This document shows, one piece after another, positions 1 through 40,343 of a stretch of DNA of 40,343 bases. A program made the translations under genes and the position numbers. The number at the start of each line of letters is the position of its first letter. Position 1 is the stretch's first letter. Origin of the DNA: Thermoanaerobaculia bacterium (lineage in GTDB: Bacteria; Acidobacteriota; Thermoanaerobaculia; Multivoradales; Multivoraceae); contig JAJDZH010000383.1 of the NCBI GenBank assembly GCA_022824725.1, positions 66,563-106,905 on the forward strand, given 5' to 3'. The notes under the pieces were generated by a model. The model had not been told where the DNA came from. It ran no database searches and saw only the letters and a program-made list of their open reading frames with translations.

Positions 1-1
1 A

Positions 2-484
2 CGCCATGGCTACACCCACGATCGGGCCGCTGTCGCGGTCGGCCGGTCCCGGGTCAGCGTGACGGAATCCCTCGGGCTCCTGCGCATGCCCGGAGGCGCG
101 CGCGAAACCGCCGTCGGGCTCGGCGTCGCGTCGAGCAAGTCCATTCTGCTCGAGGTGATGAAGCTGGGCTCGGAGGCTTCGATGATCCGGATGCTGGAAC
201 GGATCGCGGAGCACGGCCTGACGCGCGCGGAAGTTCGCGCCGAGATCCGGAAACGGCGATCCCTCGCGGCTGAGCACCAAGCAGAGGCCGCCGCGGCGGA
301 AACGGTCGGCGCCGGGCAGGAGGCCGGGATGAAGGCTCACGTGTTCCGGTTCCGGTCGGGGGATGAGCGGTTCAGCGTGTCGCTCAGTTTCAGGCAGGAG
401 GTCGTGGAAGAGAACGACCTCATCCTGGCTCTCGAGGAGCTTCTGGCCGAGCTTCGGCGAGGCCGGGACGAGACGGGACCGTAG
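2..484 (+). CDS. ParB/RepB/Spo0J-family DNA-binding protein, 5' end missing
   Basis: The open frame runs in from the window edge, so the N-terminal nuclease-like part of a ParB protein is outside. The first residues read HGYTHDRAAVAVGRSRVSV, followed by a TESLGLLRMP stretch. This matches the helix-turn-helix of ParB proteins (family pattern: HG-T, then a GKSR-type recognition helix, then an LRLLxLP-like end). A second helical part (SMIRMLERIAEHGLTRAEVR) resembles the ParB segment after the HTH. The C-terminus is a charged tail with an FRFRSGDERFSVSLSF beta-like piece and a leucine-rich helix. A GTG at 59 could be taken as a start, but it lies inside the HTH, so the gene almost certainly begins upstream. 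ParB homologues bind centromere-like sites and segregate DNA, though orphan members can be regulators. Its position 62 bp before a candidate dif site is unusual, because chromosomal parB normally lies near oriC. The family assignment is fairly sure; the role is open. Confidence 0.7.
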   Translation, partial: RHGYTHDRAAVAVGRSRVSVTESLGLLRMPGGARETAVGLGVASSKSILLEVMKLGSEASMIRMLERIAEHGLTRAEVRAEIRKRRSLAAEHQAEAAAAETVGAGQEAGMKAHVFRFRSGDERFSVSLSFRQEVVEENDLILALEELLAELRRGRDETGP

Positions 485-545
485 GGCTCGGCGCCAGAAG
501 GCCGGCGCGAGGTCGTTGCCGCCACCGGTCGTTCGCGCATGGCCG

Positions 546-573
546 GAGTCTGATAATGTCCATTATGTAAACT
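546..573 (+). other. dif: Candidate chromosome dimer resolution site (dif)
   Basis: A 28-bp site fits XerC/XerD recombination sites. It has an 11-bp left arm GAGTCTGATAA, a 6-bp centre TGTCCA and an 11-bp right arm TTATGTAAACT. The right (XerD) arm is identical to the XerD arm of Bacillus subtilis dif as I recall it, and 9 of 11 bases match E. coli dif. ATAATG and CATTAT (553-558, 561-566) form the perfect inner inverted repeat typical of dif. The site is AT-rich in very GC-rich DNA and lies in a non-coding gap (485-612). XerCD would convert dimer chromosomes to monomers here during division under FtsK control. The match is by eye; uniqueness in the genome cannot be tested from this window. 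Confidence 0.8.
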
Positions 574-612
574 TAAGCAAGGAAGCCGGCCGCCTGTGGC
601 CGATGAGTCAGA

Positions 613-3054
613 ATGGCGGCTGAAACCGCGATGTACCGACTCCTCGACCGCTACATCCTCCGTGAGACGACGGGACCGCTCCTTCTCGGGCTCCTGGTGT
701 TCACGTTCCTGGCCCTCATGCAGGAGCTCTTCCAGTACGCGGAGATGATCATCGGCCGCAACGTGGAGGCTGGGGCCGCCCTCCAGCTCCTGGCCTACAG
801 CCTGCCGCATATCGTCGTCCTGACGATCCCGATGGCCTTCCTGTTCGCGATCCTCATCGCGATCGGCCGCCTGGCGGCGGACAGCGAGCTGGTGGCGATG
901 AGGGCCTCGGGTATCAGCCTCTGGGCGATCTACCGGCCGATCCTGCTCATGAGCCTGGTCCTCGCGGCTCTGACCGGCTATCTGAGCACGGTCACGCTAC
1001 CCGCGGGCAACAAGGCGATCAGCGACCTCCGCCTGTCGATTCTGACCCGAAACGTCAGTCAGCAGGTCAAGCCGAAGGTCTTCTACGACCAGCTTCAGGA
1101 TCGGGTCCTCTACGTCTTCGAGACTCCCGAGAACGACGAAGGCTGGCGAGGGGTCTTCCTCGCCGACGCCGTGCCGGGCCCGGAACAGCAGGTGATCGTG
1201 GGCGAAACCGGCCGGATCAATCTGAACCAGTCGACCGGCCAGGCGGTCCTTCGGTTCGGCGTCGCCGACGTCCACGAGGTGGACACGAACAACCCGGGCG
1301 CCTACCAGCTCCAGCGACTCAGGGACGCGAACATCGCACTCGAGGACAGCCTTTTCCGGCAGGAAGAGCGACTGGTACTGGCGAAGGACGTCCGTTCCAT
1401 GACTCTCCCCGAGCTCTTCGACCGGACCGTGGAGCCCGGAAGAACCGCGTCGGAGCGGAACAGGGCGTTGGTCGAGATCCACAAGAAGTTCGCCATCCCG
1501 GCGGCCTGTCTGGTGTTCGGCCTCTACGGAATCCCGCTCGGTTTCCGGAACCGGCGGGGCGGCCGCTCTTCCGGTTTCCTCGTGTCGGTCGGCATCTTCC
1601 TCTTCTACTACGTCCTGCTGGGGAACGGAGAGGAGGCGGCAGCGAGCGGTCAACTTCCCTCCTGGCTGGCCATGTGGGCGCCGAACATCGTCCTGAGCGT
1701 CCTCGGCACCTTCCTGCTGTGGCGCCGCAACCGGGACAAGAGCCTGATGATCAGCGCTCTCGACCGATTTGCGCAGGATCATCTGTGGCGGCGCTTCGCT
1801 CGCCTTGGGCGCCGGCGGGAGATCCTGGGACGCAGGCGGCGCGCCCGGGAGCACCGGCTCGCGCGTGTGCGGCCGCAGTCGCTGGTGTCCTCCCCCACCC
1901 CGGCACGCGTGAAGGTCCGCGTGGAACCACCGACCTTCCGCTTCCCCGGAGTTCTGGACCGCTACATCTTCGGCGTGTTCGTTCGGGTGCTGGCCGTGAC
2001 GATCGTGGCCGCCCTTGCCGTCTTCATCGTCTCCGACTTCACCCAGCTCGTCGACGAGATGCTCCGGAACAATGTCCGTTCCGGTGTTTTCGTCGAGTAC
2101 TACCAGTACCTGTCCCTCCAGGTCTTCTACGACAACGCCCCCGTTCTCGTCCTGGTCACGACTCTCGTCACGTTCGGCCTGCTGTCCCAGCGCAACGAAG
2201 TCGTAGCCGCCAAGGCGCTTGGGTTCAGCCTGTTTCGACTGGCCGTGCCGGCCCTGTTCGCGGCGGTCGGCGTCGCCCTCCTGAGCGCCGCGCTGGAGAA
2301 CTCGGTGCTACCGGCCTCGAACGCGAAAGTCGTAGAAATGAGGGACCGGATACGGGGCGGTACCGGCCCCGTCAAGAGCTATCACCGGGCCGACCGTCAA
2401 TGGCGTTTCGCCCAGGAAGAGAACGGTGGCGGCTACATCTACAACTACCGGCACTACGACGCGGACCGGGCCACGTTGCGGCGCCTCCAGGTGTTCCGTT
2501 TCGACGCTCAACACAGGCTCACCCGGCGTCTCTACGCGGCCGCGGCCCGACACGTCCCTGGCGACGGCAAGGGCCGCTGGGAACTGGTGGATGCCTGGAT
2601 TCGGGAGTTCGACGGCCTGACAATCACCAATAGCCAGCGATTCGCCGGTCCCCAGCCGGTGGATCTCCCGGAGGAGCCGGAGTTCTTCAACACGGAGGTG
2701 AAGTACGCGGAGCAGATGAACCGGCTCGAACTCCGCCGCCATATCGACGAACTCGTGGCAGCGGGAACGGACGTGCCGGAGCTGGAGATGCAGCTCCACA
2801 ACAAGACCGCGATGCCTGTCGTCAGCCTGGTGATGGCCCTGGTCGCGCTGCCTTTTGCCTTCCGCCTCGGCCGCCAGGGCGCGCTGTACGGCATTGGCAT
2901 TTCCATCGTCGTGGGAATCGTGTACTACACGGTGATCAGCGTCTTCACCACCCTGGGTCAGTCCGAGGTCCTGCCGCCGCTGATCGCCGCCTGGAGTCCC
3001 AACGCCCTGTTCGCGACGCTGGCGCTCTACCTCTTTCTGGGCCTACGGACCTGA
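613..3054 (+). CDS. LptF-LptG fusion, LPS export ABC permease
   Basis: This is one 813-residue frame holding two YjgP/YjgQ (LptF/LptG) permease units. LptF and LptG normally form a heterodimer in the inner membrane that, with the LptB ATPase, extracts LPS and hands it to LptC/LptA. Unit 1 (about residues 7-375) begins LLDRYILRETTGPLLLGLLV and ends with membrane helices near LPSWLAMWAPNIVL. An Arg-rich cytoplasmic-looking linker follows (about 380-440, RRREILGRRRRAREHR). Unit 2 begins near residue 447 (VLDRYIFGVFVRVLAV) and ends with WSPNALFATLALYLFLGL. Both units show the family layout: paired N-terminal helices, a periplasmic beta-rich domain, then C-terminal helices. Either ATG 613 or ATG 631 could be the start; the latter fits the usual LptF N-terminus better, and neither has a clear ribosome site. 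The gene ends 2 bp from the stop of the convergent metK. Confidence 0.9.
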   Translation: MAAETAMYRLLDRYILRETTGPLLLGLLVFTFLALMQELFQYAEMIIGRNVEAGAALQLLAYSLPHIVVLTIPMAFLFAILIAIGRLAADSELVAMRASGISLWAIYRPILLMSLVLAALTGYLSTVTLPAGNKAISDLRLSILTRNVSQQVKPKVFYDQLQDRVLYVFETPENDEGWRGVFLADAVPGPEQQVIVGETGRINLNQSTGQAVLRFGVADVHEVDTNNPGAYQLQRLRDANIALEDSLFRQEERLVLAKDVRSMTLPELFDRTVEPGRTASERNRALVEIHKKFAIPAACLVFGLYGIPLGFRNRRGGRSSGFLVSVGIFLFYYVLLGNGEEAAASGQLPSWLAMWAPNIVLSVLGTFLLWRRNRDKSLMISALDRFAQDHLWRRFARLGRRREILGRRRRAREHRLARVRPQSLVSSPTPARVKVRVEPPTFRFPGVLDRYIFGVFVRVLAVTIVAALAVFIVSDFTQLVDEMLRNNVRSGVFVEYYQYLSLQVFYDNAPVLVLVTTLVTFGLLSQRNEVVAAKALGFSLFRLAVPALFAAVGVALLSAALENSVLPASNAKVVEMRDRIRGGTGPVKSYHRADRQWRFAQEENGGGYIYNYRHYDADRATLRRLQVFRFDAQHRLTRRLYAAAARHVPGDGKGRWELVDAWIREFDGLTITNSQRFAGPQPVDLPEEPEFFNTEVKYAEQMNRLELRRHIDELVAAGTDVPELEMQLHNKTAMPVVSLVMALVALPFAFRLGRQGALYGIGISIVVGIVYYTVISVFTTLGQSEVLPPLIAAWSPNALFATLALYLFLGLRT

Positions 3055-3056
3055 GG

Positions 3057-4217
3057 TCAGGCGACCGCGCGGCGAAGGGTGGGGACCCGGTCGAGCTGCT
3101 CCCAGGGGAACTCGGACCGCCCGAAATGGCCATAGGCCGCGGTCTGGAGGTAACGCGGCTGGCGCAGACTCAACCCGTCGATGATCGCAAGCGGTTCGAG
3201 GGCGAACTCACTCGTGACGATCTCCTCGAGTAGCCGGTCCGTAAGACCCTCCCGGGCGGTACCGAAGGAATCCACGTGGACCGAAACCGGCTTTGCGACA
3301 CCGATGGCGTACGCCAGTTGCACTTCCAGCCGATCCGCCATCCCGGCCGCGACGAGGTTCTTGGCCACGTACCGGGCCATGTAGCTGGCGGAGCGGTCCA
3401 CCTTGGTCGGGTCCTTGCCGGAGAACGCGCCACCGCCGTGGTGACCGACGCCGCCGTACGTATCGACGATGATCTTGCGTCCCGTCAGTCCGCAGTCCCC
3501 CTGCGGACCGCCGGTCACGAAGTTGCCGGTGGGATTGACGTGGAGCTTCGTCTTGCGGGCGCCGTCCTCGCGATACAGATCGTTCGGCAGCGAGGCCCGC
3601 GCCACATGTTCGCGTACGACCCGCTCGATCTCATCCTGCCCGACGCCGGCTGCATGCTGAGTGGAAACCACGACCGTGTGGATCCGGTGGGCTTCCCCAT
3701 CGTCCCCGTACTCGACGGTGACCTGCGACTTGCCGTCCGGACGCAACCAGTCGAAGTCCCCCGAACGGCGCAATTCGGCAAGCCGCCGCGTCAGGCGATG
3801 CGCCAGCTCGATCGGCAACGGCATGAAGTCCGCCGTCTCCCGGCAGGCGTAGCCGAACATCATTCCCTGGTCACCGGCGCCGCCCCTGTCGACGCCGAGG
3901 GCGATGTCCGCGGATTGCTCGTCGAGCCGAACCTGCACTTCACAGTCGTCGGCGCCGAAGCCGGCCCCCATGTCGCCATAGCCGATGTCGCGGATCGTCT
4001 TTCGCGCCACGGCCTCGTAGTCGATCTCGTCGTCGCCGGAACGAAGCGTGATTTCACCAGCGAGCACCACGAGGTCGGTGCTGACCAGCGTCTCGCACGC
4101 CACTCGGGCCCTCGGATCCCGGCTCAGTGCGGCATCGAGGACGGCGTCCGAGATCTGGTCCGCGACCTTGTCGGGATGTCCCTCGGTCACCGACTCGGAA
4201 GTGAACAACCGGCGCAT
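3057..4217 (-). CDS. metK: S-adenosylmethionine synthase
   Basis: MetK makes S-adenosylmethionine from methionine and ATP in the cytosol. The protein starts [20 protein letters not shown], the family's N-terminal ATP-binding signature, and has the [12 protein letters not shown] hexapeptide-type motif and [17 protein letters not shown] near the C-terminal third. From the ATG at 4217 it is 386 residues, close to the 384 of E. coli MetK. The frame stays open to 4268 and two upstream ATGs exist, but the extra residues are not part of the family. The gene is convergent with lptFG and divergent from the TrmH-type gene at 4328. I found no recognisable SAM riboswitch in the 110-bp divergent gap. ahcY at 20991-22529 supplies the step that removes S-adenosylhomocysteine. 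Confidence 0.97.
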
Positions 4218-4327
4218 TCCGGTCGCGGGCCTCGACATGGGCCGCGACACTAGCAAGTTCCTGGGCAAAATCCACGCCCAGGGACTTCCCTCGCCAGCCG
4301 GCGCCGAGCCATAACATCGCCAGCGAG

Positions 4328-5173
4328 ATGATCCGCAGCCGGAACAATCCGCAGGTCAGAACGATCCGGCGACTGCGCAGCGCGCATGGGCGGAGGAACG
4401 CCGAACTCCTCCTGCTCGAGGGCCCGCACCTGGCAGCGGCCGCCGCCGGGGCCGGTCTCACTCTGCGCCACCTCCTGGTCACCCCCGACTTCCAATCCCG
4501 GCATGGCGATCTCGTAGATCACATCGAGCACGAGTCCGGCGCACGCGCCGCCGTGATCGATCCCCAACGTCTCCGCGAGCAGGCGGATGCGGATGCTCCC
4601 CAGGGAATCGCGGCCGTCGCCGAACCGCCTGGCACCTGGAAGACCGCCGAGAGCAGAACTCCCATACTCGATCCCGGCCTTCACCTCTACGCTGACGGCA
4701 TCCAGGATCCCGGCAACCTCGGCGCCATGGCCCGATCCGCCGAAGCCGCCGGCGCGGTGTCCCTGCTTCTTTCGCCAGGCACCGCCGGACCCGGCCACCC
4801 CCGCGCCCTCCGAGCCTCCGCCGGCAGCCTCCTTCGCATGCCCCTGTGCACCGATGTCGATGTAGACCGCCTTCCGTCCGATATCCGTCTTCTCGCCCTG
4901 ACCCCTCACCCACCGGACCACGGCCGGGTTCCCACGACGACACTGTTCTCAGATGACGGCGTCCCGCCGGGCCTCGTCCCCACCGACCCGATCCTCCTCG
5001 CCGTCGGCAGCGAGAGCAGGGGCCTCTCGCCCGCTCTCCTCGCTCGTGCCGACTCTCTCCTGGCCATCCCCATCGCCCCGGCTGTCGAGTCCCTCAACGC
5101 CACCGTCGCCGCGTCTCTCGCCCTGTTCGAACTGCGCCGCCTGCTCGAACTGGCGCAGCCTTCCTGCCGCTGA
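4328..5173 (+). CDS. TrmH/SpoU-family RNA 2'-O-ribose methyltransferase
   Basis: A SAM-dependent SPOUT-fold RNA methyltransferase of 281 residues. The N-terminal part ([19 protein letters not shown], then [12 protein letters not shown]) matches the substrate-binding domain of RlmB/TrmH-like enzymes. The catalytic domain has motif 1 [18 protein letters not shown] with the conserved Asn-x-Gly, motif 2 [15 protein letters not shown] with the Glu, and motif 3 [20 protein letters not shown]. These form the trefoil-knot cofactor site. The likely target is rRNA or tRNA ribose; which nucleotide cannot be read from sequence. It is divergent from metK and its stop lies 7 bp from the convergent etfA stop. 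Confidence 0.92.
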
Positions 5174-5180
5174 CGGGTGA

Positions 5181-6110
5181 CTAGCCGGGACGTCTCGCTA
5201 GCAGCAGGCGGGTCAGCGCCGGCGCGACGTCATGGAGGTCGGCGACGATGCCGTAGTGGGCGACGCTGAAGATGGGGGCTTCGGGGTCCCTGTTGACGGC
5301 GACGATGACGCGGGAGCCACTCATGCCCATCAGATGCTGGATCGAGCCGGATACGCCGAGGGCGACGTAGAGGTTCGGGGCAACGATGTGGCCGCTCGAT
5401 CCGACCTGGTGCTCACGGGGCAGCCAGCCGTTGTCGACCACGGGCCGGCTCGCTCCGAGTTCGGCGTCCAGCGCCGAGGCCAGGTCGGCTGCGACGGAGA
5501 CCTCGTCCGGGCCGCCGACGCCGCGGCCGGCGGTAACGATCCGCTCGGCACCCGGCAGATCGACGCCGCCCGCGCCTGCCGCTTCACGGCCGAGAATCTC
5601 CCGTTCCCGGTGCCGTTCGACGTCGGCCGGCCGACCGACCTCGAACACCCGCTCCGGCAACTCCACCGGATCGTGGCCGCCGAACGCGCCGATCTGGACC
5701 GTGGCGACGACAAGTCGCCTCTTCGGTCGCACTTCGGCCCGCAGCCTGGCCTGGAGGATGGCCCGGCTGAAACTGAGGACGCCGCCAGCATCGAGCGTCG
5801 CCGAGCTGACCGAGGCGACGTAGGCGGCGCCAAGCCGTACCGCGAGTCGTGGCGCGTACTCCGCCGACTGGTAGGTGTGCGGGAGGAGAACCACCGTCGG
5901 CGCCGCCGGATCCCCGCCGCTCTCCCGAGTGATCAGAACACGAAGCGCCTCCGCGTAGAGCCCGGGCGAGTAGGGACCGAGACTCTCTTCGTCGAGAACG
6001 GCGACCCGGGAGTTGCCGCCGAGAGCCCGTCCGCAGGCACGAACTTCCTGCGTCCCCGGTCCACCGCCCGCGCCTTCGACCAGCCATACGACCGCTGCCG
6101 CCGAGTTCAG
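5181..6110 (-). CDS. etfA: Electron transfer flavoprotein alpha subunit, probable CTG start
   Basis: EtfA with EtfB carries electrons from acyl-CoA and related dehydrogenases to the quinone pool through ETF-quinone oxidoreductase. The C-terminal FAD domain is clear: [18 protein letters not shown], then [40 protein letters not shown] and [20 protein letters not shown]. The N-terminal domain starts [10 protein letters not shown]. No ATG, GTG or TTG is available between the etfB 3' end and that segment. The only near-cognate start is CTG at 6110, which overlaps the etfB stop as CTGA. A GGGAGG ribosome site lies exactly 7 nt before it, so I take CTG as the start (309 residues). The alternative is a start further upstream inside etfB or a sequence error. 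Translation is probably coupled to etfB. Confidence 0.9.
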
Positions 6111-6913
6111 AGCGCCGCCTCCCGTTCGAGGTGTGCGAGCAACTCCTCCGCTGCCGCCTCCGCCGAAACGCCCTCGATCACCACGCCGCCGGCGCCGGCA
6201 GGCGGCAAGCTGACGGATTCGGTTTCGGTCCCGGCGCCTGCGGCTCCCACCAGGCCCGCATCCACACCCGAGCAATCCTCGCGGTGCAGCGGTTTCCTGC
6301 GCGACTGAAGCGTTCCCCGCAGGGAAGCGAACCGCGGCTTGTTGATGCCGGCCTGAATCGCCAGTACGGCCGGCAGGTCCAGCCTCAGAACCTCGTTCAT
6401 ACCGCCCTCGAGTTCCCGGACGACGCGTACCGACTGCTTGCGGGAGTCCAGCTCGACGGCCATGACCAACCAGGCGTACGGAACGCCCAGGATCTCGGCA
6501 ATCACCGCCGGAGTCGCCGCCTGCCCCAGGTCGTCCGACTGGGCTCCGGTGAGCACGAGGTCGCAGTGAACTTTCGCCAGTGCCGCCGCCAGAGCGCATC
6601 CGTCGGCCAGGGCATCGCCTCCCTGCAACGCCTCACCGGCCAGGTGCACCGCGCGGTCGGCGCCCAGCGCCAGGGCCTTTCTCAGGGCCTCTTCGACCCG
6701 CGGCGGACCGAGGCTGAACACGACCAGCTCGGGCCGCTCCTCGCCGCGCGACACCTGCGCTTCGGCCAGAAGGAGCCCTTCCTCCAGCGCGCAGAGGTCG
6801 CAACTGGAGATGACCCAGTTCAGATCGCTGTCGTCGATCTCTCTTCCGGAGTCGGCGATCCGCAGGTGGGAGTCCGTGTCCGGTACCTGTTTGATGCAGA
6901 CGCCGATCCTCAA
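6107..6913 (-). CDS. etfB: Electron transfer flavoprotein beta subunit
   Basis: The product begins LRIGVCIKQVPDTDSHLRI, the standard EtfB N-terminus. It contains SDLNWVISSCDLCALEEGL, the family region that contacts AMP/FAD, then LVLTGAQSDDLGQAATPAVI and DLPAVLAIQAGINKPRFASL, which ends the conserved core. The start is taken as TTG at 6913, preceded by GGGAGG with a 6-nt gap; the frame is open further upstream but the extra residues are not EtfB-like. The 268-residue length fits the family. It is first gene of a two-gene operon with etfA (4-nt overlap) and diverges from tolQ across a 171-bp gap. Confidence 0.93.
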   Translation of the reverse strand: MRIGVCIKQVPDTDSHLRIADSGREIDDSDLNWVISSCDLCALEEGLLLAEAQVSRGEERPELVVFSLGPPRVEEALRKALALGADRAVHLAGEALQGGDALADGCALAAALAKVHCDLVLTGAQSDDLGQAATPAVIAEILGVPYAWLVMAVELDSRKQSVRVVRELEGGMNEVLRLDLPAVLAIQAGINKPRFASLRGTLQSRRKPLHREDCSGVDAGLVGAAGAGTETESVSLPPAGAGGVVIEGVSAEAAAEELLAHLEREAAL

Positions 6914-7016
6914 CCTCTCCTCCCGAGACCTGTCTCCGCGGCAACCTGCCGGGCGCGCGAGCATAGCGCCGCGTCCGCGGCTACCGAAGCAGGCGCCTGG
7001 GCGGCTCCGCGAAGCC

Positions 7017-7032
7017 ATAGACGTCTGTCTAT
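7017..7032. promoter_or_regulatory. Inverted repeat in the etfB/tolQ divergent gap
   Basis: ATAGAC and GTCTAT are perfect inverted arms separated by GTCT; the centre AGACGTCT is itself a palindrome. Further GTCTG copies follow (7035-7039). The element lies between two divergently transcribed operons, 53 bp before the tolQ ATG and 104 bp from the etfB start, so it may be an operator. No regulator is identified. Confidence 0.3.
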
Positions 7033-7084
7033 CTGTCTGGTAGTTTTGCTTGCGGTGCCTTCGTTCGCCATTCAGCTCGCAACG

Positions 7085-7771
7085 ATGACCGGCGACTCCG
7101 CGGTCATCCACTTCTTTCTCCGTTCGGGCCCGGTGGCGAAGATCGTTCTCGGCATCCTGGTGCTCATGTCGCTTTCGTCCTGGTACGTACTGCTTCAGCG
7201 CCTGCTGCTGTTCCGGCGCACCGGCCGGCAGAATCGGAGTTTCCTGGCCCTCTTCCGCAAGGCCGCCCGCTTCAGCGACATCGGCAAGGCCGCGTCGGAC
7301 CATCGAGCCTCCTCCCTGGTCGGACTGTTTCAGGCCGGCTACCTCGAGATCGATACACAGATCAAGGCGTTGCGGGAGCCCCACGGAGACGACGAGGGCC
7401 TGCGCCTGCAGTCGCTGATGGGCCTGGAACGGACTCTCCGCCGGGCCGCCAACGTCGAACTCCGGGTCCTCGCACGGAACACGTCCTGGCTGGCGACGAC
7501 CGCCGCGGCGGCTCCCTTCATCGGCCTCTTCGGCACGGTGTGGGGAATCATGATCGCTTTCAACGACATTGGAACCTCCGGCACGGCCACGATCACCGCG
7601 GTCGCTCCCGGCATCGCCGAAGCGCTGGTGAACACGGCCGCCGGCCTGGTTGCCGCGATTCCCGCCCTGGTCGGTTACAACTACCTGGCGACCAGGCTCC
7701 GCCAGTTGCGCGCCGAAATGGACGACTTCACGCTTGAGTTCCTGAACCTGGCCGAACGGAACTTCGGCTGA
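7085..7771 (+). CDS. tolQ: TolQ/ExbB/MotA-type proton channel subunit
   Basis: TolQ with TolR forms the proton-motive-force motor of the Tol-Pal system in the inner membrane. The 228-residue product has three membrane segments: about 14-36 (VAKIVLGILVLMSLSSWYVLL), about 140-160 (APFIGLFGTVWGIMIAF) and about 180-202 (LVNTAAGLVAAIPALVGYNY). The GLFGTVWGIMIAF and EALVNTAAGLVAAIPA stretches are the diagnostic TolQ/ExbB motifs. ATG 7085 gives the usual short N-terminus (MTGDSAVIHFFLRSGP); the upstream open frame with TTG/GTG codons lacks family character. It is the first gene of the cluster tolQ-tolR-tonB-like-tolB-pal-cpoB, which identifies it as tolQ rather than exbB. Confidence 0.92.
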   Translation: MTGDSAVIHFFLRSGPVAKIVLGILVLMSLSSWYVLLQRLLLFRRTGRQNRSFLALFRKAARFSDIGKAASDHRASSLVGLFQAGYLEIDTQIKALREPHGDDEGLRLQSLMGLERTLRRAANVELRVLARNTSWLATTAAAAPFIGLFGTVWGIMIAFNDIGTSGTATITAVAPGIAEALVNTAAGLVAAIPALVGYNYLATRLRQLRAEMDDFTLEFLNLAERNFG

Positions 7772-7793
7772 GCCAGCTCCCGGAGGGAACAGG

Positions 7794-8213
7794 ATGGCGT
7801 TCTTCCAGGACACCGACAGCGACGATTCGGTCCTCGCCGACATCAACGTCACGCCCCTGGTGGACGTCATGCTCGTCCTGCTGATCATCTTCATGATCGC
7901 GACGCCGATGCTGCACCAGGGGGTCGAGGTGACGCTGCCGGAAATGGAGTCTCCCGCGTCGCTGGCCATCCGGGACGAGGATCCGATGATTCTCACGATC
8001 GCCCGGAACGATCTCGTCTACATCAAGGACGAACCGGTGGCCACGGCGCTGCTGGTCGACCGGCTGCTCCCGATGCTCGAGCTCCGCAACTACGAAGCGG
8101 TGTTCGTCAAGGGAGACGAGGACGTCCCCTACGGAAGAATCATCGACGTGCTCGACGTTCTTGAGCGTGCGGACATCCATCGGGTGTCTCTCGTCGTACA
8201 ACCAGCGGATTGA
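7794..8213 (+). CDS. tolR: TolR/ExbD-type motor subunit
   Basis: 139 residues with a short cytoplasmic N-terminus, the conserved DINVTPLVDVMLVLLIIFMI segment (about 16-35) and a periplasmic C-terminal domain. Asp24 in the single transmembrane helix corresponds to the proton-carrying Asp of TolR/ExbD. The periplasmic part ends with an RIIDVLDVLERADIHRVSLV pattern typical of the family. A GGAGGG ribosome site lies 6 nt before the ATG. It follows tolQ by 22 bp and energises the TonB/TolA-like protein encoded next. Confidence 0.93.
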   Translation: MAFFQDTDSDDSVLADINVTPLVDVMLVLLIIFMIATPMLHQGVEVTLPEMESPASLAIRDEDPMILTIARNDLVYIKDEPVATALLVDRLLPMLELRNYEAVFVKGDEDVPYGRIIDVLDVLERADIHRVSLVVQPAD

Positions 8214-8226
8214 GGCCCGGGGACCT

Positions 8227-8997
8227 TTGCAGAACCAGGACGACCGCACGCTTCCGCTAGAACGCGCTCTCGCGGGCCGGGAGCGGCGCGGCCAGGGTCT
8301 GAGCCGGCCCTGTCTGGCGGCGTCGCTGGCCCTGCACATCACTCTGATCGGCGGGCTCCTGTTCGGACCCGGGCTGTTCGCCGAGCGGACCCAACTGGAA
8401 CGGCAGCCGCTCGAGATCGTCCGTCTGCCGACGATCCGGCCGGAGCCCATTCCGCCGCCACCGCCTCAGGAAGAACCGGAACCGGAGGCCGTTCCCCAAC
8501 CCGAGCCCGAACCGGAGCCCGAGGAGCCGCCGCCTGACGTTCCGACCCTCGCCCCCGAAGCGCCGGAACCGGAACCGGAGCCCGAACCGCCCCCGCCGGA
8601 GCCGGAGCCCGAACCGGAGCCGGAACCGCGCCCGCGGCTGGAGCGGCCGTTTCAGCCCGAACGCACCGTGGACGACTCGCTGGCGGGTTCCGACGATGCC
8701 GAAGCGCCGACGTTCGGCTACGACAGCGAGGACTTCACGTACGCCTACTACACATCCCGGCTGATGGCCGCGATCAAGGCCCGCTGGACAAGACCCCCGA
8801 TCGAGGGGGTGGAGGCGGTCGTCTTCTTCCGGATCGCGACCGACGGCACCGTCAGCGACCTGGAGCTTCTCCTGTCGTCCGGGGTCACGCGATTCGACAA
8901 TGCCGGTTTGAGGGCGATCGAACTCGCCTCGCCGGTGCCGCCGCTGCCGGTCAGCTTCCGGAAGCCCAGCCTGGGTGTCACGATGACGATCCGGTGA
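8227..8997 (+). CDS. TonB/TolA-like energy transducer
   Basis: A single N-terminal membrane anchor (CLAASLALHITLIGGLLFG) is followed by a long Pro/Glu-rich spacer (about residues 68-140, mostly PEPEPEP units). The C-terminal TonB-type domain (TSRLMAAIKARWTRPPIEG, then VVFFRIATDGTVSDLELLLS and ALRAIELASPVPPLP-like ending) completes it. This is the usual architecture of a protein that spans the periplasm and passes motor energy to the outer membrane. Its place between tolR and tolB is where tolA normally lies, so it likely acts as TolA for Pal/TolB although its C-terminal domain reads as TonB family. TTG 8227 is the best start (256 residues); no ATG precedes the anchor. Its stop overlaps a GTG codon just upstream of tolB. 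Confidence 0.85.
   Translation: MQNQDDRTLPLERALAGRERRGQGLSRPCLAASLALHITLIGGLLFGPGLFAERTQLERQPLEIVRLPTIRPEPIPPPPPQEEPEPEAVPQPEPEPEPEEPPPDVPTLAPEAPEPEPEPEPPPPEPEPEPEPEPRPRLERPFQPERTVDDSLAGSDDAEAPTFGYDSEDFTYAYYTSRLMAAIKARWTRPPIEGVEAVVFFRIATDGTVSDLELLLSSGVTRFDNAGLRAIELASPVPPLPVSFRKPSLGVTMTIR
8443..8646 (+). repeat. Low-complexity Pro-Glu codon repeat
   Basis: Runs of CCGGAG/CCCGAA-type hexamers encode the EP-rich spacer of the TonB/TolA-like protein. The repeat is imperfect at DNA level, with mixed synonymous codons, which suggests selection for the rigid protein spacer rather than recent slippage. Confidence 0.8.
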
Positions 8998-9014
8998 CGA
9001 CACAGGAGCCAACG

Positions 9015-10397
9015 ATGAGAGTTCCAATCCTTCACATGATGGTCCTGGCCGCGGCGCCCTGCGTCCTCGCCGTGTCTCCCGTCCTGCCGCAAACGGCGCC
9101 GGAAGCCGCCGCCACGGATCCCGCGCCCCTTCCGTCGGACCTCCAGCTCGTTCTCGAGCCCGACGCGGAGGTGCGTCTGAATCTCGCGTTGCCCCGCGCC
9201 GGACGCCCTCCCGGCGCGAGACCGGAGTTCCTCGACGCGATGGGCGAACTCGAGCAGACCCTCCGCGAAGATCTGGCTTTCACCCAACTGTTCGATGTCC
9301 AGGGTCCGGAGGTGCTTTCCGCGGTCCGTTTGAGCGGCGACCGCGCCAGAGACCTCGAGCAGTACCGCGCGTACGGCAACGAGGTCGCCCTCCTGACGGA
9401 GTTCAAGCTGAACGGGGACGAGTTGATCCTCGAGGGGCGGGTCTACGATCTGGCGAGCGGCCAGTTCATCCTCGGCAAGCGGTTCAGCGGGGGCATCGAT
9501 CTGGCACGGCGCATCGCGCACGCCCTCTCCGACGAGATCGTCCTCTACTTCACCGGTCGCCGCGGCATCGCGATGACGTCGATCGCCTTTGTCTCGGACC
9601 GGGAAGGCCAGGCGAGCAAGGAGATCTTCCTGATGGACTACGACGGTCACGCCCAGCGCCGGATCACTGGCCACATCTCGACCAGTCTCTCGCCGGTCTG
9701 GGCGGTCGACGGCAGTGGACTTGCCTATCTCTCGTACTTCCAGGGACGTCCCGGCGTCTACTGGGCCGACCTGACGACCGGCCGCAAGACGCCGATCGTC
9801 TTCGAGGAGCAGCCGGCGTACTCCCCGAGCGTCTGCCCGGACGGCGAAACCGTCCTCTTTTCCCGCCCGGTCCGCCGCAGCGGAAAGAGCAGCACGGAGG
9901 TCTTCTCCATCGAGCGCGGAGGCGGCTCCCCTCGGCAGATCACACGCTCGAGCGGCGAGGACACGAACCCCGACTGTTCACCGGACAGCCGCCGCATCGC
10001 CTTCACCTCCAGCCGCTCCGGAACCCCGCAGATCTACGTGATGAACATGGACGGCAGCGATCTCCAGCGGGTGACCGTCAATGGCCGGTACAACGAAGGG
10101 GCCTCCTGGCATCCCGACGGCAGCAAGCTCGTGTACGCCCGACGGTCCGAACGCGGCGACCGGTTCGACATCGCCGTTGTCGACCTGGTGACCGGTCAGG
10201 ATCAACTGCTGACAGCCGCGCCGGGCAGCCACGAGTACCCGACGTTCTCCCCCAATGGCGAGTGGATCGTCTTCGAGTCCCGCCAGCGCGGACGCGGTCG
10301 CCAGATCTACATCATGAGCGGCGACGGCCGCTACCTGCGCCAGGTGACCACGCGCGGCAACAACTACTCGCCCTCGTGGTCCGGCTACTTCGACTGA
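9015..10397 (+). CDS. tolB: Tol-Pal system beta-propeller protein TolB
   Basis: A periplasmic protein that binds Pal and couples the Tol motor to the outer membrane. The N-terminal signal peptide (MRVPILHMMVLAAAPCVLAV) is followed by a TolB N domain (about residues 40-170) containing FTQLFDVQGPEVL and RVYDLASGQFILGKRF. A six-bladed propeller of WD40-like PD40 repeats follows, for example IAFVSDREG-SKEIFLMDYDG, NPDCSPDSRRIAFTSSRSGT-QIYVMNMDG and YPTFSPNGEWIVFESRQRG. ATG 9015 has an AGGAG site 7 nt upstream; a GTG at 8994 overlaps the previous stop but adds non-family residues. The product is 460 residues, slightly longer than E. coli TolB (430). Confidence 0.95.
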   Translation: MRVPILHMMVLAAAPCVLAVSPVLPQTAPEAAATDPAPLPSDLQLVLEPDAEVRLNLALPRAGRPPGARPEFLDAMGELEQTLREDLAFTQLFDVQGPEVLSAVRLSGDRARDLEQYRAYGNEVALLTEFKLNGDELILEGRVYDLASGQFILGKRFSGGIDLARRIAHALSDEIVLYFTGRRGIAMTSIAFVSDREGQASKEIFLMDYDGHAQRRITGHISTSLSPVWAVDGSGLAYLSYFQGRPGVYWADLTTGRKTPIVFEEQPAYSPSVCPDGETVLFSRPVRRSGKSSTEVFSIERGGGSPRQITRSSGEDTNPDCSPDSRRIAFTSSRSGTPQIYVMNMDGSDLQRVTVNGRYNEGASWHPDGSKLVYARRSERGDRFDIAVVDLVTGQDQLLTAAPGSHEYPTFSPNGEWIVFESRQRGRGRQIYIMSGDGRYLRQVTTRGNNYSPSWSGYFD

Positions 10398-10425
10398 CGT
10401 TGAAGGTGCGCCGGAGAATCCGCTG

Positions 10426-10454
10426 TTGCCGCCCGAGCACCGCTCTGGTAGTGT
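10426..10454 (+). promoter_or_regulatory. Possible internal promoter before pal
   Basis: TTGCCG (10426-10431) and TAGTGT (10449-10454) are separated by 17 bp, a plausible sigma70-like pair in the 107-bp tolB-pal gap, which is the largest gap in the cluster. It would allow pal and cpoB to be expressed apart from the upstream genes. The match is weak. Confidence 0.3.
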
Positions 10455-10504
10455 CCGTGCAACCGAAACGTCTCAGGTTTCCAGGCTTTAGGAGTAGTCC
10501 CCGC

Positions 10505-11083
10505 ATGTTGGCCAGAAGGTTCTCCGCACTCTTCCTGTCGGCTCTCGTTCTGCTGGCCATCGGCGCCTGCAAGAAAGCCGAACCCGAACCGCCACCGCCA
10601 CCGCCACCGCCGGCTCCCGCGCCAGAGCCGCCGCCGCCGGAACCCGTACCGCCACCGCCGGAACCACCCGTCGAGCCGGGCTACGTCTCGCCGTGGTCCG
10701 AGGACATCGTGGAAGCGAACGAGGAAGTCCATGAGAAGGGTCTCCTGGGCGACGTCTACTTCGAGTTCGACAAGGCGACACTGACCGACACGACACGGTC
10801 ACAGCTCGGCAAGAACGCCGACTTCCTCAAGAGCCAGGACGGCGAGGACTTCGTCATCACGATCGAAGGTCACTGCGACGAGCGGGGCACGAACGACTAC
10901 AACCTGGCCCTTGGCGACCGCAGGGCGAACTCGGCACGCGACTACCTCACCTCCCTCGGCATTTCCGGCGATCGCCTGAAGACGATCAGCTACGGAGAGG
11001 AGCGGCCACAGTGCGAGGAGTCGAACGAGGACTGCTGGCAGCTGAACCGGCGCGCCTACTTCCGCGTAACCGACCGCATGTGA
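10505..11083 (+). CDS. pal: Peptidoglycan-associated lipoprotein Pal
   Basis: An outer-membrane lipoprotein that grips peptidoglycan through an OmpA-like domain and is moved by the Tol motor. The signal peptide MLARRFSALFLSALVLLAIG leads to a lipobox cysteine at about residue 22 (AIGAC). A Pro-rich spacer follows (about 25-57). The OmpA-like domain (about 80-190) has VYFEFDKATLTD, ITIEGHCDERGTNDYNLALG with the peptidoglycan-binding Asp and Arg region, and GDRRANSARDYLTSLGI. An AGGAG site lies about 9 nt before ATG 10505. The 192-residue length fits Pal. The frame is open upstream, but the signal peptide fixes the start. Confidence 0.95.
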   Translation: MLARRFSALFLSALVLLAIGACKKAEPEPPPPPPPPAPAPEPPPPEPVPPPPEPPVEPGYVSPWSEDIVEANEEVHEKGLLGDVYFEFDKATLTDTTRSQLGKNADFLKSQDGEDFVITIEGHCDERGTNDYNLALGDRRANSARDYLTSLGISGDRLKTISYGEERPQCEESNEDCWQLNRRAYFRVTDRM

Positions 11084-11910
11084 CGCGGCTGGCGCGAGAA
11101 CGCGCCAGCCGGATACTGGCGGGTGTTCTGCTGGTGCCGGCGTTCGCCTGCACCTCGTCGACCCAGTTGACGGAACTGGAGGCCGGGCTGGCGGCCCTCG
11201 AGCAGCAGGTCGCTTCGTTCCGATCTCAAACGCCCACCCGCGACGACCTGACCGTCGTCGCTGGCGCCGTCGAAGAACTGCTCGAGAGCGACGTCAGCGC
11301 CAGGGCCGATCTGAAGGAGGATCTCCGCCAGATCATCGCCGAGGTCGAAGCCCTGCGAACCTCGACCCAGGAACAGCGCCGGACCCTCAACGCGTCTCTT
11401 GAACGAATCGGGCAGGTGAGCGACGAGTTCGACCTCCTGCAGGGCCAGCTTGAGCGCCAGGAAACGATCCTGGCCACGCTCAGCGAGCAGCTCGAGGCCA
11501 GCCGCCAGACCCCTCCCGCCCAATCCGTGGAGCCGAAGACACTGTATGACGCCGCCTACCAGCACTACCTGAGCGGAGACTACGAACAGGCAGCGACCGG
11601 CTTCGAGCGGTACCTCGAGACCTTCCCCGACGGCGAGGACGCGGACAGCGCCCAGTACTGGCTTGGGGAGTCGTACATGGGACAGGGCAGGTTTCGCACG
11701 GCGATCGACGAACTCGGTCGGGTCGCTGAACGCTACCCCGCGAGTGACAAGGTCGCGAGTTCCATGCTGCGCATTGGCGTGGCGCACATAGAACTCGGCG
11801 AACGCGAGCTGGGCAACGAGATGTTGCTCCGCGTCAGGCAGGAGTATCCGGACTCGGACGAGGCGGCCCTTGCCCTGCAGCAACTCGACAACCCAGCCGA
11901 CCAACTGTAA
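11080..11910 (+). CDS. cpoB: Cell division coordinator CpoB/YbgF-like TPR protein
   Basis: The last gene of the Tol-Pal cluster. The start is taken as GTG 11080, overlapping the pal stop as GTGA; this gives a signal sequence (SRILAGVLLVPAFACTSS) that may be lipoprotein-type, with the cysteine at about residue 24. Residues about 30-145 form a coiled coil (LTELEAGLAALEQQV onward), as in the YbgF trimerisation region. The C-terminal TPR region (TLYDAAYQHYLSGDYEQAAT, YLETFPDGEDADSAQYWLGE, GRFRTAIDELGRVAERYP) matches the family. CpoB in E. coli links Tol to peptidoglycan synthesis at constriction. An earlier in-frame GTG at 11011 would overlap pal by 73 bp and is less likely. Confidence 0.9.
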   Translation: MTRLARERASRILAGVLLVPAFACTSSTQLTELEAGLAALEQQVASFRSQTPTRDDLTVVAGAVEELLESDVSARADLKEDLRQIIAEVEALRTSTQEQRRTLNASLERIGQVSDEFDLLQGQLERQETILATLSEQLEASRQTPPAQSVEPKTLYDAAYQHYLSGDYEQAATGFERYLETFPDGEDADSAQYWLGESYMGQGRFRTAIDELGRVAERYPASDKVASSMLRIGVAHIELGERELGNEMLLRVRQEYPDSDEAALALQQLDNPADQL

Positions 11911-11989
11911 ACTGCGCCGCCGGCGCCGGTTACCCCCAAGGCTCGGCCAACCCGAACCCTACGGCCCCCGAGCCCGGAGAGAACAAGAA

Positions 11990-12289
11990 ATGGCGAACAG
12001 CAAGCAGGCCGAGAAGCGCATCCGGCAGTCCCTCATCCGGCGAGATCGGAACCGGGCCGCGATGTCCAGACTCCGCACCTCGATCAAGCAGCTTCGTACC
12101 GCCGCGGACAGCGACGTCGCGAAGGCGCGCGAGCTTCTCCCATCGACGCTGAGCCTGATCGACGCGACGGCCCAGAGGGGCGTGATCCACCCGAACGCGG
12201 CGGCCCGACGCAAGTCGCGCCTGACCAGGCTCGTGAATCGTCGTGCCGAGGCGGCCGCCAGGACAGCCGCTGCCGAAACTTCCGACTGA
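11990..12289 (+). CDS. rpsT: 30S ribosomal protein S20
   Basis: A basic 99-residue protein that binds 16S rRNA in the small subunit. It starts MANSKQAEKRIRQSLIRRDR, a clear S20 N-terminus, and has GVIHPNAAARRKSRLTRLVN, the conserved C-terminal rRNA-binding segment. A GGAGAG ribosome site precedes ATG 11990. It follows cpoB by 79 bp and is convergent with lptE across 138 bp. Confidence 0.97.
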   Translation: MANSKQAEKRIRQSLIRRDRNRAAMSRLRTSIKQLRTAADSDVAKARELLPSTLSLIDATAQRGVIHPNAAARRKSRLTRLVNRRAEAAARTAAAETSD

Positions 12290-12323
12290 ATCGTCAGCGG
12301 CGGCGCGGATCGTCGTTAACGCC

Positions 12324-12353
12324 CCGAAACCCCTCGCAGGCTCGGTGTTTCGG
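12324..12353. terminator. Possible bidirectional hairpin between rpsT and lptE
   Basis: CCGAAAC (12324-12330) and GTTTCGG (12347-12353) are perfect inverted arms around a 16-nt loop, midway in the 138-bp gap between convergent genes. There is no T-run on either side, so it is not a classical intrinsic terminator. Confidence 0.3.
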
Positions 12354-12427
12354 CCCATCCCGTCCGCGCGGCGGAGCGTACGCTCGAGCACCGGCTTCGC
12401 TGCATTCTCCAGCGCACGCTCCTGGAC

Positions 12428-12985
12428 CTAGAATCCCTCGAGCAGGTCCGTCACCATCGTGTCGGCAAAGCGTTCAGCGCTGTCTTCGATGGCGAGGTTC
12501 TCGCGGTCGAAGAAATCGCTGTCGGCGCTCTCGACCTCGTAGCTCTCCTTGAACTGGTAGCGGTCGTTCCCCCAGATCACCTCCCCTTCCTCCCCGGCCG
12601 GCGAGGAAACGCGCCGGAAAGAAACGTCGGTGACGATCGCCAGTTCGTACTCCTGGGCGCGGCCGTCGCTCGTGAACGTGATCGGCGCCACGCGGAATGC
12701 CGTCACCGCCCCGCGAATCACCGCGTCCGCCTCGTTCTCGGTCGCCACCAGTTCGAACCGCGGCCTCGTCACCAGTTCGTCGGCGATCGCCTGAGTGAGG
12801 AACTGCTCGACTTCGACCCGAGTGGTCCGGTTCTCGAACGGCTGCAGGAACACACGCCGAATGTCCTCGGGAATGTTGGAGGCCTTGCCCACCAGGGTGT
12901 AGCCGCAGCCGGCCAGCGCAAGACCGGCGGCAAGGACCGAAACCACCGCCACGAGTCGCACCGGCCATGCCGCCTTCATCGCCAT
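12428..12985 (-). CDS. lptE: LPS-assembly lipoprotein LptE
   Basis: An outer-membrane lipoprotein that plugs the LptD barrel and guides LPS insertion. The signal peptide (VRLVAVVSVLAAGLALAGC) ends at a lipobox cysteine followed by GYTLVGKASNIPEDIRRVFL, the LptE/RlpB N-terminal motif (GCGY). Downstream, PFENRTTRVEVEQFLTQAIA and a beta-rich part with VSFRRVSSPAGEEGEVIWGN match the family. ATG 12985 or 12979 is preferred because the first ATG (13015) lies inside nusB. From 12985 the product is 185 residues. It is last in the run der-merR-tRNA-Pro-ribH-nusB-lptE, 16 bp after nusB, and pairs functionally with lptFG at 613-3054. Confidence 0.85.
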   Translation of the reverse strand: MAMKAAWPVRLVAVVSVLAAGLALAGCGYTLVGKASNIPEDIRRVFLQPFENRTTRVEVEQFLTQAIADELVTRPRFELVATENEADAVIRGAVTAFRVAPITFTSDGRAQEYELAIVTDVSFRRVSSPAGEEGEVIWGNDRYQFKESYEVESADSDFFDRENLAIEDSAERFADTMVTDLLEGF

Positions 12986-13001
12986 CAGCCTAGCAGCAGG
13001 T

Positions 13002-13502
13002 TCAGCGGCTGGCATCCCGGCCCAGGGTGGCCAGCAGAGCGTCCAGGATGCCGTTGACGAACCTCCCCGACTGTTCGGAACCGAACTTCTTGGCCAGCTC
13101 GATCGCTTCGTCGATCACCACGACGGCGGGCACGTCCGGCTGGTGACGCAGCTCGTAGACGGCAAGCCGCAGGACATTCCGGTCGACCAGGGGCATTCTC
13201 TCCAGCCGCCAGTTCTCCGCCTGTTCATCGATCAGCGCGTCGATCGATTCCTGGTTGACGAGGCTGCCTTCCAGGAGTGTGCGCGCGTAGTCCAGCGCCA
13301 GCTTTGAGGCGCGCAGCGTGGAGCCCGCGTCGGCGGTCTCCGCGCGGAACGCATGGACATCGAACTCGCGGACCAACTGCGGCGGCTCCAGCCGCCCGAC
13401 TTCTCGCTGGTAGAGCATCTGCAGCGCCATCTCACGGGCCTGCCGGCGTTTTCCCGCCGGGGCGCGGCCAGTCCGGGCCGCCGCGGCTCCCGTCCCGATC
13501 AT
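13002..13502 (-). CDS. nusB: Transcription antitermination protein NusB
   Basis: NusB binds boxA RNA with NusE (S10) to prevent early termination of rRNA transcription. The 166-residue product has the helical NusB pattern: GKRRQAREMALQMLYQREVG at the N-terminus, WRLERMPLVDRNVLRLAVYE in the middle and VVVIDEAIELAKKFGSEQSG with FVNGILDALL at the end. It starts 13 bp after the ribH stop. ribH-nusB pairing is common in many bacteria. Confidence 0.95.
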   Translation of the reverse strand: MIGTGAAAARTGRAPAGKRRQAREMALQMLYQREVGRLEPPQLVREFDVHAFRAETADAGSTLRASKLALDYARTLLEGSLVNQESIDALIDEQAENWRLERMPLVDRNVLRLAVYELRHQPDVPAVVVIDEAIELAKKFGSEQSGRFVNGILDALLATLGRDASR

Positions 13503-13515
13503 TGCCCCGTCCTGA

Positions 13516-13983
13516 TCATGACCTCAACGACCGCAGCAGAACCGCCATCTCCAGAGCGGCTTCCGCGGCCTCCTGGCCCTTGTTGCCCGCCTTGCCGCCC
13601 GCCCGGGCCGCCGCCTGCTCCGCGTCATCGCAGGTCAGAACACCGAAGCCGACGGCGAGTCCGGTGCGTGCCGTGACCCGCGCACATCCGGCCGCGCACT
13701 CGTTGCAGATGTAGTCGAAGTGCGGCGTCTCTCCCCGGATCACCGCTCCAAGCGCCACCAGGGCATTGAACCTCCCGGTATCCGCCAGGGCGTCCAGAGC
13801 GGCCGGCACCTCCCAGGCGCCAGGGACCCGGACCAACTCGATATCCTCGTCCAGGACACCGTGCCGCCGCAGCGCCTCTCGCGCGCCGGCGATCAGTCCT
13901 TCAACGATGGCGCCGTTGAATCGCGCCGCGACCAGCCCGAGCCGGAAGCCGGCCGCATCGACTGCGGTCTTCACGTCGTGCAC
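13516..13983 (-). CDS. ribH: 6,7-dimethyl-8-ribityllumazine synthase
   Basis: RibH condenses the ribityl-amino-uracil with dihydroxybutanone phosphate in the penultimate step of riboflavin synthesis. The sequence shows LGLVAARFNGAIVEGLIAGA (substrate loop), VRVPGAWEVPAALDALA, and ALGAVIRGETPHFDYICNEC with the catalytic His of the HFDYI motif, then GFGVLTCDDAEQAAARAGGK. The length of 155 residues is typical. The start is GTG 13983, or GTG 13974 as an alternative. It begins only 21 nt after the 3' end of tRNA-Pro on the same strand, so the two may be cut from one transcript. I saw no FMN riboswitch. Confidence 0.95.
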   Translation of the reverse strand: MHDVKTAVDAAGFRLGLVAARFNGAIVEGLIAGAREALRRHGVLDEDIELVRVPGAWEVPAALDALADTGRFNALVALGAVIRGETPHFDYICNECAAGCARVTARTGLAVGFGVLTCDDAEQAAARAGGKAGNKGQEAAEAALEMAVLLRSLRS

Positions 13984-14004
13984 GGGCCGTCACCAGGGGG
14001 TGGA

Positions 14005-14081
14005 TGGTCGGGACGGCGAGATTCGAACTCGCGACCCCCTGAACCCCATTCAGGTACGCTACCAGACTGCGCCACGTCCCG
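14005..14081 (-). tRNA. tRNA-Pro (anticodon GGG)
   Basis: The full cloverleaf can be folded. The acceptor stem CGGGACG pairs with CGTCCCG, followed by discriminator A and encoded CCA. The D arm carries GCAGTCTGGTAGC, and the anticodon stem CCTGA/TCAGG holds loop ATGGGGT, so positions 34-36 read GGG. The T arm has GTTCGAATC. The gene lies between the MerR-type gene (68 bp upstream) and ribH (21 bp downstream), all on the minus strand. Confidence 0.97.
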
Positions 14082-14148
14082 ACCGAAGGGCATTCTCTAT
14101 TGGATTGCGGCCTTTTGGCAACACGGTAGTGCCGTACCACGTTCACCA

Positions 14149-14643
14149 CTAGTCGCTTTCGGCGCCCGCCTCCGGTCTGAGTTCGGCGGCGAGCTGACGA
14201 GCCTGAGCGACCAGCGCCGCGACTCCACCTTCCAGCCGCTCGACGCGTCGGGCGAGAGCCCCGATCTCGCTCGTGTCGACGGGCGGAGCCTCATCGACCG
14301 ACGAACCCTCGTCGACGGCCGCGTCCTCCTCCACCTCCTCCGCCTGCGACTGACCTCCGTTCAGCCCGTCCTCCCTGACGGGAAGCAGGGGCCGGCCGCG
14401 GAGCCGGCCGTCCTCCAGTTCCGCCGCCAGCTTCTTCTTTGCCCTTGAGATCGAGTAGCCCTCGTCGTAGAGGAGCTCCTTGATCCGCCGAATCGTCTCC
14501 AGATCCTCGGCATCGAAGTCACGGCGGCCCTCGCCGGCCTTCCTCGAGGCCAGGGCCGGGAACTCCGTCTGCCAGTAACGCAGTACGTAGGGCTGGAGAT
14601 CCAGCCATCGGCACGCATCGGCGATCTTGTACTGCTTGGGAAT
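14149..14643 (-). CDS. MerR-family transcriptional regulator, apparent ATT start
   Basis: The frame reads IPKQYKIADACRWLDLQPYV, then LRYWQTEFPALASRK and GRRDFDAEDLETIRRIKELL. This is the MerR winged-helix DNA-binding domain, including the PYVLRYWQTEFP signature of the subgroup found in many Gram-negative genomes. Residues about 58-72 (YDEGYSISRAKKKLA) complete it; the tail (about 85-164) is acidic then helical (LARRVERLEGGVAALVAQAR), perhaps a dimerisation coil. An in-frame TGA lies 8 codons upstream of the first family residue and no ATG, GTG or TTG is available in between. ATT 14643 sits exactly at the expected N-terminus, with GGAAGG 6 nt before it, so I take it as the start. Conventional tools may miss this gene or call only its last 61 residues. 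The ligand is unknown. Confidence 0.8.
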   Translation of the reverse strand: MPKQYKIADACRWLDLQPYVLRYWQTEFPALASRKAGEGRRDFDAEDLETIRRIKELLYDEGYSISRAKKKLAAELEDGRLRGRPLLPVREDGLNGGQSQAEEVEEDAAVDEGSSVDEAPPVDTSEIGALARRVERLEGGVAALVAQARQLAAELRPEAGAESD

Positions 14644-14698
14644 GAGGAGCCTTCCGGCTACGCGTCAAGTACGCGCGAGCGCGACCGAGAATTCTCTG

Positions 14699-14713
14699 GC
14701 CGCCTTCGGCGGC
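14699..14713. terminator. GC-rich hairpin between der and the MerR-type gene
   Basis: GCCGCC and GGCGGC form a 6-bp stem around TTC in the 138-bp der-merR gap. It could end the der transcript or hinder read-through, but no T-run follows on the minus strand. Confidence 0.3.
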
Positions 14714-14781
14714 GGCGAGTCAGAAGACCCGCGCACCAGGAGGGCAGTTTCCGGCTGAAGTGCGACCGTACGAAACGGGGA

Positions 14782-16119
14782 TTATACGAAACGCGAAGAT
14801 CCACGGCTTGCGTCGGCGTCGCCCGCCCGCTCCCGCACGACGATCCGAAGCGGCACTCCGTCAAGCCCGAACGTCTGCCTGATGCTGTTCTCGAGGTACT
14901 TCCGGTAGTTGTGGCCACGCTTGAGACGTCGGTTCGCGAACAGGAGAAAGGTGGGTGGCGCGCCGGCCACCTGGGTCGCGTAGAAGAATCTCCAGGGCCT
15001 CCCGCGCTCCGCCGGCGGTTGATGACGAGCCACGATCCGGCGAACTTCCCGGTTGAGTTCGGATGTAGGCACCCGCAGGCGATGCCGCTCACCAACGCGG
15101 TCGAGCGCGGGCACGACGTTCCCCACTCCCCGGCCGGTCAGCGCGGAGACGTTGACCCGAGGCGGTTTGGCAAACAGCTCGGAGACCCGTTCCCAGCCCT
15201 TCTCCAGGCGCTCCCGCCTCCCGTCATCCATCAGATCCCACTTGTTGCAGACGACGACGGCGGACCGGCCGGCCTGCCAGGCGACATCGGCTATCGCAAG
15301 ATCGCCGGAAGCGATGCCATCGCTCGCGTCCACGACCAGGACCACGAGTTCCGCCCGCTCTATCTGGCGGCGGGCGAGCATCACCGCCAGATCCTCGGGA
15401 GCGTCCTGGACCTGGGAGCGCCGCCGGATACCCGCCGTGTCGACGAGGAGGTAATCTGAACCGCAGTCGCGCTCCAGCAGACTGTCGATCGGGTCCCTGG
15501 TCGTGCCGGCAGTGGGAGAGACGAGCGTCCGTTCCCTGCCCAGCAGGCGATTGACCAGGGAGGACTTGCCGACATTCGGCCGGCCCACGACCGCCACGGG
15601 CGGCGCGGGCGGCACGACCGCGCCGGAAGCCGCCGGAAGATGTCCGGCGATCTCCTCGTGCAGGGACTCGAAACCGGCGCCATGCTCCGCCGACAGGAGC
15701 ACCAGCCCGTCACCACCCAGGGCGTAGAACTCGTGGTAACCCTCCCTGGCGGCCCGGGTATCGGCCTTGTTCACAACGATGAGGATTGGCCGGCCACGGG
15801 TCCGGAGACGTTCCATGACCTGTTCGTCCGCGGCCGCCAGCCCTTCCCGTCCGTCCACCACCAGTAACAGCAGGTCGCTCTCTTCGACGGCGAACTCGAC
15901 CTGCTGGTTCAGGCCCAGCGGATCGTCCCCCGGAACCAGACCGCCCGTATCGATCAACTCGACGGCGCCCTGACCCTCCACGTCGAAACGCCCGACAAGG
16001 CGGTCTCGCGTGACGCCCGGCGTGCCGTGGACAATCGCCTGCCGGCGACCGATCAGCCTGTTGAAGAGCGTCGACTTGCCGACATTGGGGCGACCGACGA
16101 TGGCGATCGCGGCGGGCAT
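14782..16119 (-). CDS. der: Ribosome biogenesis GTPase Der (EngA)
   Basis: An essential double GTPase for 50S assembly. GTPase domain 1 has P-loop GRPNVGKST (about residues 8-16), the switch segment GTPGVTRDR, DTGG, and NKAD. Domain 2 has a second GRPNVGKSS, SPTAGTTRDPIDSLL, DTAGIRRRS and NKWD. The C-terminal KH-like domain ends with FLLFANRRLKRGHNYRKYLE and IRQTFGLDGVPLRIVVRERA, the standard EngA tail. The length of 445 residues is typical. The upstream lipoprotein gene stops 21 bp before its start. Confidence 0.97.
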   Translation of the reverse strand: MPAAIAIVGRPNVGKSTLFNRLIGRRQAIVHGTPGVTRDRLVGRFDVEGQGAVELIDTGGLVPGDDPLGLNQQVEFAVEESDLLLLVVDGREGLAAADEQVMERLRTRGRPILIVVNKADTRAAREGYHEFYALGGDGLVLLSAEHGAGFESLHEEIAGHLPAASGAVVPPAPPVAVVGRPNVGKSSLVNRLLGRERTLVSPTAGTTRDPIDSLLERDCGSDYLLVDTAGIRRRSQVQDAPEDLAVMLARRQIERAELVVLVVDASDGIASGDLAIADVAWQAGRSAVVVCNKWDLMDDGRRERLEKGWERVSELFAKPPRVNVSALTGRGVGNVVPALDRVGERHRLRVPTSELNREVRRIVARHQPPAERGRPWRFFYATQVAGAPPTFLLFANRRLKRGHNYRKYLENSIRQTFGLDGVPLRIVVRERAGDADASRGSSRFV

Positions 16120-16140
16120 GGAGAAAAGACGGCGGCGCTG

Positions 16141-16668
16141 CTACGACTCGAACTGGTGCTCGATGCGCCGATCGATCACCATCCAGCCCTCGTCGCGTCG
16201 CTTGAACTGGTAGCGGACGCGGTAGCGATCCGTGGCGGACGACAGCAACCGTTCCGTGCCGCTCGCGAGCGAGTCAATGTCCCAGACCTCGATCGTCGTC
16301 ACCGCCGCGTTGGAGTACCGCCAGACGTTGATCCGTTCGATCTCGAAACTCTTGAGCATCGGGCGCAGGGTGCGGCTGGCTTCCATCTCGAGATCGTGGA
16401 CGCGTTTCCTGACGGTGGCGATCTCCTTGGGCACCGCGCCCGAGGCAAGCGCGTCAAAGTCTCCGTTGGCGTAGGCGTTCCCGAGCTTGGGCAGGTAGTC
16501 GGCCAGGACGATCTCGATCGCGGTTCGATCTTCCTCGGAGGCGCCGTCCGGCCCCGTCTCAGCGCAACCAGCAGTTCCGCCGGCGAGAAGAATGGCCGAA
16601 ACGACGACCGTCGGGGCGGACGCCCAGGGGAGACGGGCGAACGAACACACCTGGGTTGAGATGCTCAT
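16141..16668 (-). CDS. Putative lipoprotein with an IMS/DUF4101-like fold pattern
   Basis: 175 residues. The N-terminus has a hydrophobic stretch ending in a lipobox-like AGGTAGC (Cys at about 35), so it is probably anchored in a membrane facing the periplasm. The rest is a helix (TAIEIVLADYLPKLGNAYANG), a second helix pair, then strands with IERINVWRYSNAAVTTIEVWD and YRVRYQFKRRDEGWMVIDRR. The ending recalls the ARC6-IMS/NTF2-like pattern in which a YxVRYxLxR-DGxWxI motif closes the sheet, but I cannot confirm the family. It is first in the run that continues into der, and lies back to back with tRNA-Leu (86-bp gap). Function is unknown. Confidence 0.7.
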   Translation of the reverse strand: MSISTQVCSFARLPWASAPTVVVSAILLAGGTAGCAETGPDGASEEDRTAIEIVLADYLPKLGNAYANGDFDALASGAVPKEIATVRKRVHDLEMEASRTLRPMLKSFEIERINVWRYSNAAVTTIEVWDIDSLASGTERLLSSATDRYRVRYQFKRRDEGWMVIDRRIEHQFES

Positions 16669-16698
16669 GAGATGAGACTAGCAGCCTGCTGCCACTCT

Positions 16699-16728
16699 GC
16701 TGCTGACGAGCCGATATGCGGATAGAAT
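16699..16728 (+). promoter_or_regulatory. Likely promoter for tRNA-Leu
   Basis: A TAGAAT -10 hexamer (16723-16728) stands out in GC-rich DNA, 26 bp before the tRNA 5' end. The -35 region is weak (CTGCTG at 16699-16704, 18-bp spacing). It would place the transcription start near 16735 and leave a short 5' leader for RNase P. Confidence 0.4.
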
Positions 16729-16754
16729 CCCGCTCCGGCTGATTGCCGCGGCCC

Positions 16755-16842
<88 letters not shown>

Positions 16843-16849
16843 GGCCCGC

Positions 16850-17422
16850 TCAGGTGTAGATGGCCAGCGCGCTGTCCCCGTAGCGCTTGTGCCGCCGCAG
16901 CCTGAACCTCCCGGCTGCCGCCGGCGGCGAGTGCCGGCTGGAGTGCTCCAGGACGATCTCGCCCCCGTCCACGACCACCGCGGAGACGACGCCGAGCAAC
17001 TCGCCCACTCCGGCCGCTTCGTAGGGCGGATCGATGAACACGAGGTCGAACGCGGCTTCCACCTCCACGACTCTCTCCAGGTCCCCCGGCAGAACCGCCG
17101 CGGCCAGACGCAGATCGTCCGCGCCGAGCGCTTCCCGGCTCTCCCTCATGCAGGCCTGAGCGCGGGAACTCCGATCGACCGCCAGGGCGAAGCCGGCGCC
17201 GCGGGACAGGGCTTCGAACGAGACGGCTCCGGAGCCGGCATAGAGCTCCAGGACGCGACTGCCGTTGACGCGATCGCCCCAATGGGAGAACAGGGCCTCG
17301 CGCAAACGCGCCTGGGTCGGGCGGGCACCCTCCGGAGCCGCCAGCCGGCGCCCGCGCCAGCAGCCGCCAAGCACCTTCACGCCGCCCGGGCGCTTCGCCG
17401 CGGCGGACCGGCGACGGCTCAT
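16850..17422 (-). CDS. rsmD: 16S rRNA (guanine(966)-N(2))-methyltransferase RsmD
   Basis: A SAM-dependent enzyme that methylates G966 of 16S rRNA. It shows VKVLGGCWRGRRLAAPEG (N-terminal rRNA-binding strand), RPTQARLREALFSHWGD, the SAM-binding loop VLELYAGSGAVSFEALSRGA and the catalytic VFIDPPYEA (DPPY). The final HKRYGDSALAIY is the typical RsmD ending. At 190 residues it matches the family. Its ATG overlaps the stop of the upstream amidohydrolase gene by 4 bp (ATGA), so translation is likely coupled. Confidence 0.95.
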   Translation of the reverse strand: MSRRRSAAAKRPGGVKVLGGCWRGRRLAAPEGARPTQARLREALFSHWGDRVNGSRVLELYAGSGAVSFEALSRGAGFALAVDRSSRAQACMRESREALGADDLRLAAAVLPGDLERVVEVEAAFDLVFIDPPYEAAGVGELLGVVSAVVVDGGEIVLEHSSRHSPPAAAGRFRLRRHKRYGDSALAIYT

Positions 17423-19137
17423 CCGCCGGGCGACGGGGACAACGGCAGGCGGTACGCGAGCCGGCCGCCGACGATGGTGTAGACGACCTGGGTGCCCGGG
17501 ATCTCCTCCTCCGGGATGGTCATGATGTCCCGCGACAGGACGGCCAGATCGGCGTACTTGCCGACTTCCAGGCTTCCCTTCGCGCCCTCCTCGAAAGCCG
17601 CATAGGCGGCGTCGATCGTGTAGGAGCGCAGGGCCTCTTCGCGAGTCATCCGCTGGTCCCCGTAGAAGACCTCGCCATTCGCCATCCGGCGAGTGACCGA
17701 GGCATGGAACGACGCGATCGGATCGACATCCTCGACCGGGGCGTCCGTGCCGTTCGTCACCACGGCGCCGGAATCGATCAGGTCCCGCCAGACGTAGGCG
17801 CCCTCCGCGCTTCGCTGCTCGCCGAGACGATCCGGCACCCAGGGCCCGTCAGACGTGCAGTGCACGGCCTGCATCGAGGCGATCACGCCAAGTTCGGCGA
17901 ACCGGGGCACATCGTCCGGATGGAGGTGCTGAGCGTGCTCGACACGCCAACGCCTGGTTCGGTCGCCGGCCAGGACCCGTTCGAACAGGTCCAGAGTCTC
18001 TCGATTGGCCCGGTCACCGATCGCATGGACACAGAGCTGGAAGTCATGTTCACGCGCCAGCCGGGCGGTTTCCTCCATCACGTCGAGACTCGTCGTATTC
18101 AGACCCGCCGACTGCGGCATGTCCTCGTAAGGATCGAGCAGCCAGGCGCCGTGCGACCCCAACGCCCCATCGATCAACCGCTTGATCCCCCGAACCGTGA
18201 GGAAGCCGTTGCCGCGGTCGATCATCCGATAGCGACCAAGCCTCTCGGCCAACGCCTGGTTGCTCTCGCTCACCATCACCCAGAGCCGCAACGGCAAGGC
18301 GCCGTCGTCCGCCAACTGCCGATAGACGTCGATCAGCCCGAAACTGGAACCGGCGTCCTGGAAGCTCGTGATGCCCTTGGCCAGGCATTCTTCGCCAGCC
18401 AGCCGCACGACCCGCTGCGCGTAGTTCGGCTCGAGAGTCTCGGAACGCAGCCCGGCGACGAGGGTCTCGGCGGTCTCCCTGAGGGCGCCGGTCGGCTGAC
18501 CGTCCGCGTCCCGTACGATCTCCCCGCCTTCCGGATCGGCCGTCGCGGCATCGATGCCGGCCAGCTCCATCGCCCTCGCGTTCGCGAACGCCATGTGGCC
18601 GCTGGCATGACCGAGAAGCACGGGGTTCTCTGGAGACACCGCGCTCAGGCCGTGGTGTGTCGGCAGTCCCTGAACCGCCGGAACCGGCGGCTCGGACCAC
18701 TTCGACTGGTGCCAGCCCCTGCCCAGGATCCAGGCTCCCGGCTCAGCCTCCGTGACTGCTTCCGCGACCTGCGCGACGATCTCGTCCCAGGTTCGCGCCC
18801 CATCGAGCGCCAACTGGAGCCGGGCCTCTCCAACGCCCCAGAAATGGCCGTGTCCTTCGATGAACCCGGGAACGGCCAGCCGCCCCTCCAGATCGACGAC
18901 CTCCGTGTCCGGCCCGATCCACGAGCGCGCCTCGCCGCTCGAGCCGACGAAGACGATCCGACCGCCGGCAGCGGCAAGCGCCTCTGCCTCCGCCGGAGCC
19001 GCCAGGGTCACCAGACGGCCGTTCAGGACCACCAGGTCCGCCGGATCCGGACCGCCTCCCCCACAGCCGGCCAGAACGACTCCGAGCAGCGCCCCGAGGA
19101 CCGGGCCGCAGCGCACACCGGCACTCGGATCCATCAT
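17419..19137 (-). CDS. YtcJ-like amidohydrolase lipoprotein (amidohydrolase 3 family)
   Basis: A 572-residue metal-dependent hydrolase. A lipoprotein signal (LGALLGVVLAGC, Cys about 25) suggests periplasmic anchoring. The family pattern is clear: LVVLNGRLVTLAAPAEAEAL, DLEGRLAVPGFIEGHGHFWG with metal-binding H96 and H98, GRGWHQSKW, GHASGHMAFANARAMELAGI, FQLCVHAIGDRANRETLDLF, RRWRVEHAQHLHPDDVPRFA and TNGTDAPVEDVDPIASFHAS with the active-site Asp. Members act on amide or cyclic amide substrates, so the real substrate cannot be named. It overlaps mltD-like (ATGA) upstream and rsmD (ATGA) downstream. Confidence 0.9.
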   Translation of the reverse strand: MMDPSAGVRCGPVLGALLGVVLAGCGGGGPDPADLVVLNGRLVTLAAPAEAEALAAAGGRIVFVGSSGEARSWIGPDTEVVDLEGRLAVPGFIEGHGHFWGVGEARLQLALDGARTWDEIVAQVAEAVTEAEPGAWILGRGWHQSKWSEPPVPAVQGLPTHHGLSAVSPENPVLLGHASGHMAFANARAMELAGIDAATADPEGGEIVRDADGQPTGALRETAETLVAGLRSETLEPNYAQRVVRLAGEECLAKGITSFQDAGSSFGLIDVYRQLADDGALPLRLWVMVSESNQALAERLGRYRMIDRGNGFLTVRGIKRLIDGALGSHGAWLLDPYEDMPQSAGLNTTSLDVMEETARLAREHDFQLCVHAIGDRANRETLDLFERVLAGDRTRRWRVEHAQHLHPDDVPRFAELGVIASMQAVHCTSDGPWVPDRLGEQRSAEGAYVWRDLIDSGAVVTNGTDAPVEDVDPIASFHASVTRRMANGEVFYGDQRMTREEALRSYTIDAAYAAFEEGAKGSLEVGKYADLAVLSRDIMTIPEEEIPGTQVVYTIVGGRLAYRLPLSPSPGG

Positions 19138-20912
19138 CCCGGCGGGATGCGCAACGTCTGGCCGACGACGATCCGGCTGCCCCGCAGGCCGTTCGCCCGC
19201 TGGATCTCCGCCGTGGACGTTCCGAACGTCCGCGCCAACTGGCTCAACGTGTCGCCGCGCCGAACCCGGTAGACGACTTCCTTGCCCCCCGCCGGGATCC
19301 GCAGGCGCTGCCCGGCATGGATCAGGTCGGGCCGGCGCAGGTCGTTCGCCGCCACCACCGTGGCGACCGTCACACCGTACTTGCCGGCGATGCGATTCAC
19401 CGACTCGCCGCGCACCACGACGTGGACGATCTCGGTCCGAGCAGGTTGCTCCGTCTCCGGAGCCCTCTCCTCGGGCGGATCGACCGCGGCTCGCCGGATC
19501 GGCTGCGGCGCCGCCCGACCGGATCCGGGTGCCGGGATCCGAAGTCGCTGACCGACGTAGATCCGGTCCGCCCGCGGCAGGCGGTTGGCGCGCTGGATCG
19601 CGGAAACGGAGGATCCGAATCGCCGGGCGATCGCCCCCAGGGTGTCGCCCCGCCGCACCCGATAGCCGAACGCCGCCTGCCGATCGGGCTTTCGCTCCGA
19701 CGGCAACTCGGCGTAGGCCAGTTCGAACTGTTCCCCCGTTCCTGCCGGCACCCGCAACGGATACCGGGGCGGCACCAGCAGGGAGCCGGCAAGCACCGAA
19801 CGGTCGAGGGCCGGGTTCAGCTCCGCGAGATCGTCCATGTCCACGCCGGTGGCGGACGCCAGGTCGGTCAGGGCGACGTAGCGCTCCCGATCGACGACGT
19901 CGAACCGGATCTCGGGGAATGGCTCGACGCCGGGGAAGTAGCGTTCACGCTCCGCGTAGACGATCACTGCCGCCAGGAATTCGGGATAGAAGTTCCGGGA
20001 GGCGAAGCCGAACGTCCTGGACCGGTACTTCTCGGCGATCACGCCGATGTCCCGCGTGTCCAACCGCCGCACGGCCCTCGCCATGCCGCCGGCGCCGTGG
20101 TTGTACGCGGTCAGCGCAAGCGGCCACGCCTCCAGCGACTCGTGGTCCCGACGGAGCTTGCGAGCCGCGCCTTCAGCCGCGAGCAGGACATCCGAGCGGG
20201 CATCGACGGCCTCGTCCATGTGCAGGAAGGCCTGGCCGGTCGAAGCGGTGAACTGCCATGCGCCCGACGCACCGACCTTGGAACGGGCGCGGTAGTTGAA
20301 CATCGACTCGACGAAAGGGAGGCAGCCGATCTCGACCGGCAGGCCGTACTCCGTGAGAATTCGCCGGATCCCCGGCATGAACATCCCGGAGATCTCGATC
20401 GCCCCCTCGAAACGGTTGCGCAGCCCTCGCTGCGAGCGGATCAGGCCGGCTGCTCTCCTGTACTTCGCCCTGCCCCCGTCGATGTGCTCCATGCGACCGG
20501 GTATGGCGCGGAGATCCGCCGGCAGACCCGACGCCGGCCGTCCCGCCGCGAGATCGCGCAGCGCCTTGGCGATCCGGTTCATCTCGGCGCGAACGCGCCT
20601 GATCCGCGTCCGGTCGATCTCGAGTTCGGACGAACCCATCGCCCGCAGGTCGCCCATGTCGACGACGCTGTAGACCACGTCCAGGTGCCGCTCGTCGTGC
20701 AGGATGACCTGATCGCTGCTGTAGGTAGCGAACACGTCCTTCCAGAACTCGACCGCGGCCTCGAGGTTCTCCGGCAGCGGGAACAGCTCCGGATCGATCG
20801 CCGGGTGGTAGCGCTCATCGGCCGCGGCTACCGACGCGATCAGCACCAGCGCCGCACCGCCAGCCAGGACCAGCCCGGAGAACCGGGCGCCACTCCTTCG
20901 GTCGCTCTGCAT
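19134..20912 (-). CDS. MltD-like lytic transglycosylase with three LysM domains
   Basis: A secreted enzyme that cleaves peptidoglycan between MurNAc and GlcNAc. The signal peptide (FSGLVLAGGAALVLIASVAA) ends near residue 32. The SLT domain (about 180-330) has EYGLPVEIGCLPFVESMFNY with the catalytic Glu at about 202, SKVGASGAWQFTASTGQAF, and LTAYNHGAGGMARAVRRLDT. Three LysM carbohydrate-binding repeats follow at about 416-460, 493-537 and 546-591 (YRVRRGDTLGAIARRFGSS, VVVRGESVNRIAGKYGV, YRVRRGDTLSQLARTFGTS). ATG 20912 is preferred because it places the signal peptide normally; ATG 20951 would add 13 residues. It lies 78 bp after ahcY and overlaps the amidohydrolase gene by 4 bp. Confidence 0.92.
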   Translation of the reverse strand: MQSDRRSGARFSGLVLAGGAALVLIASVAAADERYHPAIDPELFPLPENLEAAVEFWKDVFATYSSDQVILHDERHLDVVYSVVDMGDLRAMGSSELEIDRTRIRRVRAEMNRIAKALRDLAAGRPASGLPADLRAIPGRMEHIDGGRAKYRRAAGLIRSQRGLRNRFEGAIEISGMFMPGIRRILTEYGLPVEIGCLPFVESMFNYRARSKVGASGAWQFTASTGQAFLHMDEAVDARSDVLLAAEGAARKLRRDHESLEAWPLALTAYNHGAGGMARAVRRLDTRDIGVIAEKYRSRTFGFASRNFYPEFLAAVIVYAERERYFPGVEPFPEIRFDVVDRERYVALTDLASATGVDMDDLAELNPALDRSVLAGSLLVPPRYPLRVPAGTGEQFELAYAELPSERKPDRQAAFGYRVRRGDTLGAIARRFGSSVSAIQRANRLPRADRIYVGQRLRIPAPGSGRAAPQPIRRAAVDPPEERAPETEQPARTEIVHVVVRGESVNRIAGKYGVTVATVVAANDLRRPDLIHAGQRLRIPAGGKEVVYRVRRGDTLSQLARTFGTSTAEIQRANGLRGSRIVVGQTLRIPPG

Positions 20913-20990
20913 CGAAACCCGTATCTTACTGAAAAACAGGGACTTACGCATTTCCGAGGGTCGTCGTGCCGGATTCGCTGACGGCGGCGA

Positions 20991-22529
<1,539 letters not shown>

Positions 22530-22534
22530 CGTTC

Positions 22535-22554
22535 AGGACCTCCCAGGACCTCCC
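22535..22554 (-). repeat. Tandem 10-bp repeat carrying two ribosome binding sites before ahcY
   Basis: On the minus strand GGGAGGTCCT occurs twice head to tail. The copy nearer the gene puts GGGAGG 9 nt before ATG 22529; the second copy sits 10 nt further. This fills nearly half of the 52-bp gap between the monooxygenase gene and ahcY, and may make initiation strong or slippable. Confidence 0.6.
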
Positions 22555-22581
22555 GGATCCTCTGGCTTCAGTGCGGGGCTG

Positions 22582-23610
22582 TCAACCACGCCCGCCCCGA
22601 GCCACGGCGTCGGCGAGCAGTTCGTAGGAGCGCAGCCGCGCCTCGAAGCCCGGGCAGATCGTCAGCACGACGAGTTCGTCGACTCCGAGCCGTCCGGCGA
22701 GCTCGCGCGCGCGAGCGGCCACCGTGTCCGGCTCTCCGACCAGACTGCGGGCCCGCATCCTCTCGATCACGGCCCGGTCGGCGTCCGTGAACTCGTACCC
22801 CTCCGCTTCCTCCAGGCTCGGGAACGGTCCCGGTCGGCCTTGCGTCAGCCGGATCCACCAGAGGGATCGGCTCAGCGACTGACGCCGCGCTTCCTCCTCC
22901 GTGTCCGCGACCATCGCGCTGACGCCGACGCTCGCCCGCGGCTCGGGGTGTCGTTCCGACGGTCGGTACTCGCTCCGGTAAAGCTCGAGCGCCGCCTCCG
23001 CGTCGCGGGGCTGGATGAAGTGGGCGAAGCTGTAGGGGCAACCGAAGTGGGCCGCGAACCGCGCGGAGCCGAGGCTCGAGCCAAGCAGCCAGACCTCCGG
23101 CTGGGTCTCGCCCTGGGGCATCGCCCGGACGCCGTTCAGCCGAGCGTCCTCGTGACCCCGGCCCAGGTAGCCGAGGAGGTCGGCGACCTGCTCCGGGTAG
23201 TGCTGCACGCCGAGGCGTCCCGGCCCGTGCGCGAGCAGGTGGGCAGTGAAGCGGTCGGATCCGGGCGCCCTGCCGATACCCAGGTCGATCCGGCCTGGAT
23301 ACAGGGTCTCCAGCATGCGAAACACCTCGGCCACCTTGAGCGCGCTGTAGTGGCTCAGCATGACCCCGCCCGAGCCCACGCGCATGCGGCTGGTCGCCGC
23401 GGCCACCTGGCCGATCAGGGCCTCGGGCGCCGCGCAGGCCAGCGACTGCGAGTTGTGGTGCTCGGCCAGCCAGTACCGGCGATATCCGAGGCGATCCGTC
23501 GCTCGGGCCAGTTCCACCGCCTCGCGGATCGCGTCCGCCGGCGTGCTCCCGGCCCGCACCGGGCACTGATCGAGAACGCTGAGCGCCAGCGGCGGCGGCG
23601 CCTCAGCCAC
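22582..23610 (-). CDS. Luciferase-like (LLM) flavin-dependent monooxygenase, MsnO8-type
   Basis: A 342-residue TIM-barrel oxidoreductase expected to use reduced FMN (or F420 in some relatives). It begins LALSVLDQCPVRAGSTPADA and continues LARATDRLGYRRYWLAEHHN, the diagnostic AEHHN motif of the LLM group. VGSGGVMLSHYSALKVAEVF, LYPGRIDLGIGRAPGSDRFT, and VWLLGSSLGSARFAAHFGCP follow. The last is typical of MsnO8-like proteins. GTG 23610 abuts the upstream PIG-L stop directly (TGA then GTG), so expression is coupled. The substrate is unknown. Confidence 0.9.
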   Translation of the reverse strand: MAEAPPPLALSVLDQCPVRAGSTPADAIREAVELARATDRLGYRRYWLAEHHNSQSLACAAPEALIGQVAAATSRMRVGSGGVMLSHYSALKVAEVFRMLETLYPGRIDLGIGRAPGSDRFTAHLLAHGPGRLGVQHYPEQVADLLGYLGRGHEDARLNGVRAMPQGETQPEVWLLGSSLGSARFAAHFGCPYSFAHFIQPRDAEAALELYRSEYRPSERHPEPRASVGVSAMVADTEEEARRQSLSRSLWWIRLTQGRPGPFPSLEEAEGYEFTDADRAVIERMRARSLVGEPDTVAARARELAGRLGVDELVVLTICPGFEARLRSYELLADAVARGGRG

Positions 23611-24495
23611 TCAGTATGCCGTGGAACGCCGGAAACGCTCCACTACTCTGCCGTTCTCTCGCTCAGCGCGCGCCAGCAGCCGCGCCGCCCACTCCTTGCG
23701 CTGCTCGTCGACGGCGGCCGGATCGTAGCGATCCACCATCGACCCGAACTGGCTGATGTGCGCCGCCGAGGCCCGGGCCTTCGTCTCCGCCACTTCCGTG
23801 ATGTCGACGGTGTAGTTCGGATTCGCGCTGTAGTAGAAGAACACGAGCGGCACGCTCCAGGCCTCGAAACCCTCCGCCTCCAGCTCCGGGAAGTACAGCC
23901 GCCAGCGCGCCGCGCGGATCGCGTCGACCGTGATGATCGCGCCCGAACGGTGATCCGACTTGTGGTACTGCTCGAAGGGCGAGCCCGGATCGACGGAGAA
24001 CAGGACATCGGGCTGGAACCTCCGGATCTCGCGGGCCACCTGCCGCGTCAGCTCGCGGCGGTCGACGTACTCCAGCATGCCGTCGTCGTGGCCGAGCCAG
24101 ACGATGTTCTCCTTCGGGATGCCGAGAATCCGGCATGCCTCCTCCTCCTCGGCCCGGCGGATCGCCTTCAGGCGGTCCTTCGTCATCGAAGGATCCCGGG
24201 AACCGGCATTGTCCGTCGTGTAGACCACGACCTGGATGTCGTTGCCGTTGGCCGCCAGGATGGCCAGTGTGCCGCCGGAGGTGAAGGTCTCGTCGTCAGG
24301 GTGCGGCGTCACGACCAGGATGCGACGGCCGGACCAGTCCTCGATCCGGTCATCTCCCTCGTAGGTCGGCTCCGGGCGAGAGACCTGGGCCTCGAGCTGC
24401 GTCACCGCGAAGACGGCGACCACGGCCGCGAGCAGCAGCCGCGCCACGGTCGAAGACAACGCTGTCGTGGGGCCTTTCGCGCCCGCCGGGACCAT
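23611..24495 (-). CDS. Secreted PIG-L/LmbE-type N-deacetylase
   Basis: A 294-residue zinc-dependent deacetylase. An N-terminal signal or anchor (VARLLLAAVVAVFAVTQLEA) is followed by the catalytic fold: ILVVTPHPDDETFTSGGTLA, with the PHPDDE zinc motif, VVVYTTDNAGSRDPSM, KAIRRAEEEEACRILGI, and a second metal-binding region with YHKSDHRSGAIITVDAIR. Related enzymes remove acetyl groups from GlcNAc-containing molecules such as GlcNAc-inositol; the substrate here is not known. ATG 24495 is chosen because it starts the signal peptide and lies 6 nt past a -10-like box. It is divergent from the VWFA-related gene across only 20 bp. Confidence 0.9.
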   Translation of the reverse strand: MVPAGAKGPTTALSSTVARLLLAAVVAVFAVTQLEAQVSRPEPTYEGDDRIEDWSGRRILVVTPHPDDETFTSGGTLAILAANGNDIQVVVYTTDNAGSRDPSMTKDRLKAIRRAEEEEACRILGIPKENIVWLGHDDGMLEYVDRRELTRQVAREIRRFQPDVLFSVDPGSPFEQYHKSDHRSGAIITVDAIRAARWRLYFPELEAEGFEAWSVPLVFFYYSANPNYTVDITEVAETKARASAAHISQFGSMVDRYDPAAVDEQRKEWAARLLARAERENGRVVERFRRSTAY

Positions 24496-24500
24496 TGCCT

Positions 24501-24508
24501 CAGTATAG
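24501..24508. promoter_or_regulatory. Symmetric -10 element, candidate bidirectional leaderless promoter
   Basis: AGTATAGT reads as TATAGT on the plus strand (24503-24508) and TATACT on the minus strand (24506-24501). The plus-strand ATG starts 7 nt after its hexamer (24516) and the minus-strand ATG 5 nt after its hexamer (24495). Normal spacing from a -10 would start both mRNAs at or near the start codon. No clear -35 is seen on either strand. Confidence 0.5.
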
Positions 24509-24515
24509 TGAATCC

Positions 24516-26318
24516 ATGGCACTCCCCCGGCTGCGTCGACGACTCGCCACGACCCTGCTCGCGCTGCCGGCTGTCGCTCCCGTTCCTGCGGCCGCGCAGC
24601 AGGCGGAAGCACCGGATTCCCCGGCCGCAACGATCGCCGAACGGGTGGACGTGAGCATCGTGAACATCGACGTTCATGTCACGAATCGCCGGGGTCGGCC
24701 GATCGCCGACCTCACGGCGGCCGACTTCGAGGTCTACGAGGACGCCCAACGGGTCGAGATCACGAACTTCCTCAATGCCGCCGCCCGTGACGACCTGGAG
24801 TGGACGGACGGGGGCGAGCTCGAGCCGCCCACGGACACCGATGCGCCCCTCATGGTGGCGCTCTACGTCGACCGCTACCGGACAAGCCACGGCAACCTGC
24901 TTCGGATCGAGGACGACCTTGCCTCCTTCCTGAGCGCCCGACGCGATCAGGAAGGACGCATCCGTTTCCTGCTCGCCACGGGAGACCCGGAACTGAACGT
25001 CCGGGTTCCCTTCAGCGACGACCCGCAGGAGCTGCTTGGCGCCCTGGAGCAACTGCGCGAGGAGCCGCGTTCCGGCCTCCACGACGACGATCTGCTCCGC
25101 CGCCGAACCCTGAGTGAGATCCGGATCGCCTACGAGACCTGCATTCAGCCCCCCGCCAGCGACTTCAACCCTGGCTGTGTTCCGTGCATCGACACCTGGG
25201 GCGCGCTTCTTGGCGCCGCGAACCAGTACGCCGCCGAGATGCAAACACGAGCCGCAACCTCGGTCTCCGCACTTGCCGAACTCACGACCGCGCTCGGCGG
25301 CCTGCCGGGCCCCAAGGCTCTCGTCTACGTCAGCGATGGATTGCCCCAACGTCCTGGGGCGGACCTGTTCCACTACCTGGGCCAGATCTGCGCCGATCGC
25401 CGGTCCGAGACCGATGCCCTGGAGCGGGAATGGGACGACACGACCCGCTTCAATCGCTTCAGCGCGTTCAGCAACGCAAACCGGGTCACCATCTACCCGG
25501 TGGACGCCGGCGGCGTCCGGGCCTCGTCGTCGGTCGATCCGACCCTCGCCGGCGGGGTCGCCAGCGTCGAGGGCTTCGGCGGCACGAGTGACTCGAGGTT
25601 GTCCACCGTTCTCGTGCCCAGCACCGAGAACGACCGCCTGCGAGTCGACAACCTGCAGGGGACACTGAGCCTGCTGGCGGACGAAACGGGCGGGCAGGCG
25701 GTCTTCAATCAGGCGAATCCGGCGGATGCCCTCGAGGACATCGCGGCGGACTTCGGCTCCTACTACTCCCTTGGCTACCGGGCCCCGCCAGACCGGCGCC
25801 ATCCGATCCGCCAGATCGAGGTCCGCCTGACCAGCCCGAGACAGGGCTGGCAGGTGCGCTACAGGCGCTCCTACGTTCTCAAGTCGGACGACCAGCGGCT
25901 GGCGGACCGGCTCTTTGCCGCCCTGAAGCTCGGCGAGCAGACCAACCCGCTTGCCGCGGAGGTGACGTTCGGAGAGCCTTCGCCGGCCGTCGACGCGGGT
26001 CGGAGCACGTTGCCGGTCGAGGTGGAGGTCCCCGTCTCGGCGGTCACCTTCCTTCCCGGACCCTCCGGCACGTCAGGAGCGGTGCGCATCTTCCTCGTCG
26101 CCGAAGCCGAAGACGGCCGCCGCACGCCAATGCGGCAGAAGACCCTTGCCCTGAGCGAGGCTCAGCTTCAGGCCGGTCGGCCGAACACCGTCGTTGTGAA
26201 CGTGGATCTCCCGCCGGGAAGGTTCGCGGTCGCGGTCGGCGTCCGTGACGAAGCGTCGGGCCGCGGCAGCTACCTGGTGAGGGACGTCGAACTTCCCGCC
26301 GCCGTCAACGGTCCCTGA
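24516..26318 (+). CDS. Secreted VWFA-related protein (Acidobacteria-type)
   Basis: A 600-residue protein of the VWFA-related type common in Acidobacteriota. A signal peptide (LATTLLALPAVAPVPAAAQQ) is followed by a beta-sandwich segment VDVSIVNIDVHVTNRRGRPI-ADLTAADFEVYEDAQRVEI. That segment is the usual lead-in to the VWA domain. The VWA core begins MVALYVDRYRTSHGN (Asp about 119) and continues to LPGPKALVYVSDGLPQRPG and NRVTIYPVDAGGVRAS. The usual DxSxS metal site is not present (DRYRT instead), so metal binding is doubtful. A cysteine pair lies in an insert (GCVPC). A C-terminal beta-rich domain (about 490-600) follows. No function is proven for the family; binding or assembly outside the cytoplasm is the usual guess. 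Its 3' end overlaps the convergent ABC binding-protein gene by 14 bp. Confidence 0.85.
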   Translation: MALPRLRRRLATTLLALPAVAPVPAAAQQAEAPDSPAATIAERVDVSIVNIDVHVTNRRGRPIADLTAADFEVYEDAQRVEITNFLNAAARDDLEWTDGGELEPPTDTDAPLMVALYVDRYRTSHGNLLRIEDDLASFLSARRDQEGRIRFLLATGDPELNVRVPFSDDPQELLGALEQLREEPRSGLHDDDLLRRRTLSEIRIAYETCIQPPASDFNPGCVPCIDTWGALLGAANQYAAEMQTRAATSVSALAELTTALGGLPGPKALVYVSDGLPQRPGADLFHYLGQICADRRSETDALEREWDDTTRFNRFSAFSNANRVTIYPVDAGGVRASSSVDPTLAGGVASVEGFGGTSDSRLSTVLVPSTENDRLRVDNLQGTLSLLADETGGQAVFNQANPADALEDIAADFGSYYSLGYRAPPDRRHPIRQIEVRLTSPRQGWQVRYRRSYVLKSDDQRLADRLFAALKLGEQTNPLAAEVTFGEPSPAVDAGRSTLPVEVEVPVSAVTFLPGPSGTSGAVRIFLVAEAEDGRRTPMRQKTLALSEAQLQAGRPNTVVVNVDLPPGRFAVAVGVRDEASGRGSYLVRDVELPAAVNGP

Positions 26319-27300
26319 AAGCCTCGACATCTTCGGCGCTGGTCAGGACGTCCAGGCCGGTATGGATCGGATCATCGACCGGCGCACCGTTCACCAGCTC
26401 GAGCAGCACTTCCATCGACCGATAGCCCATGGCGTACGGGCGCTGCCCCACCTGTCCGTGGCTCAGGCCCTCGGCCAGCAGGTCCAGCTGCATTGGCAGC
26501 ACGTCCGCACCCATGATCACGAGGTCCCGGGAATCGATCCGGTCCCGGTACGGTTCGACGGCCTGCCGGTAGGCCTGGTCCACGAACTGCGGGAAGCCGC
26601 CGGTGATCGAGAACACGTCGAGGTCTGGCTCGGAGGCCAGCACGTCGGCCATCTGCTGGACGGCCAGCGGAAAGTCGTCGTTCGTGTAGAGCGGGCAGGC
26701 CGCTACCTCCGTCCAGCCGTTTCGGCCCTCCAGCCGTTCACCCGGCGGTGCGGCCGAAGCGGTACCCGCCAACGTGTCCCGGAGCCCCTGCATCCGCTCG
26801 TTGTGGTTCATTGCCGCGGCGCCGCCCGACTGAATGCAGATGCGGCCGCCCTCAGGCTTCAACTCCTGGAGCAGCTTCGCCTGCTCGACGCCCATCGCAC
26901 GGTTCTCCGTACCGATGTAAGTCGTGCGCAACCCGGCGTCGTCGACCAGGAGATCGGAGTCCCAGGTGATCACCGGGATCCCGATTTCGCGAGCGCGCGC
27001 CAGCGCGCGCGCCATCGCCGTCGCGTTCGAGGGCGACACTGCGATCCCGTCGACCCGGCGGGTGATCAGATCTTCGACCACCTGAACCTGGTCCGCCTCC
27101 GTGTGCTCGCTGGGACCGATGTACAGGCAGTCTACGTCCTCGAGGTCCGCGGCCGCCTGCATGCAGCCGTCGCGGGCGAGGTCGAAGAACGGGTTGTTCA
27201 TCGCCTTCGGCACCAGGGCGAAGGTGTAGCCGGAGTCTTCCCGGGCACAGCCTCCCGCCGACAGGGCAAAGGCCAGAGCCACCACGACACCACGATTCAT
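26305..27300 (-). CDS. ABC importer substrate-binding lipoprotein, ribose/sugar type
   Basis: A periplasmic binding protein of the RbsB-like family (331 residues). The lipoprotein signal MNRGVVVALAFALSAGGC has its Cys at 18. Lobe 1 starts YTFALVPKAMNNPFFDLARD, the normal PKxxxNPFF motif, and has DLITRRVDGIAVSPSNATAM and IPVITWDSDL. GGRICIQSGGAAAMNHNERM and QGLRD form the hinge region, and FSITGGFPQF and VIMGADVLPMQLDLLAEGLS the second lobe, with QRPYAMGYRSMEVLLELVNG near the end. The ligand is probably a sugar or sugar-like compound; it cannot be named. ATG 27300 overlaps the permease stop (ATGA). It is last in the operon Nramp-like, ATPase, permease, binding protein. Confidence 0.93.
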   Translation of the reverse strand: MNRGVVVALAFALSAGGCAREDSGYTFALVPKAMNNPFFDLARDGCMQAAADLEDVDCLYIGPSEHTEADQVQVVEDLITRRVDGIAVSPSNATAMARALARAREIGIPVITWDSDLLVDDAGLRTTYIGTENRAMGVEQAKLLQELKPEGGRICIQSGGAAAMNHNERMQGLRDTLAGTASAAPPGERLEGRNGWTEVAACPLYTNDDFPLAVQQMADVLASEPDLDVFSITGGFPQFVDQAYRQAVEPYRDRIDSRDLVIMGADVLPMQLDLLAEGLSHGQVGQRPYAMGYRSMEVLLELVNGAPVDDPIHTGLDVLTSAEDVEAFRDR

Positions 27301-28241
27301 CGGCCGGCCCGTCTCATTCGCTCGACGAGCATAGCGACGATGATCGATCCCCCGATGAAGGCCCCTTGCCAGTACGGGTCCACACCGAGCAGCAGCAGGC
27401 TGTTGCGGATCAGTTCGATCAACGCCGCGCCGGCCACCGCGCCGAACGCGCCGCCTTCCCCGCCCATCAGATTGGCGCCGCCGATCACGGCCGACGCGAT
27501 GATGCGCAGTTCGTAGTTCTGGCCCAGCGCGTTCGTGACCGCTCCCAGCCAGCCGATCATCAGGATCGCCGAAACCCCGGCAAGCAGGGAACTGAGCACG
27601 TAGACGGTGAGCTTTACCCGAGCCACTGGCACGCCCGCCAGCCGGGTCGAATCCTCGTTACCGCCGACCGCGAGCACGTGCCGCGCCAGCCGGCTGTAGC
27701 GGAACCACGCCGCCGCGCAAAGCGCCGCGACGGCAAGCAGCCAGACCGGACTCGCCACTCCCAGGAAGCGGCCGCCGCCCAGCGCGAGCAGCAGGTCCTC
27801 GTCGGGACCGAAGTCGTGGATCATCCGGTTGTTCGAGATGACGAGCGCCAGCGACCGCGCGATGCTCAACATGCCGAGCGTGACGACGAAGGGCGACAGG
27901 CGGAAGTACGCCACCAGCGAACCGTTGACGAGCCCGCACAGCAGGGCGCAGCCGAGTCCGGCCGCCGCCGCCACGATCAGCGGTTGCCCCGACCCCAGAA
28001 CGAGACCGGTGACGATTCCGGCAAGTCCCATGACGGAGCCGACCGAAAGGTCGATGCCGCCGGTGGCGATGACCGCCGTCTGCCCGAGGGCGATCAGCCC
28101 GATGAACGCGAAGTTCCGGCTGATGTTGAAGATGTTGTCGGCGCTCGCGAACGGCTCGGAGACCAGACTCATCACGCCGGCCAGAGCCGCGACGGTCAGA
28201 GTCACCCACAGCGACTGCGGCGCTCGGAGGAGGCTCCTCAC
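27297..28241 (-). CDS. ABC importer permease, ribose/sugar type (RbsC-like)
   Basis: A 314-residue inner-membrane permease of the branched-chain/RbsC superfamily. Signature segments are NFAFIGLIALGQTAVIATGG then IDLSVGSVMGLAGIVTGLVL, which is the hallmark GGIDLSVGS motif, and RLSPFVVTLGMLSIARSLAL, VGGNEDSTRLAGVPVARVKL and SAVIGGANLMGGEGGAFGAV. About 8-10 hydrophobic helices are visible. GTG 28241 overlaps the ATPase stop as GTGA; the frame stays open for 158 codons upstream but that part only shadows the ATPase gene. It would assemble with the ATPase at 28238-28972 and the binding lipoprotein at 26305-27300. The sugar importer normally uses a double-length RbsA ATPase, while here a single domain is present. 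Confidence 0.93.
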   Translation of the reverse strand: MRSLLRAPQSLWVTLTVAALAGVMSLVSEPFASADNIFNISRNFAFIGLIALGQTAVIATGGIDLSVGSVMGLAGIVTGLVLGSGQPLIVAAAAGLGCALLCGLVNGSLVAYFRLSPFVVTLGMLSIARSLALVISNNRMIHDFGPDEDLLLALGGGRFLGVASPVWLLAVAALCAAAWFRYSRLARHVLAVGGNEDSTRLAGVPVARVKLTVYVLSSLLAGVSAILMIGWLGAVTNALGQNYELRIIASAVIGGANLMGGEGGAFGAVAGAALIELIRNSLLLLGVDPYWQGAFIGGSIIVAMLVERMRRAGR

Positions 28242-28972
28242 GCGGCTTCGAGCGCGCCGGTGATCAGCGCGGTCACCTCCTCCGGCGACGACTCCGCGAC
28301 CGGCTTGTCCGCCACCTTTCGCCCTCTTCTCAGCACGACGACGCGGTCCGCGACCGCGAAGACGTCCGACATCCGGTGGGAGATCAGGAGCACCGAAACG
28401 CCCTGGTCGCGCAGCCTGCGAATGAGCTCCAGCACCTCGGCGATCTGACGCACGCTGATGGCCGCGGTCGGCTCGTCCAGCAGCATGAGGCGGGGCGCGC
28501 TCAGCCGGGCCCGGGCCAGCGCCGTGGCCTGGCGCTGCCCTCCCGACATCCTCCGCACGAGATCGTCCGGGCGGGTGTCGGAACCGAGCTCGTCGAACAG
28601 TTCGGCGGACCGCTCTCGCATGGCGGCGTGGTCCAGCACCGGCAGGATCCCGAACAGCCTGCGGTGCACCTCGCGGCCCAGAAACACGTTGGCCGTCGCG
28701 GAGAGGTTGTCGCAAAGGGCGAGGTCCTGGTACACGGCCTCGATGCCATGCTCGCGCGCCGAGAGGGGCGTCAGTTCGACCGGCTGGCCCTCCCAGCGGA
28801 GCTCGCCCGACGTCGGCGCGAAGTTCCCCGCGACGATCTTGAGCAGGGTGGACTTGCCGGCGCCGTTGTCGCCCATCAGTCCGACGACTTCACCCGGGGT
28901 GAGTTCCAGGTCGACGCCCTGCAGCGCCTCGACCGCGCCGAACCGCATGCCGACCGACCGGAGTTCAAGCAT
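28238..28972 (-). CDS. ABC importer ATPase, single-domain sugar type
   Basis: A 244-residue nucleotide-binding protein. Walker A is GDNGAGKST (residues 34-42), the Q-loop YQDLALCDNLSATANVFLG, the signature MSGGQRQATALARARL and Walker B LMLLDEPTAAI; the H-loop is VLLISHRMSDVFAVADRVVV. The RMSDVF and AISVRQIAEVLELI patterns match the ribose/xylose-type ATPases. It is one domain (XylG-C/FrcA-like) rather than the double RbsA. ATG 28972 lies 15 bp after the Nramp-like stop. It likely works as a homodimer with the downstream permease. Confidence 0.94.
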   Translation of the reverse strand: MLELRSVGMRFGAVEALQGVDLELTPGEVVGLMGDNGAGKSTLLKIVAGNFAPTSGELRWEGQPVELTPLSAREHGIEAVYQDLALCDNLSATANVFLGREVHRRLFGILPVLDHAAMRERSAELFDELGSDTRPDDLVRRMSGGQRQATALARARLSAPRLMLLDEPTAAISVRQIAEVLELIRRLRDQGVSVLLISHRMSDVFAVADRVVVLRRGRKVADKPVAESSPEEVTALITGALEAA

Positions 28973-28987
28973 GGAACGACCCGGTCG

Positions 28988-30424
28988 TCAGCCGGTCAGG
29001 CGTCCGAAGTAGCCCGGTCCCTGGGTCCAGACGTACCAGGCCATGAAGCCGGTCAGGAACAGCGTCACGCCGACCATCAGTGCCCACCACAGCCAGCCGC
29101 GGGTCCCTTCCGGCCGGTCCTCTCCCAGATAGCCGCGCTTGCGCTGCAGGATGACGAAGCCGATGTAGGCGGCGGGCAGGAACAGGCCGCAGACGATGTT
29201 CGTCGGCACGGCCAGCCAGACCGCGATGTCGCCCCAGAACACCGGCCCGAGCACGCCGGGCGCGGGAAGCAGCATGGCCAGCCGGTGCTTCCGGCTGCCG
29301 AACTCCCAGCCGAACAGCTCGCAGGCCACGAAGCCGGTCGCCAGCATGTGCAGCGTGATTGTCGACAGCGCCATGCCGAGCACGCCCAGGTCGAACACCA
29401 CCCGTCCCACCGCGGGTCCCGCAACCGCCGCCAGGGACTGCGCGGCCTCGACGGGGCTCAGCCGCACGCCGTCGTAGGCCGGGTCGAGGTGAATCGTGTT
29501 CGCCGCGGCGATGAGCATCAGGCTCGCGGCCAGGACGTAGGGCACGAAGGTCCCGGTCCACAGGTCGAACCTGGCCAGCGACCTGTGCTCCCTCGACCAG
29601 CCGCGGGCGAGCAGCGAGTACGGGTAGAGGAACACCATGTTGATCCCGACCGCGGCCGACAGGCCGCTCAGGATCACCGTCACGCCGAGCACGCCGTTCC
29701 GCTCGCCGGGGACCGCGAAACCGACGAAACCGCGGAAGAGGCCCCCCCAGTCCGAGACTCCCGTGCGGATCACCACCCAGGCGAAGCAGACGACGATCCC
29801 CCAAACCATGTAGCGCAGAAGCCGCTCGTAGACGCGAATCAGCTCGGGCCGCCGGCCGTAGAGCGACGAGATGAGCACGGCCCAGACGAGGACGACAAAG
29901 CCGAGCCCCGCCGCCGGCAACCCCTCGATCCCCGCGGCCTCCCCGAGGTCCACCAGCACCGCGGAGGCCAGCGAGTACTGTGGGAAGTGCCAGACGATCG
30001 ACGCGATGAGGGCGCCCAGGGCCCAGCTCCAGGCGAGGGGCGCCCCAGCGAAGCGGCGCATCGCGTCGAACGGCCGCATTCCCGTCGACAGGGTCTGGTG
30101 GGCGACCGCGGAGAGCATGACCAGCCCGAGCAGCATGGCGAGCGGCGCGACCCACAGGAGCTGGTAGCCGAACACGGCCCCGGCGAACAGCGCGGAAGCC
30201 GCCGTCCCGCTGCCGAGCGTCATCGCGCTCTGCATGTAGCCCGGACCGATCAGCCCGGCAAAGGCGCGCCAGCGCGCCGTCCGCGGCGCCTGCTCCAGTT
30301 CGGCCAATTGCCGTCGCTCGGCGGCCAGGACCGCCGGGTCGGGGGGGTGGGCCATCCGCAGGCCGACCCGCAGGTCGTCCCGCTCGGTCGCGGACAGGCG
30401 ATCCACTCCGTTCGCCGATTCCAT
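28988..30424 (-). CDS. Nramp-like transporter lacking the canonical metal motifs
   Basis: A 478-residue inner-membrane protein with about 11-12 hydrophobic helices and a hydrophilic N-terminal region of about 60 residues. The first helix reads LIGPGYMQSAMTLGSGTAAS, which aligns with the Nramp TM1 start (GPG...) but has no DPGN metal-binding motif. The later helix that normally carries MPH reads GINMVFLYPYSLLARGW, with no Met-Pro-His. TLHMLATGFVACELFG and FWGDIAVWLAVPTNIVCGLF are further conserved-looking segments. ATG 30424 is preferred because GGAGG lies 7 nt upstream; a GTG at 30496 would add 24 residues. It is the first gene before the ABC importer (15 bp to the ATPase). It may carry an amino acid, another ion or an organic solute rather than Mn/Fe. 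Confidence 0.75.
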   Translation of the reverse strand: MESANGVDRLSATERDDLRVGLRMAHPPDPAVLAAERRQLAELEQAPRTARWRAFAGLIGPGYMQSAMTLGSGTAASALFAGAVFGYQLLWVAPLAMLLGLVMLSAVAHQTLSTGMRPFDAMRRFAGAPLAWSWALGALIASIVWHFPQYSLASAVLVDLGEAAGIEGLPAAGLGFVVLVWAVLISSLYGRRPELIRVYERLLRYMVWGIVVCFAWVVIRTGVSDWGGLFRGFVGFAVPGERNGVLGVTVILSGLSAAVGINMVFLYPYSLLARGWSREHRSLARFDLWTGTFVPYVLAASLMLIAAANTIHLDPAYDGVRLSPVEAAQSLAAVAGPAVGRVVFDLGVLGMALSTITLHMLATGFVACELFGWEFGSRKHRLAMLLPAPGVLGPVFWGDIAVWLAVPTNIVCGLFLPAAYIGFVILQRKRGYLGEDRPEGTRGWLWWALMVGVTLFLTGFMAWYVWTQGPGYFGRLTG

Positions 30425-30462
30425 GTTCGGTCCTCCGACGTCGGGCCCCCGCCCTGCGTTCG

Positions 30463-30636
30463 TCAAGGCTGCAAGGTCTTCTCCGGCATCGTACACCCTG
30501 CGACCCGCTTCAGCTCGATTCCGTCGAACCAGGCGTCTCCCAGGTCCGCGCCGTCTCGAACCGCCCGGACTCTGACCGCGCCGCGGTCCGCTACGGCCGC
30601 CCCTGCGGCCGTCATGCCGCTTTTCACCGCCCGCAT
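30463..30636 (-). pseudogene. Possible gene fragment, carbohydrate-binding-module-like end
   Basis: A 57-codon frame between the frameshifted gene and the Nramp-like gene ends GADLGDAWFDGIELKRVAGC. The GDAWFDGIELKR piece resembles the last strand of CBM4-like or jelly-roll domains (xxAWFDDVxLxx), but the length and missing front suggest a remnant. It may simply be a chance frame. No ribosome site is evident. Confidence 0.25.
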
Positions 30637-30664
30637 CCCGAAGTCGATGCCCGGTCGCTTCCGC

Positions 30665-31109
30665 CTACCGCGACGCCGCGCCGGCGAGGCAGGGCGACGT
30701 GAAGGCCGCGGTATCCACGATCGCCTCCGCCGGCCGGCCGGGCTCGTTCTGGTACGACCGCTGCTCGCCGGAAACCGTGTCGGTCACCGTGATCCGATAG
30801 CCCTGATCGGTCGTCGATGCGGCGAGCACCCACATGTGACCGCTGTCCTCGCAGCCGTCCAGGACCTTGACCAGGATCTCCCAGTTTGAGGAATCCAAGA
30901 AGCTGAACAGGCCCGAATCCTCCGTGCGCTCGCTCACGACGCGAGCGGCCCCCGATCCGCCGTCGCCGCTCCACCAGTCCGCCTTCACCTCCCGACGACG
31001 CCTGGCCAACGCCAGGGACCAGCGTCAAGAGACGCTGGGCGTGCGCCGAGGAAGTCGGCAGCAGCAGCGACAGCATCGCCAAGGCGCTGGCTGCGACCCA
31101 CCGAATCAC
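30665..31109 (-). pseudogene. Small secreted protein, apparently frameshifted
   Basis: GTG 31109 overlaps the upstream stop (GTGA) and opens a good signal peptide (AASALAMLSLLLPTSSAHAQ). About 12 codons later the frame becomes low-complexity Gly/Arg. Another frame, one base on, then gives a protein-like sequence to 30665: EVKADWWSGDGGSGAARVVS, DSGLFSFLDSSNWEILVKVL, DGCEDSGHMWVLAASTTDQG and YRITVTDTVSGEQRSYQNEP. That second part has the layout of a family of secreted proteins I associate with Acidobacteria-like genomes (SGxFWFF, NxElxVKVLDGC, WVFAAxxT, VTDTxTG, DTxAF). A single extra base or two missing bases between about 31034 and 30995 would join the two. It could be a true pseudogene, programmed shift or assembly error. 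Function is unknown. Confidence 0.6.
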
Positions 31110-33982
31110 GGGACCTCCACCGAGACGGTGAGGTTCCCCGTACCCGAGCCGAACCAGCCTTCCGGGTCTCGCACCATTCGCCAGGAGAATGTGTGGCTCC
31201 CCGGGGATTCCGGCGCCGTGATCGGGAACTCGAGGACGACCGTCTCGTTCGGCGCCACGCTCCTGGGCAGGGGCACCCGCCGCAAGTCCCGGGGGTCGCC
31301 GTCCTGCGGATTCTGCAGGCCGAGAGCGTAGGCCCCGAACGGCGTCCAGGTTGACGTTCCGGTGTTCCTCACCGTAAGCGTGACGTTCCCGCCGCGGCCG
31401 GTGGCCATCCTCGATGGGAGACCCAGAATCGAGACGATGGCGGCGTCGTCCCTTGCCGCTTCGTCTATCGTGATCAGGAAGGAAAGCGCCGCGACGCTAC
31501 CCGTCTCGTCCGTCGCCGTGTAGGTGTAGCGCGTTGCCGGCCGGGGCGTTGAGGGGGTCCCCCAAAGCACCCGCGACGCCAGGTCGAACCTCAGCCCGGC
31601 CGGAAGGGCCGGCGTCAGGCCATAGGCCACGTCGCCCACGCCGCCGTTCGCCCCGGGAAGCGTCAAAGGGGTGAGAGGTTCGTCCCGGACCCACGTCTGG
31701 TCGGGAACCGTCGCGCCGCGGAAGGACGTTTCCCTCGCCTCGACCGGGGGCCGCAGCACCGGGAGTTCCTCCGGAGTCCCCTCCACGACGGACGGTAACG
31801 AGAACGTCGGGCGCTCCGCCGGCGTGTCCGCCACCGCGACGGAGGTGGGTAGCGGCGCGTCGTCCTCCGTGTCCGTCGCCGTGTAGGTATAACCGGTCGC
31901 GTCCTGGGATTCCGTTGGTGGAGTCGGCAAGATCGGTGTCGGCTCGACGGACGCTTCGACGCGGTCGAGCGGAAGCACGCTCTTCACCGTGAGCCCTTCC
32001 CGGACCACCTGGACCTCCGGATCGATGGCGGAACCGACCGGCCGGCCCGTGTAGTACGTCAGTACCTGTTGCCTGCGAAGATCCTCCCTGATCTGGCCGA
32101 ACACCTCCTCGACCCGGCTCACGAACACCGGCGCAGGGAGCTCCGGGTCGATCCGGAACAGTCGACCGCCACTCTGCCGGGCCTGCTGCCGCATGCGCAG
32201 GACGTGGTCGGCGGATCGCGCGGTTCTTATCAGCGGTGCGCCGGCGCTGCCGCCATCGCTGCCGTTGCCGTTCGGAAGGGCGATCCGGTCCCTTCCGAGG
32301 TCGATGAGATAGAGCGGGATGCCGACCCGCTCCGCGAAGGCCGCCGCCTGTCCCGGTTCGGACCGGCTGTCGATATCCACGCCGTCGGTGACGACGACCA
32401 GGGCTCGCCTTCCGGGTTCGTCTTCGTACAGGACCAGCGAGAACAGGATGCCGTCGTTCAGGGCCGTGCCGCCGTTGGAAACCAACCGATCCATGCTGGT
32501 TCGCAGCGCCCGCAGGCTGCTCGTGGGGTGCTGAAGCAGCCGGATGCTCTCGTCGAAGTCCACCAGAAAGGCCCGGTCGTCCCCTGCAAGGGAACTGTCC
32601 AGGAAGGTGCCCGCCACCGATCTGAGCTGACTCCATATCGGCCTCATGCTGGCCGAGGAGTCGATCGCCATGCCCAGGATCAACGGCACGTCCCCGGCTT
32701 GCCGGACGTCCTCGACCGTCCTCCACTGGCCGTCCTCGAGGATGCGGAAGTCGGCCGCGGCCATTCCGTCGACCGGAGCGCCGCCGGCATCGACGACGAG
32801 GACCTGCAGGTGAATGAGCTGGACGTCGATCTCTCCCTTGAAGGTGACACCCTCGACGAGTTGGGCGTCTTCGAGTTCGCGGCCATCGGCGAGCCTGGCG
32901 GTGACGCGGACATAGTCGTTCGGCGACAGATCGGGCGTCTCGAGGTTGCCCCTGACCGTTCGGAAGCCGCCCGCGGCGCCGTACCGCGACAGGTCGTCCA
33001 CGGTCCAGGCGAGGTCCTCGTTGCGGTAGAAGTCGACCCGCTCCAGAAAGGCGCCCCGCGGGACCGCGACGCGGGCCTCGACCTCGACCGAATCGCCGTC
33101 GGCTTCGCTCGGGGTGACGGCGCCGATGCGGATGCCGAAGGGGGGATCGATACGGTTCAGAACAAGCCGGTCGCCGCCCACGAAGGCGCCCCGGACGCTG
33201 TAGGCGCGCACTTCCAGCGTCTGCTCGCGAGGCGGCGCGGCGAGGTCGATCCGGGCGCTGAACGGGAGCCCTCTCGCCCTTCTGACCCGTCGACCATCGA
33301 GGAAGAAGTCCACGCTGCCTATCGACGGGTCCACGATCAGGGTCTCGACCTCGACGCGGCCCTCCAGCAGTTGCCGGTGGCCGCCGCGGGGAGGCACGAT
33401 GCGTATCGCCGCCGGCCGGACGAAACGGCTGGCGTCGTCGTCCGCGGGGTTCGCCGCGGGAGGCGCGTCGCCGTCCTTCTCGTAGACGGTGAGAAACCTG
33501 AGGTTCGGAAATGACTCGCTCTGGATTTCGATGACGCGGTGCAACTCTTCGGCCTGCCGGAACAACGTCTCGATCAGGAGCCAGCCCGGTCTCGCCGTCT
33601 CGATCTCGAGCGCCCCCGGGAGAATGTTCGCGCGATGGCGGTTTCCATACTGGTCGGTGACGATTGAGCCGTCCGCCGGAAACTCGAGGGCCTCCTGCCG
33701 CGCGTTCCGAAGGCGGATCCGATCATCGACGACATGGAGCCGCAGCCGCCCCAGGCGTTCGGCAAGACTCGCGGACAAACCTGTCAGCACGGCGGACGTA
33801 CGATCCGGATCCCGCCACAGATTGGCCGTCTTCTGAATCGGATCCTCACTGACTTCCTCGTTCCGAGTCCAGTCACCCTCGAGTGCGGCGATGGACGACG
33901 GTGGCGGCACGGACTCACCGCGCTGGGCTACTGCCGGAGACGCAAGGCCCAAGCCGATCATGACGAGCGTTGCCAGCTTCAC
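31106..33982 (-). CDS. Large secreted VWA protein with Ig-like C-terminal domains
   Basis: A 958-residue exported protein starting at GTG 33982 (GGAGG 4 nt upstream; signal VKLATLVMIGLGLASPAVAQ). An N-terminal part of unknown fold (about 20-180) is followed by Ig-like beta modules (about 190-390). The VWA domain starts FKGEIDVQLIHLQVLVVDAG, AAADFRILEDGQ, and its metal site DSSAS is at residues 441-445 (D441, S443, S445), with VVVTDGVDIDS later. The C-terminal part holds a putative Ig domain (LTPALPAGLRFDLASRVLWG, YTYTATDETGS) and a final NBR1-like Ig domain (VTLTVRNTGTSTWTPFGAYA, SHTFSWRMVRDPEGWFGSGT). The frame opens at 34060, but the signal peptide fixes the start. The stop overlaps the downstream gene's GTG. 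A role in surface binding or sensing is a guess. Confidence 0.85.
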   Translation of the reverse strand: MKLATLVMIGLGLASPAVAQRGESVPPPSSIAALEGDWTRNEEVSEDPIQKTANLWRDPDRTSAVLTGLSASLAERLGRLRLHVVDDRIRLRNARQEALEFPADGSIVTDQYGNRHRANILPGALEIETARPGWLLIETLFRQAEELHRVIEIQSESFPNLRFLTVYEKDGDAPPAANPADDDASRFVRPAAIRIVPPRGGHRQLLEGRVEVETLIVDPSIGSVDFFLDGRRVRRARGLPFSARIDLAAPPREQTLEVRAYSVRGAFVGGDRLVLNRIDPPFGIRIGAVTPSEADGDSVEVEARVAVPRGAFLERVDFYRNEDLAWTVDDLSRYGAAGGFRTVRGNLETPDLSPNDYVRVTARLADGRELEDAQLVEGVTFKGEIDVQLIHLQVLVVDAGGAPVDGMAAADFRILEDGQWRTVEDVRQAGDVPLILGMAIDSSASMRPIWSQLRSVAGTFLDSSLAGDDRAFLVDFDESIRLLQHPTSSLRALRTSMDRLVSNGGTALNDGILFSLVLYEDEPGRRALVVVTDGVDIDSRSEPGQAAAFAERVGIPLYLIDLGRDRIALPNGNGSDGGSAGAPLIRTARSADHVLRMRQQARQSGGRLFRIDPELPAPVFVSRVEEVFGQIREDLRRQQVLTYYTGRPVGSAIDPEVQVVREGLTVKSVLPLDRVEASVEPTPILPTPPTESQDATGYTYTATDTEDDAPLPTSVAVADTPAERPTFSLPSVVEGTPEELPVLRPPVEARETSFRGATVPDQTWVRDEPLTPLTLPGANGGVGDVAYGLTPALPAGLRFDLASRVLWGTPSTPRPATRYTYTATDETGSVAALSFLITIDEAARDDAAIVSILGLPSRMATGRGGNVTLTVRNTGTSTWTPFGAYALGLQNPQDGDPRDLRRVPLPRSVAPNETVVLEFPITAPESPGSHTFSWRMVRDPEGWFGSGTGNLTVSVEVP

Positions 33983-34227
33983 GGAACCTCCGGCACGGAG
34001 TTTCCGCCGGGGGGAGTATTCATCAGACTTTCTCCTTGGGTGACTTGCGTCAACCTTCAACTCCAGTTTAGCGCCACACCGTGTTCCGCGCCGGTCGTCA
34101 TGATGCCCTCGTGCACCTCCGCGGCAAACCGAACGTACTTCCGTGGCTCCACCGTACCCGGATCGACTGACCCGTTACCGATGGTTCCGGTACCTCGATC
34201 GCTTGAGTAGCATGGCGGACAGACGAG

Positions 34228-36558
34228 ATGCCTCGGAAACCTGTCCCCCAAGCGGTCTTCGCGGCCGTGTTCGTCAGTCTGGCCCTCGGCGCCGAAGGCC
34301 CGTTGGCGGCCCAGCGCGGCGACCGCGAGGGCCACGTCATGGAACAGGTGTGGCGCCAGTTCGAGGTGCCGGAAGCGCCGCCGCTCGCCCCCGCCGAAGC
34401 GATGGAAACACTGCGCGTGGCCCCCGGCTTCCGCGTCGAGCTGGTCGCCGCGGAACCCCTGGTCGAAGACCCGGTGGCGATGGCCTGGGACGAACGAGGG
34501 CGCCTCTACGTCGTCGAGATGCGCGGCTTCATGCCGAACGTGGACGGCACCGGCGAGCAGGAGCCCGTCGGCAGGGTCGTCGTGCTCGAGGACACGGACG
34601 CGGACGGCGAGATGGACCGGAGCGCGGTCTACCTGGACGGTCTGGTCAGCCCGCGCGCGATCGCCGCCGTCTCGGGCGGCGTCCTGATCGGCGAACCGCC
34701 GAACCTGTGGCTGTGCCGGAGTGAAGCGAAAGCCGGCGGCCTGCCCCGCTGCGCGAGTCGGGAGCGGCTTCTCGACTATGGCGACCCGGACCCCGATCTT
34801 CTGGAACACACGGAGAACGGACTTCTCCGGGCCCTGGACAACTGGATCTACAACGCCAAGTCCGACCGGCGCTTCCGGCTACGGAGAGGACCCGAGGGCG
34901 CCTCCATCGAGGTCGATCCGACCCTCTTCCGGGGCCAGTGGGGAATCGCCCAGGACGACGTCGGCCGCCTCTACTACAACACGAACTCGCGCTACCTGTA
35001 CGCCGATCTCATTCCGGCCGACTACGCCCTCGCGGACCCGGAGCATCAGCCCCGGGGCGGCGGCATCGGCGCCAGCGAGCGGCTGGTGCACGACGAGACG
35101 GTCTACTCGATCCGGGTGAATCCGGGCATCAACCGCGGCTACGTCGGCAGCATGCTGCGCGGCGACGGCCGGCTCGCCGTGACCACCTCGGTCAGCGGAC
35201 TGACCGTCTACCGCGGCGATCAGTTCCCCTCCACCTTCCGTGGGGACGTCTTCGTGCCGGAGCCTGCCGGCAACGTGGTGGCTCACTTCGATCTCGCGCC
35301 GGGACCGGTACGGGCCGGCGTGCCCACGCTGATCGCCGAGCACCGTCGCTACGGCGATCCGGACTGGGTCGAGCGCGACTTCCTGGCTTCGACCGACGAG
35401 CGCTTCCGGCCGGTCGACGCGAAGGTCGGACCGGACGGCGCCCTGTACGTGATCGACATGTATCGCGGCATCCTCCAGCACGTGCGCTACGTGACGACGT
35501 ATCTGCGCGAGTACATCCTCGAGCACGGGCTCGACCGCCCGATCGGCATGGGCCGCATCTACCGGATCGTCTGGGAAGGCGACGCCGATGACCCGGCCCC
35601 GGTCCGCCGCGACCCGCCCACGCTCGATACCGCATCCGACCGCATAGCCGCCCTGTCCCACCCGAACGGCTGGCACCGGGACACCGCCCAGCGTCTCCTG
35701 GTCGAGAACGAACTCGACGACGCGGGCCGGGGCGCACTGCGCGAACTTGCCCGTTCAGGCGCCGATCCGCTGGCCCGCATCCACGCCCTGTGGACCCTTC
35801 ACGGCCGCGGCGAACTGGACGAGGCAACGACTCTGGCCGCCCTCCGCGACGCCGACCCGTGGCTGGTCGTCCACGGCCTGCGCACCGGCGAGGACGAACT
35901 CGCCGGGAGCGCCGCCGGCCAGGCAGTCATCGCCGAGCTGCTCGACTCTTCGTCGGCCCAGGTCCGCAGCCAGGCCCTTCTGACCCTCGGCGCCCTGGCC
36001 CGCGAAGCGGCCTGGGCAAGCAACGCCCTGGCCGAACGGACCGCCACGCGCCCGGACGATCCCTTCCACCGCCAGGTCGCCCTCGCCGCGAACCTCGATG
36101 GCGCCGGCCCGACCGAGGCGCCGGAAGTCCCGGCCGAGGAAGCCGCTCCCGCCATGACCGCCGAGGAAGCCGCCCGGTTCAATCGCGGCCGACGGCACTA
36201 CCGCGCCTGCAACTCCTGTCACGGCAACGACGGCCGAGGCCTGGAAGGTCTCGGCCCGAGCCTGGTGGACTCCCCGTGGGTCGTGGGCTCGCCCGAACGC
36301 CTGGCCGCCCTCGTCCTGCACGGCATCGAAGGGCCGATCGAAGTCCACGGCGAAGTCTGGGACGACCTGATGCCCGGCTTCGCCGCCGATCCCCGCCTCC
36401 CCGACACGGCCATCGCCGCTCTGCTCACCTACGTCCGCCGAAGCTGGGGCAACACTGCCGATCCGGTCTCGCCAGAACTCGTCACCGCGACCCGCGAACG
36501 CACCGGCGACCGCATCGATCCCTGGACGGCCCAGGAACTCGAGTCAGCCTTCCCGTAG
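34228..36558 (+). CDS. Secreted membrane-bound-dehydrogenase-like protein with cytochrome c domain
   Basis: A 776-residue exported protein. The signal peptide MPRKPVPQAVFAAVFVSLAL cleaves near AAQ. The beta-propeller part (about 60-440) has LRVAPGFRVELVAAEPLVED, VAMAWDERGRLYVVEMRGFM, DTDADGEMDRSAVYLDGL and DAKVGPDGALYVIDMYRGIL, as in the PQQ-sugar-dehydrogenase-like domain of TIGR02604-type proteins. A helical HEAT-like stretch follows (about 480-630). The C-terminal cytochrome c has the haem site CNSCH at 661-665 and probable Met ligand at 715 (DLMPGF). It likely oxidises a periplasmic substrate and passes electrons to the respiratory chain; the substrate is unknown. The 245-bp gap before it, shared with the divergent VWA gene, shows no clear promoter. 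Confidence 0.9.
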   Translation: MPRKPVPQAVFAAVFVSLALGAEGPLAAQRGDREGHVMEQVWRQFEVPEAPPLAPAEAMETLRVAPGFRVELVAAEPLVEDPVAMAWDERGRLYVVEMRGFMPNVDGTGEQEPVGRVVVLEDTDADGEMDRSAVYLDGLVSPRAIAAVSGGVLIGEPPNLWLCRSEAKAGGLPRCASRERLLDYGDPDPDLLEHTENGLLRALDNWIYNAKSDRRFRLRRGPEGASIEVDPTLFRGQWGIAQDDVGRLYYNTNSRYLYADLIPADYALADPEHQPRGGGIGASERLVHDETVYSIRVNPGINRGYVGSMLRGDGRLAVTTSVSGLTVYRGDQFPSTFRGDVFVPEPAGNVVAHFDLAPGPVRAGVPTLIAEHRRYGDPDWVERDFLASTDERFRPVDAKVGPDGALYVIDMYRGILQHVRYVTTYLREYILEHGLDRPIGMGRIYRIVWEGDADDPAPVRRDPPTLDTASDRIAALSHPNGWHRDTAQRLLVENELDDAGRGALRELARSGADPLARIHALWTLHGRGELDEATTLAALRDADPWLVVHGLRTGEDELAGSAAGQAVIAELLDSSSAQVRSQALLTLGALAREAAWASNALAERTATRPDDPFHRQVALAANLDGAGPTEAPEVPAEEAAPAMTAEEAARFNRGRRHYRACNSCHGNDGRGLEGLGPSLVDSPWVVGSPERLAALVLHGIEGPIEVHGEVWDDLMPGFAADPRLPDTAIAALLTYVRRSWGNTADPVSPELVTATRERTGDRIDPWTAQELESAFP

Positions 36559-36584
36559 CACTTTCCACCAACCGCCGAACAGGC

Positions 36585-36599
36585 CACCGCTTCGCGGTG
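36585..36599. terminator. Hairpin in the convergent gap before the RND gene
   Basis: CACCGC and GCGGTG form a perfect 6-bp stem around TTC, 27 bp past the cytochrome c gene stop. The 178-bp gap to the convergent RND stop holds nothing else that I recognise. No T-run follows, so termination is uncertain. Confidence 0.35.
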
Positions 36600-36736
36600 C
36601 GTCATCTCGCGGAAGCCGGCGAGGGCGCCAGCGCACCCAGTGTATGGCCGCAAGGATCTGGATGCCGCCAACCCATCCTCCGAAAGAGGGCGAGCGTGCC
36701 TCTGGGACCCTCCCCCCGCACGCCGCTGCGGACGGC

Positions 36737-39700
36737 CTACGTAGCCGCTTCGGCGACGGCCTCGGGGTCGGCGTCGTGCTTGTGGATGTCCAGCAGGAGA
36801 TAGAGCGCCGGGATCACGATCAGGGTCAGCAGCGTCGAGGTCAGCAGTCCGCCGACCACGGTCAGGGCCATGGGAGTTCTTAGCTCCGCTCCTTCGCCCA
36901 GGCCCAGGGCCATCGGCAGCAGTCCCAGGACCGTGGTCGAGGTCGTCATCAGGATCGGCCGCAGCCGCACCAGGCAGGCCTCGCGCAGCGCGTCCACCTT
37001 CGCCTTGCCTGCACGGCGCAGCCGGTTCGTGTAGTCGATCAGGATGATCGCGTTGTTCACCACGATGCCGGCCAGCAGGATGCCGCCGATCAGAACGACG
37101 ATGCTGACCGGAGTTCGGGTCAGGTAGAGGATGCCGATCGCGCCGATGATCGAGAACGGCACGGCGAACAGGATGACGAATGGGTGCAGCAGCGACTCGA
37201 ACTGGGACGCCATGACCAGGTAGACCATGAACACGGCGAGCAGGATCGCCAGTCGCATGCTGTCGAAGGAGCGCTCCATCTCCTGGCGCTGACCGCCGAC
37301 CGAGTAGTCGAAGCCGACCGGGAACCGGGTCGAGTCCAGGATGGCCTGAATGTCGTCGGAGACGCTCCCCAGATCGCGGCCGACGATGTTCGCCTCGATC
37401 AGCGCCACCCGGCCGCCGTCGCTGCGGCGAATCTCGGCCGGCCCTTCCGTCTCGATCACTTCCGCCACCGCCGAGAGAGGCAGTGGCACAGCACCGCTCT
37501 GGCGGACGTTCAGGTTGCGGAGATCGCGGACCGAGTCGCGGAAGCCCTCGTCGGCCCGCATCCGGACCTCGATGTTCCGATCCTCGCGCACGATGTCCGT
37601 AGCGATGTCGCCCTGCACCTTGGACCGGATGACGGCGCCAAGCTCGGCGACCGTGTAGTTCAACGTGGACAGCCGCTCCCGGTCGAAGATGATCTGAAGT
37701 TCCGGGTTGCCGCCCTCGGTCGATGACTTGACGTCCACGAGACCCTCGACCTCGCGCATCCGGGCCGCGACCTGATCGGCAAGCACTTCCAGCAACGCCA
37801 GGTTGTGGCCACGGATCTGCACCTCGACCGGACTCCGGAAACTGAAGTAGGTCGGACGGCCGAAGCGGTACTTCAGGGAATCGTCGCCGAGCAGCGATCC
37901 GGCGCCGGCGGCCCCGACCGGAGCAGGCGCCGCGCCGGCGACCGGCGGCGCCTGGCGGCCGAAGGACGCGTTCTCCGCATCGATCAGGGACCGGATCCGG
38001 CTCATCACCAGCTCCTCGCGCTCGGCATCGATCGGCGGTTCCATCCGCACGTTGACCTGGCCGATGTTCTCCCGTTTCTCGCCGGCCGCGCCTCCCTGCT
38101 CGTTCGAGGTACCGACCACCGTGTAGACCGACTGCACGCCGAACTCCTCGGGAAACTCGCGCACGCGCTTGTCGATCGTCGCGAGCCGGCGATCCGTGAC
38201 CTCCAGCCGGCTCCCGGGCGCCAGTTCGGCGTCGACGTAGAACTCGCCCTGAATCAGTTCCGGCACGAGTTCGCTGCCGAGCGAGCCTACGAGCTGGACG
38301 CTCCCCGCGAGGAGCACCACGGCCACCAGGACGACCAGGACGGGGTGGCGCAGGGCCCCGCGAAGGACGCGGGCGTAGACCGCCGTGATGCCCTGGAGCA
38401 GCGCGTCGAAGGCGGCGAGCACCGGCCGGAGCAGCACGGACATGATCGCGGCAACGCCGCGGAAGACATGCTTCACGACCAGGGCGATCCCGACTCCCAA
38501 CGCGCTGAACAAGCCCGAGATGGCTCGGGTCACCGGGTTGGAGCGGCCCGCGCTCTCGACGGCCTCGACCTCCGCCCCGGCGGCGAAGAACCTCCGTGAC
38601 GCGAGCATCGGGATCACGGTCAGCGCGACCCCGAGCGACACCAGCAGGGAGAAGGTCACGGTCAACGCCTGGTCGCCGAACATCTGGCCGGCGACGCCCT
38701 CGACGAAGACGATCGGCACGAACACGCAGACGGTCGTGATCGTGCTTGCAATCACCGCCCGGCCGACTTCGGAAGCGCCGGCACGGGCCGCCTCGACGAC
38801 GCCCAGACCCTGGTCGCGACGGCGCTGGATCGCCTCCAGGACGACGATCGAGTTGTCGAGCAGGAGGCCGATGCCGAGCGTGATCCCGCCGAGCGACATG
38901 ATGTTGAGCGACACGCCGGCGACGTACATCAGGAAGAAGGTCGCCACCACCGAGACCGGGATCGAGATCCCGATGATCAGGGTCTTCGGCGCGCTGCGCA
39001 GGAACAGGAACAGGACGACGATCGCCAGCGAGCCGCCGATCAAGGCCGTCTCGATCACGGCCGACACGGAGTCGCGGATGTAGCGCGACTGGTCGGTGAG
39101 AACGCTCAGTTCGAGTTGAGGATCGATCTGCCTGATCTCCTCCACGAGTCCTTCCACCCGGTCGAGAACGGCCGATGCGACGGTGACCGTGTTCGTGCCG
39201 CCCTCCTTGTAGACCGCGATCTCCACGGCCTCCCGGCCATCGATCCGGGTAATCACCTCGCGTTCCCGGGCGCCCTGATAGACGCGGGCGATGTCCTCGA
39301 GACGCACGATCGCCCCCTGGGAACGATCGATCACGATCTCCCGCATCTCTTCCGGCCGCAGCAGTTCGTTGATCGTTCGCACCAGGTAGTCGGTCTGGCC
39401 GTCGCGCAGCCGGCCGCCCGTGAGATTCACGTTCTCCTGCGCCAGACGGTTCATCACCTGGTTCATCGTGAGGCCCAGACTCGTCAGGCGCCGCTCGTCG
39501 ATCTCGACCTGGATCTCCTCTTCCAGACCGCCGCTCACGACGACGGCCGCCACGCCTTCCAGGCGCTCGAGCTTCCGCTTCAGATCCTCTTCGGCCAGGA
39601 GGCGCAGCGCGATCAGGTCGTCGCCGCCGCCGGAGAGCCCCATCCGCAGGATCGGGTCGAGCGACGGGTCGTAGCGCAGCAGGACCGGCCGGTCGGCCGC

Positions 39701-40057
39701 GATCGGCAACCGCACCTGATCCAGACGCTCGCGCACGTCGAGCGAGGCGAAGTCCATGTTCGTGCCCCAGGAGAACTCCAGCGTGACCTCGCTGATGTCC
39801 GCCCGGGAACTCGAGACGACCCGGTTGACCCCGTTGACCACCCCTACCGCGTCCTCGACCGGCCGCGTGATCAGGGTCTCCATCTCGACCGGCGCGGCGC
39901 CTTCGTACCCCGTCTGGACGGTCAGCGACGGATAGGTGATGTCCGGCAGCAGGTCGACCGCAAGGTCCCGGAAGGCGACGCCTCCGAAGACCACCGCCGC
40001 GAGGGCGAAGATGAACACGGTGACCGGTCGCCGGGTGGCGAAGGAAACAACCCGCAT
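36737..40057 (-). CDS. RND efflux transporter, AcrB/HAE1 type
   Basis: A 1106-residue inner-membrane proton-driven exporter. It begins MRVVSFATRRPVTVFIFALA and has the usual two-half layout of a helix, a large periplasmic loop, then five or six helices. DLLPDITYPSLTVQTGYEGA and ALGVG-like helices follow; TM4 reads GGITLGIGLLLDNSIVVLEA, with an Asp-Asn pair where AcrB has Asp-Asp. The second half has PELIQGEFYVDAELAPGSRL, RLAILLAVFMVYLVMASQFE and VPFSIIGAIGILYLTRTPVS. The last helices end GLLTSTLLTLIVIPALYLLL. It would pump lipophilic or toxic compounds through a MFP and an outer-membrane channel. The adaptor gene probably ends 34 bp upstream (40092). Confidence 0.94.
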   Translation of the reverse strand: MRVVSFATRRPVTVFIFALAAVVFGGVAFRDLAVDLLPDITYPSLTVQTGYEGAAPVEMETLITRPVEDAVGVVNGVNRVVSSSRADISEVTLEFSWGTNMDFASLDVRERLDQVRLPIAADRPVLLRYDPSLDPILRMGLSGGGDDLIALRLLAEEDLKRKLERLEGVAAVVVSGGLEEEIQVEIDERRLTSLGLTMNQVMNRLAQENVNLTGGRLRDGQTDYLVRTINELLRPEEMREIVIDRSQGAIVRLEDIARVYQGAREREVITRIDGREAVEIAVYKEGGTNTVTVASAVLDRVEGLVEEIRQIDPQLELSVLTDQSRYIRDSVSAVIETALIGGSLAIVVLFLFLRSAPKTLIIGISIPVSVVATFFLMYVAGVSLNIMSLGGITLGIGLLLDNSIVVLEAIQRRRDQGLGVVEAARAGASEVGRAVIASTITTVCVFVPIVFVEGVAGQMFGDQALTVTFSLLVSLGVALTVIPMLASRRFFAAGAEVEAVESAGRSNPVTRAISGLFSALGVGIALVVKHVFRGVAAIMSVLLRPVLAAFDALLQGITAVYARVLRGALRHPVLVVLVAVVLLAGSVQLVGSLGSELVPELIQGEFYVDAELAPGSRLEVTDRRLATIDKRVREFPEEFGVQSVYTVVGTSNEQGGAAGEKRENIGQVNVRMEPPIDAEREELVMSRIRSLIDAENASFGRQAPPVAGAAPAPVGAAGAGSLLGDDSLKYRFGRPTYFSFRSPVEVQIRGHNLALLEVLADQVAARMREVEGLVDVKSSTEGGNPELQIIFDRERLSTLNYTVAELGAVIRSKVQGDIATDIVREDRNIEVRMRADEGFRDSVRDLRNLNVRQSGAVPLPLSAVAEVIETEGPAEIRRSDGGRVALIEANIVGRDLGSVSDDIQAILDSTRFPVGFDYSVGGQRQEMERSFDSMRLAILLAVFMVYLVMASQFESLLHPFVILFAVPFSIIGAIGILYLTRTPVSIVVLIGGILLAGIVVNNAIILIDYTNRLRRAGKAKVDALREACLVRLRPILMTTSTTVLGLLPMALGLGEGAELRTPMALTVVGGLLTSTLLTLIVIPALYLLLDIHKHDADPEAVAEAAT

Positions 40058-40091
40058 GTCGCGTTACCTGGTCAGGCGCCCCGGGGCCCGG

Positions 40092-40343
40092 TCAACCCTG
40101 CGGTCGTCCGGGCGGGCCGCCCTGCTGCCTGCCGGCCGGAGCACCAGGCGGCCTTCCCGGCGGTCCCTGGCCGCTCCGGATGCGCTCCATCATCTGGTCG
40201 ATCTGCTCGTCGCTCATGCCCCGCTCCTTCATGCGGGCCCGCATCATCTCCATCCGTTCGGGCGTCATCTGGCTGGGATCGAAGCCGCCGGGAGGTCCGC
40301 CGCGAGAGCCTCCGGGGCCGCCCGGCCCGGGCCGCGCCGGCGC
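40092..40343 (-). CDS. C-terminal tail of a probable RND periplasmic adaptor, start outside window
   Basis: The frame runs in from the window edge and stops 34 bp before the RND gene. The visible 83 residues are Gly/Pro-rich, with a helical piece MTPERMEMMRARMKERGMSD and EQIDQMMERIRSGQ in the middle. Such tails are common at the ends of HlyD-type adaptors placed directly upstream of RND pumps, but no adaptor core is visible here. The call rests on position. Confidence 0.5.
   Translation of the reverse strand, partial: APARPGPGGPGGSRGGPPGGFDPSQMTPERMEMMRARMKERGMSDEQIDQMMERIRSGQGPPGRPPGAPAGRQQGGPPGRPQG

Follow-up and report, generated by a model that had tools for sequence, protein, structure and literature searches.

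A chromosomal dif site and a linked second parB locus in Acidobacteriota

Results

The window, by which we mean the whole stretch of 40,343 nucleotides analysed here, opens within the 3′ part of a parB gene, which is followed by a short intergenic gap and a long open reading frame related to LptF and LptG. The features discussed below are these:

1–484, + strand: 3′ part of parB2, whose product is an orphan ParB in this genus (ParB_N and HTH_ParB domains); the gene is cut by the window edge and its full open reading frame is G000:C393:66132-67046
546–573, + strand: chromosomal dif site, 28 bp (sequence, single copy, conservation, GC-skew switch)
546–556, + strand: putative XerC arm, GAGTCTGATAA (genus alignment; order consensus NNGTCYGATAA)
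557–562, + strand: central region TGTCCA, 6 bp (GATNNA in most of the order)
563–573, + strand: putative XerD arm, TTATGTAAACT (genus, order and phylum comparison)
613–3054, + strand: fused LptF–LptG open reading frame, 813 amino acids (profile matches), conserved neighbour of dif on the side away from parB2
5621–5636, no strand assigned: tentative degenerate ParB2-type site, CGTCGGCCGGCCGACC, in an ETF gene, 5.07 kb from dif and with two mismatches to the outgroup motif

The gap between the stop codon at 484 and the next start at 613 holds the 28-mer GAGTCTGATAATGTCCATTATGTAAACT, which consists of an 11-bp left arm ending in GATAA, a 6-bp centre and an 11-bp right arm, and whose inner inverted repeat ATAATG/CATTAT is perfect. 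An earlier note on this DNA had described such a site, with its GATAA-ending left arm, XerD arm, perfect inverted repeat and position between genes, and our reading of the letters agrees with it throughout. By analogy with known dif sites, the left arm would be the XerC side and the right arm the XerD side.

The core pattern ATAATGTNNATTATGTNAANT matched once in the window at up to three mismatches and never in 100 dinucleotide shuffles; in the 3.72-Mb genome the 28-mer occurred once at the same tolerance, and its reversed control not at all. The assembly is a MAG in 490 contigs, and the single-copy result agrees with that from a complete relative. Exactly one core match was present in 20 of the 21 genomes of the genus, this one included. 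When 19 loci of the genus were aligned without gaps and centred on the site, its 28 columns averaged 1.81 of 2 bits, far more than the flanks (0.42 bits over 100 bp on the left, 0.77 bits over 90 bp on the right), and 9 of the 11 columns of the XerC arm were invariant or almost so. Both the single copy and the conservation are what the earlier note had expected of a dif site. Across the order TCYGATAARRTNNATTATGTNAANT was matched in 64 of 72 genomes, nearly always once. Most of the relatives named here are MAGs, under the labels Thermoanaerobaculia, Holophagales or Acidobacteria. Two genomes of the phylum, G107 and G188, carry 10 and 13 dif-like matches each (mostly TCCGATAACGGCCATTATGTCAATT in G107), possibly as Xer-mobilised modules or integrated elements.

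GC skew on the contig of the window is mostly above zero left of dif (about +0.02 over 67 kb) and −0.04 to −0.09 to the right of it (about −0.06 over 38 kb). In the complete chromosome OX638294.1 (4,634,923 bp; G060, the same genome as G019) dif lies at 398,912–398,932, and the best-fitting skew breakpoints over 80 sampled 20-kb blocks are 398,923 and 2,726,001. Skew changes from +0.044 to −0.063 between the 20-kb blocks flanking dif; since block edges were set at dif, the resolution of the switch there is 20 kb. The point opposite dif in this chromosome is 2,716,383, less than 10 kb from the skew origin at 2.726 Mb. Local skew in 31 outgroup loci runs in the same direction, weakly (22 of 31, P = 0.02). 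The proposal that the site fixes the replication terminus of this lineage is thus borne out by the skew switch at dif, both on its own contig and in the complete chromosome.

These results support positions 546–573 as the chromosome's real dif site. Elements that use Xer are known to leave dif-like sites behind, and the 28-mer might be the relic of such an attachment site (of an integrated element, for example) rather than a working dif; we regard this as exceedingly improbable, because the 28-mer is the sole copy, is conserved in genus and order and sits at the skew switch. No second site with better conservation was found at the terminus.

The genome encodes the proteins that the earlier note had advised looking for: XerD (354.9 bits against an NCBIfam equivalog cut-off of 329.6), XerC (345.7 bits against 335.15) and an FtsK_gamma domain (5e-25). 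XerC would bind the left arm of dif and XerD the right arm; FtsK at the septum would activate XerD, and the predicted XerCD recombination at the 28-mer, between two dif sites, would resolve a chromosome dimer into two monomers. The KOPS-like octamer GGGNAGGG is oriented towards dif in a ratio of 175:76, but G-rich control octamers are about equally biased. KOPS polarity is here inseparable from general strand bias.

The site shares with the XerCD/dif systems of E. coli and B. subtilis its 11-6-11 layout, its single copy, its place at the terminus and GC-skew switch, and the company of XerC, XerD and FtsK-gamma. It differs from most of the order in its centre, which in this genus is TGTCCA and not GATNNA, and it is inverted relative to parB2 against the phylum majority. 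A genome of another family, G038, has the centre TGACCA, similar to that of the genus. Dif sites in Acidobacteria were already predicted by Kono et al. 2011 (PMC3025954), in a study across phyla. Taken as dif alone, the site is ordinary, and by itself it is only a marker of the terminus for this lineage.

The gene whose stop codon lies 61 bp before dif, parB2, encodes a protein of 304 amino acids with ParB_N (1e-21) and HTH_ParB (2e-11) domains and no other Pfam matches. ParB2 keeps the QPR, GERR and ENLQR motifs, and the solved structures nearest to it are ParB and Spo0J. The genome's other ParB is encoded beside rsmG and parA together with a perfect parS, TGTTTCACGTGAAACA; in OX638294.1 this canonical rsmG-parA-parB locus is at 2.74 Mb, that is, at the skew origin. 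Near dif, neither canonical parS nor Noc sites were found on the 107-kb contig at up to three mismatches. ParB2 is like Noc in being an orphan ParB paralogue with, apparently, an altered specificity. However, it scores below the cut-off of the Noc model (116.8 against 315 bits), and ParB2-type sites are found near ter, a region poor in Noc sites.

Throughout the order parB2 lies close to dif: within 2.6 kb in 62 of the 64 dif-bearing genomes, at a median distance of 120 bp, and dif is downstream of parB2 in each of these 62. Of the two exceptions, one has the pair 22 kb apart and the other on different contigs. In the rest of the phylum, among the matches listed, 35 of the 36 same-contig pairs are at most 10 kb apart (30 of them at most 1 kb), dif again lies downstream of parB2 in 35 of 35, and seven further pairs are split between contigs; also among the matches listed, dif was missing from about 30 genomes that have ParB2, and ParB2 from 16 that have dif. 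The XerD arm points towards parB2 in 32 of 35 cases outside the order; inside the order the count is 31:31, and in the genus dif is in the flipped orientation, with lptFG still on its far side. Within the order the orientation of dif flips repeatedly while parB2 and lptFG stay put (L255–L294).

Gene neighbourhoods were compared in 41 loci picked for carrying both parB2 and dif, so that the linkage in this set is no evidence in itself. In genomes that have dif and no ParB2, dif can still adjoin lptFG or miaB/bfn, which means that the linkage may in part be old synteny, and several neighbours of dif are conserved. It could be argued from this that an ordinary dif sits in an old terminus synteny block (miaB-bfn-parAB2-dif-lptFG) in which ParAB2 is a passenger, the palindromes described below being only its autoregulatory operator and centromere. 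We consider such an account quite unlikely. At L255–L264 and L276 the other neighbours differ, lptFG and bfn not being found beside dif, and yet parB2 is within about 260 bp of it; all 97 pairs have dif downstream of parB2; and in the genus ParB2-type sites are spread round dif despite the loss of parA2.

In an all-against-all comparison, 38 of the 41 loci had a gene immediately before parB2, and this gene encodes a ParA (AAA_31, 3e-59). By tblastn, 39 of 40 outgroup loci have parA2; it is collinear with parB2 and stops close to where parB2 starts, so that the two form an operon there. The same search found no parA2 beside dif in any of the 15 genus genomes tested, the 107-kb contig of our genome included. 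An orphan ParB without ParA is therefore limited to this genus. Outgroup ParB2s have in common an N-terminal motif, GLP...M(R/K)HD.HFV, which is decayed, or the N-terminus shorter, in 20 of 20 ParB2s of the genus; the joint loss of ParA2 and this motif suggests that the motif contacts ParA2. At L005:5583-6124, outside the window, a BFN-domain gene stands immediately before parB2, where relatives carry parA2. That Bfn precedes parB2 in all relatives was considered and rejected, the gene directly upstream there being parA; by tblastn, 25 of 40 outgroup loci have Bfn close to dif.

Xer-mediated integration is expected to put a ParABS beside dif, and ParB2 is distinct in its specificity and its N-terminal motif. 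The parAB2-parS2 module could thus have entered at dif via Xer from a plasmid or secondary chromosome and now be a fixed relic, and an origin of this kind is compatible with a present function. We hold a relic to be unlikely, since the module occupies the same spot across much of the phylum with parA2 and parB2 together in 39 of 40 loci; this phylum-wide presence, with the gene pair kept, implies that an integration, if there was one, is ancient and was retained.

We scanned the surroundings of dif for inverted half-sites (all 6-bp halves, gaps of 0–8), and TGTCGG-N4-CCGACA ranked first: 32 of 41 loci have it close to dif, against 2 in flanks twice as long. The full palindrome, which we call parS2, is TGTCGGCNNGCCGACA, and the copy near dif is often the sole exact one in the genome. 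Its position varies by clade: it may precede parA2, lie within the last part of parB2 or follow that gene, and loci have up to seven copies. In 5 of the 40 outgroup loci (L255, L261, L266, L274 and L281) we found neither the exact site nor a clear symmetric variant. One genome has an exact parS2-type site (G053:C214:10388-10403) while ParB2 and dif were not detected in it, which may reflect an assembly gap.

At L262 and L264 the same place holds TGTCGACATGTCGACA, with both halves changed, and these two ParB2s are the only ones among those compared to have S for T in the TE of the recognition helix (Fisher test 0.0018, uncorrected for phylogeny). Two members of the genus of L262 have the usual palindrome together with T, so the change is not a marker of a single clade. 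This covariation is the best evidence that ParB2 would be the reader of the palindrome.

The assignment of the palindrome to ParB2 comes from sequence, and TGTCGGCGCGCCGACA might instead be bound by an operon regulator or an unknown nucleoid protein. This is, in our judgement, very unlikely: the palindrome has the length of parS and the same outer TGT...ACA, it changes together with the recognition helix of ParB2, and its clade-dependent position and clusters of up to seven are unlike a simple operator.

No exact palindrome was found near dif in the genus, our locus included, and our locus has no clear symmetric variant. Sites with at most one mismatch number 5–13 per genome of the genus, more than in most of the order, and those within 470 kb of dif amount to 10 of 10 in G005, 9 of 9 in G017, 7 of 7 in G014, 5 of 7 in G010 and 3 of 5 in G019. 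This clustering round dif is significant in G005, G014 and G017 and weaker in G010 (P = 0.008) and G019 (P = 0.06); because several offsets are shared among species, the genomes of the genus are not independent. The site at +145 kb is invariant in six species, with 52–53% of its flanks invariant; the flanks of the other three site families tested are too conserved to be very informative. The sites of the genus are one or two bases off the outgroup motif, and several have highly conserved coding flanks. The tentative site in the ETF gene is at the same position in 18 of 18 alignable genomes of the genus, mostly as TGTCGGCCGGCMGACM and in most with one or two mismatches; part of its conservation is protein constraint. 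Palindromes that stand at constant offsets in the genus, GATGATCATC and CTCGTCGACGAG among them, were rejected as sites. They lie inside the lptFG coding sequence and also elsewhere in the genome, and were therefore treated as coding conservation.

Discussion

Our reading, to which we give a probability of about 0.85, is that the 28 bp are dif and adjoin a second ParABS that is fixed at the terminus in much of Acidobacteriota (parS2, parA2-parB2 and dif, in that order), of which the genus has kept a part. It starts from what was observed, namely the linkage, the operon, the palindrome and the separate canonical ParABS at the origin; the protein activities, in the Xer and the ParAB2 part alike, are those that the sequences predict. 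ParB2, as a CTPase clamp of the ParB type, would load at TGTCGGCNNGCCGACA palindromes and, in its CTP clamp form, spread across the dif region. Late in the cell cycle ParA2 and ParB2 together would then move, hold or position this region and so allow the dif sites of the two sisters to meet at the septum. In the genus ParA2, the presumed motor, is gone together with the presumed ParA-facing N-terminus of ParB2, and related sites reach some 0.45 Mb to each side of dif.

The system proposed here resembles the chromosomal ParABS systems, which are known from origins, in the ParB_N and HTH_ParB domains, the CTPase motifs, the parA upstream in relatives and the 16-bp TGT...ACA palindrome. In contrast to them, it lies beside dif at the terminus and not at oriC, the canonical ParABS being present separately at the origin; the core of the palindrome is CGGCNNGCCG instead of TTCACGTGAA, ParB2 has another N-terminal motif, and parA2 is gone in the genus.

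The palindromes of the genus also invite comparison with MatP/matS of the enterobacterial Ter macrodomain, since they are short, dispersed and centred on dif over several hundred kilobases, and the two systems may work alike. The protein here, however, is a ParB (Pfam ParB_N and HTH_ParB only) and not MatP, and its sites are few and candidates. From these sequence features, ParB2 alone is probably a terminus organiser in the genus, MatP/matS-like and unrelated to MatP, which would mark or compact the terminus from several sites. On balance we favour the wider proposal that many Acidobacteriota have a terminus-dedicated parS2-parA2-parB2 locked to dif, and that one genus dropped ParA2 and made ParB2 with its scattered sites into a MatP-like Ter organiser.

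If this is correct, a phylum would have a ParABS, together with a centromere-like site of its own, anchored at dif, and would handle its terminus at division in a new manner. In phyla without MatP, such a system would be a candidate for what brings sister dif sites into line at the septum. In the genus, nature seems to have produced a ParABS that has lost its motor and kept its DNA clamp. The linked parB2 locus thus matters more than dif itself. An open-access literature search, covering its hits in part, returned no description of a ParB or ParABS at dif, and a second ParABS at the acidobacterial terminus is apparently undescribed. Orphan ParB proteins have been surveyed (PMC12704722, PNAS 2025), and ParB2 of the genus is like them in having no ParA partner; in a term search of the main text of that survey the words 'dif' and 'XerC' did not occur.

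The gene on the far side of dif has a feature of its own. Within its single open reading frame residues 10–371 match the LptF model and residues 447–809 the LptG model, which are normally two proteins, and tblastn gave a full-length match to the fused LptF–LptG in many genomes of the genus.
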